Assembly (NCBI RefSeq): GCF_011516825.1
Contig: NZ_WOTA01000005.1
Location: 124,001 to 188,000, forward strand
DNA: 64,000 nucleotides
DNA from: Acetobacter oeni
GTDB taxonomy: Bacteria; Pseudomonadota; Alphaproteobacteria; Acetobacterales; Acetobacteraceae
Direction: 5' to 3'
Shown here in pieces: positions 1 to 64,000 of this stretch. The notes below the pieces were generated by a model. It was not told where the DNA came from. It was given only the letters and a program-made list of their open reading frames with translations, and did not search any database. Positions within the stretch are counted from its first letter, which is position 1. Every line of letters begins with the position of its first letter. The translations under genes were made by a program, and so were the position numbers.

Positions 1-2640
1 GCGGCGGACTGGAGTGAGCGCAACAACGCGGCGCATGCCATTCTGGATGCGGCGGCGCATGACGGTCGTCAGGTGATTTTCCTGCGCACGGCTCATTCCG
101 ACGGGTCTGACACCACGAGTGGCAGTAATGGCGCGGAGCTGAAAGCTGTTGCGCCGGAGCGGGCGACGGCTGTGCTGGATGCGACGCGGCCTGCGCCGTG
201 GGGAGATAACCGGCTTCACGCGGCGGAGCTTCTGCGGACGCTTGCGAAGGCGGGCACGCCGGTTGGTGCTGTGCTGTATATGAGTGACGGGATTGCTTCG
301 GGGGGAGTTGGCGGGGGACAGGCTGATGCGGCTTTTGCCGGGGCGCTCCGGTCGCTGGGGCCTGTGCAGGAAATCCGCTTTCATGCCGGGGAGCCGGTTG
401 TGCTGGTTTCGGCACGTGGGGCCACGTCTTCCGGGGCGGCGGGCAGCGGAGCGGAGACTTCCGGTGTGATGGCGCGGCTTGTCACGGTTCCGGTGGCGAC
501 ACCGCGCGGGATGCGGGTTCGGGCGCATAGTCAGGACGGCGGAACGCTGGCGCTGACGGAGGTGACGATTCCGGCCGGGGAAGAAAGCGTTGTCGTGCCT
601 GTAACACTGCCATCCGCCATGCGTAATCGGGTTGATATGCTGTCCGTTGACGGGTTTCCGTCCGCGGCGGCGACGATGCTGCTTGATGAGGGAGACCGCC
701 TCCGTCCGGTGGGGCTGATCTCGACGGGGGCGAGCGATACGCCGCTGGTCGGGTCTCTGTTCTATCTGCATCGGGCACTGGGACCGACGGCGGATCTGCG
801 TGAAGGGACGGCGGCCTCCCTGCTGAGCCAGCCTCTCTCCGTGCTGGTTGCGCCGGACGGATCGCTTGCGGACGCGGACACACGGCATCGGGTCGCGGAA
901 TGGGTGCATAATGGCGGGACGCTGATTCGTTTTGCCGGGCGCACGGTGGCGGGTCATGCGGATGATGCATCGGATCAGCCGGATATGGATGCCGGTCAGA
1001 CCGATGCATCGGTTACGGGAGGGCGCAATCCGGTTGAGGCATCGCTTCTTCCCGTTCCGCTGATGCCTGCGGCGCGTCAGCTTGGCGGCACGATGTCCTG
1101 GGGAAAGCCGCAGACGCTTGAACCGTTTGCCGCTGACTCTCCGTTTCATGGTCTGACGGTTCCGCAGGACGTGACGGTTTCGCGACAGGTTCTGGCGCAT
1201 CCTTCGGCGGATCTTCCGGCGCATAGCTGGGCACGGCTGACTGATGGAACGCCGCTTGTGACTCATGCGGGCTATGGGAAAGGTGAGGTTGTTCTTTTCC
1301 ATGTGACGCCGACGGCGGACTGGTCGAACCTGCCGTTGTCCGGTCTGTTTGTGGATATGCTCGACAGGCTGGTCGAGCACGCGGCGGGGGTTGATGCGCC
1401 TGCTGACGAGGCGGTTCTTCCACCGGTGCTGACACTTGATGGTGACGGGGCTCTGGGGGCGCCGCCGCCGTTTGCGCGGGGACTGGCGGCGAGCCGGTTC
1501 GGCACGGAGCCGCCTTCTCCCGAGCATCCGCCGGGTTTGTATGGCTCGCGGGCCAGCCGGCGGGCGCTGAATGTGGGCGACACGGTCCGGCATCTCACGG
1601 TGGCTGAGCCGGTCGGGACGGTGACGGACCCGGCAGGGCATCGGCCTGACCGGTTTCCCGGGCCTGCTTTGCTTGCGGCTGCTCTGATTCTGCTAAGTCT
1701 CGATGCCTGTTTCACGCTGCTTTTGCGGGGCCTGCCTTTTTCCTGGCGTCGGGTGGGACGGCGGAATGTGGTGTCTGTGTTTCTGATCGGCGGGACGTTG
1801 CTGGCCGTGTCCGGCTCTGTTCCTGCTCTGGCACAGGGGACCGGCGTGGTTTCGCCGCCACGCCCGGATCTGCCGGCTGGCGGGCCTCCTGCGGCCAGTC
1901 CGGGCGTGCCGGGCGCGGCTCTGGAGACGCGGCTGGCGTATGTGGTGACCGGGAACGAGGAAACAGATGCGGTCTCGCGCGAGGGGCTTCAGGGGCTCTC
2001 GGGCTATGTGAATGCCAGGACGTCCGCAGTGCTGGGTCATCCGGATGGTGTACGCCCGGGAATTGATGATCTGTCCTATTATCCCCTGCTCTACTGGCCG
2101 ATTGTTCCGGGTGTACGATCGACGCCGGCGATGACCTCGGCGCTGACGTCCTTCATGGAGCATGGGGGGATGATCATTATCGATACACAGGGTGTCGACG
2201 GAACGGCCTCACGCGGAGATGACGATGCTTCAGGGAGCGCCGGAGAGGCACCGGGCAGTGCGGTGGCGCTCCGGCGGGCGACCGAGGGGCTGCCAGTCCC
2301 ACCGCTGACAAAGCTCAATGATCATCATGTTCTGACGCATACATTTTATCTTCTGCATGAATTTCCGGGGCGTTATGCCGGGCTGCCGGTCTGGGTGGCG
2401 CGGGAGGGCGAGGCGGAAAACGACGATGTCAGTCCGGTGATTATCGGAGCATCGGACTGGGCCCATGCCTGGGCTGTCGATGAGAACGGGGACACACGTT
2501 TCGCGGTGATTCCGGGAGGCGACGATCAGCGGCGAATGGCTTACCGGTTTGGGGTCAATGCGGTGATTTATGCACTGACCGGCAATTATAAGGCGGATCA
2601 GGTCCACGTTCCGGCCATTCTCCGGCGTCTGGGACAATGA
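1..2640 (+). CDS. DUF4159 / BatA-type membrane protein, 5'-truncated by window edge
   Basis: The reading frame is open from base 1, so the N-terminus lies outside the window; 879 residues are visible. The visible part begins in an extracytoplasmic BatA/VWA-like region. Two hydrophobic stretches follow near residues 550-575 and 583-605, and then a C-terminal DUF4159 domain (about 640-879) with the phrase DLSYYPLLYWP. The domain order (aerotolerance-type N-terminus, membrane segment, DUF4159) matches large alphaproteobacterial proteins encoded beside MoxR ATPase and DUF58 genes. That family is thought to act in envelope protein or metal-cofactor maturation, but the role here is inferred. It ends 7 bases before the next gene, so the two are co-transcribed. 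Confidence 0.8.
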   Translation, partial: AADWSERNNAAHAILDAAAHDGRQVIFLRTAHSDGSDTTSGSNGAELKAVAPERATAVLDATRPAPWGDNRLHAAELLRTLAKAGTPVGAVLYMSDGIASGGVGGGQADAAFAGALRSLGPVQEIRFHAGEPVVLVSARGATSSGAAGSGAETSGVMARLVTVPVATPRGMRVRAHSQDGGTLALTEVTIPAGEESVVVPVTLPSAMRNRVDMLSVDGFPSAAATMLLDEGDRLRPVGLISTGASDTPLVGSLFYLHRALGPTADLREGTAASLLSQPLSVLVAPDGSLADADTRHRVAEWVHNGGTLIRFAGRTVAGHADDASDQPDMDAGQTDASVTGGRNPVEASLLPVPLMPAARQLGGTMSWGKPQTLEPFAADSPFHGLTVPQDVTVSRQVLAHPSADLPAHSWARLTDGTPLVTHAGYGKGEVVLFHVTPTADWSNLPLSGLFVDMLDRLVEHAAGVDAPADEAVLPPVLTLDGDGALGAPPPFARGLAASRFGTEPPSPEHPPGLYGSRASRRALNVGDTVRHLTVAEPVGTVTDPAGHRPDRFPGPALLAAALILLSLDACFTLLLRGLPFSWRRVGRRNVVSVFLIGGTLLAVSGSVPALAQGTGVVSPPRPDLPAGGPPAASPGVPGAALETRLAYVVTGNEETDAVSREGLQGLSGYVNARTSAVLGHPDGVRPGIDDLSYYPLLYWPIVPGVRSTPAMTSALTSFMEHGGMIIIDTQGVDGTASRGDDDASGSAGEAPGSAVALRRATEGLPVPPLTKLNDHHVLTHTFYLLHEFPGRYAGLPVWVAREGEAENDDVSPVIIGASDWAHAWAVDENGDTRFAVIPGGDDQRRMAYRFGVNAVIYALTGNYKADQVHVPAILRRLGQ

Positions 2641-2647
2641 GGCCGGT

Positions 2648-4849
2648 ATGATCGACACCTTTACCCGCACGATCGGTTTTGCACCGCTTTTACCGCACTG
2701 GCTGCTGGTTGCGCTGGCCGCGATCTGTGCCGCTGCCGTTGTGGCAGGCCTTGTGGCGCGGATGCGCGGGACGCTTCTCCGCGGTCTGGCGGCGGCTGTT
2801 GTGCTGTTCTGGCTGTCCGGCCCTCAGACGCTGCATGAGACGCACCGGGATCTGCCGGAGACGGCGCTGGTGATTGTCGATCAGACGGGGTCGATGTCGA
2901 TCCGCGACCGGGCAGCCATTGCGCGGGCGGCGGCGCGGGTTCTGAGCGAGCGGGCGCGGGCGGGGTTGTCTCTGCGAACCGTGACGGTTCATGGCGAGCG
3001 CACCGGAGGGACGCATCTGTTCGACGCGCTTTCGCAGGCGGCGGCAGATATTCCGCCGGAGCAGTTTGCCGGGACTGTCATGATTACGGATGGCCAGACG
3101 CAGGATGTTCCGAAGGATATTCCTGACCGGCTGGCGCCGCGTGACGAGCATGGGAATGTCACGACTCTGCCTCTGCATGTGCTGCTTGCCGGGCGGGGCG
3201 AGGAAACGGACCGGCGGCTGCGGATTTTACAGGCGCCGCCTTATGCGATTGTCGGCCAGACGGCGACGCTGCGTGTTCAGGTGGATGATCTGGGGCCGGG
3301 CACGCATCCTGACACGCCGGCGACGGTCACACTGACGCAGGACGGTGGTGACAGGCTTGAGGTGCCGGTCAGAACGGGATCGCCGCAGGATATTTCGCTG
3401 CCGGTGACGCATCCGGGGGAAACGCTGGTCGGGTTGTCCGTCTCGGAGTTGCCGGGGGAAGTTTCGACCGTCAATAACCAGGATGTCGTCAGCATTAATG
3501 GGGTTCGTGACCGGTTACGGGTGCTTCTGGTGTCCGGCACGCCCAACCAGGGTGAGCGCGTGTGGCGGCGGTTACTGAAGGCTGATCCGTCGGTCGATCT
3601 GGTTCACTTCACCATTTTGCGGCCGCCCGACAAGGATGATGGCACGCCGATGTCGGATCTCGCGCTGATTGCATTTCCGGTGCAGGAGCTGTTTCAGAAC
3701 AAGATCGGTCAGTTTGATCTCATCATTCTCGATGGTTTTGAAAACCGGCATATTCTGCCGCCGGTCTATCTGCGGAATATCGCGCGTTATGTGCGGCGCG
3801 GGGGCGGGCTGTTCCTGATTGCGGGACCGGAATTTACCGGGCCGAATTCCTTGCAGGATACGGTGGTGGGCGATGTTCTGCCTGCTCATGTTCCGTCTTC
3901 CGTTCCGGGTGAGCCGGCTGACAGTTCCGGGGGCATTGTGGTACGGCGATTCCGTCCGCAGCTTACGGATGAAGGGCGTCGTCATCCGGTAACGGCCGGG
4001 TTGCCCGGCGCGCCGCCGCGCTCGTCTGCCGATGCATTGGATCAGTCCACGCCGGCGCAGGAAATCTCCGGCGTGTGGGGGCCGTGGTATCGGGCATTGC
4101 GACCGGACTCGTCGCATGGCGAGACGCTGATGAGCGGACCGGACAAATCGCCGCTTCTGGTTCTCGATCATGTCGATCAGGGGCGTGTTGCGCTGCTGCT
4201 TTCGGATCAGATCTGGCTGTGGTCGCGGGGCGAGTATGGCGGAGGGCCGCAGGCTGAGTTGCTGCGCCGGATTTCGCACTGGCTGATGAAAGAGCCCGAT
4301 CTTGAGGAAGAGCGGCTGGAGGCCGGGATCAGTGACGGGATGCTGACGGTTACACGTCACAGTGAAGCCGGGGGAGCGCCTCCGGCGGTGAATGTTACGA
4401 TGCCGGACGGGATGAAATCCACGATTCAGCTTCATCAGGTTTCACCCGGGATTTCCCGGGGGCAGATGCCGGCGGCGCTGCCGGGGATCTGGCAGGCTGA
4501 CGATGGAAGCCATCGTGCGTTTGCGGCACCGAGGCTGACCGATCCGGAAGAGTTTGCCGATCTGCGGCTTACGGCTAGCCATGTCGCGCCGGTTGTTGCG
4601 CGCACGGGGGGCGAAATCGGCTGGCTGGGTGATAATCCGGACAGGCCGGTTGTGCCGGCCATCCGGATCGGGACTGTTACGCCGGGGACGATGGACGGTG
4701 CGCCGGCGACGGGCGGGGCGCTGACGTTTCCGGCGCGTCATGCTCATGTGCTGACCGGCACGAGCGCGACGCCACTTGTGCCGGCGTGGCTGGCGCTGGT
4801 TCTGACACTGCTGGCTCTGGGGGCCGGGTGGTATCGCGAGGGGCGGTAA
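2648..4849 (+). CDS. VWA/class I glutamine amidotransferase-like membrane protein
   Basis: 733 residues. N-terminal hydrophobic segments cover about residues 10-60 and a last membrane helix lies at about 712-728, so the bulk is probably extracytoplasmic. Residues 75-160 resemble a von Willebrand A fold: a MIDAS-like DQTGSMS motif and a later MITDGQTQD. The middle (about 280-400) reads as a glutamine-amidotransferase-like Rossmann region (FDLIILDGFE, then RRGGGLFLIAGPEF), but no catalytic Cys is visible in it. It follows the DUF4159 gene by 7 bases and probably completes the same MoxR-type membrane assembly. Its molecular function is not known from the sequence. Confidence 0.75.
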   Translation: MIDTFTRTIGFAPLLPHWLLVALAAICAAAVVAGLVARMRGTLLRGLAAAVVLFWLSGPQTLHETHRDLPETALVIVDQTGSMSIRDRAAIARAAARVLSERARAGLSLRTVTVHGERTGGTHLFDALSQAAADIPPEQFAGTVMITDGQTQDVPKDIPDRLAPRDEHGNVTTLPLHVLLAGRGEETDRRLRILQAPPYAIVGQTATLRVQVDDLGPGTHPDTPATVTLTQDGGDRLEVPVRTGSPQDISLPVTHPGETLVGLSVSELPGEVSTVNNQDVVSINGVRDRLRVLLVSGTPNQGERVWRRLLKADPSVDLVHFTILRPPDKDDGTPMSDLALIAFPVQELFQNKIGQFDLIILDGFENRHILPPVYLRNIARYVRRGGGLFLIAGPEFTGPNSLQDTVVGDVLPAHVPSSVPGEPADSSGGIVVRRFRPQLTDEGRRHPVTAGLPGAPPRSSADALDQSTPAQEISGVWGPWYRALRPDSSHGETLMSGPDKSPLLVLDHVDQGRVALLLSDQIWLWSRGEYGGGPQAELLRRISHWLMKEPDLEEERLEAGISDGMLTVTRHSEAGGAPPAVNVTMPDGMKSTIQLHQVSPGISRGQMPAALPGIWQADDGSHRAFAAPRLTDPEEFADLRLTASHVAPVVARTGGEIGWLGDNPDRPVVPAIRIGTVTPGTMDGAPATGGALTFPARHAHVLTGTSATPLVPAWLALVLTLLALGAGWYREGR

Positions 4850-5004
4850 GACGGGCCTGAAAAATTTGTGTCAGACCTGTTCCGACGGGGCGGTTTCCGG
4901 CGGCGGCGCGGTTTTCACGTGGGAAAGGGTTTCCGAGTGGTCGCAATGTGTGTGAAAGGCGCGTCGGCTGGCTGACGGAAAGGCTTATGAAAGCTTCCGG
5001 ATCG

Positions 5005-6438
5005 TCAGCCTGTATGCATCGGGTGCGCGTTATCGCGTGAGGTTCCCGGACTGTAGCCACTGACGGCTGCGCCTGCGTTCCTGGACAGCATGCCGGCGGC
5101 GGGTATGGCGAGCAGTGAGATGAGGCCGGTGACGAGGAACCCTGCGTCGAAATCGAAGGCTGTGACAGAGGTGTGGCCGAAGACGATCCGGGAGGTGGTG
5201 ACGGCCAGCGCCGCGATACAGATTCCGGCTGACAGCATGACCTGCTGGAAGGTGGAATAGAAACTTGTTGCCGCGCTCATGCGATTTTCCGGGAGGTCTG
5301 CGTAGGCGATCGAATTATAGGCTGAGAACTGGATCGCCTGGACGGCACCGGAACAGATCAGCACGATCGTCAGCGGCCAGATCGGCCAGCCGGGACGGAA
5401 GAAGGCAATCAGCGCGAATGTGACGGCGGCGCCGGAGCCGGTCAGCATCATCAGGGTGCGGAAACCGTAACGGCGGAAGAGGCGGATCACGTACAATCGC
5501 GAGAAGATGGCTCCGATGGGGGCGGCGAAAGTCACGAGGCCACTTTGAGCCGGGTTTAATCCGAAGCCGATCTGGAGCAGCGAGGGCAGAAGGAACGGCA
5601 GGGCTCCGACGGCAATACGGCTGGCCGCGCCGCCTGTCACCGAGAGCCGGAAAGTTGGCACGGTCAGGAGGCTGAAATCGAGCAGCGGGTTGGGGTGATG
5701 TTTCATGTGACGGAAATAGGTTGCGAACAGCCCGGCACCTGCCAGCAACAATCCGGCTGAGAGCCAGTAGGGTTTTGTATTGTGGCTGATCATTTCGGCC
5801 GCGAAAGACATCAGGGCCAGTCCGCCGCCGGCCTGCAGCATACCGATACGATCGAAGTGCTTTCCGCTCGGTTCCCGGATTTGCGGGATATAGCGCCAGG
5901 TCATGAAGAGACCGAGGATGCCAACCGGGACGTTGATGTAGAATGTCCAGCGCCAGGAGAATGCGGAGGTGATGAATCCGCCGAGGACGGGGCCGAGCAT
6001 CGGGCCGAGTGTGGCGGGCAGCATCATCCACATCATTGTGCCGAGAAGTTCTGATTTGGCGACGCTGCGTAGCAGGACGAGGCGCCCGACGGGAACCATC
6101 AGCGCTCCGCCGACTCCCTGGAGCATACGGCCGGCGGCCAGCATGGGCAGGCTGACAGCCTGGCCGCACAGCACGGAGCAGAAGATGAAGATCGTTATGG
6201 CGCCCAGCAAAGTCGTGCGGCTGCCGAATTCGTCGGCGACGGCGCCGGAGGCCGGGATGAAGATCGCGAGGCCGACGATGTAGGAGGTGAGCGACACGGA
6301 GGCGGCGACCGGATCGACATGCAGGGACTGCGCGATGGATGGGAGCGCCGTGGACAGAATTGTCCCGTCGAGCTGCTCCATCAGCAAAAGGCTTGAGACG
6401 GTCAGTGCTATGATCTGTGGTTGTCGGAGCAGCGGCAT
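5005..6438 (-). CDS. MFS transporter, DHA2 (EmrB/QacA-like) drug exporter
   Basis: 477 residues, almost entirely membrane helices, with room for about 14. The first helix carries the DHA2 signature LDGTILSTALPSIAQ (about residues 23-37), and the loop region around residues 65-75 carries the MFS motif A-like DEFGSR. A later motif, GPMLGPVLGGFI, matches the antiporter motif C. The predicted role is proton-coupled export of drugs or other small toxic molecules across the inner membrane. It stands alone, convergent with the preceding operon, and no regulator is adjacent. The ribosome-binding site is weak, so the exact start is less certain than the family. Confidence 0.88.
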   Translation of the reverse strand: MPLLRQPQIIALTVSSLLLMEQLDGTILSTALPSIAQSLHVDPVAASVSLTSYIVGLAIFIPASGAVADEFGSRTTLLGAITIFIFCSVLCGQAVSLPMLAAGRMLQGVGGALMVPVGRLVLLRSVAKSELLGTMMWMMLPATLGPMLGPVLGGFITSAFSWRWTFYINVPVGILGLFMTWRYIPQIREPSGKHFDRIGMLQAGGGLALMSFAAEMISHNTKPYWLSAGLLLAGAGLFATYFRHMKHHPNPLLDFSLLTVPTFRLSVTGGAASRIAVGALPFLLPSLLQIGFGLNPAQSGLVTFAAPIGAIFSRLYVIRLFRRYGFRTLMMLTGSGAAVTFALIAFFRPGWPIWPLTIVLICSGAVQAIQFSAYNSIAYADLPENRMSAATSFYSTFQQVMLSAGICIAALAVTTSRIVFGHTSVTAFDFDAGFLVTGLISLLAIPAAGMLSRNAGAAVSGYSPGTSRDNAHPMHTG

Positions 6439-6731
6439 GACAGGTCAGAAACCTTGTTTTCGGTCCGGGCACAACGGGGGGCGGGACACATTGACGGGCC
6501 GCATTCGTCAATTTTGCGTTTTCGAAAGGACTGGCATTCGCAGGGCAACGGAAGAGTTCGCTTTGCGTTATAGACGTGACTGCGGACGCATAAATATTCG
6601 ATGGATGCATGACGGTATTGTTTTACCTGGAAAAACTTGCATCCGGCGGATGTGCGGTTCCAAATGATGCGGTTGAATCTGCGCTACGGGAATTGTCTTC
6701 CGGTTGCGTCACAAAAGAAAAGGGTAACCCT
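6439..6731. other. intergenic region between divergent MFS and CsbD genes
   Basis: About 290 bases holding the divergent promoters. An in-frame extension of the CsbD frame back to 6609 exists but lacks a ribosome-binding site. No RNA gene or repeat was recognised. Confidence 0.5.
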
Positions 6732-7037
6732 ATGGCCGACGATAAAATTAATCCGATCAGGGAAAAGGTCGAAGGCATCGTTGATCAGGCTAAAGGTCAT
6801 GTGAAAGACGCAGCGGGCGGTCTGGCAGGTGATGCCGGTTTGCAGGCTGACGGTAAGGTTGATCAGCTTGCGGGCATGGCGCGCGAAGAGTTTGCGGATC
6901 TCTATGAGGAGGGCGAGGGCCTTATTGAGAAAAGTGTGACATTTGTTCGTGACAAGCCGCTTCTCTCGCTGGGCGTTGCCTGGTTCGTGGGCACGCTGTT
7001 CGGCTGGATTGTGATGCCGCGCCGCAACAGGGCCTGA
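6732..7037 (+). CDS. CsbD family stress-response protein
   Basis: 101 residues. The N-terminal two thirds are a CsbD-like domain (NPIREKVEGIVDQAKGHVKD, then a second QADGKVDQLAG unit), hydrophilic and helical. The C-terminus adds one membrane helix (about residues 73-95, SLGVAWFVGTLFGWIV) ending in a basic tail, so the protein is probably anchored in the inner membrane with the CsbD part in the cytoplasm. CsbD proteins are general stress proteins of unclear mechanism. The start at 6732 is chosen for an AGGG ribosome-binding site 7 bases upstream; the longer frame from 6609 has no such site. Confidence 0.82.
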   Translation: MADDKINPIREKVEGIVDQAKGHVKDAAGGLAGDAGLQADGKVDQLAGMAREEFADLYEEGEGLIEKSVTFVRDKPLLSLGVAWFVGTLFGWIVMPRRNRA

Positions 7038-7078
7038 TTGCGGTCGTAAATCTGTCCGGGTTTGCGGGGCGATGTCTG

Positions 7079-7117
7079 AACGGCTTTCCTGAGCCGGGCG
7101 GGCGTCGCCCTTTTCTG
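7079..7117 (+). terminator. possible intrinsic terminator after csbD-like gene
   Basis: A CGGCT/AGCCG hairpin is followed by a GGGC/GCCC hairpin and then TTTT at 7111-7114. The stems are short, so this is tentative. Confidence 0.4.
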
Positions 7118-7188
7118 TTTCCGGCGCATTTTTTCGTGTGATTCAAAAAAGAGGCCCACGGAGGTGTTTTCGCTTAATCGCCTGCTCT

Positions 7189-7336
7189 GACTCGAATCTT
7201 CGGATCGGGGCTGTCAGCTTTCCCTGGTGCATATAATTTTTTCGTAACCCCGACTCTTGCGCCCTCCCCCCATAAGATGGTTTTCCTTTCTTACGAGTCG
7301 AAGATCAAACGACTCGCTGATTCAAAGCGAGTCGTT
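7189..7336 (+). promoter_or_regulatory. GANTC-rich promoter and leader of rnhB-ccrM with hairpin
   Basis: A TATAAT -10 sequence lies at 7232-7237; no good -35 is visible. GANTC sites, the target of the downstream CcrM enzyme, lie at 7189, 7194, 7252, 7295, 7311, 7319 and 7329, with another at 7140. That is eight in 194 bases where fewer than one is expected. The last three fall in a perfect 11-base inverted repeat (AACGACTCGCT at 7308-7318, AGCGAGTCGTT at 7326-7336) with a GATTCAA loop: one site in each arm and one in the loop. In Caulobacter the ccrM promoter is controlled by methylation of GANTC sites in its leader; the same logic is inferred here. Confidence 0.65.
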
Positions 7337-7359
7337 CAAAGGACTGGAGAAAGGATCCT

Positions 7360-7995
7360 ATGCCTGATTTCTCACTGGAAACAGAACATGGCGGTCGCGT
7401 AGCCGGGGTCGATGAGGCGGGCTGTGGCCCTCTTGCCGGCCCGGTGGTTGCGGCGGCGGTTGTGTTCGGTTCCGGTGTGCCGGCGGATCTGGCTCTGGTC
7501 ATAGATGATTCCAAAGTGCTCAAAGCAGCGCGGCGTGAGGATATTGTGCGGCGCCTGCCATCGGTTCCGGGGATTGAAATCGGGATCGGAGCGGCGTCTG
7601 TCGCTGAGATTCTCACGCTGAACATCCTTCGCGCGGCCCAGCTTGCGATGCGCCGGGCTGTCGGGCGGCTGCCTGCGCCCCCTGCCCTCGCCCTTGTTGA
7701 TGGCAACAGGGTGCCGGATTTTGGCGGCGTGCCGGTTCGCACGCTGGTTGGCGGCGATGCGATCAGTCTTTCCATCGCTGCGGCTTCGATTCTGGCCAAG
7801 GTGACGCGGGACCGGATCATGAAACGGCTTGATCAGCGCTGGCCCGGGTACGGATGGGCCGGAAATGCCGGATACGGCACGGCCGCGCACAGAACGGCAA
7901 TCACCGTGCAGGGCTGCACACCGCATCACCGGCGTGGGTTTGGCACGGTTCGTAAACAACTCGCACTTATTCTCACTCAAGGAGACCCAGCATGA
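7360..7995 (+). CDS. rnhB: ribonuclease HII
   Basis: 211 residues, the usual length for the family. It cleaves RNA in RNA:DNA hybrids and removes misincorporated ribonucleotides from DNA in the cytoplasm. The family signature is clear: [17 protein letters not shown], with catalytic Asp18 and Glu19, followed by IDDSK and a LVDGN segment carrying the third acidic residue. A GGAGAAAGGA ribosome-binding region lies just before ATG 7360. The stop overlaps the ccrM start (ATGA), so the two genes are translationally coupled; rnhB next to ccrM is a recurring arrangement in Alphaproteobacteria. Expression probably depends on the GANTC-rich leader upstream. Confidence 0.95.
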
Positions 7996-9131
7996 GCGGC
8001 GCCACGACCCCTATGGAACTGCCGCTTGACCAGATTTTGCGGGGTGAGTGCGTTGACGTGATGCGGATGCTGCCTTCGGCCAGCGTTGACTGCGTGTTTG
8101 CCGATCCGCCGTATAATCTTCAGTTGCGCGGAGAGCTGCGTCGGCCTGACGATACGGTTGTGGATGGTGTCGATGACGACTGGGATAAGTTTTCCGATCT
8201 CGCGGCTTACGACCGTTTTACCCGAGACTGGCTGAGCGAAGCGCGCCGGCTTCTGCGCAAGGACGGGACGATCTGGGTGATCGGCTCCTATCACAATATT
8301 TTCCGCATCGGCGCCATTTTGCAGGATCTTGGATTCTGGATACTTAATGACATTGTCTGGCGCAAATCGAACCCGATGCCGAATTTTCGCGGTCGACGTT
8401 TTACGAATGCGCATGAGACGATGATCTGGGCGGCGCGGAGTCAGGACAGCCGGTATCGGTTCAACTATCAGGCGATGAAAGCGCTGAACGATGACGTTCA
8501 GATGCGTTCGGACTGGTATCTGCCGCTCTGCACCGGAGGCGAGCGTCTGCGGAACGATCACGGGCTGAAGCTGCATCCGACCCAGAAGCCTGAAAGTCTG
8601 CTGCATCGGGTTCTGATTTCGTCCACGGCGGCGGATGATGTTGTGCTTGATCCGTTTACGGGTACGGGCACGACGGCGGCTATGGCGAAGCGTCTGCGGC
8701 GCCGGTTTATCGGGATTGAGCGGCATCCGGATTATGCCGAGGCGGCGATTGGCCGTGTTCGCCAGGAAAAAGCGCTGCCGCTTGATGCGATCACGACGAC
8801 GCCGATGAAACGTGAGGCTCCTCGGGTGCCGTTTGGCAGTCTGGTTGAGCGGAATTTCATCACGGCGGGCACGATTGTCTGTGACAAAAACCAGCAGCTT
8901 TTTGCGATCGTGACACCGGACGGAACATTGAGCAGCGGGACGAAGCGCGGGTCGATTCATAAACTGGGTGCGGAACTGACCGGCGCGCCATCATGCAACG
9001 GGTGGACGTTCTGGCATCTGGAGCGCGAGGGGAAACTGATTCAGCTTGATGTCCTGCGCAGCGAGAGTCTCGCGGCGGAAGCGGCAGAACTGATCGCGCC
9101 CTCATCGGAGGTTCCGATCGCCGCGCAGTGA
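7992..9131 (+). CDS. ccrM: CcrM-type adenine DNA methyltransferase (GANTC)
   Basis: 379 residues. It is predicted to methylate adenine in GANTC from S-adenosylmethionine, the cell-cycle-linked solitary methylation of Alphaproteobacteria. The catalytic DPPY motif is at residues 38-41, and the AdoMet-binding DPFTGTGTT comes later (about 218-226), the order of beta-class enzymes. After the catalytic domain there is a C-terminal extension of about 100 residues ([18 protein letters not shown] and following, to a WTFWHLER segment), which is typical of CcrM and absent from shorter restriction-linked enzymes. No restriction endonuclease gene is adjacent, supporting an orphan regulatory enzyme. It overlaps rnhB by 4 bases. 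Confidence 0.95.
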
Positions 9132-9235
9132 TGCCCGGAAGGGCTTGCCGCCAGGCACGGTGGAAATAACGTGCTCACATGGAAGGGCAGAGCTGGGGCC
9201 GCTGACGTTAAGAAATTGCGAGCCCCGGCGAGAGG

Positions 9236-9868
9236 TCAGCTCCCGCCAAAGCCCAGAAAGCCGACGGAAGGCTGCGGACGACCGCCTGAGGCATCATAAC
9301 GGGAATCGATGACCTTTTCTGCTCTGGAGGCTTTGCCTCCGACCCTCATATGGCCTGATCCGCCTGCCATATCGATGCCTGAGCTTGCGACTGCGGTCGT
9401 TGTCTCGTCACCCGAGCCTTCCAGGCTACGCATCGACAACAGGAAAAATGTAATGTCGTTGCGATTAAGGTCGATCGACATATCCAGAGGCGTCTGACCG
9501 AGAACATTGTGACCGCTCAGATCCGCGCCGCGGTTTACAGCCTCACGCGCGCCGCCGAGACTGCCGCGGTTAATCGCCTCGAACAGCGCGGCTGTGGGCT
9601 CTATATCCATATTGGAGTGGCCGCCCTCCTCATTTGTCTCCGCACCGGGAAGTGCGGCCGGAGGGGCTGCCTGTTTGGCGGCCCTGCGGTCTTCGGCCTT
9701 TTTGGCAGCTTCCGCGGCATCGGCTTCGGCTTCGGCCTGCTCGGCGTCTTCTGCCTGAGCGTGGGCGTGACGCAGCGGAACACCCTCTCCCGCTACGCCG
9801 GCGAGGCTGATGGCGAGAGACAGATGGAGGCCGAGCCGGCGCTTCAGGACTGATCTGCGATGAGACAT
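9236..9868 (-). CDS. secreted ankyrin-repeat protein
   Basis: 210 residues. A basic N-terminus and hydrophobic stretch end in AHA at about residue 37, a likely signal peptide for the periplasm. Next comes an Ala/Glu-rich, probably coiled-coil segment (about 38-72), a low-complexity linker, and at about 90-150 one to two ankyrin-like units (AINRGSLGGAREAVNRGADL, then NVLGQTPLDMSIDLNRND). The C-terminal 60 residues are glycine and serine rich. Ankyrin units bind proteins, and the partner is unknown. It is transcribed alone towards ccrM. Confidence 0.7.
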   Translation of the reverse strand: MSHRRSVLKRRLGLHLSLAISLAGVAGEGVPLRHAHAQAEDAEQAEAEADAAEAAKKAEDRRAAKQAAPPAALPGAETNEEGGHSNMDIEPTAALFEAINRGSLGGAREAVNRGADLSGHNVLGQTPLDMSIDLNRNDITFFLLSMRSLEGSGDETTTAVASSGIDMAGGSGHMRVGGKASRAEKVIDSRYDASGGRPQPSVGFLGFGGS

Positions 9869-10396
9869 GGTGTGACAATACTCCGTAGCAGATCATTTAA
9901 TAAAATTTACAGCATTTTGCCAGATCCCTGTACAAATCTCTTTGAGAAGGCCGCTGGTTCGGCAGATGTTCGTGCGGGCGTTCACATATAATGATGCCTC
10001 AATGGCCATCCGGAGAAATGTTACTGTTTCATTACGATTTGCATGAAAAACCGTTCGGCTTTCGTTTCGCTGTAATTTAAATATTGATTTATCGAACCTG
10101 CTCCACGACTCATTCCACAGGGACTCCGCTCTGAAAAATATCCATTTATTTCAAGTGGATGACTCTTGGCTGTCACTCCTTCTGTTGCTGACCCGCACAG
10201 TTTTCATGAACGAGAAGTGCTAGTGTCGTGATTGGATTTTACTGCTATCACGAATGGGCCTGAACGCTTTTTCAGTCATTATGATTACGACGGTCATGAT
10301 GGGCAGGAGGTGACTGGCAAGACTGGAATCACGCCCGCAGGTTGCAAAACCGGGTGCGGGCCCCGAAAGAATGTGGCGGACGGAAACCGGCAGGAT
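9869..10396. other. intergenic region upstream of efflux operon
   Basis: About 530 bases between divergent genes, more AT-rich than its surroundings. It should hold promoters for the ankyrin gene and the efflux operon. The frame open from 10232 is read as untranslated leader because the adaptor's basic N-terminus and membrane anchor begin after 10397. No regulator gene, RNA or clear operator was seen. Confidence 0.5.
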
Positions 10397-11650
10397 ATGG
10401 ACGAACAGAATACAGTTACCTCTCCGGTCTCGGGCCAGAAAACACCTTCTCCACGCAAACGCAGACGGCTCTGGCTCATTCTGGTTGTGATTGTGCTGGT
10501 GATCGTGGCGATCGCCTATTTCTTTCACGGGGGGAGTCATAAATCCGGCAGCAAGCGGCACGGAACGACCGGGGAGAATGTGCCGCAGCCCGTTGCGGTC
10601 GAGACCGTGACGACCGGGGATATGCCGGTGGTGCTGACTGAACTCGGCACGGTGATTCCGATCACGACCGTTACGGTGATGCCGCGTGTTGATGGTTATC
10701 TGACGGATGTGAAGTTCACGGAGGGGCAGCACGTCAAAAAAGGCGATCTGCTCGCTGTGATCGATACGCGCCCTTATGACGTGGCACTGGCCCAGTATGT
10801 GGGGCAGCTGGCCCAGGACCGGGCGCAACTGGAGAAAGCGCGGGTTGATAACGCACGTTATCAGAAGCTCATCAGGCAGGACAGCGTGGCCGCGATGACC
10901 GCGCGGGATCAGGAGTTCACGGTCGAGCAGCTTGAGGGAACGGTGAAAGTCGATCAGGCTCTGGTCGACAATGAGAAGCTCCAGCTTGTCTATTGCCATA
11001 TTCTCGCGCCGGTTGACGGGCGCGTTGGCATTCGCGTGGTTGACCGTGGCAATTACGTTACGGCGGGCCAGTCGGGCGGGCTGGTCATTCTGACGCAGAT
11101 GCAGCCGATTTCGGTTATTTTTACACTTCCACAGGACCAGCTTTCTGAAGTTGCGGACCGTCTTCGTTCCGCCGGTTCGCTGCCGGTTGATGCTTGGAAC
11201 AGTTCCAACACCCAGAAGATTGCGACGGGCCAGGTCAGCACGCTGGACAGTCAGATTGACACCTCCACGGGCACGGTGCGTCTGCGTGCGATCTTCACCA
11301 ATGAGGACGAGCACCTGTTTCCGAACCAGTTCGTTAACGCCCGTCTTCTGGTAAATACGCTGCATAATGCGATTATTGTGCCGAGCAACGCCTTACAGAC
11401 CGGGCCGAACGGGCAGTTCGTCTATGTTGTGAAAAGTGACAGCACGGTTGATGTGCGCATCGTCAAACCGGGCATTACGGACGGGACACGGACGGTGGTT
11501 GCGACTGGCCTTGCGGCCGGGGACAGAGTGGTCACGGACGGGACGGATCATCTGCGCGCGGGCGCGAAGGTTACGATACCGGCGGACAAGCCTTCGACAG
11601 ATACTGATACGGCGCAGCCGGCTCAGTCTCATCACCGTCATTCGAACTGA
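10397..11650 (+). CDS. mdtA: RND efflux periplasmic adaptor (MdtA-like)
   Basis: 417 residues, close to MdtA's usual length. It links an inner-membrane RND pump to an outer-membrane channel. A basic RRR run and one membrane anchor sit at about residues 25-45 (LWLILVVIVLVIVAIAYFF). Then come the biotinyl-lipoyl-like half motif (VDGYLTDVKFTEGQHVKKGD), a helical hairpin, the second lipoyl half (LVYCHILAPVDGRVG) and beta-barrel and membrane-proximal domains. The start at 10397 is inferred; the frame is open back to 10232. It is the first gene of a four-gene operon and is followed after 9 bases by the first pump gene. Confidence 0.9.
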   Translation: MDEQNTVTSPVSGQKTPSPRKRRRLWLILVVIVLVIVAIAYFFHGGSHKSGSKRHGTTGENVPQPVAVETVTTGDMPVVLTELGTVIPITTVTVMPRVDGYLTDVKFTEGQHVKKGDLLAVIDTRPYDVALAQYVGQLAQDRAQLEKARVDNARYQKLIRQDSVAAMTARDQEFTVEQLEGTVKVDQALVDNEKLQLVYCHILAPVDGRVGIRVVDRGNYVTAGQSGGLVILTQMQPISVIFTLPQDQLSEVADRLRSAGSLPVDAWNSSNTQKIATGQVSTLDSQIDTSTGTVRLRAIFTNEDEHLFPNQFVNARLLVNTLHNAIIVPSNALQTGPNGQFVYVVKSDSTVDVRIVKPGITDGTRTVVATGLAAGDRVVTDGTDHLRAGAKVTIPADKPSTDTDTAQPAQSHHRHSN

Positions 11651-11659
11651 CGCCTGCCA

Positions 11660-14600
11660 GTGAATCCGTCACGCATCTTTATCGAGCGCCCGGTTGCCAC
11701 CACGCTTCTGATGTTTGCCATTCTGATGGCTGGCCTGCTCGGCTATCACTTTCTGCCTGTTTCGGCTTTGCCGCAGGTGGAATATCCGACCATCACGGTA
11801 GAGACGTTCTATCCGGGGGCCGGGCCGGATGTGATGGCGACCTCGGTAACGGCGCCGCTGGAGACGCAGTTCGGGCAGATGCCGGGACTGGACCAGATGA
11901 CCTCGCGCTCTTCGGGTGGCGCGTCCGTCGTTACGCTGCGCTTCGGGCTGACGATGTCCATGGATGTCGCCGAGCAGGAGGTGCAGGCGGCCATCAACCA
12001 GGCCAATTCCCTGCTGCCGACGGATCTTCCGGCACCGCCTGTTTATGCGAAGGTCAATCCGGCTGACACGCCTGTTCTGACGCTGGGCATCACCTCGAAG
12101 ACGATCCCGTTGCCGGAGGTCGAGGACTACGTTGACACCAGGCTGGAGCAGAAGATCAGCCAGATTTCCGGCGTGGGTCTGGTCACGCTGTCCGGCGGCA
12201 ACCGGAAGGCGATCCGGGTTCGGGTGAACATTCCGAAGCTGACATCGTTTGGCGTTGATCTCGACACGCTCCGCACGACGATCGGCAATGTCAACGTCAA
12301 CTCCCCGACCGGGACCTTCGATGGTGCCCAGCGGGCTTCGACGCTGCGGGTGGACGGGCAGATTACCAGCACCGATCAGATGATGAATCAGGTGATTGCC
12401 TATCAGAACAGCGGGCCGATCCGTATTCGCGATGTTGCGACCGTGGTGATCGGGGCTGAGAACAATCAGCTTGCGGCATGGTCGAACACGACGCCAGGCC
12501 TCATTCTGAATGTTCAGCGCCAGCCGGGCGCCAATGTCATTTCGGTCGTGGACAACATCAAGGCCGCGCTGCCGCGCCTGAAATCGTCTCTGCCACCGGG
12601 GATTGATATTGTTCCTCTGACGGACCGGACGACGACCATTCGCGCCTCGGTCTCGGATGTCGAGTTTGAGCTGTTTCTGGCGCTTATTCTCGTTGTTGCC
12701 GTCATTTTTGTGTTTCTGCGCAATGTTCCCGCGACGATTATTCCGAGCCTTTCGGTGCCGCTTTCGATTATCGGCACTTTTGCGGTCATGGATCTGTTTG
12801 GGTTCTCGCTGGACAATCTGTCGCTGATGTCGCTGACGATCGCGACCGGTTTTGTGGTCGATGATGCCATCGTCATGATTGAGAATATTTCCCGTTATAT
12901 CGAGATGGGCGACGACAGGATGACAGCCGCGACGAAAGGCGCGGGCGAGATCGGATTTACTATTATTTCGCTGACGATTTCGCTGATTGCCGTGTTGATT
13001 CCGCTACTGTTCATGGGAGATGTGGTCGGTCTTCTGTTCCATGAGTTTGCGCTGACGCTGGCGATTACAATCGTGCTGTCGGCAGTTGTTTCCCTGACCC
13101 TCGTGCCGATGATGTGTGCGCGGCTGCTTTCGGAGCGTCCTCATACCCAGGCTGACGCTCACACGGCTTTCCAGCGCTGGTCGGCCCGGATGGAAGAGGC
13201 CACTGAGCGTCTGATCGCGTTTTATGATCGTGGTCTGGATATTGTTCTGGCGCATCAGCGGCTTACGCTGCTTGTTTTCGGAGGCACGCTCCTGCTGACC
13301 GGTTTTCTTGCCTGGGAGATCCCCAAGGGGTTTTTCCCGGTTCAGGATACGGGCGTCATTCAGGGTATTTCTGTCGCGGCGCAGTCGACTTCGTTTGACT
13401 CCATGAAAAAGCATCAGCAGGAGCTGGCGCAGACTATCCTGAAAGACAAGGACGTGGTTTCGCTGTCGTCATTCGTCGGCGTTGACGGCCAGAACTCGAC
13501 GCTGAATCAGGGCCGCTTTCTGATCAATCTCCGGAGTCATGACGACCGCAGTTCGTCCGCCCAGGAAGTTGCCGCCCGAATTTCGAACGAGACGGCCGGG
13601 ATTGCCGGTATCCGTGTTTATCTGCAGCCAGTTCAGGATCTGTCGCTCGATACGACGGTTGCCGCCACGCAGTATCAGTTTCTGCTGGAAAATCCTGATT
13701 ACAACGAGTTTGAAAGCTGGGTGCCGAAACTGGTTGAGGCGTTGCAGAAGGAGCCGGCGCTTTCTGATGTGACGTCCGACCTTCAGTCTGCGGGGCTTGT
13801 TGCGCGGGTGACTCTCGATCGCGCGACCGGCGCCCGGTATTCGATTACGCCGCAGACGATTGACAACGTGCTTTATGATTCGTTTGGCCAGCGCCAGATT
13901 TCCACGATCTACACGCAGTCCAATCAGTATCGTGTTATTCTGGAGGCTGATCCCAAGTTCCAGACAAAACTGAGCTCTCTTGATGAGATCTATCTTCCGG
14001 GCGTGTCCGGAAACTCTGGCGAGAGTTCGACGGGGCCGACCCGCGCCCCAACATCCGGGCTTGTGCCGCTGGCGGCTGTGACGACGGTCACCCGTGAGAC
14101 GGCTCCGCTGCTGATCACGCATTTCGGGCAGTTCCCCGCCACGACGATTTCGTTCAACGTTTCTCCCGGCTATTCACTTGGCCAGGCGACGGATGCCATT
14201 GAGCGCGTTGAAAAATCCACGGGATTGCCTGCATCTTTCCAGACATCGTTCCAGGGAACGGCCGCGGCCTTCCAGGGGTCACTCGGGAACGAACTGTTCC
14301 TTGTCGCGGCGGCACTGATCGCGGTTTATATCGTGCTTGGCATTCTCTACGAGAGTTTCGTTCATCCGATCACCATTCTCTCCACCCTGCCCTCCGCCGG
14401 TATCGGCGCACTGCTGACTCTTCGTCTTTCGGGAGCCGGACTGGATGTGATGGGTATTATCGGTCTGGTTCTTCTGATCGGTATCGTGAAGAAGAACGCG
14501 ATCATGATGATCGATTTTGCCCTGGAAGCAGAGCGGGTGCATGGCCTGTCATCGCTGCAATCGATCAGGCAGGCGGCCACGCTGCGTTTCCGTCCGATCC

Positions 14601-14845
14601 TGATGACCACGCTGGCGGCGATGCTTGGCGCGCTGCCTATGGTGATTTCGCATGGGACGGGCTCGGAGCTGCGGCGTCCGCTTGGTCTTGCCATTATCGG
14701 TGGTCTGGCGCTGTCGCAGTTTCTGACACTTTTCACGACACCGGTGATCTATCTGGCGCTTGATACACTCGCCCGGAAATGGCGCGGGCGGGTGACATCG
14801 GGTGTTACCGGCACGGGTCCGGTGTCGGATCATGGCCGGAGCTGA
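11660..14845 (+). CDS. mdtB: RND efflux pump subunit (MdtB-like)
   Basis: 1061 residues with a GTG start. It begins with the RND hallmark NPSRIFIERPVATTLL and has twelve predicted membrane helices with two large periplasmic loops. The functional motifs include the helix 4 charged segment GFVVDDAIVMIENI and the helix 10 segment GIVKKNAIMMIDFALEA, which together carry the proton relay. The ligand is probably a hydrophobic drug, detergent or bile-type compound, by analogy with the E. coli MdtBC heteromultimer. It lies 9 bases after the adaptor and 39 bases before a second pump gene; the pair suggests a heterotrimeric pump. Confidence 0.92.
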   Translation: MNPSRIFIERPVATTLLMFAILMAGLLGYHFLPVSALPQVEYPTITVETFYPGAGPDVMATSVTAPLETQFGQMPGLDQMTSRSSGGASVVTLRFGLTMSMDVAEQEVQAAINQANSLLPTDLPAPPVYAKVNPADTPVLTLGITSKTIPLPEVEDYVDTRLEQKISQISGVGLVTLSGGNRKAIRVRVNIPKLTSFGVDLDTLRTTIGNVNVNSPTGTFDGAQRASTLRVDGQITSTDQMMNQVIAYQNSGPIRIRDVATVVIGAENNQLAAWSNTTPGLILNVQRQPGANVISVVDNIKAALPRLKSSLPPGIDIVPLTDRTTTIRASVSDVEFELFLALILVVAVIFVFLRNVPATIIPSLSVPLSIIGTFAVMDLFGFSLDNLSLMSLTIATGFVVDDAIVMIENISRYIEMGDDRMTAATKGAGEIGFTIISLTISLIAVLIPLLFMGDVVGLLFHEFALTLAITIVLSAVVSLTLVPMMCARLLSERPHTQADAHTAFQRWSARMEEATERLIAFYDRGLDIVLAHQRLTLLVFGGTLLLTGFLAWEIPKGFFPVQDTGVIQGISVAAQSTSFDSMKKHQQELAQTILKDKDVVSLSSFVGVDGQNSTLNQGRFLINLRSHDDRSSSAQEVAARISNETAGIAGIRVYLQPVQDLSLDTTVAATQYQFLLENPDYNEFESWVPKLVEALQKEPALSDVTSDLQSAGLVARVTLDRATGARYSITPQTIDNVLYDSFGQRQISTIYTQSNQYRVILEADPKFQTKLSSLDEIYLPGVSGNSGESSTGPTRAPTSGLVPLAAVTTVTRETAPLLITHFGQFPATTISFNVSPGYSLGQATDAIERVEKSTGLPASFQTSFQGTAAAFQGSLGNELFLVAAALIAVYIVLGILYESFVHPITILSTLPSAGIGALLTLRLSGAGLDVMGIIGLVLLIGIVKKNAIMMIDFALEAERVHGLSSLQSIRQAATLRFRPILMTTLAAMLGALPMVISHGTGSELRRPLGLAIIGGLALSQFLTLFTTPVIYLALDTLARKWRGRVTSGVTGTGPVSDHGRS

Positions 14846-14884
14846 TGTCACAATGCTGACCTCGTTCCGGACAGTCCTGCTGTC

Positions 14885-17800
14885 ATGAATCCATGTCGCA
14901 TCTTTATTGAGCGGCCCGTCGCGACCACATTGCTGACGGTCGCCCTGCTGATTGCGGGGATCATCGGCTATGTGAAGCTTCCGGTTGCCGATCTGCCGAA
15001 TGTCGATTTTCCGGTCATTCAGGTTCAGGCGCAGCAGGCGGGTGGCTCGCCGGAGGAAATTGCCAGTTCGGTTGCCGCGCCGCTCGAAAAGCATCTTGGT
15101 CAGATTGCGGATCTGACGGAGATGACGTCGCAGTCCACCCAGAATCAGGTCCGGATCACACTGCAGTTCTCATTGTCGCGCGACATTAACGGCGCGGCGC
15201 GGGATGTTGAGGCCGCGCTGCAGGCGTCTCATGCCGATCTGCCATCATCGCTGCGCCAGAATCCCAGTTACTTCAAGGCAAATCCGAACGGCGCGCCGAT
15301 TATCATTCTCGCGCTGACCTCCCCCACCCGCACGCCGGCCGCGCTTTACGATCTGGCGAGCAATGTGCTGCAGCAGCATCTTTCGCAGATCCGCGGTGTC
15401 GGGATGGTCGATATTGCGGGCAGTGCGCTGCCTGCCGTGCGTGTTGAAATGAACCCGCTCAAGCTGTTCCGGTATGGCATCGGGTTTGAGGATGTGCGCG
15501 CCGCGCTGTCTTCGGCGAACGCGCATGGGCCCAAGGGGATTATTGATCAGGACGGAATGCGTTTTACGCTGGACACGAACGATCAGGCCCGGTCCGCGCA
15601 GGCTTATCGGGATCTGATAATCGCGTACCGGAGCACCAGGCCTGTTCGTCTGTCGGATATCGCGGAAGTACATGACGGCGTTGAAGACATTCGGAATGCG
15701 GGCTTCTTCAATCGTCAGCGGGCGGTGATTGCGGTGGTGTTTCCGCAGGCCGGGGCGAACGTCATTCACACGATCGACCAGATCAAGGCGGAAATGCCGG
15801 TTCTCCAGACGGCATTACCGGCGGACGTGGCGCTTCATACGGCGCTGGATCGTTCTCTTACGATCCGGGCTTCGCTGGAGGACACGCAGTCGACGCTTAT
15901 TATCGGTGTCATTCTTGTTGTGCTGGTGACGCTGGTGTTCCTGCGATCCATTCGTATGACGATCATTCCGGCGATTGTGGTTCCGACCTCCATCATTGCG
16001 ACATTCGGCGTGATGGAGCTGCTGAATTTTTCGCTCGACAACATGTCACTGATGGCACTGACGGTTTCGACGGGTTTCGTTGTCGACGATGCGATTGTCG
16101 TACTGGAGAATATTGCCCGATACATTGAAGAAGGGCTTCCGCCACGCGAGGCGGCGCTAAGGGGTGCGCAGGAAGTTGCGTTTACGGTTCTTTCGATTTC
16201 CATTTCCCTGATCGCGGTTTTTCTGCCGATCCTGCTGCTTGGTGGCCTGGCGGGACGGCTGTTCCACGAGCTTGCCATGACGGTGTCGATCACGATCATG
16301 ATTTCGATGCTGCTGTCTCTTTCACTGACGCCGATGCTGGCTTCGCGTATTCTGAAGCCTGCTTCCGCTCACGCTGAGTCTGCTGTTTCGAAGGGCTCCT
16401 GGTTTCAGCGGCTGGCGGGCTCGGCTGGCCGGATTTCCGGGCGCCTGGTCGATGGCATGGCTCAGGGATATGAAGCCAGTCTGGATGTTGCTTTACGGCA
16501 TAACCGTCTTGTCCTGCTGACTTTGCCGCTGACTCTCATTGTGATGGGCGTGCTGTTTGTTGCCATGCCAAAAGGATTTTTCCCGACCGAAGATACCGGA
16601 ATGCTGATGGGGCATCTTCAGGGCGATCAGTCGAGTTCATTTACGGCGATGAAGCAGAAGGCTGATGCCGTGCAGGTTGCGGTCATGAAGGAAAAGGAAG
16701 TCGAAAGCATTGCGGGGTCCGTGGGTGGCGGACGCGGATCGTCCAATCAGGCGAACCTGTTTCTTCAGCTGAAAGATAAAAGCCAGCGCGGGCCGGCTGA
16801 AAATCTGATGGTCCGGATTACGAATCGCCTGAGCAATCTTGTCGGGGCAAAATTTTATCTTATGCAGCCAGGCGCGGTCCGGGCGGGCGCGCGTCAGGGA
16901 AATGCCGGTTACCAGTATACTCTTGAGGGCGATACGGCATCTGAACTTTACAGCTGGGCGCCGAAGCTGGTTGCGGCCCTGAGCAGGCACCCGGAAATTC
17001 TTGATGTGTCGTCTGATGTGCAGCAGGGCGGATCTGCCATCGTGGCAGCGATTGATCGCGACACTTCGTCACGCGTGCAGATTACGCCGCAGCTGATTTC
17101 CAATACGGTTTACGATGCTTTCGGTCAGCGGGCTGCGTCCATCATTTATAACACGCTGAATCAGTATCGTGTCGTGATGGAAGCGGCGCCGGAGTTTAGC
17201 GCGACCCCGGACACGATCAATCAGGTCTGGGTCAGTTCATCGGGCGGAAGTGCGGGCGGCGGGACGGTTTCCAATACGATCCGGGTGACCACATCAGACG
17301 CGGATGCGGGTAGCACCGCCAGCGAGACGGCAAGTGTCAGCAGTGAGAATTTCCGCAACCAGATTCAAAACCAGCTTGCGGGCGGCTCTTCCACGTCGAC
17401 TGGTTCGGCCGTGTCGACGGGCAGTGAGACGATGATTCCGATTACTTTCATTACGGACATCTATCCGTCCCGGACGCCGCTTGCAGTCAATCATCAGGGG
17501 CAGTCGGTTGCTGCGACCATTTCGTTCAATATGGCTCGTGGCGCTGCGCTGAGCCGTGTGGTTGAGATCATCCAGAACGAAACGGTGAAACTTCATATGC
17601 CGTCCACGGTTCATGGCAGTTTTGCGGGAAATGCGGCCCAGTTTCAGCAGTCCGTCAATGATGAGCCGCTTCTGATTCTGGCGGCTCTGGTCGCCGTGTA
17701 TGTCGTGCTTGGCATTTTGTACGAGAGTTATGTTCATCCGCTGACTATTCTTTCGACACTGCCATCCGCCGGAGTGGGCGCGCTGCTGGCGCTGGAACTT

Positions 17801-18208
17801 TTTGGCGAGGATTTCTCGCTGATCGCGATGATCGGGGTCATCCTGCTGATCGGCATTGTGAAGAAGAATGCCATCATGCTGGTTGATTTTGCGATCCATG
17901 CCGAGCGGGAGACGAACTGTTCTCCTTTGGAGGCCATTCGCACGGCATGTCTGCTTCGTTTCCGGCCGATCATCATGACATCGCTCGCAGCCGCGCTCGG
18001 CGCGGCGCCGCTGGTGTTCGGCAACGGTTACGGGGCGGAGATGAGGCGCCCTCTTGGTATTGCGATTGTGGGTGGGCTGCTGGTCAGTCAGGCTCTCACG
18101 CTTTACACGACGCCGGTGGTGTATCTGACACTTGACCGCCTGGCGCTGCGTATCCGACGCCGTTCATGGAAAATACATCCTCACCATACCAACCCCCGGG
18201 AAGCCTGA
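14885..18208 (+). CDS. mdtC: RND efflux pump subunit (MdtC-like) with a low-complexity insertion
   Basis: 1107 residues, longer than the roughly 1025-1060 usual for the family. It starts with MNPCRIFIERPVATTLL and has the RND motifs GFVVDDAIVVLENI and GIVKKNAIMLVDFAI. The extra length is largely an insertion at about residues 783-850 in the second periplasmic loop, rich in Ser, Gly and Thr, where MdtB has a shorter Ser/Gly linker. It probably pairs with the upstream MdtB-like subunit to form the proton-driven pump. Its 3' end lies just before the outer-membrane channel gene. Confidence 0.92.
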   Translation: MNPCRIFIERPVATTLLTVALLIAGIIGYVKLPVADLPNVDFPVIQVQAQQAGGSPEEIASSVAAPLEKHLGQIADLTEMTSQSTQNQVRITLQFSLSRDINGAARDVEAALQASHADLPSSLRQNPSYFKANPNGAPIIILALTSPTRTPAALYDLASNVLQQHLSQIRGVGMVDIAGSALPAVRVEMNPLKLFRYGIGFEDVRAALSSANAHGPKGIIDQDGMRFTLDTNDQARSAQAYRDLIIAYRSTRPVRLSDIAEVHDGVEDIRNAGFFNRQRAVIAVVFPQAGANVIHTIDQIKAEMPVLQTALPADVALHTALDRSLTIRASLEDTQSTLIIGVILVVLVTLVFLRSIRMTIIPAIVVPTSIIATFGVMELLNFSLDNMSLMALTVSTGFVVDDAIVVLENIARYIEEGLPPREAALRGAQEVAFTVLSISISLIAVFLPILLLGGLAGRLFHELAMTVSITIMISMLLSLSLTPMLASRILKPASAHAESAVSKGSWFQRLAGSAGRISGRLVDGMAQGYEASLDVALRHNRLVLLTLPLTLIVMGVLFVAMPKGFFPTEDTGMLMGHLQGDQSSSFTAMKQKADAVQVAVMKEKEVESIAGSVGGGRGSSNQANLFLQLKDKSQRGPAENLMVRITNRLSNLVGAKFYLMQPGAVRAGARQGNAGYQYTLEGDTASELYSWAPKLVAALSRHPEILDVSSDVQQGGSAIVAAIDRDTSSRVQITPQLISNTVYDAFGQRAASIIYNTLNQYRVVMEAAPEFSATPDTINQVWVSSSGGSAGGGTVSNTIRVTTSDADAGSTASETASVSSENFRNQIQNQLAGGSSTSTGSAVSTGSETMIPITFITDIYPSRTPLAVNHQGQSVAATISFNMARGAALSRVVEIIQNETVKLHMPSTVHGSFAGNAAQFQQSVNDEPLLILAALVAVYVVLGILYESYVHPLTILSTLPSAGVGALLALELFGEDFSLIAMIGVILLIGIVKKNAIMLVDFAIHAERETNCSPLEAIRTACLLRFRPIIMTSLAAALGAAPLVFGNGYGAEMRRPLGIAIVGGLLVSQALTLYTTPVVYLTLDRLALRIRRRSWKIHPHHTNPREA

Positions 18209-18213
18209 CGCGG

Positions 18214-19773
18214 ATGAAGACGACGATGCCATGCTGCCACTCACTCCGCGCTATTTTCATGCTTGCGCCGCTGGCGCTGTCGGGCTGCATGGTCGGGCCT
18301 GATTACAAGCGTCCGGCTGCAATCATTTCGCCTGCATTCAAGGAATTGCGGCCAGCGCCAGGCTGGAGTTATGCCACGCCGTCTCTGGCTGCGGCTCCGA
18401 AGGGGAAGTGGTGGGAGGTTTATAACGATCCGCTGCTGAACAGTCTTGAAGAACGCGTTTCCATCAACAATCAGAATGTCAAACAGTACGAGGCGCTTTA
18501 TCGCGAGGCCCGGGCGGCGATCAATTCTATCCGGGCGCAGCTCTATCCGACGCTGAGCGGATCTCTGAGTTTCAACCGGAACAGCACGGGCCGAGGGTCG
18601 CGTAATGCGTCGTCCGGTGTTCTGGTCAATTACGGGACCGGCTCTTCGGAAACGACATATACGGCATCCAACACGACCGAGACGACGTATGGGATGGGTC
18701 CGAGTGCGAGCTGGGATCTGGATTTGTGGGGCTCAATCCGTCGCCAGATTCAGGCGCAGGTCACGGAAGCACAGGCGACGGCGGCTGACCTTGCGAATGC
18801 AACCCTGTCCTATCAGGTTCAGCTTGCGACGGCTTATTTCAATCTTCGGTATCAGGACAGTCTGAAAGATCTTCTTCATCGCAATGTTCAGTTTTATGAG
18901 CGTTCGCTTCAGATTACGAACAATCAGTATCAGGCGGGCGTTGCTGACCCGACCGCTGTGCTTCAGGCCCGCACGCAGCTGGAACAGACACGCGCTGAGG
19001 AAGTGCAGGCTGGAATTGCGCGCGCGCAGTATGAGCACGCTATTGCTGTCCTGGCCGGTGAGGCGCCAGCCGATCTGAATATTGCTCCCGCCATGTTGCC
19101 AAGAGCGATCCCGGCCATACCGGTATCTGTGCCGGCGACGCTTCTTCAGCGTCGACCGGATGTCGCTGCGGCTGAGCGGCGCATGGAGGAATATAATGCC
19201 CGGATCGGAGCGGCGATCGCGGCGTTTTATCCTGATGTGCAGCTGACGGCTTCCTATTCGTATAGTGGCGATCCTGTTGGCGCGCTTGTTCAGGTGGCGA
19301 ACCGGATCTGGTCGCTTGGCGCTGCAGCGACTGAAACCATCTTCGAGGGTGGCTCCCGGACGGCGGCGGTGCATGAAGCGAATGCAAATTATAACGCTTA
19401 TACGGCCACTTATCGGCAGACTGTTCTGACGGCGTTGCAGAGTACTGAAGATCAGCTATCCAATCTGCGTATTCTGGCTGATCAGGCCAAGCAGCAGCAG
19501 ATTGCTCTGAATGCTGCAAATCAGGCTGTGACTGTCTCGATGAATCAGTATCTTGCCGGCACGGAGATTTATACGACCGTCATCACAGCCGAAGTGACCG
19601 CGCTGTCTAATGCGGAGACCGCGCTGGCCATTCAGCAGAGCCGGATTATAGATTCTGTTACTCTTATCGGCGCACTTGGCGGAGGATGGGACCCGACCAG
19701 CCTGCCAAGCAAAGACTCGATGCAGACGGATAATCCGTTTCTTCCTTCATTTATCCAGAAGGATAAGAATTAA
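18214..19773 (+). CDS. outer-membrane efflux lipoprotein (OprM/NodT family)
   Basis: 519 residues. The start at 18214 gives a lipoprotein signal with LSGC and lipidated Cys25, followed by the family phrase MVGPDYKRP. Two outer-membrane efflux protein repeats follow, with the typical YFNLRYQDS and RRPDVAAAERRM motifs, the second in the position expected for the OMF family. It would form the trimeric outer-membrane exit duct for the MdtABC-type pump encoded just upstream; the mdtC stop is only 5 bases before the start. A longer frame from 18166 would overlap mdtC and give a poor signal peptide. Confidence 0.92.
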   Translation: MKTTMPCCHSLRAIFMLAPLALSGCMVGPDYKRPAAIISPAFKELRPAPGWSYATPSLAAAPKGKWWEVYNDPLLNSLEERVSINNQNVKQYEALYREARAAINSIRAQLYPTLSGSLSFNRNSTGRGSRNASSGVLVNYGTGSSETTYTASNTTETTYGMGPSASWDLDLWGSIRRQIQAQVTEAQATAADLANATLSYQVQLATAYFNLRYQDSLKDLLHRNVQFYERSLQITNNQYQAGVADPTAVLQARTQLEQTRAEEVQAGIARAQYEHAIAVLAGEAPADLNIAPAMLPRAIPAIPVSVPATLLQRRPDVAAAERRMEEYNARIGAAIAAFYPDVQLTASYSYSGDPVGALVQVANRIWSLGAAATETIFEGGSRTAAVHEANANYNAYTATYRQTVLTALQSTEDQLSNLRILADQAKQQQIALNAANQAVTVSMNQYLAGTEIYTTVITAEVTALSNAETALAIQQSRIIDSVTLIGALGGGWDPTSLPSKDSMQTDNPFLPSFIQKDKN

Positions 19774-19794
19774 GGGGAAAGACATCAAAGGGTT

Positions 19795-19821
19795 AGCCTG
19801 TGGGTTTTGCACAGGCTTTAA
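19795..19821 (+). terminator. intrinsic terminator of efflux operon
   Basis: A perfect 8-base stem AGCCTGTG/CACAGGCT with loop GGTTTTG, 21 bases after the last efflux gene, followed by TTTA. The T tract is short but the stem is strong and well placed. Confidence 0.6.
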
Positions 19822-19837
19822 AAAGAGTACCCATGCG

Positions 19838-20026
19838 TCAGAGACCGGAAGCGAAACGGCCTCTCATCTTTTGCTTTGCCAGCCGGTCCGCCCTGGCCAC
19901 CAGCCTCACGGCATCCCGAACTTCGCGCCAGCCCGATCCGTAACGTCTCACATGGGCGATATATATGCGGCGGGTCTTCGTATCGGCGGCCAGTTCCCTG
20001 ACCGCGTCCCATTCCACCAGCTTCAT
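19838..20026 (-). CDS. small hypothetical protein
   Basis: 62 residues, basic and soluble, beginning MKLVEWDAVRELAADTKTRR. I do not recognise a family. It is kept because the third codon positions are GC-rich like the neighbours, and an AAAAGGACAGG ribosome-binding sequence precedes the ATG. It is the only plausible coding frame between the efflux operon and the porin. It sits between two hairpins that read as + strand terminators, on the opposite strand. It may be spurious. Confidence 0.45.
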   Translation of the reverse strand: MKLVEWDAVRELAADTKTRRIYIAHVRRYGSGWREVRDAVRLVARADRLAKQKMRGRFASGL

Positions 20027-20050
20027 CCTGTCCTTCTTTTCTTATGATAC

Positions 20051-20073
20051 ATGCTGAATAAATCAGCATTTTT
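20051..20073 (+). terminator. hairpin at the 3' end of oprB
   Basis: A 7-base stem ATGCTGA/TCAGCAT with loop ATAAA and a T run at 20070-20073 on the + strand, abutting the stop codon of the minus-strand porin gene. As a terminator it would work for + strand readthrough. As a minus-strand hairpin it could protect the porin mRNA end. Confidence 0.4.
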
Positions 20074-21595
20074 ACATGATCTGGATATGGCTTTTGAAGC
20101 CGAGCAGGGCAGCGTTACGCAGATTGTTCTGAGCGTTGGGATGAATATAATATTCAAAGAGCGGCGTGAAGATGATGCCCGGCATAATATGGATGGCGTA
20201 ATTCGCTTCCATAACCATGGCACCCCGCTGAACACCTGTTGCATGGTTAGGCATGGTGCCTCCTCTGGCCATCAGATATTGTTCTGTCAGGGACACGCCT
20301 TTTGCGATTTTTGTATAGGTAAAGGCAAAACCCATCGTATCGAAGGGGCGTGAGCGGAGGAAGCCACGATTAAGCAGGGCACCGTAAGCGACGTATTCTC
20401 GCAGAGAGGTATGCGGATCGTTGTAGGTGATACCCCACAGGGCAGTCAGACCTGAATCCTTGTCACGATAGTGCAGCAGCCGCTGATCGAACATGGCCCA
20501 GGTTGCCCATGACGCACTGTGGGTTTTCTGTTTGGCTTTGGTCAGCGCGTAGGGGCGACCGTCTATATCCAGAAAATTGTCGCTCTGTGGCGTACTGAAG
20601 AGCTGAGCGCCGAGCTTATAATGTCCGGGAAGTGTGCGATGTCCGAAAATCGGCTCCCAGGCTGTTTCTATGGGGGCTGCGTAACCGATGATATTGGCGC
20701 CGTTGAACTTGAAGCCTGTTCTGTGCTGGTAAACCTGGTAAATACCATCTTCGATCGGATAAAGTCCTGTCTGAATATAGACTGACTGAGCGGGACGGCC
20801 ACGCACGCGGAAACCCCAGGTGGATGCGGGGTAACCGGCATCGAAATTGGTGTCGGTGATTCCTTTTGGACGGCCGCACATGCTTGCGTTCTGGAAGTTG
20901 CAGAATAAGGGGCTGGCCGCGAAATCGGAAATTTCGGCCATACGGCCGGCGGCTATCGCGAGGCGTCCGCCGTAAAGCGTTTCCTCGCCATACATATACA
21001 CCAGATGGACAACGACATTTCCGCCGCCTCCGTAGGTTTCCGATGCGTGATTGAGCCAGTCACCAAACATGCGATTGGCCGTTGTTCCGTAACGACCCAC
21101 CGTGATCATATGGGTTGCGAAGCCCTGCCATCCCGCGAGCTTTTCCCAGTCGATATCGAGCTGCACCGCGTACTGGCCGGCATTGCTCGCGCCCTGCTTA
21201 TAATTTACGAAACCGGGGTTGCTCCCGCGTGTCGGGGGTGTAATTGCACCTGCAAATTCGTTGGTATTGTCGATAAGAAGATTGATTCCTCTTGCGCGCA
21301 GCCATGCCGACAGCGGGTTTTTAATGACGACTTCCGGGTGCGAAAACGCGGGCACCGAGGTCTGGGTCGTGGCGTTTGGCGGCAATGGTGTAGCGACGAG
21401 CTGGCTCGGGGCCGAACCGATATCGCGGTCCATGACCTGCGCCTGAGCAGGCGAGACATTCCCTGCCAGTAACAGGTATGAGGCGGCCATCGCGGCGACA
21501 GGGATGCCTGAACGCCGGTAAGGCATATGACCCATAACGGCAACGGGGGAGCCGGTCACAGGGAACGAGCGGGCGAATGATGATGCAGGCTGCAT
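20072..21595 (-). CDS. carbohydrate-selective porin, OprB family
   Basis: 507 residues as drawn. OprB porins are outer-membrane beta-barrels that admit glucose and related sugars. A signal-peptide-like region lies around residues 24-54 and ends in AQAQ, so translation may start at Met21 or Met24 (21535 or 21526) rather than Met1; no strong ribosome-binding site decides it. The body is aromatic and glycine rich with alternating strands and has the family-like segments QLDIDWEKLAGWQGF and GRMAEISDFAASPLFCNFQN. It ends in an aliphatic/Met tail rather than the usual Phe. Next to gluconate permease and gluconate 5-dehydrogenase, it probably supplies sugar or sugar acid to them. Confidence 0.88.
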   Translation of the reverse strand: MQPASSFARSFPVTGSPVAVMGHMPYRRSGIPVAAMAASYLLLAGNVSPAQAQVMDRDIGSAPSQLVATPLPPNATTQTSVPAFSHPEVVIKNPLSAWLRARGINLLIDNTNEFAGAITPPTRGSNPGFVNYKQGASNAGQYAVQLDIDWEKLAGWQGFATHMITVGRYGTTANRMFGDWLNHASETYGGGGNVVVHLVYMYGEETLYGGRLAIAAGRMAEISDFAASPLFCNFQNASMCGRPKGITDTNFDAGYPASTWGFRVRGRPAQSVYIQTGLYPIEDGIYQVYQHRTGFKFNGANIIGYAAPIETAWEPIFGHRTLPGHYKLGAQLFSTPQSDNFLDIDGRPYALTKAKQKTHSASWATWAMFDQRLLHYRDKDSGLTALWGITYNDPHTSLREYVAYGALLNRGFLRSRPFDTMGFAFTYTKIAKGVSLTEQYLMARGGTMPNHATGVQRGAMVMEANYAIHIMPGIIFTPLFEYYIHPNAQNNLRNAALLGFKSHIQIM

Positions 21596-21642
21596 CTTCA
21601 GTGACTTTCTGACAGTCGTTTATGGGTGAACAGAGGCCGGAA

Positions 21643-21707
21643 TCCGGAGTATTCTGCATTACAAACGTGTATGCAGATATCCGGTTCTTGATTCTGTCCG
21701 GAGTATT
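21643..21707. promoter_or_regulatory. candidate operator sites upstream of oprB
   Basis: In the short gap between the porin and permease genes there is an inverted repeat CTGCAT-N11-ATGCAG (21654-21676). Two copies of TCCGGAGTATT flank it (21643-21653 and 21697-21707). They lie 50-110 bases before the porin start, where a repressor or activator could bind. No regulator is identified. Confidence 0.35.
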
Positions 21708-21713
21708 TCAGGC

Positions 21714-23057
21714 TTAATGCACAAAAACTGAAGCAATCAGGCAGAACACAAGGCCGAAGACCGAGATCAGTGTTTCGAGAACGGACCAGGTTTTCAGTGT
21801 CTGCGGAACGGTCAGGCCGAGATATTCTTTAATCTGCCAGAATCCAGCGTCATTCATCGGACCCAGGGCGACAGAGCCGGCGCCGGTCACCAGGACCATG
21901 AGTTCCGGTGAGACGCCGGTTGAATGCGCGAGGATCGGGCCGACAATTCCGGAAGCGGTTGCCATGGAAACAGTCGCCGAACCGCAGGCGACGCGCACGA
22001 TGACGGCGAGAAGCCAGGCGAGGATAAGCAATGGCATATGGGCACCGAGTGCGGCGTCCGTGATAGCTTTTGACACGCCGCTATCGACAAGAACTCGGCC
22101 AAAGCCGCCGCCGGCACCGATCAGCAGCATGATCAGAGCGGTCGGTCCAAGGCACTCGTTGGTGAAGCGAAGGATGGTCTCTTTGGAAAACCCGCGAGCG
22201 GTTCCGAGGACATAGAATGACATGATTGTCGCGAAAACCAGCGCAATATCGGTGTTGCCGATAAAATGCAGCACTGTGTTCAATGACGTATGCGGCGTGC
22301 TCAGCACATCTGCCGCAGAGCCTGCGAGCATCAGGATAACCGGGGACAGAATGGTGAAGACTGTCACGGAAAACCCGGGAAGATTGGCGAGCGGTTCGTG
22401 ATTGACGAACTGTTCCGCGAGAGGATTGACTTCGGTGAGAGGGACGCGTGCGGCGGCAAATCGTCCGAAAAGCGGCCCTGCGATAATGGCGATCGGTGTT
22501 CCGATGACGATTCCGTACAGGATCGTGTGACCGACATTGGCGTGATAGGCGCTTACGGCCAGCAGCGCCGCGGGATGTGGCGGGATCAGGGCGTGCGTGA
22601 CGGAGAGAGCGGCGCCCATCGGGAGAGCGACCCGCAGGAGGGGCATTTTCGTGCGCTCTGCCAGGACGAAGACCAGCGGAATCAGGAGCACGAATCCGAC
22701 TTCGAAAAAGACAGGCAGACCGACGAGGAGACCGATGACCATCATCGCCCAGTCGACACGATCCCGACCGGCAAAGTTTGAGATTGTTATGGCGATGCGG
22801 TCAGCGCCACCGGACTCAGCCAGCATTTTTCCGAGCATTGTACCGAGAGCGATGACGGTGCCGACATGACCGAGAACGTGTCCGGCGCCGGCTTCGAAAG
22901 AGCCAACGACCTTATCGGCGGGCATTCCGGCGATGAGAGCCATGACAATCGATGTGACGAAAAGAACGATGAACGGATTCAGGCGGAGGCGCGCGATCAG
23001 AACGATGACTGCTCCGATGGCGGCTGCCGCAAGAGAGATGGCAAAAACAGAGCTCAT
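21714..23057 (-). CDS. gntP: gluconate permease, GntP family
   Basis: 447 residues, the usual size for the family, with about 12-14 membrane helices. It would import gluconate with protons across the inner membrane. Family segments include LNPFIVLFVTSIVMALIAGM near the N-terminus, GLPVFFEVGFVLLIPLVF, and the conserved ALIPPHPAALLAVSAY. The start at 23057 is chosen for an AAGGGGAG ribosome-binding site about 9 bases upstream; the frame extends 60 bases further without one. It lies between the OprB porin and gluconate 5-dehydrogenase on the same strand, so the three read as an uptake and oxidation module. Confidence 0.9.
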   Translation of the reverse strand: MSSVFAISLAAAAIGAVIVLIARLRLNPFIVLFVTSIVMALIAGMPADKVVGSFEAGAGHVLGHVGTVIALGTMLGKMLAESGGADRIAITISNFAGRDRVDWAMMVIGLLVGLPVFFEVGFVLLIPLVFVLAERTKMPLLRVALPMGAALSVTHALIPPHPAALLAVSAYHANVGHTILYGIVIGTPIAIIAGPLFGRFAAARVPLTEVNPLAEQFVNHEPLANLPGFSVTVFTILSPVILMLAGSAADVLSTPHTSLNTVLHFIGNTDIALVFATIMSFYVLGTARGFSKETILRFTNECLGPTALIMLLIGAGGGFGRVLVDSGVSKAITDAALGAHMPLLILAWLLAVIVRVACGSATVSMATASGIVGPILAHSTGVSPELMVLVTGAGSVALGPMNDAGFWQIKEYLGLTVPQTLKTWSVLETLISVFGLVFCLIASVFVH

Positions 23058-23321
23058 CCCGAGAAGTCTCCCCTTTCTGATGAATTGCTCAACGTTCTGA
23101 AACGAAGCGAACAACATTCACTGAAGTAAACGTGAAGGACATATTCTGGCGGAATTTCCGGAAGATCAGGTTTTCTGCCAGAAACGCATTATTCAGACTG
23201 CTGACCGTGCCCACAGTTTGTGACGGCGCCATCTGCGCGCGCCTGTACCGATGATTTTACCGGGTGATCTGTGCTGGTGCGGAAAGCAGGCGGTCTTTCT
23301 GAAGGCCTCTTTGCGGAACGG

Positions 23322-24092
23322 TCAGAGAGAGGCAGTAATCCCGCCATCAACCATCAGGACATGGCCGTTTACGAAACTCGATGCGTCTGAAGACAGAAAC
23401 ACAGCCGCGCCGATCAGTTCCTCTGTCTGCCCCCAGCGGGCGGCGGGAGTGCGTTTGCAGAGCCACTCGGTAAAAGCCTTGTCTTCGACAAGAGCTTTAT
23501 TCATTTCTGTCGCAAAGTAGCCCGGAGCGAGACCGTTGATCTGCAATCCGTGCCGTGCCCAGTCTGTTGCCATGCCTTTAGTCAGGTTTTTCACCGCACC
23601 CTTTGTCGCGGTGTAGGGCGCTATGCCGGGGCGGGCGAGTTCGCTCTGGACTGAACAGATGTTAACGATTTTTCCGCGCCCGCGCGGGATCATATGGCGC
23701 GCGACGGCCTGCCCGACAAAGAAAACTGCGTTCAGATTTGTTGAGATCAGAGCGTCCCAGTCGGCACGCTTAAACTGATCCAGGGGTGCGCGGCGCTGAA
23801 TCCCGGCGTTGTTGATAAGGATGTCGATCGGGCCGACATCGCGTTCGATGGCCTCGACGCCCTCAATTACGGCATTCTGATCCGTGACATCGAATGGCGC
23901 TGTTACGGCTTTCAGCCCGTCTTTTTCCAGTGCGACGCGGGCGTCCTCAAGGCGGCCGGGATCGCGTCCGTTGAGCACGATTTCCGCGCCGTATTCAGCG
24001 AGACCTCTGGCCAGCGTCAGACCGATGCCGCGCGAAGCGCCGGTGACGAGCGCGCGTTTACCTGCAAGTGAAAAGAGACTGTTTTCGGGCAT
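23322..24092 (-). CDS. gno: gluconate 5-dehydrogenase (5-ketogluconate reductase), SDR family
   Basis: 256 residues. A cytoplasmic NADP-dependent short-chain dehydrogenase interconverting D-gluconate and 5-keto-D-gluconate. The cofactor motif TGASRGIG is at residues 17-24, NNAG at 94-97, and the catalytic Ser147, Tyr160 and Lys164 are present. The segments GIQRRAPL, KIVNICSVQSELARPGIAPY and LQINGLAPGYFATEM match what I recall of Gluconobacter Gno almost word for word, which is stronger than family-level evidence. It lies upstream of the gluconate permease on the same strand, separated by 264 bases in which nothing was recognised. Confidence 0.92.
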   Translation of the reverse strand: MPENSLFSLAGKRALVTGASRGIGLTLARGLAEYGAEIVLNGRDPGRLEDARVALEKDGLKAVTAPFDVTDQNAVIEGVEAIERDVGPIDILINNAGIQRRAPLDQFKRADWDALISTNLNAVFFVGQAVARHMIPRGRGKIVNICSVQSELARPGIAPYTATKGAVKNLTKGMATDWARHGLQINGLAPGYFATEMNKALVEDKAFTEWLCKRTPAARWGQTEELIGAAVFLSSDASSFVNGHVLMVDGGITASL

Positions 24093-24259
24093 TTGCGCCT
24101 CATTACTTTTATTTGCAGGCAGTTTGCATCACCTGTCTCTTTTGTCCATGCTTTAACGTATCTCCCCACGAGGATTTCAGTTTTTACTGTTGGAGTGCGT
24201 TTTTTTTGCCAAAGCCGGATCAGTGGTGTGAATAAGGAGCCCCGGCACGGGCAGCAGGC

Positions 24260-25192
24260 TTAACCGGCGCCGCCGTCTGTTTCGCCAAGTGCGATCCGGA
24301 CCTCTTCGATGAGTGCTTCGAGAGCGGGTGGCAGCCAGCGCGCTTCCCGCACATAGACGCCAAGGTCGGTGGTCGCGCCTGAGTCACGGAGCGGAATATG
24401 GACCAGGCCGGTATTCCCGGGCTCCAGCGCCAGCCAGGACTGGAAAGAAATACCGGCGCCACGGACGACCATGCGATTTGTCAGTTCGATGGAGCCCGTT
24501 TCCATGATGATCTGCAACTGGTCGCGATACGGGCGCAGGAACGGCTCCATGACCCAGCGCAGGGACAGGGTGGAAGATGGCAGGATCAGCGGATATTTCA
24601 GGCATTCCGCGACAGTGACGGATGTTTTCCGCGACAGGGGGTGGCCTTCGGGGACGATGGCGCCGACCGGAAAGGTAGCGACCGTGATCTGCCGGAGGTC
24701 GGTCATCGGTTCCATCGAGAATGCGATTCCGACATCGGTCTGACCGCTGCTCAGGGCTCTGGCGATCATTCCGGGCGATCCGGCTTCGGCGTGAATAACG
24801 ATGCCGGAATGGCGCGTCATCATCCGTTGCAGGATACGCGGGAGCAGGCCGCCCATGATACCGGCGACGGCCATGATGCCGAGGTGTCCTTCGTGACCGC
24901 CCTGGAGTGCCGCGATGCGTTCGTCGGTCCGGCGGGCGTCCTGAACGACGGTGACGATATGTCGTGCGATGATGTCGCCGGCGGCTGTGAGGACCATGCC
25001 TCCGGGGAGGCGGTCGAAAAGCGGGGCACCGATTTCCGCTTCCATCTGGCCGAGCTGCCTTGTCAGCGCGGATGGGGTGACGTTGAGACGCCGTGCGGCC
25101 TCGCGGATGGAGCCGTACTGACGCACGGCGTCGAAATAAAGGATGGCGCGGTCGTGCAGGCGCAGGACCTTGCCGGGGCGCCATTCCGTCAT
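24260..25192 (-). CDS. LysR family transcriptional regulator
   Basis: 310 residues. An N-terminal winged helix-turn-helix (about residues 15-75, with YGSIREAARRLNVTPSALTR and LFDRLPGGMVLTAAG) is followed by a periplasmic-binding-protein-like effector domain to the C-terminus. It binds DNA as a tetramer and responds to a small ligand. Its ATG overlaps the xdhC stop by 4 bases (ATGA), so it is the last cistron of the xanthine dehydrogenase operon. Most LysR genes are divergent from their targets, so this position is unusual. It could regulate the xdh genes or gno, 167 bases downstream. Confidence 0.88.
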   Translation of the reverse strand: MTEWRPGKVLRLHDRAILYFDAVRQYGSIREAARRLNVTPSALTRQLGQMEAEIGAPLFDRLPGGMVLTAAGDIIARHIVTVVQDARRTDERIAALQGGHEGHLGIMAVAGIMGGLLPRILQRMMTRHSGIVIHAEAGSPGMIARALSSGQTDVGIAFSMEPMTDLRQITVATFPVGAIVPEGHPLSRKTSVTVAECLKYPLILPSSTLSLRWVMEPFLRPYRDQLQIIMETGSIELTNRMVVRGAGISFQSWLALEPGNTGLVHIPLRDSGATTDLGVYVREARWLPPALEALIEEVRIALGETDGGAG

Positions 25193-26010
25193 GGGCTGTT
25201 TCTCTTTCCGTGCAGGAACCGTTCGACGATTTCAGCTGTCACGAGAGCGGCGATGACAGCGGGACGTTTGTCACGGATGCCACGGTCACCGATCGGGCAG
25301 ACGAGAGAGTTGATGCGGTCTTCCGGGATATTCATTTCTCTGAGCCCGTGTTCCAGCCGGCGACGTTTCGTCAGGGAGCCGATCATACCGACATAGGTCA
25401 GGTCGCCACGCTCGAGCAGTTCTGCCACGATTACGCCGTCCAGGGCATGGTTATGGGTCAGGACAAGGGCGCCGGCGCCCGGCGGCGCATCTCTGACGAC
25501 GCGCTCCCATGTGGTGTCCGCAATGACTTCGACACCGGCGGGAACGGTTCCGAATTCTTCAGGCCGGGAGTCGACCCAGATCAGGCGAAGCGGGAGAAGT
25601 GCGAGAGCGGCGGCGAGAGCGCGGCCGACATGCCCGGCGCCGAAGAGGAGCAGAACCGGCAGACAGGCTATTCCGGTCGTAATGTGGGCGGCGAGGGTTT
25701 CGAGGCCCTCTGCATCAAGGCACTCGATTCCGACGGTCACGCTGCCGCCGCAGCACTGTCCGCTTTCCGGTCCGAGTTGCACGGTCAGTTCGCTGGTGCC
25801 GCCGCCGGAGGTAAGCATGGAGCGGGCTTTGAAGATGGCCCGCCATTCGAGTTCGCCACCGCCGATCGTGCCTGATGTATTACTGGCGCTGACGAGCATG
25901 AAGGCGCCGGCTTCGCGCGGTGTGGAACCGAGGGCCTTCAATACGGTCAGATGCGCGACAGGTGCGTTCTGCCGTTGCCAGTGGCGGATGGCCTCTATGG
26001 GATCATCCAT
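25189..26010 (-). CDS. xdhC: xanthine dehydrogenase accessory protein XdhC
   Basis: 273 residues. XdhC binds molybdenum cofactor, promotes its sulfuration and inserts it into XdhB. The N-terminal XdhC/CoxI domain has LGSTPREAGAFMLV and TIGGGELEW. A mid-protein CCGG cysteine pair lies near residue 90, and the C-terminal Rossmann domain carries LLLFGAGHVGRALAAAL. The start at 26010 is chosen because the upstream 33 codons overlap xdhB and look non-coding. It is 10 bases after xdhB and overlaps the lysR gene. Confidence 0.92.
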   Translation of the reverse strand: MDDPIEAIRHWQRQNAPVAHLTVLKALGSTPREAGAFMLVSASNTSGTIGGGELEWRAIFKARSMLTSGGGTSELTVQLGPESGQCCGGSVTVGIECLDAEGLETLAAHITTGIACLPVLLLFGAGHVGRALAAALALLPLRLIWVDSRPEEFGTVPAGVEVIADTTWERVVRDAPPGAGALVLTHNHALDGVIVAELLERGDLTYVGMIGSLTKRRRLEHGLREMNIPEDRINSLVCPIGDRGIRDKRPAVIAALVTAEIVERFLHGKRNSP

Positions 26011-26020
26011 CTGATTGTTC

Positions 26021-28486
26021 TCAGGCAGTCCCAGGTGCCGCGTGAGCCTCCGCTGTTTTCCGGAGGCGGTCGGCGCAGCGCAGGATGGTTTCGGGTGTTG
26101 CGGGGGCATCGAGACGCGGGCAGGTCCGGTAATGGTTCAGGCTGGCGAGGGCATCCGAAATGGCGTGGAGCACGGAGAGGCCATGCACGAAAGGCGGTTC
26201 TCCGACAGCTTTGGAGCGAAAGATGCTGTCTTCGCGGTTGGGAGCGTTTTCCAGCAGGCGGACGTTAAAGATGCGGGGACGATCAGAGCAGCCGGGGATT
26301 TTGTAAGTGCTTGGTGCGTGAGTTCTGAGGCGTCCGGCGGCATCCCAGACCAGTTCTTCCGTGGTAAGCCAGCCCGCGCCCTGCACGAAGGCGCCTTCGA
26401 CCTGGCCAATGTCGATGGCCGGGTTCAGGGATTGTCCGGCATCGTGGAGGATATCGACGCGTTCGATCTGCATTTCGCCTGTCAGGGTATCGACGGCGAC
26501 TTCTGAACAGGCGGCGCCATAGGCGAAATAGAGGAAGGGGCGCCCGCGTCCTGTATCGGGATTCCAGTGGATTTTCGGGGTTTTGTAGAAGCCGTTTGAA
26601 GAGAGGGAGATTCGCGCGAAATAGGCGGCTTTGATGAGGTCCGGGAACGGGATCAGCGTGTCGCCTGCTTTGACGCCATCGGGTGTGAAGGCGATTTCCT
26701 TTTCGGTTACGGACCAGTGTTCCGCGGCAAACATTATGAGCCGGTCTTTTATTTTTGTAACGGCATCGAGCACGGCCATACCGTTGAGGTCGGCGCCGGA
26801 TGAGGCTGCCGTTGCGGAGGTGTTCGGAACTTTGCCGGTGTTGGTGGCGGTGATGCGGACACGATCGGCTTCCAGCGCGAATTCGCGCATGACGATCTGG
26901 ACCATTTTGGTATGGAGCCCCTGCCCCATTTCGCAACCGCCGTGATTCACCTGCACGGAGCCGTCCGTATAGATGTGTACGAGGGCGCCGGCCTGATTGT
27001 AGTGGGTTGCGGTGAAGGCGATGCCGAATTTGACCGGGGTCAGCGCGATGCCGCGTCTGATGAAACGGCTTTTTGCGTTGAAGGCTCTGATATCTTCACG
27101 CCGCTTTCTGTAATCGCAGTCTTCGGCGAGGGTTTTCATGAGATCCGCCGCGATGCTGTCCTCGACGTTCATATGATAGGGTGTGAGATCCCGGGTGGTC
27201 CCGCTTTCGTAGGCATTGCGGAGGCGGACGTCGAGCGGATCGAGGCCGGTGGCGTAAGCGATTTCCTCGATGAGACGTTCGGCGCCGACGATGCCCTGCG
27301 GGCCACCGAAGCCGCGATAGGCGGTATTGGACTGGGTGTTGGTTTTCAGCGGCTCTGAGCGCAGGCGGACATCGGGATAGTAATAAGCATTGTCTGCGTG
27401 AAACAGGGCGCGGTCCGTGACGGGTCCGGAGAGATCCGCTGACCAGCCGCACCGTGCGGCGAGCACCATATCGACGGCGTGGATACGGCCTTCATCGTCG
27501 AAGCCGACATCGTAATCGATGACGAAATCATGCCGTTTGCCGGTTATGGTCATGTCGTCGTCACGGTCGAGGCGCAGTTTGGCGGCGCGCCCCGTGATCG
27601 AGGCGGCCAGAGCCGTGAGGCAGGCGGGGCCGTTGGCCTGAGTTTCCTTGCCGCCGAAGCCGCCGCCCATGCGGCGCACTTCAACTGTGACGAGCGCGCC
27701 GGGGCAATCGAGAACGTGGGTGACCATCAGCTGGGTTTCGGTCGGGTGCTGGGTGGAGGACCAGACGCGCATTTCGCCATCTTCCCCGGGCATGGCCATG
27801 GCGGCCTGACCTTCGAGGTAGAAATGTTCCTGTCCGCCTACGCTGAGGCTGCCGGAGACGCGACGGGGGGCTTTCGGAAGAGCGGCCGGAGCATCGCCCC
27901 GGCTCAGGGTCAGGGAACGCCAGACGAGTTCGCCGCCTGCGGCACGGGCCTGGGCGACGTCGAGCACGGCGGGGAGGTCTTCGTATATGATCTTTGCCAG
28001 GCGGACGGCGGCGCGGGCCTGAGCGCGGGTTTCGGCCACGACGGCGAAGATCATCTGGCCGTAATATGAGACGGTATCTGTGGCCAGGAGGGGTTCGTCA
28101 TGCTTGCCGACGGGGCTGACATCGTTATGGCCCGGGATGTCATCCGCTGTCAGGACGAGGACGATGCCGGGGGCCGCGCGGACGGCTTCAAGGTCCATCG
28201 AGAGGATACGGGCACTGGCTTTTGTGCTGAGCCCGGGGGCCAGATGCAGAAGTCCTTTTGGTTCGGGCAGGTCGTCGATATAGGCGGCGGTACCGGAAAC
28301 ATGGAGGACGCCGCTTTCGTGACGAAGAGGCTGTGAGGCGCCACCCTTTACCAGTTTCAGCGGAGCATTTTGCGGAGCCGGGCGGGCATTCAGAGCGCTG
28401 GTCTCAGCTTCCGTGCCGTCGATCACTTCCGTGGAAAGGCCAGCCATGCCGGCGCCCAGGTCGAAAGGGCTGTCGGGGTCAGACAT
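26021..28486 (-). CDS. xdhB: xanthine dehydrogenase molybdopterin-binding subunit
   Basis: 821 residues. This is the large catalytic subunit holding the molybdopterin cofactor that oxidises hypoxanthine and xanthine to urate. An aldehyde-oxidase/xanthine-dehydrogenase a/b hammerhead domain occupies the first ~180 residues, and the molybdopterin-binding domain follows. Diagnostic segments are RRMGGGFGGKE and, near the C-terminus, KAVGEPPFVHGLSV carrying the catalytic glutamate. The start at 28486 follows an AGGAGA ribosome-binding site and overlaps the end of xdhA by 8 bases; a longer frame to 28552 lies inside xdhA. The order is xdhA, xdhB, xdhC. Confidence 0.95.
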   Translation of the reverse strand: MSDPDSPFDLGAGMAGLSTEVIDGTEAETSALNARPAPQNAPLKLVKGGASQPLRHESGVLHVSGTAAYIDDLPEPKGLLHLAPGLSTKASARILSMDLEAVRAAPGIVLVLTADDIPGHNDVSPVGKHDEPLLATDTVSYYGQMIFAVVAETRAQARAAVRLAKIIYEDLPAVLDVAQARAAGGELVWRSLTLSRGDAPAALPKAPRRVSGSLSVGGQEHFYLEGQAAMAMPGEDGEMRVWSSTQHPTETQLMVTHVLDCPGALVTVEVRRMGGGFGGKETQANGPACLTALAASITGRAAKLRLDRDDDMTITGKRHDFVIDYDVGFDDEGRIHAVDMVLAARCGWSADLSGPVTDRALFHADNAYYYPDVRLRSEPLKTNTQSNTAYRGFGGPQGIVGAERLIEEIAYATGLDPLDVRLRNAYESGTTRDLTPYHMNVEDSIAADLMKTLAEDCDYRKRREDIRAFNAKSRFIRRGIALTPVKFGIAFTATHYNQAGALVHIYTDGSVQVNHGGCEMGQGLHTKMVQIVMREFALEADRVRITATNTGKVPNTSATAASSGADLNGMAVLDAVTKIKDRLIMFAAEHWSVTEKEIAFTPDGVKAGDTLIPFPDLIKAAYFARISLSSNGFYKTPKIHWNPDTGRGRPFLYFAYGAACSEVAVDTLTGEMQIERVDILHDAGQSLNPAIDIGQVEGAFVQGAGWLTTEELVWDAAGRLRTHAPSTYKIPGCSDRPRIFNVRLLENAPNREDSIFRSKAVGEPPFVHGLSVLHAISDALASLNHYRTCPRLDAPATPETILRCADRLRKTAEAHAAPGTA

Positions 28487-29975
28487 GGAGTGTCTCCTCA
28501 CAGGATGTGCGAACGGAGAGGCGGACGGGTTCCGGTCCGGCGGTTTCGGCATGGAAACGTGTCAGAAGATTTCTGGCAACTTCCAGACGGTACCAGGCGG
28601 AGGCACGCAGATCCGAGAGGGGCGTGAAATCCTGACTGATGGCGTCACGGGCGGCGGCTAGCGCGGCTTCGTCCCAGGGACGTCCTGTGAGGGCGGCTTC
28701 GGCGGCGGCGGCACGTTTCGGGATTGCGGCCATGCCTCCGAAAGCGAGACGTGCTGTCCGGATGCAGCCATCGCGGAGGGTCAGGGAGAAGCCCGCCATC
28801 ACGGCGGAGATGTCCTGATCGAAGCGTTTGGAGATTTTATAGCCTCTGAACAGCGTTCCTTCTTTGGGGGCCGGAACAAAGACAGCTTCGATAAATTCAT
28901 CCGGTGCACGATCCTGCACGCCGTACTCTATGAAAAACTTTTCAAGGGAGATACGGCGTTTCTGATCGCCCTTACGGAGGAGCAGTTCGGCATTAGCCGC
29001 GATCAGCAGCGGCGGTCCGTCTCCTATCGGGGAGCCGTTTGCGATATTTCCGCACAGGGTCGCCGAATTTCTGACCGGGCAGGCAGCGACACGTCTGAAG
29101 GTATCCCGCATTTCCGGCTGGATGGCACAAAGCGGGGCTTCGGCCTCGCTCCAGGTAATGGCAGCGCCGATTGTAACGCCTTCTGCTGTTGTTTCAATGT
29201 GTCTCAATTCGGGGATACGACCGATGAACACGATATGAGTGAGCGTGCGGCCAAGTTTTGTGACCCACAGGCCGACATCGGTGGCGCCGGCGACGATGCG
29301 GGCGGCGGGATCTGCGTGCAGCGTAGCGGCGAGTTCGTCGGTGCTGGCCGGAATAGTCAGACGACCGGCATCGGTGGAGATGGAGACCCCTGCCCCGCTC
29401 TCCATTTCAGCCAGACGGCGGATGATCTTTGCTGTTTCTGCATCGAACCTGTCCGGGCCTGCGTTTAACGCCTGACGCATGGCGCGGATGATCGGGGCAT
29501 AGCCGGTGCAGCGGCAGAGGTTGCCGGCGAGCGCGTCGTCGATATCGGTATCGGTGACGGGACCGTTTTTTGTTTCGGCACGCTTTCGGAAGGCGACCAT
29601 CGACATGACGAAACCGGGCGTACAGAACCCGCATTGCGAGCCATGTTGCTCGACCATGGCGGTCTGGACCGGGTGCAGGGCGCCGGACGGAGCGCGGAGA
29701 TCCTCCACGGTATAAACCTGAGCGCCGTCGAGCATCGGCAGGAACTGAATGCAGGCGTTGACGGCGCTCCAGGCCAGGTCTTCAGTGCCGGTCGCGGAGG
29801 TGTTCCGCCGGACTGTGATGATGGTGCAGGCGCCACAATCGCCTTCGTTGCAGCCTTCTTTTGTGCCGGTGCGACCACGTTTTTCACGCAGCCAGTCGAG
29901 CGCGGTCATCGCGGGCGGCACGTCGTCCAGGACAATATATTCGTCGCCGAGCCAGAATCTGATTGTGTCGCGCAT
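28479..29975 (-). CDS. xdhA: xanthine dehydrogenase small subunit (2Fe-2S and FAD)
   Basis: 498 residues. It passes electrons from the molybdenum centre through two 2Fe-2S clusters to FAD and then NAD. The plant-type ferredoxin domain has Cys42, Cys47 and Cys50 (KEGCNEGDCGAC); the second cluster domain carries QCGFCTPGF and NLCRCTGYAP. The FAD-binding domain starts near residue 195, with the segment IVAGATDVGLWV, and runs to a C-terminal CO-dehydrogenase-flavoprotein-like region. A GGGGGA ribosome-binding site precedes the ATG. It is the first gene of xdhABC-lysR, divergent from a secreted cupin gene across 222 bases. Confidence 0.95.
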   Translation of the reverse strand: MRDTIRFWLGDEYIVLDDVPPAMTALDWLREKRGRTGTKEGCNEGDCGACTIITVRRNTSATGTEDLAWSAVNACIQFLPMLDGAQVYTVEDLRAPSGALHPVQTAMVEQHGSQCGFCTPGFVMSMVAFRKRAETKNGPVTDTDIDDALAGNLCRCTGYAPIIRAMRQALNAGPDRFDAETAKIIRRLAEMESGAGVSISTDAGRLTIPASTDELAATLHADPAARIVAGATDVGLWVTKLGRTLTHIVFIGRIPELRHIETTAEGVTIGAAITWSEAEAPLCAIQPEMRDTFRRVAACPVRNSATLCGNIANGSPIGDGPPLLIAANAELLLRKGDQKRRISLEKFFIEYGVQDRAPDEFIEAVFVPAPKEGTLFRGYKISKRFDQDISAVMAGFSLTLRDGCIRTARLAFGGMAAIPKRAAAAEAALTGRPWDEAALAAARDAISQDFTPLSDLRASAWYRLEVARNLLTRFHAETAGPEPVRLSVRTSCEETLHV

Positions 29976-30197
29976 TGTCCCCCCGCAAACCGGTCACACC
30001 ATGTTCCGCGTGACGATCTTTCTCCCCCCGGAACGGATCATCGTGTCGCTGGTGAAGAACCGATCTTATAGCGCGCACCCGGTGAGAGCAAAGATGTAGT
30101 TGGCCGGCGTCTCTGAGCGCTCTCCGGCTAATGGTTTTTGAGAGTTTGCATCTTGTGTGCCAGGCTCCGGATGAGCGATCTGTAAGGGAGAAAGAGC

Positions 30198-30650
30198 ATG
30201 AAATATTCTGCGACTGTCCTGGTTGCCTGCGGATTTCTGACTGTCACGGGGGCTGCCCGGTATGCAGGCGCCCAGACTGTTCAGTCCGCGCATCGGGAAA
30301 TCCTGCTTCAGTCCACGGCTTCCTGGAACGGTAAGGCCTACACGCACTATGCGGCCGGTCAGCCGCAACTGACCACGATCAGGATTACACTGGCGCCGCA
30401 TACGGCCCTTCCCTGGCACACTCATCCGATGCCGAACGCGGGTTATGTCCTTAAGGGCCAGCTTACGATTCATGACAAAGCCAGTGGTGACTCGCACACG
30501 TTTCATCAGGGTGAGGCTTTCTCCGAATCAGTCGATGACGAGCATCGCGGGGAAAGTGGTGACGCGAAAACGGTTGTCCTGCTGACCTATGCGGGCACGC
30601 CGGGGATGCCGACCTCTGTGCCGGCTAAGGGCGAGAAGCCGGAATATTAA
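30198..30650 (+). CDS. secreted cupin-domain protein
   Basis: 150 residues. The signal peptide ends at about Ala25, so the protein is exported. A single cupin barrel follows, with metal ligands His74 and His76 (LPWHTHP) and a second-motif His at 116. The usual first-motif glutamate is not obvious, being replaced by the GYVLKG segment. A GGGAG ribosome-binding site sits before the ATG. Substrate unknown; the cupin fold covers dioxygenases, isomerases and sugar-binding proteins. It is divergent from xdhA and has no operon partner. Confidence 0.8.
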   Translation: MKYSATVLVACGFLTVTGAARYAGAQTVQSAHREILLQSTASWNGKAYTHYAAGQPQLTTIRITLAPHTALPWHTHPMPNAGYVLKGQLTIHDKASGDSHTFHQGEAFSESVDDEHRGESGDAKTVVLLTYAGTPGMPTSVPAKGEKPEY

Positions 30651-31323
30651 AGGGCCGCCTGCGTTATCGGGACGGATGATCGGGAACTGACCTCTTCATT
30701 TTATGCTTTCACGTGACGTCTGTGTAAGCGTTCAGGGGCCGGATGACGTCAGTTAAAACTCTTTCGAAATGTCAGCCATCGCTGGCGCGAGGTTTCTGAA
30801 CGTGGCTCTGAATAATGAAAAAAGAGGCGGGCGCCGTCTGAGACACGACGGAGCAGAGCCTCCGTGCCGGCATCGAAAACCGGAAAATTTTTATATCGGG
30901 AAGAGTCGCTTCCGCATCTGGCCTTCCGGCTGCCTCAATCAGCCAGTCTGATGCGGGTTCGTCACATTACGTTCCGTCTGATTGCGGTAGCGAGGAGGAT
31001 GCTGCTCCCTGAGTGTCCGGAAAGGCACCGGAATAACATTCGCCCCGGCTTGCCGGTCATATAAAAACCGGGGCACACGATTTGATGCCGTCTATTACAA
31101 TTTAAACGCTGCGGATCATTGTGGTGGTTTGCCGATCACGACAGAGGGAGTAGACAGTGACCATGTTCAGGCCCGTTCCGTCGCGACATATTCCGGCTCT
31201 CCCGCCCTGCCCGCCCGACGCCTGCGCCAGTGCGCATGGGATCAGGCGAAGGTGTGTTCCAAATCAGGTGGTTGCACGTGGAAAGCTGCTTCAGCGGGTG
31301 GTCTCCATGGGGTCGTCTGTTCT
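30651..31323. other. intergenic region before lptF
   Basis: About 670 bases. A GCCCCGG/CCGGGGC inverted repeat with a loop of about 20 bases lies near 31041-31075. A short reading frame lies at 31163-31330 (separate entry). The lptF promoter must lie here but no convincing -35/-10 pair was found. No RNA gene recognised. Confidence 0.4.
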
Positions 31324-31330
31324 GTGCTGA
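31163..31330 (+). CDS. possible leader ORF overlapping the lptF start
   Basis: 55 codons from an ATG with a GGGAG 12 bases upstream, rich in Pro, Arg and Cys, ending in a TGA inside the GTGCTGA that also holds the lptF GTG. The overlap would allow translational coupling. It resembles no family and codon use does not decide it, so it may be chance. Confidence 0.2.
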   Translation: MFRPVPSRHIPALPPCPPDACASAHGIRRRCVPNQVVARGKLLQRVVSMGSSVLC

Positions 31331-32457
31331 AGCTGAATACGCTTGATCGATATGTGATGCATCAGCTCTTCATGGCGCTGCTTGCAACGACCGGTGGTCT
31401 CGCTGCGCTGATCTGGCTCACGCAGTCTCTCAGATTTGTCTCGCTCGTCGTTGATCGGGGGTTGTCACTTCGGGTCTTTATTGAGCTGACCAGCCTGATG
31501 ATTCCGTCGTTTGTGGCGGTTGTGCTTCCGATTACGACATTCGTCGTGACGCTTTTTGTCTATCATCGTCTCGCGGGTGATCGGGAACTGACGGTCATGC
31601 GGGCTGCCGGACTTTCGCCTTTTGCGCTGGCGCGCCCCGGACTGATCTGCGCGACGACCGCTATGATTCTCACGTTTCTGCTCAATTTGTGGATCGTGCC
31701 GGTATCTTACCGGGATTTCAGGGAGTTCGAATTTCAGATCCGCAACAAGATGGCGGCTTTTCTCCTTCAGGAGGGGGTCTTTACCAAGTTATCGGATGCG
31801 ATGACTGTGTATGTCCGGGAGCGGGATCATACGGGGATGCTGCGCGGGATCATGGTTGAGGACGACCGGATTCCGAACAGTCGTGCCACGATTTTTGCGG
31901 AACGCGGCACGATGCTGATCGTCAACGATCAGCCACGTGTGGTAATGTATGACGGCTCCAGACAGGAGATCGATCATAAAACCGGTCGTCTTACCCTGCT
32001 CCTGTTCGACCGGAACACACTGGATCTGACCTCATCCAAGCAAGATCAGACGCGACCTCGCGATGCGGCGGAGATGTCTCTGAGCGAATTGCTTCATCCG
32101 GATTCGAAAGAGGTCAGCGAGCGTGACACTGGCAAGCTTGCTGTTGAAGGCTGGCGCAGGATCACCTCACCTTTCACGGCTTTTTCCTTTGCCATGATCG
32201 GGATGGTTGCCATTTTACGGGGGGCATTTTCACGTCACGGGAACATCAGTCGCCCGCTTTTTGCCATTCTCGCCGTGATCGGACTTCTGGCGCTCAATCT
32301 TCTGCTGCAAAACCTCGCCAGCCGGAATATGACTCTCATCCCGCTGATCCTGATCGAAGCGGTGGCACCAGGAATTGTATGCGGCGCTGTCCTGTTCTGG
32401 TCTGAATTCCAGGTTTCTCGCCAGGCGGCGAGGCCGTCCACCCGTCCGAACGTCTGA
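31324..32457 (+). CDS. lptF: LPS export permease LptF
   Basis: 377 residues from the GTG chosen here, matching the family length. With LptG it forms the membrane part of the LptB2FG ABC transporter that extracts lipopolysaccharide from the inner membrane. The sequence has the N-terminal LNTLDRYVMHQLF, six predicted helices (three at each end) and a periplasmic beta-jellyroll between about residues 125 and 265. A cytoplasmic coupling-helix region RELTVMRAAGLSPF is present. The frame is open back to 31129, but the first helix begins just after this GTG. It lies 11 bases before lptG. Confidence 0.88.
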   Translation: MLKLNTLDRYVMHQLFMALLATTGGLAALIWLTQSLRFVSLVVDRGLSLRVFIELTSLMIPSFVAVVLPITTFVVTLFVYHRLAGDRELTVMRAAGLSPFALARPGLICATTAMILTFLLNLWIVPVSYRDFREFEFQIRNKMAAFLLQEGVFTKLSDAMTVYVRERDHTGMLRGIMVEDDRIPNSRATIFAERGTMLIVNDQPRVVMYDGSRQEIDHKTGRLTLLLFDRNTLDLTSSKQDQTRPRDAAEMSLSELLHPDSKEVSERDTGKLAVEGWRRITSPFTAFSFAMIGMVAILRGAFSRHGNISRPLFAILAVIGLLALNLLLQNLASRNMTLIPLILIEAVAPGIVCGAVLFWSEFQVSRQAARPSTRPNV

Positions 32458-32468
32458 GGTCTGTCGCG

Positions 32469-33581
32469 GTGGTCGTTTCTGTCACACTCTCGCTCTATAT
32501 CGCGCGCCAGTTTATTTTGTCGGTGCTGGCGATGACGGCGTCTCTGACCGGGATCGTCTGTCTGTTTGACTTTATTGACCTGCTTCGCCGTGTGGCGACG
32601 AAACCGGATGTGCCCACAAGTCTGGTGACGAAAATCGCCGGGCTGCATATTCCGTATTTCTTCATGGAAATTATGCCATTTGGCGTGCTGCTTGGTGGCA
32701 TTATCTGTTTCTGGCGTCTTACGCGGTCTTCGGAACTGGTTGTGGCCCGGGCGGCGGGTATTTCCGCCTGGCAGTTTCTTGCTGCACCGCTTGCCTGCGC
32801 ACTGTCTCTTGGCGCTCTGACAACGGCTGTGATTTCTCCGCTTTCGTCTGTCATGTACGGGCGGGCGGAAGCACTGGACGAACAGTATCTGCGTACCGGT
32901 GGAGGGCCGCTGACGATGTCAGGCGCGTCTCTCTGGCTGCGTCAGCTTGATTCGGGTCTGGATGCCAGAGGCGTTGCGATCCTGCACTCGCGGGATACGC
33001 ACCTGAAAGATGGTATGCTTCAGATCCGGGATGTCAGCGTGTTTCGTATTGACCGGCGCGATCATCTCATCCTCCGTATTGAGGCTCCGTTCGGGCAACT
33101 GGAACAGGGACACTGGCGGCTTGAACAGGCACGCACCCTTCGGCCGGATGAGATGGCGGGACCTCCGGAGACTGTCATGCTTCCAACTGATCTGACGCTC
33201 AATCGTGTGCAGGAGAGCTTCGCCTCCCCCGATACGCTTTCGGTCTGGACGCTGCCTGGTTTTATCCGGCTCCTGGAGCGTTCGGGCTTTTCCTCGATTC
33301 GCCACCGGCTTCATTTCGAGGCGCTTCTGGCGCTTCCGATCCTTGCCGGAACGATGGCGCTGGTCGCCGCGGGGTTCTCTATGCGTCCAACACGCCGCGG
33401 GGGCGTTGCAAAGATGATCGGATCTGGTGTCGCGGCAGGATTTCTCTTGTTCACAGTCTCGAAAGTTGCTGAACAATTTGGTAACTCCGGAGCGCTGCCG
33501 CCATTGCTAGCAGCATGGGCGCCAACCGGGGCGGGACTTTGCCTTGCGGTCTCATTGCTATTGCACCTGGAGGACGGCTGA
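32469..33581 (+). CDS. lptG: LPS export permease LptG
   Basis: 370 residues with a GTG start. Partner of LptF in the LPS exporter. The layout is the same: helices at about residues 12-120, a periplasmic jellyroll (about 130-270), then helices at 275-365. Characteristic segments are LFDFIDLLRR and, in the coupling helix, SSELVVARAAGISAWQF. The stop codon lies one base before the TTG start of lptD, so lptF, lptG and lptD are one operon; the ATPase LptB is not in the window. Confidence 0.93.
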   Translation: MVVSVTLSLYIARQFILSVLAMTASLTGIVCLFDFIDLLRRVATKPDVPTSLVTKIAGLHIPYFFMEIMPFGVLLGGIICFWRLTRSSELVVARAAGISAWQFLAAPLACALSLGALTTAVISPLSSVMYGRAEALDEQYLRTGGGPLTMSGASLWLRQLDSGLDARGVAILHSRDTHLKDGMLQIRDVSVFRIDRRDHLILRIEAPFGQLEQGHWRLEQARTLRPDEMAGPPETVMLPTDLTLNRVQESFASPDTLSVWTLPGFIRLLERSGFSSIRHRLHFEALLALPILAGTMALVAAGFSMRPTRRGGVAKMIGSGVAAGFLLFTVSKVAEQFGNSGALPPLLAAWAPTGAGLCLAVSLLLHLEDG

Positions 33582-35987
33582 TTGCTCTTTCCGATGACCG
33601 GTTCCATACGCTTTCCGCCACGCAGGGTGAGACGCGCGATTGCGGTGTGCCTGAAAGGCGTCAGAGGGCTGACCGGTGCTCCTGGCAGTCTGGCGCGACG
33701 AGGCGGGGCGGGAGTCTTCTGGGCCGGTCTTGGAACAACTTCGGCTCTGCTCATTGCTTCTTCTGAAACGGCGCATGCCCAGTTCCGGCCTACGCCTCTG
33801 CATCTGAATATGGGTTCCACCGGGTCACGGAACGCGCCTGTCACCTTTCAGTCTGACAAAGTCAGTTATGACGATAAGGCCGGCGTCGTTACCTGGACCG
33901 GGAATGTTCAGGTCTGGCAGGGCGACCGCATCATGCGGGCTGACAAGATGACATATGACCGGAACACGGGCATTGTTGCAGCGACGGGCAGCGTCGCTTC
34001 CAGTCAGCCCGACGGATCAGTGTTATTTTCGCATTATGCCGAACTGACCGGGAACATGCGGGATGGCGTGATGACGCACGTCAATGCCCTGCTGATGGAC
34101 AATGCCAAACTGGCGGCGAACGGGATGCGGCGCACCGGTGGCAAGGTTAATGATCTGACCCGCGCTGTTTATACAGCCTGCGAAATCTGCGCGAAGCATC
34201 CGACGCGGGCACCGTTCTGGCAGTTCCGAGCCTATAACGCGACGCAGGATCTGCAACATCAGCAGATCGAGTTTCGGGACGTTTACTGGGATATCCTTGG
34301 CATCCCGGCTTTTTATCTGCCCTATTTCTCAATCACCGATCCCTCAGCCAAGCGCCATAGTGGTTTCCTTATTCCCGGCATTACGCCACATGACCGCTAT
34401 CTGGGGACCTACGTTACGATCCCGTATTACTGGGTCATTGATGATCAGTCGGACGTTACGGTGCAGGGTCTCTTTTCCTCGAAAACGGGCCCTCAGCTCA
34501 GCGCGCAGTATCGAAATCGCTTTAATTTCGGCACGCTCAATATTCTGGGCGGCGTCGCTTACGATGACTATCGCCATGCCGGCTACACGAACGACTTTGG
34601 TGATTCTGTCGGAGCTCAGAATGACCGCGGCATTCAGGGATATATTTTCGCGCGGGGACAGGCATCGATCACCAAAACCTGGCGTGGTGGCTTCAATATA
34701 CAGATTGCAAGTTCTGCCAACTATATGCGCGACTACCGTGTTCAGGGCTATGGTTCTGATACGCTGAACTCCAATGCCTATCTTGAGGGCTTTGGCACCG
34801 GATCCTACAGCCGGGTGGATGGCCAGTTTTATCAGGGCCTCAACCAGGGTGTTATCCGCAACAGCGATCTGCCGTTCGTTATGCCACATTACGAGTACAG
34901 TTTTCTGTCTCAGCCCGATATTCTCGGGGGGCGCCTGGGTCTCAATACCAATGATTTTTATGTCTATCGTTCGGATGGGGCGCGAGATCAGCGCGGCGAA
35001 CTTCAGGCAAACTGGGACCGGCCGTTTCGAACAAGCTGGGGACAGAAATACCTGATCACCATGCGGCTTGATTCGATGGTTTACCGTGCAACCCATCTTA
35101 ATCAGCAGCCGAATTATTACAATTACGCGAAAACGGCGGTCGAAGGACAGGTTGTTCCGACTGTGGCCGTAAAGATGAACTGGCCGTTCCTGCGTCAGTT
35201 CATGAAAGGACATGGAACGCAGATTCTTGAACCGATTGCGCAGGCCATCTACGCGCCAAACACAGGCAACGGTTCGTCACAAAATATGCCGAATGAAGAC
35301 AGCCTGAATTACGAATTCACCGATTCGACACTATTTGCTCTCAACCGTTATCAGGGAACGGACAGAATCGACGGCGGCCTTCGTGCTAATGTTGGCATGC
35401 ATGGCAACTGGACGTGGAACGGGCACGTCGTCGACGTTCTCGTCGGTGAGAGCTTTCAGGAACATATAGAGCGTGACCGCCTGCCCTATTCGGGTCTGAA
35501 TCATCATATGTCGGATGTTGTGGCCCGGGCACGCGTGGAACCAACGCAGTATTTCGGCTTTACCGCGCGGACGCGGGTCAATCCACTGAACGGGGATATC
35601 GATTTTGGCGATGCTCTGTTTAATCTTAGCGGGCCACATTTCGGTGTTAACGGCGGTTATGTCTATGAACCCGTAACACCTTATTATTATTACGTTAATG
35701 ACTATCGTAATTCGGCCCCGCCGGCGGTTTATTATCAGCGGACGAATGAAATCAGTGGTGGTCTTTCCACTTCCTGGGCGAACTGGCATGCTTCAGCGTT
35801 TGCCCGGCGCTCGCTTTCCAGGAAGGAGTTTGTTTCCGTGGGTGCGAATGCCGGCATTCAGAATGACTGCTTCGGACTGGATGTGATGTATCTGAAACAG
35901 TACACGACAATTGGTGGTCAGCAGCGTAATTCGACTGTTCTGTTCACTCTTACGCTGAAAAGTATCGGCGCGTTTGGGCTGAAATAA
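33582..35987 (+). CDS. lptD: LPS-assembly protein LptD
   Basis: 801 residues. The outer-membrane translocon that inserts LPS into the outer leaflet. An unusually long N-terminal region ends in a signal-peptide cleavage at about Ala66. Then come an OstA/LptA-like jellyroll (VTWTGNVQVWQGDRIMRADK) and a large C-terminal barrel. Cys pairs appear in ACEIC (about residue 206) and near the C-terminus (NDCFGLD), fitting the disulfides of this family. The TTG start is supported by GGAGGA 7 bases upstream; the next ATG (33594) is too far from it. The start touches the lptG stop. Confidence 0.92.
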   Translation: MLFPMTGSIRFPPRRVRRAIAVCLKGVRGLTGAPGSLARRGGAGVFWAGLGTTSALLIASSETAHAQFRPTPLHLNMGSTGSRNAPVTFQSDKVSYDDKAGVVTWTGNVQVWQGDRIMRADKMTYDRNTGIVAATGSVASSQPDGSVLFSHYAELTGNMRDGVMTHVNALLMDNAKLAANGMRRTGGKVNDLTRAVYTACEICAKHPTRAPFWQFRAYNATQDLQHQQIEFRDVYWDILGIPAFYLPYFSITDPSAKRHSGFLIPGITPHDRYLGTYVTIPYYWVIDDQSDVTVQGLFSSKTGPQLSAQYRNRFNFGTLNILGGVAYDDYRHAGYTNDFGDSVGAQNDRGIQGYIFARGQASITKTWRGGFNIQIASSANYMRDYRVQGYGSDTLNSNAYLEGFGTGSYSRVDGQFYQGLNQGVIRNSDLPFVMPHYEYSFLSQPDILGGRLGLNTNDFYVYRSDGARDQRGELQANWDRPFRTSWGQKYLITMRLDSMVYRATHLNQQPNYYNYAKTAVEGQVVPTVAVKMNWPFLRQFMKGHGTQILEPIAQAIYAPNTGNGSSQNMPNEDSLNYEFTDSTLFALNRYQGTDRIDGGLRANVGMHGNWTWNGHVVDVLVGESFQEHIERDRLPYSGLNHHMSDVVARARVEPTQYFGFTARTRVNPLNGDIDFGDALFNLSGPHFGVNGGYVYEPVTPYYYYVNDYRNSAPPAVYYQRTNEISGGLSTSWANWHASAFARRSLSRKEFVSVGANAGIQNDCFGLDVMYLKQYTTIGGQQRNSTVLFTLTLKSIGAFGLK

Positions 35988-36108
35988 GATCAGGACATTT
36001 GGGACGTCTGAGGGCGTCTGAGTGCCCGGTTCGCTAATGCGCTTCAAAAGTGCGCGGCTCTCCGCTAAAAGGCGTCAACCCAACCGAAACGGTGAGAGAT
36101 CAATCTGC

Positions 36109-37521
36109 ATGCGACTGAGCCTTTCCATTACGGGGTCTGCCCTGGCCCTTGTGGTTGCACTTGGTTCGGTCTCCTGTCCGTCCGCCGCGCGGGCGCAGCG
36201 GCATCACCATATGCACGAACAGCAAACAACGGACACATCAGGGGCTGCTGGCGACATTGATGACACAGCGTCTCATTCTAAACCCGCTGGCAAGAAAGCC
36301 GCGCCGAAACTTGGCGAGACGCAGGACACGATCATAGCGGTCATCAATGGTATTCCGCTGACGCGACGGGATGTTGATAACCGCGGTCGGCTGTTCGCAT
36401 TATCGACGGGTCTCCCGATGAGTGAAGATCTTATGAGTCGCATGCGGCCTCAGATCATTCGTCAGCTGATTGATGAACGGCTTCGCACGCAGGAAATCCT
36501 GAACAGGCATATCAATGTAAGTCCCGAACAGATTGCCGCTGCGATCGATGGAATTGAGAAGCGGAACGGGATGCCCGAACACGCGCTGCGTGACCGGCTG
36601 GCGCAGGACGGCGTATCGCTCACTACTCTGATTGACCAGATCCGCGTTCAGATAGGCTGGACTCAGGTGCTTCGGCAGGAGCTGGGATCGCGTTACCGCA
36701 TGACGTCGCAGGAGATTTCACAGCGAACAGAAGCGCTGCAGAAACAGGAAGGACGTCCGGAATATTTTATCAGTGAAATTTTCGTTCCGGTCGAAGATGC
36801 GCGTCATAGCGACACGGAACTGAAATTTACAGAAACCATTATTCAGGAGCTTCGCAAGGGAGCACCATTCTCCATTGTCGCTGCACAATTTTCCCAGGCT
36901 CAGAGCGCGCTTGATGGCGGATCTATGGGCTGGGTTCAGGAAGACAGTCTGGATCCGGAAGTTGTAGCTATGGCGCGCAAAATGCCTGAAGGCGCGATTT
37001 CGAATCCGATCAAAGTGGCCGGTGGTTACGTCATTGCCACCGTTCTTGGTAAACGGGTCATCGGTCATCAGCCAGGGACCCTGATGAATGTCCGTCAGGC
37101 ATTTATTCCTTTTGCCGAGCACCTGAACCCGCAGAATCCAACACCGCAACAGCGGCAGGCTTTGCAGACTGCTGTGCAGATAGCTCAGCAGTCGCATAGC
37201 TGCGACGATCTCGCTGCCGCCAACAAAAAGCTGGGAGAAGTGCGCCCATCCAATCCAGGCGAGTTGCAGCTTGAACGTCTGAACCCGCAGATGCAGCAGG
37301 TTCTGGGGACATTGCCTCTGGGTAAGACAACCCGACCGCTGGTGTCGGAGGACGGGATTGCTCTGCTGATGGTCTGTTCAAAGACGACAAAGAATTTTGC
37401 TAATCGCACGCCGAGTGAAATTGCGGATCAGCTTCTGAATGAACGCGTCGAGCAGACGGCGCGACAGCTTGACCGTGATCTGCATCGCAGGGCCGTAATC
37501 GACATGAGGTCGAAAACCTGA
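36109..37521 (+). CDS. surA: periplasmic chaperone/peptidyl-prolyl isomerase SurA
   Basis: 470 residues. SurA escorts outer-membrane proteins, including LptD, through the periplasm. A signal peptide ends near residue 29 (AARA), followed by a His-rich RHHHMHEQ patch and a low-complexity linker. The SurA N-terminal helical domain (about 80-215) has the typical RQLIDERLRTQEIL. A parvulin domain (about 222-320) carries the conserved GGSMGWVQEDSLDPEV. A second parvulin-like domain appears degenerate. The start at 36109 sits at the signal peptide; the frame extends to 36022. Confidence 0.9.
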   Translation: MRLSLSITGSALALVVALGSVSCPSAARAQRHHHMHEQQTTDTSGAAGDIDDTASHSKPAGKKAAPKLGETQDTIIAVINGIPLTRRDVDNRGRLFALSTGLPMSEDLMSRMRPQIIRQLIDERLRTQEILNRHINVSPEQIAAAIDGIEKRNGMPEHALRDRLAQDGVSLTTLIDQIRVQIGWTQVLRQELGSRYRMTSQEISQRTEALQKQEGRPEYFISEIFVPVEDARHSDTELKFTETIIQELRKGAPFSIVAAQFSQAQSALDGGSMGWVQEDSLDPEVVAMARKMPEGAISNPIKVAGGYVIATVLGKRVIGHQPGTLMNVRQAFIPFAEHLNPQNPTPQQRQALQTAVQIAQQSHSCDDLAAANKKLGEVRPSNPGELQLERLNPQMQQVLGTLPLGKTTRPLVSEDGIALLMVCSKTTKNFANRTPSEIADQLLNERVEQTARQLDRDLHRRAVIDMRSKT

Positions 37522-37541
37522 GCCAGGCAGGTAAAGAGGAG

Positions 37542-38372
37542 ATGAGGGAACCGCTCGCTTCGGTTATCAGTCGGCATAATCTCGACGCAAGGCGGGCGCT
37601 GGGACAGCATTTTCTTCTTGATCCTGGCATCACAGACCGGATTACTGAACTGGCAGGCCCACTGGTCGGACGGCATGTAATTGAGGTCGGTCCGGGGCCT
37701 GGAGGATTGACACGCTCTCTGCTTGACAGCGAGGCGGCCTCTGTCACTGCGGTTGAAGTCGATCCCAGGGCTGTTTCAGTTATTCGGGAGCTTGCAGAGG
37801 AAGCGCCGGATCGGCTGCATCTCGTGGAGGCAGATGCTACCGGGATTGATCTGACCACACTCTGTCCGACGCCCCGCAGGATCGTTGCAAATCTGCCTTA
37901 CAATGTTGCTACCCCCCTCCTGATTGGCTGGCTCAGACAGGCTTCATCCTGGGAACGTCTTACGCTGATGTTCCAGCTTGAGGTTGCCGAACGTATCTGC
38001 GCGGAACCTGACAGTGATCATTATGGCCGGCTGGCCGTCATTTCTCAGTGGTGCGCAACGTGTTCACAGATTATGCGATTACCGCCGGGGGCTTTCTCGC
38101 CGCCGCCGAAAGTCTGGTCCTCAGTTGTTGAACTGACCCCACATAATGAGCAGCCTGATCCGGGCTTGTTCCGCGCTATGGAACAGGTTACGGCTGCTGC
38201 GTTTGGTCAGCGCAGGAAAATGCTGCGAGGCGCCCTGAAGAGAATTGGTGGTGAGAGGCTTCTGAATGAAGCCGGGATAGACGGGTCTCGTCGGGCAGAA
38301 ACGCTGGATATCGGCGAATTTGATCGTCTGGCGCGCTGCCACCTGGCTGCTTCTCCTGCCAAGCGCACATAG
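37542..38372 (+). CDS. rsmA: 16S rRNA dimethyladenosine transferase RsmA
   Basis: 276 residues. RsmA (KsgA) dimethylates two adjacent adenines near the 3' end of 16S rRNA with S-adenosylmethionine. Motifs are LGQHFLLDPG, the AdoMet loop VIEVGPGPGGLTRSLL, the catalytic NLPYNVATPLL and the C-terminal FGQRRKMLRGALK. It begins 20 bases after surA. In many Proteobacteria pdxA lies between surA and rsmA; it is absent here. Confidence 0.95.
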   Translation: MREPLASVISRHNLDARRALGQHFLLDPGITDRITELAGPLVGRHVIEVGPGPGGLTRSLLDSEAASVTAVEVDPRAVSVIRELAEEAPDRLHLVEADATGIDLTTLCPTPRRIVANLPYNVATPLLIGWLRQASSWERLTLMFQLEVAERICAEPDSDHYGRLAVISQWCATCSQIMRLPPGAFSPPPKVWSSVVELTPHNEQPDPGLFRAMEQVTAAAFGQRRKMLRGALKRIGGERLLNEAGIDGSRRAETLDIGEFDRLARCHLAASPAKRT

Positions 38373-38538
38373 AATCTGTTTCAGAAATTTCTTTAACGGT
38401 GAGAGCATTTTGTGACAGCAGCCGACCTGAGTGTTTTTAACCCGGGGCGCGCCGGTCGATATAGCTGAGTATAGAAACGTCAACAATCCGACCCGAGTTC
38501 TGTGGAGACAACACCGGGCCGGAATTTAATACTGTGAT

Positions 38539-39114
38539 TTAAGCCGCCAGGAACGGCTTGCCTTCATGAGCCACAAGAAGATCGTGCATATCTGTCGCAT
38601 GCTCTTCTTCCTGCGCCAGAATTCTCTCAAGCATAATCCGGGTGGTCGGATCTTTATCCCCAAAATAGCGAATTAATTCACGATAGTGCTCAATCGCAAT
38701 CCGTTCGGCAATCAGATTTTGCTTTACGAGATCGACCAGCGACCCGGGTTTGCCGTACTCAGCGGCAGAGCGTGATGCGAGGCCTTCAGGGTTGAGATCG
38801 GGCACGCCACCGAGCTGGTCGATGCGCTCCGCAGCCCATTGCATATGTGTCTGCTCTTCACGTGCGTGTTCTGCGAACTCAGCCGCAACGCTCTCACTGG
38901 TGATTCCGGAAACGGAAATCGAATTCATCGTGTAACGCAATACACAAACGATTTCTGTAGCGACAACCGTCTGAAGCAGATCGATCGCCTTCTTTACATC
39001 ACCCTGATAGTCAGGCGTCACCGCGCCATCACCGATTGATTTTTTAGCACGTTCACGAAGTGTCTGAATGTCGGACAGAAATGTATTATCCTTGTCCGTC
39101 TGTTTTGTAGCCAT
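38539..39114 (-). CDS. ferritin-like domain protein (bacterioferritin/Dps type)
   Basis: 191 residues, a four-helix ferritin-like bundle. Helix A carries ATEIVCVLRY, helix B carries EHAREEQTHMQW with an ExxH motif, helix C carries RIAIEHYRELI, and helix D carries LAQEEEHATDMHDLL with another ExxH. That is a complete di-iron ligand set, so iron oxidation or peroxide detoxification is likely. An AGGAG ribosome-binding sequence precedes the ATG. It stands alone, convergent with rsmA. Confidence 0.82.
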   Translation of the reverse strand: MATKQTDKDNTFLSDIQTLRERAKKSIGDGAVTPDYQGDVKKAIDLLQTVVATEIVCVLRYTMNSISVSGITSESVAAEFAEHAREEQTHMQWAAERIDQLGGVPDLNPEGLASRSAAEYGKPGSLVDLVKQNLIAERIAIEHYRELIRYFGDKDPTTRIMLERILAQEEEHATDMHDLLVAHEGKPFLAA

Positions 39115-39221
39115 AGGTCCGTAACTCCTCCATTGAGGTTCTTTCTGAAAACGGTCTGACCTGACTAAAGTTGCAAAATATGTCCATAAAACCCTGCCAG
39201 AAAATTACGTTCCGGTTATAA

Positions 39222-40064
39222 TCAATCTTTATCCCGTCCTCTTAATGAAGAGAGTTCCTGAAGTTTTTCTGGTCTGAAGCCGGTGGCGACGACGTAAAGT
39301 TCACTTGAATCTTTACGGCTTGCCGGAGGTTTCGCGTGACGCACGTTTGAGAAAACTTTCTTCATCGGATCAAGCATCCGCTTTTCGGACCCACCCTGAA
39401 ATACCTTCGCCACAAATGTTCCGCCCTCAGCCAGAACGTCCAGGGCGAAATCGAAAGCACCTTCCGCAAGCCCGATAATTCTCAGATGATCTGTTGGTGC
39501 ATGACCTGTGGTGTTTGGCGCCATATCCGAGAGAACGAGATCGGCTTTGCCGCCCAGCATTTCTATCAGGCGTCCGGGCAACTGGGGATCGGTAAAATCA
39601 CCTTCGATAATCTCAGCTCCGGCCACTTCATCGACTGGCAGGAGATCGACGCCGACTACACAGGACGCGCCACGTTTAACCGCAACCTGGGTCCAGCCGC
39701 CAGGAGCGGCGCCCAGGTCGACCACGCGCTGCCCGGGTCTGATCAGGTGAAAGCGATCATCGAGTTCGATAAGTTTAAAGGCTGCACGGGAACGCCAGCC
39801 CTGCTTATGTGCGGCCTGTACATAGGGATCGTTAAGCTGACGAGCAAGCCAGCGTTGCTGAGCCGTGGTTCGTCCCCGTGATTTTTTGAGCGAGACGGCC
39901 TTCGTGCGGATATTCTGGGGCGCGAGACCATCTTCGCCGCCATCCCGGACGCCTGGGGCGCTTTTTTTCGTCAGCGCGCGACCGGGAACACGGGGGCCAT
40001 CGGAGGATGAATTGCCCGACCTGCTGCCGGTGCCGCGCTTTGCGGGAGGAGGAGGAGTGGTCAA
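39222..40064 (-). CDS. rlmE: 23S rRNA (uridine-2'-O) methyltransferase RlmE
   Basis: 280 residues, longer than the roughly 210 of E. coli RrmJ because of a basic N-terminal extension (first ~75 residues). The FtsJ-type methyltransferase domain follows. The domain has RSRAAFKLIELDDRF, VVDLGAAPGGWTQVA and LVLSDMAPNTTGHAPTD, and the catalytic K-D-K-E residues are recognisable. It methylates the A-loop uridine of 23S rRNA. It is on the same strand as the Ppx/GppA gene 55 bases upstream, a common alphaproteobacterial pairing. Confidence 0.93.
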   Translation of the reverse strand: MTTPPPPAKRGTGSRSGNSSSDGPRVPGRALTKKSAPGVRDGGEDGLAPQNIRTKAVSLKKSRGRTTAQQRWLARQLNDPYVQAAHKQGWRSRAAFKLIELDDRFHLIRPGQRVVDLGAAPGGWTQVAVKRGASCVVGVDLLPVDEVAGAEIIEGDFTDPQLPGRLIEMLGGKADLVLSDMAPNTTGHAPTDHLRIIGLAEGAFDFALDVLAEGGTFVAKVFQGGSEKRMLDPMKKVFSNVRHAKPPASRKDSSELYVVATGFRPEKLQELSSLRGRDKD

Positions 40065-40119
40065 GTGCTGTTTACTTCTTCCTGCTGGCGCTATCGGAAA
40101 ATCCGGACACCTTGTGATG

Positions 40120-41379
40120 CTACTTTCTGTGCAGCCGGGCGCATCCCTGACGCCTCGCGCCGAAGGAGCCGTTGCTCCGCATCATCCGGGTGAGCAGACC
40201 ATCGCGCAACCCCCGGTCCGCGACAACGATATCGGAGGTCCACAAGGACAGGAATGCTTCGAAGATGGCGCAGCCGGGCATAACGCAGGAGGCACGTTCC
40301 GGGCCGATGCAGGGATGCACGTACATACCTTGCGTGCCCATCCGATGCAAACGTGCAATCGCCTTGCGGGCATTGTCCACGCCCAGATGATATCCGTCGA
40401 TCGCACAACGAGAGTATCGGGGAAGATCAAGGTCCAGGCTTGCCAGAGTTGTCACTGTTCCGCTGGTACCAACTGCACGCACGCCACCGCAGAGAATTTC
40501 CCGACTGATCCGGTGAGTGGTCTCGAAAGCTTTAAGATGCTGCCCGACAAAGGCGACCATATCCCGGTAATTACCCGGTTGACGGGTAGAAAACTGCTCT
40601 GACAATGTAATGACGCCAAAAGGCAGACTTATATAGCCGATGACGTCATGCGTGCGTTTCTGCTGATCGAGACGGACCCAGGCAATCTCCGTGGAACCGC
40701 CCCCGATATCGAGAAGCAGTCCGCGCGTTGGTTTTCCGTCACTGCTGGCAGAGGATACCGGACTGCTGGCCGACCGTTGCAAACCTGCAAAGAGAAGTTC
40801 GGAGCAGCTTTCGACAGCCAGTTCCGCCTCTTCGCGCCCTGAGATAATCTCGAATTCAAGTCCGGTTTCGTCGTGAATGCGTTTTATAAAGGCGCGCCCG
40901 TTCTTTGCTCGACGGCAAGCCTCGGTCGCAACGGCACGAAAACCGAATGGCTGTCTGCGGCCAAGGCGCGCAGCACAGGCGTGGAGCACATCCATTGTAC
41001 GGACCATGGCATCCTCGCCGAGCTCGCCAGTTTTCTGCAACCCTTCGCCTAGCCTTACGATGCGGCTGAAACTGTCAATGACGCGAAACCCGCCATTCAC
41101 GCGGGCGGCGATCATCAGGCGGCAATTATTGGTGCCCAGATCGATCGCCGCGAACACGTCATCATTATCCTGGCCTGCTGGCCGACGTATGAAAGATCCG
41201 GCTTTATCCGCAGGCCAGACCGGGCCAGATGCAGGTTTACCTGATGTAAATACGGCTTCGCGAAGGGGTTGGGGGTTGGTAGCAACCTGTCCTGGCAAAG
41301 GCGGAAGAAAGCTGGCGGGCACGGGCGGAGGGGCTGGGATCGCCTCCTCGGTCCGGGGCCAGGCGCGGGAACGGTCCAT
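40120..41379 (-). CDS. Ppx/GppA family exopolyphosphatase/guanosine pentaphosphatase
   Basis: 419 residues. It hydrolyses polyphosphate or pppGpp, linking phosphate reserves to the stringent response. An N-terminal Pro-rich tail of about 75 residues precedes the ASKHA ATPase-like domain. This has the phosphate-1 motif AAIDLGTNNCRLMI, a second region SGREEAELAV, the phosphate-2 motif LLLDIGGGSTEIAW and adenosine-type GTSGTVTTLASL. The C-terminal HD-like domain of E. coli Ppx is missing, as in many alphaproteobacterial members. Whether it prefers polyphosphate or pppGpp cannot be told from the sequence. Confidence 0.88.
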   Translation of the reverse strand: MDRSRAWPRTEEAIPAPPPVPASFLPPLPGQVATNPQPLREAVFTSGKPASGPVWPADKAGSFIRRPAGQDNDDVFAAIDLGTNNCRLMIAARVNGGFRVIDSFSRIVRLGEGLQKTGELGEDAMVRTMDVLHACAARLGRRQPFGFRAVATEACRRAKNGRAFIKRIHDETGLEFEIISGREEAELAVESCSELLFAGLQRSASSPVSSASSDGKPTRGLLLDIGGGSTEIAWVRLDQQKRTHDVIGYISLPFGVITLSEQFSTRQPGNYRDMVAFVGQHLKAFETTHRISREILCGGVRAVGTSGTVTTLASLDLDLPRYSRCAIDGYHLGVDNARKAIARLHRMGTQGMYVHPCIGPERASCVMPGCAIFEAFLSLWTSDIVVADRGLRDGLLTRMMRSNGSFGARRQGCARLHRK

Positions 41380-41560
41380 CGTCTGGTCCTTGGGTTAGGG
41401 CAATTTTATGGCAATATTTCAAGAAAATGACGGTGCGGGCAAGCAAAAATTTTCCTGTGGTAAAAGATGCGGAAAAATGCTCTTGCCCGGGCAGTCCTCA
41501 GATGGTAACAGCCTGCTCACCGCAGAAACGTGGGCTTATGTGCCACCTTTCCTGTCTTGC

Positions 41561-41634
41561 TGGGGGATAGTTTAGCGGTAGAACTACCGGCTCTGACCCG
41601 GTCAGCCCTGGTTCGAATCCAGGTCCCCCAGCCA
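41561..41634 (+). tRNA. tRNA-Gln(CUG)
   Basis: A 74-base cloverleaf with acceptor TGGGGGA/TCCCCCA, discriminator G and an encoded CCA. The D arm is GTTT/GAAC. The anticodon stem is ACCGG/CCGGT with loop CTCTGAC, giving anticodon CTG (41593-41595). The T arm is CCTGG-TTCGAAT-CCAGG. All stems pair except one G-U in the D arm. Confidence 0.95.
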
Positions 41635-41777
41635 GTTTTCTCAGTTTTCAGAAATTTAGCTGTCCCTGTTACGGTGTTTGGGTCTGCCCGATTTTTCAGG
41701 ACAGAAGCGTTCGGCTGGGGCCTGTTTTTAGCGTCAACACGGCCAGAGATTGCGCGGTTTACCGGCAACAGCGGGTG

Positions 41778-42200
41778 TCAGTGGGGTGAGACTGTGTCTT
41801 CCGGGCGGAATGGCGGGGCGGAAATCGCGTAGAAGCTGAGGGGCTTTTGGCGGGAGGCTTCGATACTGTGATCGGCGCCAGGAGGGATCTGGACGATATC
41901 TCCGGCTGAGACCGTGGCGGGGCTTCCGTTCAGCCAGATGGTTCCTTCGCCTGAGTGAATCAGGAAAATCTCTTCGGAGGTGATGTTGTGGCTGGCTGGA
42001 TAGGTGGTGCCTGCGGCGAGTGTGAAGAGCGCGATGCTCATCCGATCGGAATGGAGTCTGGCTGTTGCGCCGAGCAGTTCCTGCAATGTGCTGCCTGGTG
42101 TCGGATGAAGGACGGGCGCTTCCGGGCGTGCCAGCGGGCTGGCGTTTGCGGTCAGGGGGGCTGCCACAAGGGCGGCAATGAGGATGTGTCTGCTTTTCAC
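41778..42200 (-). CDS. secreted small cupin protein
   Basis: 140 residues. The signal peptide ends at about residue 20 (TANA). A cupin barrel follows, with first-motif TYPASHNITSEEIFLIHSGEG and second-motif ADHSIEAS. The frame overlaps the upstream cupin_5/DUF985 gene by 4 bases, so two exported cupins are translationally coupled. The substrate is unknown. The pair starts an accessory stretch downstream of tRNA-Gln. Confidence 0.75.
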   Translation of the reverse strand: MKSRHILIAALVAAPLTANASPLARPEAPVLHPTPGSTLQELLGATARLHSDRMSIALFTLAAGTTYPASHNITSEEIFLIHSGEGTIWLNGSPATVSAGDIVQIPPGADHSIEASRQKPLSFYAISAPPFRPEDTVSPH

Positions 42201-42787
42201 GGGCTGACGGGTCCGGTTCGGGTGAGTGCGGCGATCTGGCGCTGAGAGGCGGGATAGCGCCGGGTAAGTACGTCGCGCTGGCCGGGCTCAAAATCCTGCG
42301 GGATGAAGCCGGGGGCCATTGTGGTGCCGGTGAAGGACCAGCCTCGCGGGCCGGCGGGAGCGGAACCTTGCCAGACATCGCGGGGGACGACGAGGGCTGG
42401 ATTGTCTGCGTCGAGACTGGCTTCGCGGGCCTGGCCGTCCGGGGTGAGAAGCAGGAAATGGACGGGATCGCCGCCGTAGAAGTGCCAGACTTCATCGGTT
42501 TTCAGGCGGTGGAGGGCGGAGAAGCCGATGGTGGTTTCGACATAGAGGATGGCTGTGGAAACGGGGTGCCGGGTATTTCCGTAGCGGGCCGGCAGGGCAG
42601 CGCCGTCGACGGTCTCGTCCGTGCGCTGAACCTGGGCGAACCAGCCGCCTTCCACCGGGACGGGCTGCATGTGGAAACGGGCGATGAGGCTGGCGGCGGC
42701 CCCGGGCGTGCGGGCATGCGTCGGGGACAGGATGAGGCCGGAGGTGACGAGAGCGGTTATCGCGAGGGCTGTTCTGGCGGGACGCAT
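42197..42787 (-). CDS. secreted cupin_5 (DUF985) protein
   Basis: 196 residues. A signal peptide ends near residue 26 (THA). A DUF985/cupin_5 barrel follows, with the family features PVEGGWFAQVQRTDE, STAILYVET, SALHRLKTDEVWHFYGGDP and MAPGFIPQDFEPGQRD. Family members are usually cytoplasmic and about 160 residues long, so a signal peptide is uncommon. Its stop overlaps the start of the second cupin gene. The function of the family is unsettled. Confidence 0.8.
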   Translation of the reverse strand: MRPARTALAITALVTSGLILSPTHARTPGAAASLIARFHMQPVPVEGGWFAQVQRTDETVDGAALPARYGNTRHPVSTAILYVETTIGFSALHRLKTDEVWHFYGGDPVHFLLLTPDGQAREASLDADNPALVVPRDVWQGSAPAGPRGWSFTGTTMAPGFIPQDFEPGQRDVLTRRYPASQRQIAALTRTGPVSP

Positions 42788-43506
42788 GGGCTTCCGATGC
42801 TTTTCGGAGTTTGTCTGAAAGGCGGGGCGGTCTCCCCTGCCCTGCTCTGGCGGATGGTTCTGTTTACCGGGGCTGACGGTTCTGGCGAAGAGGTTTTCGA
42901 GGTGCCAGGGAGGACTGGTTTTCCAGAGGGGTCGGGGTGATTTGCTCGGGGGTCACGTATTGTTTCGGCCCGGTGTGACCGAGGGAGCAGGTTGTGGCGG
43001 AGTGCATGGTCGGACGGGCTCGGGCTGAAGGTGGCTGCGGAGTGACATGGCGAGGGCCTGGGTCGGGGTGACCTGTTATTGGGGCTGTCTCTGACGGACG
43101 CCGGGAGGATTTATTTCGTTTTTCGGGGGTTGGTTCGGTTTGGGGACGTAAGGGATTCCGGAGAGTTCCGGAAAAGTATGGTCCGGAAGCGGAATGGATT
43201 TCAATTCGGTTTTTGGGTGATCTGGCGGGTTGTGTGGTGACTGGGTGCCGGACCATCGGGTTGCGGACGGATAATCCGGGTGGAGCGCTGTTTTTTCAGT
43301 CAGGCAATGTAAAACGGGAATATTATCGTAGGATTTATCTGGTATTAATTTTAATTACTTTGATTTTGTGTGGATGTAACAAATATAAAACATTCATCAC
43401 ATTCCTGTGAATATCTGAATATGGCTATCGTTCTTGATGGACATCAATGTCTTCTTCCTGCTTGTGACATATTTTGTCATAATTCTCATCAGGCAGGAGC
43501 CATTCC
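42788..43506. other. long G/T-skewed intergenic region upstream of oxdC
   Basis: About 720 bases. From about 42840 to 43270 the + strand is strongly G- and T-rich with repeated short words such as TCCGGA (three copies between 43150 and 43190), and no convincing gene. From about 43310 it becomes AT-rich and holds the oxalate decarboxylase promoter. A 130-codon minus-strand frame and a 65-codon plus-strand frame are open but resemble no protein. Confidence 0.5.
43434..43499 (+). promoter_or_regulatory. oxdC promoter with a perfect FNR-type box
   Basis: TTGAT-GGAC-ATCAA at 43434-43447 fits the FNR/Anr consensus exactly (TTGAT-N4-ATCAA). A TATTTT -10 element at 43470-43475 would put the start site near 43482, placing the box at about -41.5, the class II activation position. 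A second inverted repeat TGACA-TATTT-TGTCA covers 43465-43479, overlapping the -10. The ribosome-binding site GGAG is at 43496-43499. Activation under low oxygen is inferred. Confidence 0.55.
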
Positions 43507-44676
43507 ATGACCGACCTTCCCTGGGTTGATTCAAAACCCGAAGCGCCTGAACCCATTCGCGGGGACCGGGGTGCGAGTATTCTCGGGCCTCGTAATCTGC
43601 CGCGTGAGCGGGAGGTGCCTGATCTGCTGGCGTCGCCCGACACGGATGCGGGGACCATTCCCAATCTGAAATTTTCTTATGCTGACGCGCGTAATCGTCT
43701 GGGGTCCGGAGGATGGGCGCGGGAGATTACCATTCGGGAGCTGCCGGCGGCCACGACGCTGGCGGGGGTCAACATGCGGCTCAAGCCGGGGGGCTACCGT
43801 GAGCTGCATTATCATAAAGAAGCAGAGTGGGGCTTCATGATTGCGGGCAAGGCGCGGGTGACGGCGCTGGATACGGAGGGGCGGCCCTTTGTGGACGATG
43901 TCGAGGCCGGGGATATCTGGAATTTTCCGGCTGGCATTCCGCATTCCATTCAGGGGCTTGGGGCTGAGGGGTGCGAATTCCTTCTTGTCTTTGATGACGC
44001 CAACTTTTCCGAAAACGAGACCTTTCTGATCAGCGACTGGTTCGCGCATACGCCGCGGCGTATTCTGGCGAAGAATTTCGGTGTGCCGGAATCAGCTTTC
44101 GCTAATCTGCCGACGGATGTTGAAAAGACCCGCTGGATTTTTAACGGGACCGAGCCCACGGTTGCGAAGGAAGACGCGATCAGATGTCCGCAGGGGCCGT
44201 CACCGATCCGTTATACACACCGCTTTCTGAAGCAGGAGCCTGCGAAAGCGGCTGGCGGGACCGTGCGTGTTGTGGATTCCCGCAATTTTCCGGCGGCCTC
44301 GACCATTGCGGCGGCGATCAATGTGGTTGAGCCGGGGCGGATGCGTGAGATGCACTGGCATCCGAACAATGACGAGTGGCAGTATTTCGTTCGTGGCCGG
44401 GCGCGTATGACGGTTTTCGCATCGGGCGGCAAGGCGCGGACGTTTGATTACTGTGCCGGCGATGTGGGGTATGTGCCGCTTGGGATGGGGCATTATCTGG
44501 AAAACATTGGCGATGAGCCTATGGTTTTTCTGGAAGCGTTCAAAAGCGATCACTTTGCCGATTTCTCGGCCAATCAGTGGCTGGGGCTTTCGCCGCGTCA
44601 GATGGTGAAGGAACACCTCAACCTGGATGATGAGACGCTGTCGAAACTTCGTCAGGACAAGCCGCTTATTGTCTGA
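43507..44676 (+). CDS. oxdC: oxalate decarboxylase, bicupin
   Basis: 389 residues, the family's usual length. It splits oxalate into formate and CO2 with manganese, consuming a proton, which helps against acid. There are two cupin domains. N-terminal manganese ligands are His101, His103, Glu107 and His146; C-terminal ligands are His283, His285, Glu290 and His329. The active-site lid reads SENET at 168-172 where Bacillus OxdC has SENST; the key lid glutamate (Glu169) is kept, favouring decarboxylase over oxidase activity. No signal peptide is seen. The stop overlaps the next ATG (TGATG). Confidence 0.92.
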   Translation: MTDLPWVDSKPEAPEPIRGDRGASILGPRNLPREREVPDLLASPDTDAGTIPNLKFSYADARNRLGSGGWAREITIRELPAATTLAGVNMRLKPGGYRELHYHKEAEWGFMIAGKARVTALDTEGRPFVDDVEAGDIWNFPAGIPHSIQGLGAEGCEFLLVFDDANFSENETFLISDWFAHTPRRILAKNFGVPESAFANLPTDVEKTRWIFNGTEPTVAKEDAIRCPQGPSPIRYTHRFLKQEPAKAAGGTVRVVDSRNFPAASTIAAAINVVEPGRMREMHWHPNNDEWQYFVRGRARMTVFASGGKARTFDYCAGDVGYVPLGMGHYLENIGDEPMVFLEAFKSDHFADFSANQWLGLSPRQMVKEHLNLDDETLSKLRQDKPLIV

Positions 44677-45332
44677 TGAGTCTCCTGACACGTTCGGCTC
44701 TGCGCGTTCTCGCGCTGGGCCTTGTGGCCGGGTATGTGGATGCCGTGGGGTATGTTGAACTCCACGGCATTTTCACGGCTGCGATGACGGGAAATTCGAC
44801 CACGTTCGGGATTGCTCTGGCGGACGGGGACCGGGCCAGGGCGGCGGCTGTCGGCACTGTTCTGGGGCTGTTTTTCTGCGGGGCGCTGGCGGCGAGCCTG
44901 TTGCGGCGGGCTTTGCCGGCGTATCGTCATGAATGGCTGTGGATGGCGGGGCTGCTGGTTATCGCGCAGGGTGTGCACTGGTCTCATGCGGCGGGTGGCA
45001 GTTCGCGGGTTGAGACGCTGCTGCTGGCTGTTGCCATGGCGATGCAGGGCGAGGCGCTTTCGCGGTTTTCAGGTATTTCCGTGCAGACGATTGTTGTGAC
45101 CAATAACATTGTGAAATTCGCTGATAATATTGCAGGGTTTCTTTGCGGGCTCTGGCGGGGAAAGCCAGGTTTTACGCTGGCTTCGGCGTTGCCGGGGCTT
45201 GGCTGGGCGGGGTGTATTGCCGGGGCGTTTCTGTCTGTTTTCGCACGGGGGCTGACTTCGGGGTTTTTTCTGGCTCCGGTGCCGCTCCTGGTGGGGTTGT
45301 TTTTTCTGTGGCCGGGGGAAGATGTCAGGTGA
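44676..45332 (+). CDS. YoaK/DUF1275 family membrane protein
   Basis: 218 residues with about six membrane helices. The N-terminal ALRVLALGLVAGYVDAVGYV and GIFTAAMTGNSTTFGIAL segments match DUF1275. A charged loop and a VTNNIVKFADNIAGF segment complete the family pattern. The role of DUF1275 is unproven; transport is often suggested. Its ATG shares a base with the oxalate decarboxylase stop, so the two are translationally coupled and it may handle oxalate, formate or a related anion. That link is inference from position only. Confidence 0.8.
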   Translation: MSLLTRSALRVLALGLVAGYVDAVGYVELHGIFTAAMTGNSTTFGIALADGDRARAAAVGTVLGLFFCGALAASLLRRALPAYRHEWLWMAGLLVIAQGVHWSHAAGGSSRVETLLLAVAMAMQGEALSRFSGISVQTIVVTNNIVKFADNIAGFLCGLWRGKPGFTLASALPGLGWAGCIAGAFLSVFARGLTSGFFLAPVPLLVGLFFLWPGEDVR

Positions 45333-45336
45333 TTGG

Positions 45337-45367
45337 AAAGTCACCGCGAGACTTTGCCGATTTTTTT
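45337..45367 (+). terminator. possible terminator after oxdC operon
   Basis: Stem AAAGTC/GACTTT with a 7-base loop, then TTTTTTT at 45361-45367. Five bases separate stem and T run, so efficiency is uncertain. Confidence 0.4.
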
Positions 45368-45414
45368 ACCGAGAAGGCGCGCTGGTTCCGGGCTGCGTGT
45401 GACAACGATCAGCA

Positions 45415-45675
45415 TCATTTTATGATTTGTCGGTGCCTGTTGTTCAGGATTGCCATTGTGGCGATGGCCAGCGCGTAGACGGCGAGGTCGACGGTGGCGA
45501 AGTAATATCCGGGCAGGAAGCTGCCGATTGATGTGGAGCGGATGTGGTCGAGCAGTGTGACTGCGCACCAGATCATTGCGCCCCACAGGCATGTGCCGCT
45601 CCATTTTGTGACGAAAAAAGGCAGCCCGAGAGGAAGTTTCCGGATAGTCACGTCTGCGGCGATGGTGAGGATCAT
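45415..45675 (-). CDS. small hypothetical membrane protein
   Basis: 86 residues with two clear membrane helices (about 27-43 and 60-77) and possibly a third at the N-terminus. Translation may begin further upstream, because the in-frame codons before this ATG continue a hydrophobic helix (NIFLLMILTIAADV). No family recognised and the ribosome-binding site is weak. It lies convergent with the YoaK gene. Confidence 0.45.
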   Translation of the reverse strand: MILTIAADVTIRKLPLGLPFFVTKWSGTCLWGAMIWCAVTLLDHIRSTSIGSFLPGYYFATVDLAVYALAIATMAILNNRHRQIIK

Positions 45676-46180
45676 GAGCAGAAAGATGTTCCGGCGCGAG
45701 ACCGGAGGTGTAATTCGCTGTTTTTCTCTCTGGTGCTGTCGGGGGATGACGGGGGAGCCGTGTCGTGATGGATCTCACGATCAATGACGGCAGGAACTAC
45801 AGATTTTCTATCGACACAGGCGGCGCGTCGAGCCTTATTCGCGAAACTGTCGCCTGGGAAGCGGGGTTGATGTGTTTCTGATGTCGAAAACATTAGATTC
45901 AGAGTGATGATTTTTTCGAATCATGGCTTTGGGCGTGGCTTTCAGGCGTTCGATGCCGGCTCAAAGAATACGCCTGACTGTTTTCTGCGCGATAGTGCGG
46001 GAAAATATGCGACCACTCCGGTTTTCCGGCATTTTTCTGCGACCTTCAATATTCACAGGATGTCAACAATGGGGGGAGAGCTGACTGTCAGCTTTCAGGT
46101 GGGCACGTTCGAAAATCGACGTCTCCAGAGATTACGAGGCAGGTCAATACTGAATTTTTGAAAACTACCATTGCCTCTAA
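45676..46180. other. left flank of the insertion sequences
   Basis: About 500 bases with no recognised gene. A few short frames are open but look non-coding. It shows no relation to cytochrome oxidase genes, unlike the right flank of the elements, so the two flanks were probably not originally adjacent. Confidence 0.4.
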
Positions 46181-47096
46181 GTGTCTGACCGAAAATGAGT
46201 TGAGTGATTTCAGCGGGTTATGATTCATGGGTTTGCGAGAACCTGATGAGATCAAGATGGCCTGGACTGAAATCACCCGCGCGCAGTATCGCCGGGACGA
46301 CCTGGAGTATGCAAGCGACCTTCGCGATGCGGAGTGGGCGCTGATTGCGCCTTTGATGCCCGAGAGGAAACGACTGGGGAGACCACGACGTACGGATTTG
46401 CGCCGGGTCATGGAGGCGATCCTCTATATCGTCACGACCGGCTGCCAGTGGCGACAATTGCCCCGGCACTTTCCGGCCTTCACGACCGTACAGGGCTATT
46501 TCTACCGTTGGATCCGCGAGGGAAGATGGGAAGCCATGAACCATATTCTCGTGATTCTGTCGCGTGAGCAGGACGGGCGAGACGCCACGCCTTCAGTGGG
46601 CATTATCGACAGCCAGTCTGTTAAAACCGCTGAAAATGGCGGCCCACGCGGTTATGACGCGGGCAAGAAAATCAAGGGACGCAAGCGACATATCGCGACC
46701 GACATGCTGGGTCATGTCGTGGCGGCTGTCGTACATTCCGCCGACATTCAGGATCGTGATGGTGCGCCGCTGGTAGCGGTCAGGATACGCTCATTGTTTC
46801 CCTGGCTTCGCCATCTGATCGGTGACGGGGGATATGCTGGCGAGAAGTTGCGTGGTGCGCTGGCTGAACTCGGCCGATGGACGATCGAGATCGTCAAACG
46901 TAGCGATCAGGCCGAAGGCTTCGTCGTCCTGCCCAAACGCTGGATCGTGGAGCGTAGCTTTGCATGGCTCGGACGTTGCCGTCGCCTCACGAAGAATGTC
47001 GAGGCAACAATCCCGTCATCCCACGCGTGGTTGATGATTGCCCATATCCGCAGAGTTCTGCGAAAAATCAATCAAACCGCTTTCTGATTCAGGCTC
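46181..47096 (+). mobile_element. IS5-family insertion sequence (IS1031-like group)
   Basis: About 916 bases. The left end GTGTCTGACCGAAAATGAG and the complement of the right end, GAGCCTGAATCAGAAAGCG, agree at 12 of 19 positions. Both ends are flanked by TAA (46178-46180 and 47097-47099), fitting the three-base TNA duplication of this group. The boundaries are inferred from these features. Confidence 0.65.
46257..47087 (+). CDS. IS5-family transposase
   Basis: 276 residues. The N-terminal DUF4096-type domain (YASDLRDAEWALIAPLMP, then RRVMEAILYIVTTGCQWRQLP) precedes the DDE domain. The catalytic segments are GIIDSQSVKT (first Asp), HLIGDGGYAG (second Asp) and RSFAWLGRCRRLTKNVE (Glu). The frame is intact, so the element could be active. 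It is open from 46227, but this start begins with the family's MAWTEITR. Confidence 0.92.
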   Translation: MAWTEITRAQYRRDDLEYASDLRDAEWALIAPLMPERKRLGRPRRTDLRRVMEAILYIVTTGCQWRQLPRHFPAFTTVQGYFYRWIREGRWEAMNHILVILSREQDGRDATPSVGIIDSQSVKTAENGGPRGYDAGKKIKGRKRHIATDMLGHVVAAVVHSADIQDRDGAPLVAVRIRSLFPWLRHLIGDGGYAGEKLRGALAELGRWTIEIVKRSDQAEGFVVLPKRWIVERSFAWLGRCRRLTKNVEATIPSSHAWLMIAHIRRVLRKINQTAF

Positions 47097-47099
47097 TAA

Positions 47100-48549
47100 C
47101 AGGCTGTCGGGTTGGGGTACCAGCCTCTGGCGATCTGGGGTAAGCTTTCAGGATGAGCAGCTTCATCCCATTTGATCGATCGCAGCCGTATCTTCTGCCG
47201 CCGGATGTGAAGTCATGGCTGCCGTCGGACGATGTGGCGCATTTCATCGTGGCGGCGGTGGAGCGGGTGCCGCTGGGGGCCTTTTCGGTGCCCCGGCGGA
47301 CTGGCGGCAAGGCACAGTATCATCCGCGCCTGATGCTGGCGCTGCTGATTTACGCCTATGCGAACGGCGTATTCTCATCGCGTCGGATCGAACGGGCGAC
47401 GTATCGTGACATCGGTATGCGCTTTGTGGCGGCGAACCTGCATCCTGACCATGACACGATCGCAGCGTTCCGGCGCGGCAATCGCACGGCGATCGAGGCA
47501 GCGTTCCTGCATGTGCTGGAACTGGCACGCGAGACGGGGCTGATGCGACTGGGCACGGTGTCGATCGACGGCACGAAGATCGATGCCAACGCCTCGAAAT
47601 ACCGTTCCATCCGTTATGATCGCGCGAAAGAATTGCGCGAGAAGCTGACCGCCGACATCGCCACCCTGATGGAGCGGGCAGAAGCGGCAGATGCGACCGA
47701 TACGGATCACCAGGCCTTGCCGGAGGAACTGGCCCGCCGGGAGGCTCTGAAGGCAAAGCTGGATGAAGCCTGTGCGCGGCTGGAAGCGGAAGCCCGAGAG
47801 CAGGCCGAGACCGCCCGGCCCGAATACGAACGCAAGAAGGCAGCCTTTGATGCGAAGCGGGGACGGCGCGGTCGGCCGCCGAAAGAGCCAGACGATAAAC
47901 CGCCATCAGACCGGCAGATCAACCTGACCGATCCGGACAGCAAGCTGATGCGTCGCTCCGACGCTCATGAATACCGGCAAGCCTACAACGCCCAGGCCGT
48001 GGTTTGTGCCGAGGGCAGCCAGTTGATCCTGGAACATGGGATCGTTGCGACGACGGCGGACGCGCCCAGCTTCGCCGCCACCATCCTGGGCATGGAGAAA
48101 AGGATCGGCCTGCCACGCACCGTCCTTGCCGACACGGGTTTCGCCAGCGGCAAAGCCATCGGACTATTGCAGGCCAGCGGCGTGGATCCGCTGGTCGCCA
48201 TCGGACGCCCCATGGACCGGCGCCCTTATGACTTCCGGCCGGAACCGCCACCCAGGGAGCCGCGCCGGATCACCGAGCCCTGGCGCCTGGAAATGAAGGC
48301 CAGACTGCAACAGAACCCGGCAAAAGCCCTTTACACCTTACGCAAGCAGACCGTCGAACCGGTCTTCGGCATCATCAAGAGCATCATGGGCTTCACCCGC
48401 TTTCACCTCCGTGGCCTCGCCAATGTCGCAACAGAATGGACGCTCGTCGCCCTCGCATACAATTGCCGCAGGATCACGCGACTGACGGCAGTATAAATGC
48501 CGTCGCCTCCGTCACTCACCACTACGGCAGAGCCCAACCCGACAGTCTG
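47100..48549 (+). mobile_element. IS1182-family insertion sequence
   Basis: About 1450 bases. The left end CAGGCTGTCGGGTTGGG (47100-47116) and the complement of the right end, CAGACTGTCGGGTTGGG (48533-48549), differ at one base in 17. It starts directly after the TAA beside the IS5 element. No exact target duplication flanks it; CTAA is on the left and CTAG on the right. It cuts a cytochrome oxidase subunit III gene on its right side. Confidence 0.8.
47153..48496 (+). CDS. IS1182-family transposase
   Basis: 447 residues, intact. A DUF772-like N-terminal domain (YHPRLMLALLIYAYANGVFSS) precedes the DDE domain. First Asp is in SIDGTKIDANASKYRS, second Asp in VLADTGFASG, and Glu in TVEPVFGIIKSIMGFTRF. 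A charged, helical Glu/Ala-rich segment of about 100 residues lies between the first and second catalytic Asp. The frame lies fully within the inverted repeats. Confidence 0.92.
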   Translation: MSSFIPFDRSQPYLLPPDVKSWLPSDDVAHFIVAAVERVPLGAFSVPRRTGGKAQYHPRLMLALLIYAYANGVFSSRRIERATYRDIGMRFVAANLHPDHDTIAAFRRGNRTAIEAAFLHVLELARETGLMRLGTVSIDGTKIDANASKYRSIRYDRAKELREKLTADIATLMERAEAADATDTDHQALPEELARREALKAKLDEACARLEAEAREQAETARPEYERKKAAFDAKRGRRGRPPKEPDDKPPSDRQINLTDPDSKLMRRSDAHEYRQAYNAQAVVCAEGSQLILEHGIVATTADAPSFAATILGMEKRIGLPRTVLADTGFASGKAIGLLQASGVDPLVAIGRPMDRRPYDFRPEPPPREPRRITEPWRLEMKARLQQNPAKALYTLRKQTVEPVFGIIKSIMGFTRFHLRGLANVATEWTLVALAYNCRRITRLTAV

Positions 48550-48795
48550 CTAGGCGGCCCGGAGGCTGGTGGCGCGCAACTGTTCTACAGTTTTTATTTT
48601 CTTTCTACCGCACTGCATGGCCTGCACATGTTGGTGGGGATCGGGCTGATCGCTTGGGTCTGCCAACAGATTTACCGGGGTAGGGGTAAACCACTTCGCC
48701 CTATTCCCGTGGAAATCGTCGGTCTTTACTGGAGTTTTGTCGATCTGGTCTGGATCCTGCTTTTCCCTGTCCTGTACCTGATCGGACGGGTGTGA
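48550..48795 (+). pseudogene. cytochrome oxidase subunit III, 3' remnant
   Basis: Immediately after the IS1182 right end, 81 codons read LFYSFYFLSTALHGLHMLVG and YWSFVDLVWILLFPVLYLIG, the C-terminal helices of a haem-copper oxidase subunit III. The N-terminal half is missing, and the left side of the IS pair has no oxidase sequence, so it was cut by the insertion or a linked deletion. Its stop overlaps the start of a subunit IV-like gene (TGATG), the normal order of such operons. Not expected to be functional. Confidence 0.85.
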
Positions 48796-49109
48796 TGGTC
48801 CGCGTCCTGTCATGCTGGCTTGTGTTGTTATTGCTGCTGGCAGTGGAACTGTTCATGAGTGCAGCCGGGCTCAACTGAGGCATTGGCGCGTGTGCCGGAC
48901 TGATGGCGCTGCTGGTTGCCTGGGGCTTCATGCGTATTACACGCGCACCGTCATTGGCCGCGATTTTTGCCATTGGCGGTCTGTTCTGGCTGTCCATTCT
49001 GCTCGCACTGGGCGGTCTGGACAGTTTTACACGAACAAATTTCCCAGTAGGCGATACGCTATCGTCTACCCCACAGAACCCGCGCACACCGCCTGATACC
49101 GCGCCCTGA
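48795..49109 (+). pseudogene. cytochrome oxidase subunit IV-like gene with an in-frame stop
   Basis: Starting at ATG 48795 the frame reads 27 codons ending in SAAGLN, then TGA (48876-48878), then continues in the same frame as GIGACAGLMALLVAWGFMRI and on to FWLSILLALGGLDSFTR before the final TGA. The joined sequence is a small three-helix COX4-type subunit. The stop falls inside it, so the gene is broken; a 68-residue fragment could restart at ATG 48903. With the truncated subunit III it shows a decaying oxidase operon. Confidence 0.75.
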
Positions 49110-49253
49110 CGAGGGAAGAGAACCTTGTAGCCGGATCGGGCGTTGTCATGCGGACAGGCTTTAATGCCCACACGGCGACACCGTAAATTTCTCGGGACCA
49201 CAGATTTTTTGTTTATCTGGAAAGGTATTTCCCTGACAGGAGTCTCGCCGATA

Positions 49254-49967
49254 ATGACGATGACATTGAACTGGAGTGACATTGTGCTGCGACTCATTGC
49301 CGCGCTGGCAGTGGGAATAGCATTTGGTCTTAATCGTGATCAGCGTGGACGTCCGGCCGGGTTGCGTACAACCACACTGGTCTGCCTCGCCGCCTGTCTG
49401 GCCATGCTGCAGGCGAACTGGTTGCTCGGCACGGTGGGGAAAAGGCAGGATTCCTTCGTGACACTGGACCTGATGCGTCTGCCCCTTGGCATCCTGTCCG
49501 GAATGGGATTCATCGGTGGGGGTGCTATTCTGCGGCGGGAGAATATGGTTCTCGGCGTCACAACTGCCGCGACCCTATGGATCGTCACCGTTATCGGCCT
49601 GTGTTTCGGCGGCGGTCAGATTATTCTGGGCGTTATTGGCGCCGTGCTGGGCCTGGCCGTCCTGTGGGGTTTTAGTTTTATAGAACGTGCATTACACGAA
49701 GATCAACGTGCGGTAATTGTCGTCATTGCAGATACAAAAAAGCCGATAACTGAAGAACTCATTTCCCGATGTGCCAATGCTTCCATTCAGATCGCCGGGC
49801 AATCCGTCGCGTATTCAGAACAGGGTGAAAAAGCGGAAATGCATTTTGAACTTCGGTGGCGTGGACGTCGCCGCACTGTGTGGCCGCCAACCTTTGTCGC
49901 GGAACTGGCGCGGCGTCCCGGCGTCTCGGCATTACAATGGAGGCCTGCCGGTTTCATCGGCATGTAA
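49254..49967 (+). CDS. MgtC/SapB family membrane protein
   Basis: 237 residues. The N-terminal MgtC domain has about five helices, with the signature GLNRDQRGRPAGLRTTTLVC, GMGFIGGGAILRRE and VTTAATLWIVTVIGL. The C-terminal soluble domain (about 150-237) is ACT-like. MgtC proteins help cells in low magnesium or acid by acting on the F-ATPase or on membrane potential. The start at 49254 follows an AGGAG 11 bases upstream; the frame is open further 5'. Its 3' end overlaps the convergent phosphatase gene by 36 bases. Confidence 0.88.
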   Translation: MTMTLNWSDIVLRLIAALAVGIAFGLNRDQRGRPAGLRTTTLVCLAACLAMLQANWLLGTVGKRQDSFVTLDLMRLPLGILSGMGFIGGGAILRRENMVLGVTTAATLWIVTVIGLCFGGGQIILGVIGAVLGLAVLWGFSFIERALHEDQRAVIVVIADTKKPITEELISRCANASIQIAGQSVAYSEQGEKAEMHFELRWRGRRRTVWPPTFVAELARRPGVSALQWRPAGFIGM

Positions 49968-50501
49968 CTGCAATCCGCCGTCGTCGGTCATGTGATATGA
50001 TACAAAGCCCCACCGCGTCTCTGAACCGGATCGGCTGATCCGCCAGATCATATCATAACAATCAGGAGGCCATTCCTGAAGAGCGGAAAACCACTGCGTT
50101 ACTAAAACGGCTTTTGCCAGATCCGCGAGCCCTTGATGTTGCCAGCAGACCAGAGACGTGCCCTTTAGTCCGGACAGAGCAACACTCAGTTCCTTTTCCT
50201 GATGCAACGCCCAGGTCAGATCTATAGGACAATGTAATGTTTCGGACAGAGGCAGGACGGTCTGTTCCGGTCGTCGGCTATGACCGCCGTCAGGGCGGAA
50301 CGCGGAGGCAAAAATACGGTCTGGTACCGGCAATCGGTCCTCTTCATTAGTAAAAAGACCCACAAGCCCCTTCGCCCGCTGCCAGCCCTTTTTGCTCAGT
50401 GAATAAGGGTCATCCCGGCCATGATTGTCGATCCCGGTTTCATGAAGACATTTATCGGGTTTTTCCGCATGGCGTATCAGAAGAATATTGGATTTTGTCA
50501 T
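49932..50501 (-). CDS. histidine phosphatase family protein
   Basis: 189 residues. The N-terminal LLIRHAEKP has the phosphorylated-histidine motif (Arg10, His11), in the RHA rather than the RHG form. A second catalytic His lies in VCWQHQGLADLAK (about residue 125). SixA/phosphoglycerate-mutase-like phosphatases act on small phosphoesters or phosphohistidine; the substrate is unknown. It lies 66 bases after the cysteine hydrolase gene on the same strand, possibly the last gene of the pao operon. Confidence 0.72.
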   Translation of the reverse strand: MTKSNILLIRHAEKPDKCLHETGIDNHGRDDPYSLSKKGWQRAKGLVGLFTNEEDRLPVPDRIFASAFRPDGGHSRRPEQTVLPLSETLHCPIDLTWALHQEKELSVALSGLKGTSLVCWQHQGLADLAKAVLVTQWFSALQEWPPDCYDMIWRISRSGSETRWGFVSYHMTDDGGLQLHADETGRPPL

Positions 50502-50567
50502 GATGTATCCTGACTTTGCGTGAAGTATGATACATCATTTCTGGAACGCGAAGTCGGAGAAAAATGC

Positions 50568-51179
50568 TTAGCCGCCGGTTGCTGACACAAGGCAGTTAAA
50601 CTCCCTTGTGGAGAGCGTCAGAAGCTGGTTTGTAAATCGCGTGGTATAAAAATCCAGTATGGTGTCGTGCATCTCATCCATCGAGCTGTAAATGGCATCA
50701 GAAATAACAACAGTTTTGTAGCCCCGGTCTATGGCTTCCAGAGCCGTAAACAGAACGCAGATATCCGTCTCGCCTCCCGTCAGCACAATGGCCGTCGGAT
50801 CATACTGCCTGACATAATGGCGAAACTCTCCCGATCGCCACGCGGAATAACTGTTCTTTTCAAACACGTTGTCAGAAGACACAAAGCCGTCTAATTCCGG
50901 AACCAGCTCAAGAAGATGCGGATCAATCTCCGCCCGTGTCATCTCATGCCAGTGCTCGTAATACTCCTTCCACGCTCCGGGCGCCTGACCGGCGGATTGT
51001 GGAGGAATAAAGCGTGTAAAAACCGTTTTTTCTCTGTTCCGTTTTACAATATCGACAACATTGGGAAGAATATGAGGCATCCATGGCGCACGCCACGGCG
51101 TCTTCTCACGAAACATGTTCTGCATGTCGACGCAGACATGAAGCCATCTGTCATTCTGAAGAAAAGTCTCCGGACTCAT
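50568..51179 (-). CDS. isochorismatase-like cysteine hydrolase
   Basis: 203 residues. The isochorismatase fold has its three catalytic residues: Asp18 in VCVDMQNMF, a Lys in NVFEKNSYSAW, and the nucleophile Cys in GGETDICVLFTALEA with the preceding GG. Members hydrolyse amides such as nicotinamide or ureido acids, or isochorismate. It starts 22 bases after the PaoC-like gene, so it is co-transcribed with the aldehyde oxidoreductase. A longer frame to 51383 would run back into that gene. Together these genes may convert a nitrogen-containing aldehyde or amide; this is inference. Confidence 0.82.
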   Translation of the reverse strand: MSPETFLQNDRWLHVCVDMQNMFREKTPWRAPWMPHILPNVVDIVKRNREKTVFTRFIPPQSAGQAPGAWKEYYEHWHEMTRAEIDPHLLELVPELDGFVSSDNVFEKNSYSAWRSGEFRHYVRQYDPTAIVLTGGETDICVLFTALEAIDRGYKTVVISDAIYSSMDEMHDTILDFYTTRFTNQLLTLSTREFNCLVSATGG

Positions 51180-51201
51180 AATGGGTTTTCCATGCTTTAA
51201 G

Positions 51202-53436
51202 TCAGGCGCCGGGCATGATCGGAAGAGTGCGATACCGTTTCCCGGTCGCATGGAAAATGGCGTTGGCAATGGCCGCCGCCGTGCCGCACATGCCGATCTC
51301 ACCCACGCCCTTGATCCCCAGTGGGCTGACTTCCTCGTCTTTTTCATCGACAAACAGAACATCCATCTCCGGAATGTCCGCATGAGACGGAATGTGATAT
51401 TCCGAGAAATTATGGTTCATGAACCGCCCGTAGCGCTCATCCATCAGGGATTCTTCATGCAGCGCCATTCCGGTCGCCATCACCATCGCGCCGCGCACCT
51501 GACTGGCCGCCGTTTTCGGATTCATGATGCGCCCCGCTGCCACAGCGTTCACAAGACGCGTCACGCGGACAATGCCCAGCTCCTCATCGACTCGCACCTC
51601 ACAAAAGACCGCGCTGTGGGTAAACCGGGCCTTCCGCATCTCGCTGATCTTGCCCCGCAGCCCCGGTTTCGCGGTTTCTTCCGCTTCGATAGAGGCCTCC
51701 CCGATGAAAGATAAAGCTTCCTGAAGAGAAAAAACCTCGCGGCGACCATCCCTGACGCCGCGCAGCTCCCCCTCCGTCAGTGTGACTTCACTCTGCCTTA
51801 TCCGCTCGGGCGTATTTTCACTTTTTGCCAGTGCCTTCAGGAATTTTTCACGCAGACTCTGACACGCAAGCCAGACGGCGGCCCCGGCCGATGCCGCCGT
51901 CCATGAGCCGCCCTCCGTCGGGCATTCCGGCAGAGTGGAATCTCCCAGCTCAATATCGATCCGGTCGATCGGAATACCGAACGCCTCCGACGCCGTCTGA
52001 GCCAGGATCGTATAGGTGCCGGTGCCGATATCCGAGGCGGGGGTCGCGATATGGAGCCGCCCGTCGGATGTGAGCCTGGCCCGCGCGGCCGTGGGAGAAA
52101 ACATCGCATCCCATATGCCGATCGCCATCCCGTGGCCGATAAACTCCCTGCCGTCGCGCAGACTGCGCGGCGCAGGCGGGCGTCCATTCCAGCCAAACCG
52201 TTCCGCGCCCTGCAGCAGCGCTTCCCGCAAAGCGTTGCTGGTGAGCGGCATGTTATGCATGGCGTCAATCTCTGAATAATTGTGCAGGCGGAACGCCAGC
52301 GGGTCCATTCCGCAGGCCCAGGCCAGTTCATCAATCGCCATTTCGAAAAGGTTGACGCCGGTTGCAGCACCCGGTGCGCGCATATCACTGGAAGTATAGG
52401 TGTCGCGCGGCGCTATTTTATAATCCGCCGTCGCGTTCGGGCATTTATAACCGATCGGTCCCCAGATAACGAGATTTTCCATATTGTGCTCAAAGCGCGA
52501 CGTATCGGTGACGCCCTCGACAATGATGGATTGCAGGGTTCCGTCCCTGTCAGCCGCCAGCGCAATATCCATGACCGCTTCCGGCCTGAAAACATGCGTG
52601 AACATCTGCGGTCGCGTCAGGGTCACGCGAATCGGACGCTTCAGCATCTTTGCGCCAAGCGCTGCAAGAAAAACATTGTGCTGTGCACGCAATCCGGAAC
52701 CGAACGCACCGCCTACATAAGGATTGCGTACACGCACTTCGTTTCCGGAAAGTGACAGAGCACTCGCCAGATAAGTCTGAACTGCCTGAGGCCCCTGTGT
52801 CTTGTCCCACACCGTCAACGTGCAATCCTCTTCAGGAATGACGGTCGTGGCATGCATCTCCATCGGATTGTGATGTTCCGGAGCAAGATGAAAGCGCCCC
52901 TCGATCTTTATCGGACTCAAAGCATATGCTTCGGAAGCATTTCCTCGTGTTTTCGGCGGGACATAATTGCTGCGTGTTTTTGACGGCATGTATTTCTGAT
53001 ACAGGGCAGCATCGAAATCAGCATTATGCGGCCAGCGCTCGTAATCAACCTGAATCAGCATCGCTGCCTCACGCGCCGCCTCGAACGTCTCTGCGAAGAC
53101 TACGGCGACCGGCTGCCCGTTGAAATGAATTTCACCGTCATGAAGAGGCCTGTAAGGCGATCCCGGCACGCCCAGCCCATCTACATAGGATTTTTCAAAT
53201 AATGCCGTGTGTGGGCGATTATGATGCGTCATAACCTCAATCACACCGGGAACCGCGCGCGCCGCCTCATCATGGATAGCCTCGATGCGGCCCCGCGCGA
53301 TCAGACTGTTGACGATAACCCCATACAGCAGACCCGGCGGATGAGGCTCAGCCGCATAGGTCGCCTGCCCGGTCACCTTGGCAAAACCATCGATCCGCGG
53401 GACAGGCTGCCCGATATTCGCTGATACAACGTTCAC
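51202..53436 (-). CDS. paoC: aldehyde oxidoreductase molybdenum subunit (PaoC-like)
   Basis: 744 residues. Molybdenum cofactor subunit of a xanthine-oxidase-family aldehyde oxidoreductase. The hammerhead domain (about 15-130) is followed by the molybdopterin domain with VGGAFGSGL, DMRAPGAATGVNLFEMAID and the C-terminal catalytic KGVGEIGMCGTAAAIANAI. It is about 80 residues shorter than XdhB and closer to E. coli PaoC (YagR). No signal peptide is seen. It lies 12 bases after paoB. Confidence 0.9.
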   Translation of the reverse strand: MNVVSANIGQPVPRIDGFAKVTGQATYAAEPHPPGLLYGVIVNSLIARGRIEAIHDEAARAVPGVIEVMTHHNRPHTALFEKSYVDGLGVPGSPYRPLHDGEIHFNGQPVAVVFAETFEAAREAAMLIQVDYERWPHNADFDAALYQKYMPSKTRSNYVPPKTRGNASEAYALSPIKIEGRFHLAPEHHNPMEMHATTVIPEEDCTLTVWDKTQGPQAVQTYLASALSLSGNEVRVRNPYVGGAFGSGLRAQHNVFLAALGAKMLKRPIRVTLTRPQMFTHVFRPEAVMDIALAADRDGTLQSIIVEGVTDTSRFEHNMENLVIWGPIGYKCPNATADYKIAPRDTYTSSDMRAPGAATGVNLFEMAIDELAWACGMDPLAFRLHNYSEIDAMHNMPLTSNALREALLQGAERFGWNGRPPAPRSLRDGREFIGHGMAIGIWDAMFSPTAARARLTSDGRLHIATPASDIGTGTYTILAQTASEAFGIPIDRIDIELGDSTLPECPTEGGSWTAASAGAAVWLACQSLREKFLKALAKSENTPERIRQSEVTLTEGELRGVRDGRREVFSLQEALSFIGEASIEAEETAKPGLRGKISEMRKARFTHSAVFCEVRVDEELGIVRVTRLVNAVAAGRIMNPKTAASQVRGAMVMATGMALHEESLMDERYGRFMNHNFSEYHIPSHADIPEMDVLFVDEKDEEVSPLGIKGVGEIGMCGTAAAIANAIFHATGKRYRTLPIMPGA

Positions 53437-53448
53437 ATTCCGTCTCCT

Positions 53449-54456
53449 TCAGCGGATAGTCTTGCAGGTCTGGGACTGAGGCGTGCCTTCAGCGGCCTGC
53501 CACAGCGCCCGTTCGATGACACGCGGCGCAAGCTTCAGCTTGGCGGCATTGTCACGATCCACGACGGCACCCTCCAGGATACGTTCGGCCACATCCCGGA
53601 AAAGAGAATGAGAGGGTGGTTTGTCTTTCATCAACGCTTCTGCTTCCGGCACACACCAGGGTTTTGTGCCTACGCCACCCAGCGCGAGACAACCTCGCCG
53701 GATCAGTCCACTCTCCATTTCCAGACCAACAGCAACAGACACGATTGAAAAAGCGAAAGACAGCCGATCCCGGATTTTGAGATAGGTGTAATGTTCGCCA
53801 AATGAAACTGAAGGCAAATCAATGGACGTTACTATCTCGCCCTGCTGCAGGACGTTATCGATCCAGGGCGTCTCTCCCGGCAGACGATGATAGTCACGCA
53901 GAGCCACCGATCGCTCGCCTTCCGGACCATGGAGATTAACCATTGCATTCAGAGCCGCGAGGGCGACGCACATATCTGACGGAAATGTTGCAATACAAGC
54001 CTCACTCGTTCCCAGCACAGCCATGATACGGTTTCGACCACCACGGGCAGAACAGCCGGTGCCGGGTGAGCGCTTGTTGCACACCATATCCGGGTCATAA
54101 AAGTAGTGGCACCGTGTCCGCTGATTCAGATTGCCTCCATTGGTCGCTACATTCCGGATCTGGGGACTGGCACCCGCGAGAATAGCTGAGGCCAAAAGTG
54201 GTAAGTGTCTGATGACAAGAGGATGAGCTGCGGTATCGGCGTTGGTTGCCAAAGCGCCAAGACGCAGGCCGCCATCAGGCAGTTCTTCAATCTGGTTCAT
54301 GGACAGGGATTTGAGGTCAGTCACATGGGCAGGCCGCTCGACATCCGATTTCATGAGGTCGATCAGATTCGTTCCTCCAGCGAGAAAGCGCGTGTGCTCA
54401 GTGACACGGCATGCTTCATCAAAAGTACCGGGCCGCGAATACGAAAAATTCCTCAT
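53449..54456 (-). CDS. paoB: aldehyde oxidoreductase FAD and 4Fe-4S subunit (PaoB-like)
   Basis: 335 residues. FAD-binding CO-dehydrogenase-flavoprotein domain (FLAGGTNLIDLMK, ATNGGNLNQRTRC) with an inserted cluster motif. Cys116, Cys126 and Cys135 are in the RCHYFYDPDMVCNKRSPGTG segment and its neighbour, with Cys154 completing a 4Fe-4S site. This cluster is the mark of PaoB-type subunits and is absent from xanthine dehydrogenases such as XdhA in this window. Its start overlaps the paoA stop by 4 bases. Confidence 0.92.
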   Translation of the reverse strand: MRNFSYSRPGTFDEACRVTEHTRFLAGGTNLIDLMKSDVERPAHVTDLKSLSMNQIEELPDGGLRLGALATNADTAAHPLVIRHLPLLASAILAGASPQIRNVATNGGNLNQRTRCHYFYDPDMVCNKRSPGTGCSARGGRNRIMAVLGTSEACIATFPSDMCVALAALNAMVNLHGPEGERSVALRDYHRLPGETPWIDNVLQQGEIVTSIDLPSVSFGEHYTYLKIRDRLSFAFSIVSVAVGLEMESGLIRRGCLALGGVGTKPWCVPEAEALMKDKPPSHSLFRDVAERILEGAVVDRDNAAKLKLAPRVIERALWQAAEGTPQSQTCKTIR

Positions 54457-54959
54457 GCGGCCTCTCCCTTGCTGTCCTGATCTTGTTGAGCAATGACGTG
54501 CTCTATAGCCTCGACAATGCCGTTATAGGCCCCGCATCGACAGAGATTGCCGCTCATGAACTCACGGATCTCTTCGCGGGAATGGGCATGGTCCTCTTCC
54601 AGCAAGGCGATGGCCGACATGATCTGTCCCGGTGTGCAGTAACCGCACTGGAATGCATCAGCGTCGATGAAAGCCTGTTGCATCGGGTGCAACTGACCGT
54701 CCTGATTGATGCCTTCAATGGTTATGACGGCAGCGTCCGGTATCGAGACGGCAAGTACGAGGCAACTTTTGACACGTTTTCCGTCAATGAGCACAGTGCA
54801 TGCACCGCATTGTCCGTGATCGCATCCCTTTTTGGTCCCGGTAAGGTCGAGCCGTTCCCGTAGCAGGTCCAGCAATGTGACGGATGGCGGCAGGTCAGCG
54901 GCATAGTGCTGTCCATTGATCCGGAGACGACAGGGAGCCGTGGGGGATGCGTGGTTCAT
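54453..54959 (-). CDS. paoA: aldehyde oxidoreductase 2Fe-2S subunit (PaoA-like)
   Basis: 168 residues. Two 2Fe-2S clusters: plant-type Cys46, Cys51, Cys54 and Cys66, and a second set in QCGYCTPGQ and NLCRCGAYNG. E. coli PaoA has a long Tat signal peptide that takes the enzyme to the periplasm; here the domain starts within the first ten residues, so the complex is probably cytoplasmic. It is the first gene of paoABC followed by the cysteine hydrolase. Confidence 0.9.
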   Translation of the reverse strand: MNHASPTAPCRLRINGQHYAADLPPSVTLLDLLRERLDLTGTKKGCDHGQCGACTVLIDGKRVKSCLVLAVSIPDAAVITIEGINQDGQLHPMQQAFIDADAFQCGYCTPGQIMSAIALLEEDHAHSREEIREFMSGNLCRCGAYNGIVEAIEHVIAQQDQDSKGEAA

Positions 54960-55548
54960 GAGAAATTGCTCCTGCGGATATCAGGTTCTGCAGGTTTAAG
55001 GATTTGAGAAGCCATGAGTTGCGCTTCGCATGCGAAAACGATGAATAAAAGTTTCTTTTCTCTACTGGATGATGTTTAGCTGCCAGCCGTCACCATAATC
55101 GGCAAACTCCTATGCTCCATGAATGAACGTGTAGGGGATATTTTAGAGTATTTTATATATAGTTTTTGATATTGCTTTCATGAATAATGTAGAAAATGCG
55201 TCTGTAGGTGCCTGAATGAGCGCATCTTGTCATGTTGTGCTCTGCACAAGTCGATACCGAGATGCATTCCACTTGCGTTCTCTTTATGTATTCAAAAAAA
55301 CATTATCTATGTTCAGATGTATTCCTATTCAGTCAAATTGTATGTCTCCGTAGCATAGTCAATATTGCACAGAAAATGTATTGATCATGAATTACAAAAG
55401 ACGTGTTCGTGTTTTATTGTAATGCGTTATCTTTCTAAAGAATTCGTAACTTTCGATGAATCTTTGAAACCTCGTTCAAACAGAATGGTTTGTTGTAATG
55501 ACGGCCGTATCCGTGACCGTCTTAATATTGGAAACGAGGAATAGAAAA
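54960..55548. other. AT-rich divergent regulatory region
   Basis: About 590 bases between the divergent paoA and hydrophilic-repeat genes, much more AT-rich than its surroundings. It must hold both promoters. I looked for an alphaproteobacterial stress-sigma (EcfG-type) promoter before 55549 and did not find a convincing one. No RNA gene or clear operator seen. Confidence 0.45.
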
Positions 55549-55827
55549 ATGGCAAATCAAGGTGGTAGTCACGAACAGCATGTCAAGGCTGGCGAACAGA
55601 GCCACAAGAACACTGGCACGTCGCATGACGAAAAGAATGAAGGTGAGCATGGCTCCGGCACGAGAGGCGGCACTCACGAGCAGCACGTCAAAGCTGGTGA
55701 GCAGAGCCACAAGAATGCAGGCACATCGCATAGCGAGAAAGAGGAAGGCGAGCATGGCTCCGGCACGCGGGGCGGCACGCATGAGCAACATGTCAAAGCA
55801 GGCCAGCAGAGCCACAAAAATAGTTGA
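55549..55827 (+). CDS. hydrophilic repeat stress protein
   Basis: 92 residues, almost no hydrophobic residues, rich in Gly, His, Glu, Lys and Ser. After MANQ there are two complete 35-residue units (each GG-S/T-HEQHVKAGEQSHKN followed by a GTSH.EK.EGEHGSGTR linker) and a third partial one of 18 residues. The RGG..EQH.KAG..SHKN pattern recalls KGG/con-10 stress proteins and plant hydrophilins that protect proteins and membranes during drying or osmotic stress. The start has a GAGGA ribosome-binding site 9 bases upstream. Followed by a strong palindrome and a YciF-like gene. Confidence 0.75.
   Translation: MANQGGSHEQHVKAGEQSHKNTGTSHDEKNEGEHGSGTRGGTHEQHVKAGEQSHKNAGTSHSEKEEGEHGSGTRGGTHEQHVKAGQQSHKNS
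55561..55824 (+). repeat. 105-base tandem repeat inside the hydrophilic protein gene
   Basis: Two 105-base units (55561-55665, 55666-55770) and a 54-base third unit. They encode the 35-residue repeats and are also similar at the DNA level, so unit number could change by slippage or recombination. Confidence 0.8.
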
Positions 55828-55841
55828 CTCTGTGTCAGGTA

Positions 55842-55875
55842 CCGGGGACATCGGCAATATTGCTGATGTCCCCGG
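55842..55875. terminator. 34-base near-perfect palindrome between stress genes
   Basis: Arms CCGGGGACATC and GATGTCCCCGG, with an inner GCAAT/ATTGC pair and one G-T position. It folds into a very strong hairpin 15 bases after the repeat protein stop. No T run follows on either strand, so it may be a partial terminator or an mRNA stabiliser rather than a classical terminator. Confidence 0.5.
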
Positions 55876-55956
55876 AAACCGAATGCTTTCCTTAACTTAC
55901 GAACTGTCCCATACCAGTTCAGGTAAAGGGCATACGTTCGAAAATGGAGAAAATCC

Positions 55957-56460
55957 ATGGGCTTTTTTTCGAAACCGATAAGGACTCTTGACGATCTGTT
56001 TGTGCATACCCTTCAGGATATCTATTATGCTGAAAATCAGATCGTGAAGAATTTGCCCACAATGGTGGAAAACGCTGCTGATCCGGAGCTGAAGGCGGCA
56101 TTTCAGCATCATCTGACGGAAACGGAAGAGCAGGTCCACAGACTGGAGCGGGTATTCCATATGCACGATCAGCCCGTTAAAGGGGTGACGTGTCAGGCTA
56201 TGGATGGAATCCTTGCCGAGGCAAAAGACATTATTAGTGATTGTGATGATCCTGAAGTTTGTGACGCCGCCATGCTTTCAGCCGCTCAGGCCGTAGAGCA
56301 TTATGAAATAACCCGTTATGGCAGCCTTATCGCTTATGCCATACAGCTTGGCCGTCCCGACTGTGCCGCCGTCCTGAAGCAGACGCTTGAGGAGGAAAAA
56401 TCGGCTGATCAGAAACTGACACATATCGCCGAGAAGGGTGTAAACCAGCATGCAGCCTAA
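55957..56460 (+). CDS. YciF-like (DUF892) ferritin-fold stress protein
   Basis: 167 residues. DUF892 family: RTLDDLFVHTLQDIYYAENQIVKNLP at the start, a helix with HLTETEEQVHRLERVF, and AAQAVEHYEITRYGSLIAYA and EEEKSADQKLTHIAEKGVNQ at the end. Glu and His residues on four helices give a ferritin-like di-metal site. YciF/YciE proteins are induced by osmotic and general stress. It follows the hydrophilic repeat gene by 129 bases and probably belongs to the same stress response. Confidence 0.9.
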   Translation: MGFFSKPIRTLDDLFVHTLQDIYYAENQIVKNLPTMVENAADPELKAAFQHHLTETEEQVHRLERVFHMHDQPVKGVTCQAMDGILAEAKDIISDCDDPEVCDAAMLSAAQAVEHYEITRYGSLIAYAIQLGRPDCAAVLKQTLEEEKSADQKLTHIAEKGVNQHAA

Positions 56461-56862
56461 TGCTGGAAAGATTTTTCTGATGAGCGAAGTCATCTGGCTT
56501 TCTTTGTCACGGAGAGTGAGGAGAAAAGATTCTGTAACTCTTCGTGTATAAAGCATGGTTAAATGGAAATTGAGTTATTTTTGATTGAAAATATATCGAG
56601 CATAGTTGGCAGAATATAGCTTAAAATCAGACGAGTTTCTGGGCTGCAGTATCGACGTGGCCATCGGCGATTGACGATTATACAGTCAATACAGACCGGC
56701 AATAGAGATCGGCGAACTTCTATCGGTTGTCGGCGGGTATTTTCTTACGCGAAGAAAGAAGACACCCTTCTTGTTAGGCGTGTTCGGTAAGTTGTCGTCG
56801 AAAATACTTATAATGGAATGAATTTCCCGTTGTTACCTGAATGACTCCATGAGGAGACCGAG
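56461..56862. other. intergenic region upstream of the ThDP operon
   Basis: About 400 bases, AT-rich. An AAGAAG/CTTCTT inverted repeat lies near 56754-56770. The promoter of the five-gene operon must be here. No known stress-sigma promoter or RNA gene was found by eye. Confidence 0.4.
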
Positions 56863-58650
56863 ATGAACGTCAGCGAATTCCTATGGAAACGTCTCCAGGA
56901 ATGGGGTCTCAAACGTGCTTATGGCTATCCGGGTGACGGTGCCGGAGGCATTGATATTGCTCTGCAACGGGAAGTTGACGCAGGTCGCGTCGAATATATC
57001 CAGGTAAGACATGAAGAGATGGCGGCATTCATGGCAACGGCCCATGCAAAATTTACCGGGCAGGTGGGGCTCTGTTTCGCCACGTCAGGACCTGGTGCGA
57101 TCCATCTTCTGAACGGGCTTTATGATGCCAAACTCGACCATGTTGGCGTCGTGGCGATCATGGGGCAGCAGGCACGAACGGCAATTGGCTCGAATTATCA
57201 GCAGGAAGTCGATTTGCAATCGCTCTGCAAGGATGTGGCTTGCGAATACATCGTGACGGTGACAGAACCGTCACAGATGCGGCATGCCATTGATCGTGCC
57301 GTACGCATTGCCCGCGATAAACGCTCCCCTACGGTCGTCATTGTTCCCAATGATTTGCAGGAGTTATCCTATTCCGAGCCGCCGATGGAGCATGGTTCGA
57401 CCCATACAGGCATTGGAACGACAATCGGAAGCAAAGTGCCGGAGGACGCAGGTCTCCGTGCGGCAGCTGATATTCTGAATGCTGGAAAGAGGGTCGCCAT
57501 CCTTGCGGGAGCAGGTGCTCTTGAGGCAACGGATGAGTTGCTGGAGATCGCAGAAATTCTCGGTGCTGGCATCGCCAAGGCGCTTCTGGGAAAAGCCGCT
57601 GTTCCGGATGAACTGCCTTTCGTCACGGGTTCGATCGGTCTGCTAGGTACAAAACCTTCATGGGATCTCATGAAGGAATGTGACACGTTTCTGATGGTGG
57701 GATCATCGTTTCCCTATAGTGAATTCCTGCCAAGGCCGGGGCAGGCGCGTGGGGTGCAGATCGACATCAACGGCGCCAACCTTTCTCTGCGTTATCCAAT
57801 GGAGATCAACCTTCAGGGTGATAGCGCCGCAACCCTGCGCGCTCTGATCCCGCTGCTTCAGCGCAACAATGACCGGTCGTGGCGCACGCAGATCGAGAAA
57901 GAAGTTGCCGATTGGTGGAAAGTTCTGGAAGCGCGGGCCATGACCAGTGCTCAGCCCCTCAATCCACAGCGTGTGTTCTGGGAGCTTTCACCACGTTTAC
58001 CCGAGAACGCCATCATTACCGCTGACTCCGGCTCGGTCGCCAACTGGTATGCGCGTGATCTCAAAATGCGTCGTGGAATGAAAGCCTCTCTTTCAGGTGG
58101 GCTGGCGTCGCTTGGCGCGGGGACACCCTACGCGATGGCAGGAAAGATGGCTTATCCTGAGCGCACCGTCATTGCCTGCATGGGGGATGGCGCCATGCAG
58201 ATGAACGGTCTGAATGTGATGATCACGATTTCCAAATACTGGAAACAATGGTCCAATCCGAAACTGATTGTTCTTGTTCTCAACAATCAGGATCTCAGTC
58301 AGGTAACATGGGAAGAGCGTATCCAGCTCGGTAAAGGGAAGACGGAATCCACACAGTCCATTCCGGATTTTCCCTATCACAAATACGCCGAACTACTGGA
58401 CCTGAAAGGCATCTGTGTCGATGATCCAGAAAAAGTGGCGGCTGCCTGGGACGAAGCTTTGAGCGCCGACCGTCCGGTTATTCTTGAAGCACGCACGGAC
58501 CCAAACGTGCCACCGCTGCCACCACATATCACCCTGCAGCAGGCAAAGGCGTTCCTCTCCTCCCTGCCGACGGAACCCGAGCGTGCCAGTGTCATCATTG
58601 GATCGGCGAAGGAAATGCTGGCCTCCATCCTGCCTTCGCACAAATCGTGA
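56863..58650 (+). CDS. thiamine diphosphate enzyme (pyruvate oxidase/acetolactate synthase-like)
   Basis: 595 residues. Three-domain ThDP enzyme. The N-terminal Pyr domain has the catalytic Glu51 (VRHEEMAAFMA). The middle domain binds a nucleotide or FAD-like ligand (VAILAGAGAL). The C-terminal PP domain has the ThDP/Mg motif GDG (441-443) with NN at 474-475. It is nearest to the group annotated as ThDP-requiring or pyruvate-oxidase-like proteins; FAD binding and the substrate are unproven. The start follows GAGGAG by 6 bases. Its TGA overlaps the GTG of the next gene (GTGA), showing coupling to an enolase-superfamily enzyme. Confidence 0.88.
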   Translation: MNVSEFLWKRLQEWGLKRAYGYPGDGAGGIDIALQREVDAGRVEYIQVRHEEMAAFMATAHAKFTGQVGLCFATSGPGAIHLLNGLYDAKLDHVGVVAIMGQQARTAIGSNYQQEVDLQSLCKDVACEYIVTVTEPSQMRHAIDRAVRIARDKRSPTVVIVPNDLQELSYSEPPMEHGSTHTGIGTTIGSKVPEDAGLRAAADILNAGKRVAILAGAGALEATDELLEIAEILGAGIAKALLGKAAVPDELPFVTGSIGLLGTKPSWDLMKECDTFLMVGSSFPYSEFLPRPGQARGVQIDINGANLSLRYPMEINLQGDSAATLRALIPLLQRNNDRSWRTQIEKEVADWWKVLEARAMTSAQPLNPQRVFWELSPRLPENAIITADSGSVANWYARDLKMRRGMKASLSGGLASLGAGTPYAMAGKMAYPERTVIACMGDGAMQMNGLNVMITISKYWKQWSNPKLIVLVLNNQDLSQVTWEERIQLGKGKTESTQSIPDFPYHKYAELLDLKGICVDDPEKVAAAWDEALSADRPVILEARTDPNVPPLPPHITLQQAKAFLSSLPTEPERASVIIGSAKEMLASILPSHKS

Positions 58651-59750
58651 ATTATTCCGATATCTCTGTTGATGGCGTAACAGCGCAGGCTTTTACGCTT
58701 CCGACTGACAGCCCGGAAGCCGATGGCACTATGGCGTGGTCGGCCACAACGATCATCGCCGTTCATGTCACGGCGGGAGAATGCGTCGGCCTCGGTTATA
58801 CTTATTCCGATGCTTCGGTGGCCCGTCTGATTGAGGGTTCTCTGAAGGAGAAGATCATCGGAAGCGATCCTTTTTCACCCGAAAGACTTTGGGATGAGCT
58901 TCAAACAGTCGTTCGTAATATGGGACGCGCCGGCATTGCGGCGAATGCGATCTCGGCAGTCGATACGGCGGTATGGGATCTGAAAGCGAAGCTGCTGGAC
59001 CTGCCGCTGGCCGTCCTGCTGGGAGCCCGACGCGACCATATCGAGATCTATGGGAGCGGTGGCTTCACCACCTATTCCGATCAGCAGCTTACCGAACAGC
59101 TTCACGACTGGGTGCAGCGTGACGGATGTCGTGCCGTCAAAATCAAGGTCGGAAGGGAACCGGATCGTGACCGGCATCGTCTTGCAGTGGCGCGTCAGGC
59201 AATTGGTGACGCGGCGCTCTTCATGGATGCAAACGGGGCGCTGAATGTCAAAGAGGCTATCGCATTAGGACGCATGGCCAGGGAGGCTTATGGCGTGTGC
59301 TGGTTTGAGGAACCTGTTTCCTCGGACGATCCCGAAGGGCTTGCGCTAATACGCCCGCATCTTCCGGCGCCGATGGAACTGGCCGCAGGCGAGTACATCT
59401 ATGATGTCGATAATGCACGAAATCTTCTGAGCCTTCGTTCTGTCGATGTGTTGCAGGCTGACGTCACACGATGCGGCGGCATCACCGGACTGCTTCGCGT
59501 GGCCGACCTGGCGGATATTTTCCACATCCCGTTTTCGGCCCATTGCGCGCCCGCCCTGCATCTTCATGTGCTGTGTGCCATGCGCAACCTGCGCCATCTT
59601 GAATGGTTTCACGATCATGTCCGGATCGAACAGCGACTGTTCGATGGGGCACCGATCCCGAAGAATGGAAGGATCGCTCCGGACTTTACCCGATCCGGTT
59701 GTGGCCTGGCGTTCAGACACGCTGACGCCGCGCCGTTTGCGGTCCGCTAA
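58647..59750 (+). CDS. enolase-superfamily (mandelate racemase/muconate lactonizing type) enzyme
   Basis: 367 residues with a GTG start. The N-terminal capping domain precedes the (beta/alpha)7-beta barrel. The metal ligands are Asp194, Glu221 and Glu249; the general bases are Lys165 and Lys167 (VKIKVG); His299 lies on the opposite face. The K-x-K and a late His are typical of sugar-acid dehydratases and some racemases. It abstracts a proton alpha to a carboxylate; likely substrates are aldonic acids, but this is not decided by the sequence. Overlaps the upstream gene by 4 bases and is followed after 16 bases by an unknown membrane protein. Confidence 0.85.
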   Translation: MNYSDISVDGVTAQAFTLPTDSPEADGTMAWSATTIIAVHVTAGECVGLGYTYSDASVARLIEGSLKEKIIGSDPFSPERLWDELQTVVRNMGRAGIAANAISAVDTAVWDLKAKLLDLPLAVLLGARRDHIEIYGSGGFTTYSDQQLTEQLHDWVQRDGCRAVKIKVGREPDRDRHRLAVARQAIGDAALFMDANGALNVKEAIALGRMAREAYGVCWFEEPVSSDDPEGLALIRPHLPAPMELAAGEYIYDVDNARNLLSLRSVDVLQADVTRCGGITGLLRVADLADIFHIPFSAHCAPALHLHVLCAMRNLRHLEWFHDHVRIEQRLFDGAPIPKNGRIAPDFTRSGCGLAFRHADAAPFAVR

Positions 59751-59766
59751 AGGGATCTCTGGATAG

Positions 59767-60738
59767 ATGGTCAATACCCGCACTCCTACTGGTGCTCCAC
59801 GTAACGCTCTTGCGTTGCTCGGCTCGCTGACCGGCGCGGCTCTCGTGGGCGCGCTATATTCACGTTCTCAGCCGACAGTAGCCCATTCTCCGACGAAAAC
59901 TCCGGTGCCTGATTTCGCTAAAGCCAATCTGGCAGCACGCCGCCTTAACCGGGCAGCAGGAACACTTGCGCTGTCTGTTCTGTTTGACAGCGCGCTGGAG
60001 CATTATCGGGGACAGTTCAGGAACAGGGCGATGTATACACCACTGGTGACTGCCGCCATGGCACTGGGCGTTAGCGCACATGGCACAATGGACCAGCGTC
60101 AGATGCCCCATGTGGTGCGTGACACGGTCTATGTTCTCACGGCTATTGCCGGTCTGGCCGGCACCGGCTTTCATTTGTTCAATGTGCGCAGAAAAGCTGG
60201 CGGCGTTTCGTGGCAGAACCTGTTTTATGGTGCGCCTGTCGGCGCACCGATGGCGATCGGTCTCTCCGGTCTGCTCGGTTATCTGTCGGAGCGGGTGCGG
60301 GAGACACCGTCCGGACAGACCCCCATGGTCTGGGGCCTTCCTGCCGGGCGTGTCGTCGGTATCGCGTCCGGGCTTGGTATGGCCGGGACCACAGGTGAGG
60401 CAGGGCTGCTGCATTTTCGGGGTGGGTTCCACGATCCTTTCATGTATCTGCCGGTCACCATGCCGCCGGTCACAGCGCTGGTTCTGGGGCGGACGGCGCT
60501 TGGGCCAGCAGGCACGGAGCGGCGCGCCACACGCTGGTGGCTGCGTGCCACCGCCATCCTCGGTCTGTCCGGTTCCGCCTTTCACGCCATCGGCGTCGGA
60601 CGCGACATGGGCGGATGGCGCAACTGGGAGCAGAACATTCTCAATGGGCCGCCCATACCCGCCCCACCTGCGTTTACGGGCCTGGCCCTTGCCGGTCTGG
60701 CCGCACTGAGCCTGCTGGAAAATCATCCGGATGACTGA
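59767..60738 (+). CDS. unrecognised membrane protein with an internal duplication
   Basis: 323 residues, no family recognised. After an N-terminal helix (about 13-31) the protein has two homologous halves offset by 137 residues. Half one has EHYRG..F....MY.P (His79) and GLAGTGFH...V.R..GG (His136). Half two has LHFRG..F....MY.P (His216) and GLSGSAFH...V.R..GG (His273). The two histidines are 57 residues apart in both halves. Each half ends in a W.QN...G.P..AP segment. Several stretches are hydrophobic enough for membrane helices. It lies between an enolase-type enzyme and a GMC subunit-3 gene, overlapping the latter by 8 bases. A haem-binding membrane partner of the dehydrogenase is a guess. 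Confidence 0.75.
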   Translation: MVNTRTPTGAPRNALALLGSLTGAALVGALYSRSQPTVAHSPTKTPVPDFAKANLAARRLNRAAGTLALSVLFDSALEHYRGQFRNRAMYTPLVTAAMALGVSAHGTMDQRQMPHVVRDTVYVLTAIAGLAGTGFHLFNVRRKAGGVSWQNLFYGAPVGAPMAIGLSGLLGYLSERVRETPSGQTPMVWGLPAGRVVGIASGLGMAGTTGEAGLLHFRGGFHDPFMYLPVTMPPVTALVLGRTALGPAGTERRATRWWLRATAILGLSGSAFHAIGVGRDMGGWRNWEQNILNGPPIPAPPAFTGLALAGLAALSLLENHPDD

Positions 60739-61378
60739 GCGCAATCGCTATCCCGGTTATGATGTAATGGCAAAGCGGCATTCGCTGTCGTGGAACGATG
60801 CAACCCGTAAGGTCATGGACGCCCGTCTTGGCGTTCCCCGGGAACCACGTTTCCTGCGACAGATGGAATGGGACACGCTTGTGGCGATCTGCGAGCGTAT
60901 CATTCCCCAGCCGCAGAACCGTCCTCCCATTCCGCTGGCGGCCTATATCGACCAGAAACTGCAAAATGATGCCCGTAACGGATTTCGTAACGCTGCCCTG
61001 CCGCCTCAGCGCGAAGCATGGAAAAAGGGGCTTGCTGCGTTCGAAGCCGAGGCGTGTCTGCGTTACGAACACTCTTTCCATAACCTGAAGGAAAGACAGC
61101 AGGACGAACTTCTGCATCGGGCAGAAACGGGCCAGTCGGACGCATCCGTATGGAGTGGTATGGATGCATCACTGTTTTTTTCTGAGCATGTGATGAGTGA
61201 CATCATCGCCGCCTATTATGCTCATCCGACAAGTTGGAATGAGATCGGCTTCGGAGGACCGGCCGGTCCGCGAGGATATGTTCGGATGCAGAATGGCCGG
61301 CGCGACCCATGGGAACCGGTTGAGGCGGGACCGGGTGACGAGACACGTGTTCGCAGGGAGAACCAGCGTGTCCGATGA
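60731..61378 (+). CDS. gluconate 2-dehydrogenase subunit 3-like protein
   Basis: 215 residues. The domain of about 100-150 residues includes EWDTLVAICERIIPQPQNRPPIPLA, then a helical part, and DIIAAYYAHPTSWNEIGFGGPAGPRGYVR at the C-terminus, typical of the small subunit of membrane-bound FAD dehydrogenases. In the family it usually bears a Tat signal and helps export the folded large subunit. Here the N-terminus (MTERNRYPGYDVMAKRHSL) lacks a clear Tat signal. It overlaps the preceding gene by 8 bases and the GMC gene by 11. Confidence 0.85.
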   Translation: MTERNRYPGYDVMAKRHSLSWNDATRKVMDARLGVPREPRFLRQMEWDTLVAICERIIPQPQNRPPIPLAAYIDQKLQNDARNGFRNAALPPQREAWKKGLAAFEAEACLRYEHSFHNLKERQQDELLHRAETGQSDASVWSGMDASLFFSEHVMSDIIAAYYAHPTSWNEIGFGGPAGPRGYVRMQNGRRDPWEPVEAGPGDETRVRRENQRVR

Positions 61379-63017
61379 TCCGCTGATCACACCAAGGGCT
61401 GCTCGTGGCCGCGCGCCAGACGTTTTTCATCCCGGCGCCTGGGTGCCGATGAAGGAATATCCGCAGCGTGAGCCGGTGGATTTCGTTGTGATCGGAACAG
61501 GAGCGGGGGGCGGTCCGCTCATCGCGCGGCTTGCGGAATATGGATACTCGGTGATCGGCTTCGATGCTGGTCCCTATTTCCGGCCGCTGGAGGACTTTGC
61601 TTCCGATGAAGCCAGTCAGAGCCAGCTTTTCTGGACTGACGAAAGGCTCGTTGACGGTGCCAATCCGCTAAAAATGGGTGCGAACAACAGCGGTCGGGCC
61701 GTTGGTGGCTCGACCGTGCATTATGCCATGGTCTCGCTCCGTTTCAGGCCTGAATGGTTCAGATCGCGCACCCTTCTGGGCTATGGCACCGACTGGCCGC
61801 TCGACTGGCGTGAGATGTGGCGTTATTACGCGCAGGCAGAACATGATCTGTCTATTGCCGGACCGGTTTCCTATCCCTGGGGGCCGAAACGGCCTCGTTA
61901 TCCCTATCGTGCTCACGAAATCAATGGTGCTGCGGAAGTGCTGGCACGGGGCGCTGAGGCCATGGGCTATAAATGGGCAGAAACGCCGCTGGCGACGGTT
62001 TCCGCTCCGCGCGGAGATTCTCCTTCCTGTGTTTATCGTGGCTTTTGTCGTGTTGGCTGCTCGACAAACGCTAAGCAGAGCCAGCTTGTTACCTACATTC
62101 CACGAGCGCTCGCGGCAGGCGCGGAAATCCGTGACCTTGCAATGGTGGGGCGGATCGAGGTCGATGCGGCAGGACGGGCATGCGGCGTTCACTATCACCG
62201 CAACGGAGCATGGCACTTTCAGGCGGCCAGAAATGTCATCGTGGCTGGGTACGCAATTGAAACGCCGCGCCTGCTGCTTAACTCCGCGACTGACCGGTTT
62301 CGTGACGGGCTTGCCAACAGTTCAGGTCTTGTGGGTCGTTATCTGATGACGCAATCGAATCAGGCCGTTTATGGCGTGATGGATGAAATGGTCCGATGGA
62401 ACAAAGGGCCGCCCTCACTGACCATTACCGAGCACTGGAACTATGATGACCGAAAGGACTTCCATGGCGGCTATTGCTGGATGGCGCAGGGGCCGCTGCC
62501 GGTCGAATGGTCCGCTGCCATGTCGGGTTCCCGCAAATTATGGGGTGCACCACTGCGTGAAAAGATGGCGGATTATAATCATCAGGTCGGACTGAAAATG
62601 GTTGGAGAAATGTTGCCGCATCCTGACAACAGGGTCTCTCTTGCCAACGAAAAGGACCGGTATGGCCTGCCCGTCGCACGCGTGACCTATTCCTGGCACG
62701 ATAACGACAAAGCCATGATTCAGCATGCTCTTGGCGAAATGCAACGCAGTCTGGAACTGGTCGGGGCAAAAGACATCTGGCGGCAGGAAAACGATACGAA
62801 CCATCTGGCGGGCACTGCACGCATGGGGAACGATCGGAAGAGCAGTGTGGTGAATGCCGATTGTCGGAGCTGGGATATTCCCAATTTATGGATCTGTGAT
62901 GGATCCGTGTTCCCAACAACGGGTGGTGTCAATCCATCGCTGACCATCACGGCCATTGCGTTACGGACCGCAGACCGGATTCAGATGCTGCAACAGACAG
63001 GGCAATTGAACTTCTGA
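61368..63017 (+). CDS. GMC family oxidoreductase (large FAD subunit)
   Basis: 549 residues from GTG 61368, supported by GGGAG 7 bases upstream; earlier frame lies over subunit 3. FAD is bound by VIGTGAGGGPLIA (about residues 41-53). The substrate domain has CRVGCSTNAKQS, and the C-terminus has the active-site NHLAGTARMG and a conserved Asn in GGVNPSLTITAIALRTAD. This matches the large subunit of gluconate/sorbitol-type membrane-bound dehydrogenases, which oxidise sugars or sugar acids in the periplasm. The usual third subunit, a multi-haem cytochrome c, is not encoded next to it. Confidence 0.9.
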   Translation: MSDDPLITPRAARGRAPDVFHPGAWVPMKEYPQREPVDFVVIGTGAGGGPLIARLAEYGYSVIGFDAGPYFRPLEDFASDEASQSQLFWTDERLVDGANPLKMGANNSGRAVGGSTVHYAMVSLRFRPEWFRSRTLLGYGTDWPLDWREMWRYYAQAEHDLSIAGPVSYPWGPKRPRYPYRAHEINGAAEVLARGAEAMGYKWAETPLATVSAPRGDSPSCVYRGFCRVGCSTNAKQSQLVTYIPRALAAGAEIRDLAMVGRIEVDAAGRACGVHYHRNGAWHFQAARNVIVAGYAIETPRLLLNSATDRFRDGLANSSGLVGRYLMTQSNQAVYGVMDEMVRWNKGPPSLTITEHWNYDDRKDFHGGYCWMAQGPLPVEWSAAMSGSRKLWGAPLREKMADYNHQVGLKMVGEMLPHPDNRVSLANEKDRYGLPVARVTYSWHDNDKAMIQHALGEMQRSLELVGAKDIWRQENDTNHLAGTARMGNDRKSSVVNADCRSWDIPNLWICDGSVFPTTGGVNPSLTITAIALRTADRIQMLQQTGQLNF

Positions 63018-63188
63018 TCTTTGCGATGGGGGCGGGAAGAAGAGTTCTCTACTGATATTTTGCGTGCCAATTATGTAATAATGAGTGTTTTAATATTATT
63101 AAACAGGCAAGAAAGACATAACGCAACTCCCGAAGGTAAGGCGCTTTATGGTGGTGAGCATGGCACATACTGATTGAAAGGACAGACT

Positions 63189-63983
63189 ATGTCGTTTCTT
63201 CATAACTTTACCTGTCGACGCTGTTTTAACCGTACACTTACCGCAGCCCTTGTTGCTGCTCCGGTTTCGGCCATCATTGGACGCAAAGCTGATGCAGCAG
63301 ATAAAAACATAGCGCCCGTCCCGGGAAGTCCGAAAACAGTAAAAAGCCATGTTCTCGACACAGCGGCTGATGCTTTGCAGGTGAAAAAACCGATTGATGC
63401 CATGAGTGAGTATCTGAATGGATTTCACTTTTATGCTGATGACATGGGACGACAGATCGAAGCCAATCATTTCTGTACGCATTTGACTGAGGATTTCCAT
63501 CAATGCGTCATTTATGAAGCGAATCAGACAAACGCCCGACTTATTGGTGTTGAATATATTGTCAGCGAAAGAATATTTAAAACTCTTCCTGAAGATGAAA
63601 AGAAATTGTGGCATAGCCACCAGTATGAGGTGAAATCAGGAATGCTTGTCGCCCCCGATGTTCCCAATCCAGCGGAACATGCTTTCATGACGGATCTCGT
63701 GACAACTTACGGGAAAACATGGCACACTTGGCAGATAGATCGGGATCATGATCTTCCCCTTGGCATCCCTCAATTGATGATGGGGTTTACCAAAGATGGT
63801 CAGATACAACAGTCCTTTCTGGATGATCGGGACAGGCGTTTCGGGCTTTCCACTCAGAGTGAAAGAAAGAACCGTGCCGATATACCAACGCCGGATGTCG
63901 CGGTGGGCGCAAACTCGTGGGAGAGCGGTACAGTGCCTCAATTGCAGCTTGTGGAAATGCCGGTAAAAAATATCAAAAAATGA
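63189..63983 (+). CDS. DUF1264 (oil-body-associated-like) protein with export signal
   Basis: 264 residues. The N-terminus has CRRCFNRTLTAALVAAPVSA, a Tat-like arginine pair (Arg10, Arg11) plus a hydrophobic stretch, with a likely cleavage near ADA (34-36). The rest matches DUF1264: GFHFYADDMGRQIEANHFC, LTEDFHQCVIY, LIGVEYIVSERIFKTLP, LWHSHQYEVKSG and WHTWQIDRDHDLPLG. Related plant proteins are linked to seed oil bodies and drying; bacterial function is unknown. ATG 63189 follows AAAGGA by 7 bases. It is separate from the operon before it (171-base gap). Confidence 0.82.
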   Translation: MSFLHNFTCRRCFNRTLTAALVAAPVSAIIGRKADAADKNIAPVPGSPKTVKSHVLDTAADALQVKKPIDAMSEYLNGFHFYADDMGRQIEANHFCTHLTEDFHQCVIYEANQTNARLIGVEYIVSERIFKTLPEDEKKLWHSHQYEVKSGMLVAPDVPNPAEHAFMTDLVTTYGKTWHTWQIDRDHDLPLGIPQLMMGFTKDGQIQQSFLDDRDRRFGLSTQSERKNRADIPTPDVAVGANSWESGTVPQLQLVEMPVKNIKK

Positions 63984-64000
63984 TTTATATATAGTCCACG

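Follow-up and report, generated by a model that had tools for sequence, protein, structure and literature searches.

A duplicated membrane protein with two invariant histidine pairs, encoded beside a GMC dehydrogenase in Acetobacter oeni, as a candidate electron-transfer subunit

The window, by which we mean the whole stretch of 64,000 nucleotides of Acetobacter oeni DNA that was analysed, contains an operon of five genes on the plus strand. A thiamine-diphosphate (TPP) enzyme (56863..58650, NCBIfam model PRK08273) is followed by an enolase-superfamily, mandelate racemase-like protein (58647..59750), both assigned with Pfam/NCBIfam, then by a duplicated membrane protein of 323 residues (59767..60738; delimited by its open reading frame, hydropathy and AlphaFold2 on 29 sequences), by a Gluconate_2-dh3 small subunit, here called SUB3 (60731..61378; PF13618, E 7.3e-25), and by a GMC dehydrogenase of 549 residues (61368..63017; PF00732/PF05199). 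The GTG start of the latter was set by the annotated start in Komagataeibacter; the longest open reading frame begins at 61197. Neighbouring genes overlap by 4, 8 or 11 bases, except at one junction with a gap of 16 bases; the 8-base overlap is that between the membrane gene and the small-subunit gene. None of the five genes encodes a cytochrome c, as had been noticed from the sequence, and in annotated relatives (Komagataeibacter, Nitrobacter, Caballeronia and Deinococcus peraridilitoris) the operon is likewise found without a multihaem cytochrome c subunit; cytochrome c genes do lie near the operon in the Caballeronia and Methylocystis records. The flanks of the operon (55498-56460 and 63174-63983) hold a repeat-rich hydrophilic open reading frame, a DUF892 protein and a DUF1264 protein, and are perhaps a stress-related island. 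Further upstream, at 51202-54959 on the minus strand, lie three genes with counterparts, identically ordered, on the Komagataeibacter plasmid pGX5, where the annotation is that of xanthine dehydrogenase-like subunits.

The membrane protein is internally duplicated at an offset of 137 residues. Half 1 spans residues 46-184 (59902..60318, plus strand) and half 2 residues 184-323 (60316..60735, plus strand), as delimited by comparison of the halves and, for half 2, by a model of its own. The original prediction had proposed that the two halves align without gaps and carry paired histidines 57 residues apart, and this proved correct: the gapless block of residues 79-136 against 216-273 has a BLOSUM62 score of 58 with 16/58 identities, a score reached by none of 20,000 shuffles (maximum 17), while the best 58-residue window at offsets outside 136-138 scores 11. 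BLASTP aligns half 1 with half 2 at E 1e-12 (40/116 identical), the profiles of the two halves match each other with a probability of 99.5 (E 4.6e-23), and the half-1 profile finds half 2 of the window protein at E 2.4e-16, 200 shuffled copies of that half giving 0.47 at best. A two-residue insertion ahead of the W.QN segment had also been described; half 2 does have two extra residues there, but the alignments split them into one and one. The protein has histidines at positions 40, 79, 105, 115, 136, 216, 222, 273 and 320, and no cysteine.

Conservation was measured over 66 distinct full-length proteins, the one in the window included. His79 (60001..60003, near the end of helix 1), His136 (60172..60174, helix 3, within GxxGxGFH), His216 (60412..60414, near the end of helix 5) and His273 (60583..60585, helix 7), all on the plus strand, are invariant (66/66), whereas the other histidines vary: His105 is kept in 60, His115 in 59, His222 in 32 and His320 in 19 of the 66, and His40 is variable even among four close relatives. 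The significance attached to the four histidines, and their expected constancy in homologues, is in line with these counts. Also invariant are Arg81, Gly82, Met89, Phe135, Gly276, Arg279 and most of the GPP.PAP segment. Glycines stand four and seven residues ahead of the second histidine of each half (Gly132 and Gly129, both 66/66; Gly269, 66/66, and Gly266, 65/66). The spacing between the paired histidines is exactly 57 in both halves of the window protein; across the 66 sequences it is 57 in 62 first halves, and in second halves 57 in 41 and 56 in 20, so that the positions are conserved across the family and the spacing is subject to small insertions and deletions. When 99 half-sequences were aligned jointly, with Granulicella and the single-unit relatives described below left out, the only invariant columns were H33, R35, G36, M43, G86, H90, P113, A116 and P117. 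Both histidines are thus part of the shared core of the unit.

AlphaFold2 predicts the whole protein (29 sequences) with a pLDDT of 82.9 and a pTM of 0.81. The core helices comprise residues 50-80, 87-108, 116-142 and 159-178 in half 1 and residues 193-217, 224-245, 253-280 and 302-319 in half 2; there are two short helices (149-155 and 287-293) and an N-terminal hydrophobic helix of low confidence (10-30). Half 2 modelled alone (99 rows) gives four long helices and one short one, with a pLDDT of 92.6 and a pTM of 0.87. In each half the conserved pair sits on the first and third predicted helix, at 29 and 20 residues from the helix starts in half 1 (whole model) and at 23 and 20 in half 2. Since the first and third helices of a half run the same way, the two histidines of each half would be placed at about equal depth, more evenly so in half 2. 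Moreover, the even number of core helices per half (four) should bring both pairs close to one and the same membrane face, an arrangement that would not provide a haem chain across the membrane. On the helices of His136 and His273 the conservation moment, conserved glycines included, points to the histidine (permutation P 0.009 and 0.002), while on helices 1 and 5 it lies some 110-120 degrees off His79 and His216 (P 0.74 and 0.82). Lysine and arginine count 15.1 on side A against 8.1 on the other side, and aspartate and glutamate 9.6 against 1.3; side A being richer in both charges, the cytoplasmic face is not identified by this pattern.

The protein was said to belong to no known family, and the searches bear this out. 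It matches no Pfam or NCBIfam family at E ≤ 1. Among 29 members searched against Pfam, seven weak matches were obtained, each to one or two members, none of them convincing and none a cytochrome b; the best was Acyl_transf_3 (E 0.0027, 2/29). The best match to a PDB sequence has E 0.37, and a fold search with the predicted structures returned generic helical proteins. No paper on the protein or the operon was found among those listed in searches of the open PMC library. The protein had matches in 49/397 genomes of the same family (the window's genome counted, some matches partial), in 26/150 genomes of another family, probably Burkholderiaceae, as the figures of one of its loci (L050) equal those of a Caballeronia locus (L043), in 4/385 genomes drawn from the class and in 5/398 drawn from the phylum, both of the latter samples including the window's genome and genome G116, already known. 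Plasmids gave 24 records at E ≤ 0.01, with hosts including Komagataeibacter, Nitrobacter, Bradyrhizobium, Rhizobium, Caballeronia, Burkholderia and Deinococcus, and the more distant Granulicella (27% identity) and Frondihabitans (30%). Relatives thus occur in Pseudomonadota and Deinococcota and, with the gene set, in a single plasmid record from Acidobacteriota and another from Actinomycetota. Within the genus the membrane gene is patchy: it was found in none of 36 other genomes examined, Acetobacter fallax has a copy at 99%, and the window's genome has one copy only. The gene order on pGX5 is the same as in the window, and horizontal spread is therefore likely.

The association with an adjacent GMC dehydrogenase, also part of the original prediction, is supported by the gene neighbourhoods. 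SUB3 is present at 64 and GMC at 63 of the 69 distinct loci of the membrane gene. In three of the exceptions (L022, L026 and L032) a TPP gene adjoins the membrane gene and SUB3 or GMC is found on its far side; at L021 the remaining genes are on another contig, L031 has SUB3 and then reaches the contig end, and L049 is a relic. Among 120 family genomes, the membrane protein is found in 19/19 of those with an operon-type GMC (at least 65% identity; partial in G108) against 0/12 of those with only a distant GMC paralogue (40-44%), figures which, the genomes being related, do not represent 31 independent events. The five-gene order is identical in Nitrobacter, Caballeronia and Deinococcus peraridilitoris; the Granulicella operon has an inserted cyclase gene and a GMC annotated as two overlapping pieces, and that of Methylocystis iwaonis lacks the enolase-like gene. 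Genes for GH15 and SMP-30 proteins follow the operon at one locus (L085), SMP-30 lies near it in Methylocystis, and GH15 lies near it in two Deinococcus records. A possible metabolic role would be oxidation of a sugar to its lactone, followed by the action of a lactonase and an enolase-type dehydratase.

In Deinococcus sp. D7000, Deinococcus sp. AJ005 and Frondihabitans the membrane protein consists of a single unit of 154-157 residues with one histidine pair, and adjoins SUB3 and GMC, which are fused to each other in D7000. The D7000 unit matches each half of the window protein at E 2e-13. In a tree of halves (midpoint root, short sequences) the single units and both Granulicella halves form one clade (support 0.97), separate from the groups made up of the first and of the second halves of the other proteins; a sister relation of the two Granulicella halves is not resolved within it (0.18). 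This grouping suggests a second, separate duplication in the family. That two units work together is the natural reading of the single and fused forms. Between the enolase-like and single-unit genes of D7000 (L048:5535-6927) lie an SDR gene and one whose small membrane product resembles VKOR (PF07884, E 4e-5, below the cut-off); the corresponding places in AJ005 are taken by an SDR gene and a short gene.

The closest solved structures of the GMC subunit are Burkholderia glucose dehydrogenase (6a2u_B, E 3e-52) and the large subunit of fructose dehydrogenase (E 5.2e-44). Aligned with 6a2u_B, it shows a C-x5-C-x3-C motif (62028..62060, plus strand), in which Cys221, Cys227 and Cys231 correspond to Cys212, Cys218 and Cys222, residues given as ligands of the [3Fe-4S] cluster in a report on glucose dehydrogenase (PMC6719666). 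These putative cluster ligands are kept in 68/68 covered loci, duplicates included, 6 of the 74 loci in all being without coverage. In glucose dehydrogenase, according to a further report, a haem c at 7-8 A receives the electrons of the cluster (PMC9727119). A twin-arginine motif followed by a hydrophobic stretch (>1.2) was found in 0/64 SUB3 N-terminal regions and in 0/63 of GMC, one of which (L062) is slightly hydrophobic. The cut-off of 1.2 was chosen because 1.6 would miss the control, a canonical SUB3 of the same genome that starts with RRLLLQ and has a hydrophobicity of 1.35. The canonical set on contig 10 of the window's genome (L077:3185-7033) comprises a twin-arginine small subunit, a GMC and a cytochrome c in which CXXCH occurs three times, so that both kinds of complex are encoded in this genome. 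As the soluble subunits of the operon have no recognisable twin-arginine signal, the dehydrogenase complex is probably cytoplasmic. A second GMC subtype was seen at five Acetobacteraceae loci (L078-L082), 40-44% identical and with the motif C-x2-C-x2-C-x3-C, beside a Gluconate_2-dh3 gene; the N-termini of the latter at L078-L081 have no obvious twin-arginine signal, and neither a cytochrome c nor a membrane protein of the duplicated-histidine family was recognised in the 10-kb stretches around these five loci.

Overall, our data make it probable that the membrane protein takes part in electron transfer or quinone coupling in one way or another. In this operon it most likely replaces the cytochrome c subunit and accepts the electrons, on the cytoplasmic side: a [3Fe-4S] triad requires a partner to which electrons can go, and no other candidate is seen among the products of the operon. 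The earlier proposal that the protein carries electrons in place of the missing cytochrome c is supported in part, by the invariance of the histidines, the linkage to GMC, the iron-sulphur triad and the lack of a cytochrome c; what changes is that the complex is now placed, with some probability, in the cytoplasm. Attachment of haem c is impossible, since there is no cysteine. The specific form we favour, to which we assign a probability of roughly 0.55, is that of an electron-transfer subunit of a cytoplasmic FAD dehydrogenase containing haem b. Electrons would pass from the substrate to FAD in the GMC subunit, on to its surface [3Fe-4S] cluster, from there to the membrane protein, and finally to quinone as the presumed acceptor. 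Each half would form a four-helix transmembrane bundle, in which the histidine near the end of the first helix and that in the third helix, if they face each other, could hold one haem b as bis-histidine ligands. With two haems per chain, these would be located side by side near the face where the soluble subunits are expected to dock. The single-unit relatives, which keep both histidines and adjoin SUB3 and GMC, are consistent with such haem binding. Against it, there is no match to a known b-type cytochrome by sequence and no clear one by fold, the conservation moments of helices 1 and 5 point away from His79 and His216, and the histidines of half 1 are less evenly placed.

A somewhat unlikely alternative is that the protein is a haem-free membrane anchor with a quinone site, reduced directly by the [3Fe-4S] cluster, the histidines binding quinone or transferring protons. 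All four histidines lie towards the side that is rich in loops, where Arg, Gly, Asn and Pro-rich segments are nearly invariant, and an acidic residue is found five positions ahead of the first histidine of each half (Asp74, 64/66; Glu211, 66/66), as could be expected of such a site. However, haem b sites usually have one histidine on each of two helices with small residues nearby, and the strict pairing on the first and third helices next to small residues resembles this; two similar sites also exceed the needs of one quinone site. The nearly invariant Met89 (66/66) and Met226 (65/66) leave room for other metal sites, in which Cu, Fe or Zn would be bound by the two histidines and the nearby methionine. 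This we regard as very improbable, since in half 2 of the Granulicella protein the methionine is replaced by Gln while the histidine pair is kept, the protein is without cysteine, and we know of no metal motif that it carries.

The lack of a match to any redox family would also fit a subunit that serves only for docking or structure, or a transporter of the substrate or product of the operon, and the sugar-type genes (GH15, SMP-30) beside or near the operon in some records point the same way. Such functions are nevertheless clearly unlikely in view of the paired histidines and the one strongly conserved side, of the gene overlap and co-occurrence that tie the membrane gene to the dehydrogenase, and of the acceptor that the cluster requires. 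Taking the haem b form further, it is tempting to speculate, and we do so tentatively and at less than even odds, that the protein represents an undescribed family of membrane b-type cytochromes, in which four-helix, one-haem units are paired, stay separate in Deinococcus and Frondihabitans, have been fused independently at least twice, and place two haems side by side at the cytoplasmic face, whereby a single membrane protein could serve two GMC/[3Fe-4S] dehydrogenases. If this were true, the enzyme would be similar to complex II and yet assembled from unrelated parts. A cytoplasmic GMC dehydrogenase with its own membrane acceptor would be a new entry point to the respiratory chain, and the single-unit and fused forms would allow a direct test of how a paired redox site evolved.

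Dehydrogenases of the GMC/Gluconate_2-dh3 type are known in the form of secreted, periplasmic complexes that have cytochrome c as electron acceptor and find use in glucose sensors. Compared with the FAD-dependent glucose dehydrogenase of Burkholderia, fructose dehydrogenase and gluconate 2-dehydrogenase, the operon shares the GMC catalytic subunit with its [3Fe-4S] cysteine triad and the Gluconate_2-dh3 small subunit. It differs in that no twin-arginine signal was detected in its subunits and that a cysteine-free membrane protein stands where the triheme cytochrome c subunit would be. In addition, Cys213, which forms the inter-subunit disulfide of glucose dehydrogenase (PMC6719666), corresponds to Val in the operon GMC. 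VKOR and DsbB are four-helix membrane quinone reductases, and from these the window protein differs by having no redox-active CxxC. The role proposed here is most like that of the diheme cytochrome b anchors of fumarate reductase and succinate dehydrogenase, with transfer from an iron-sulphur cluster through haem b to quinone, and glucose dehydrogenase has already been compared with fumarate reductase (PMC6719666). Sequence searches found no match between these anchors and the membrane protein, and fold searches no clear one. In fumarate reductase the two haems, proximal and distal, are stacked through the membrane, whereas the duplication in the window protein is parallel, so that its two histidine pairs should lie side by side near a single face.
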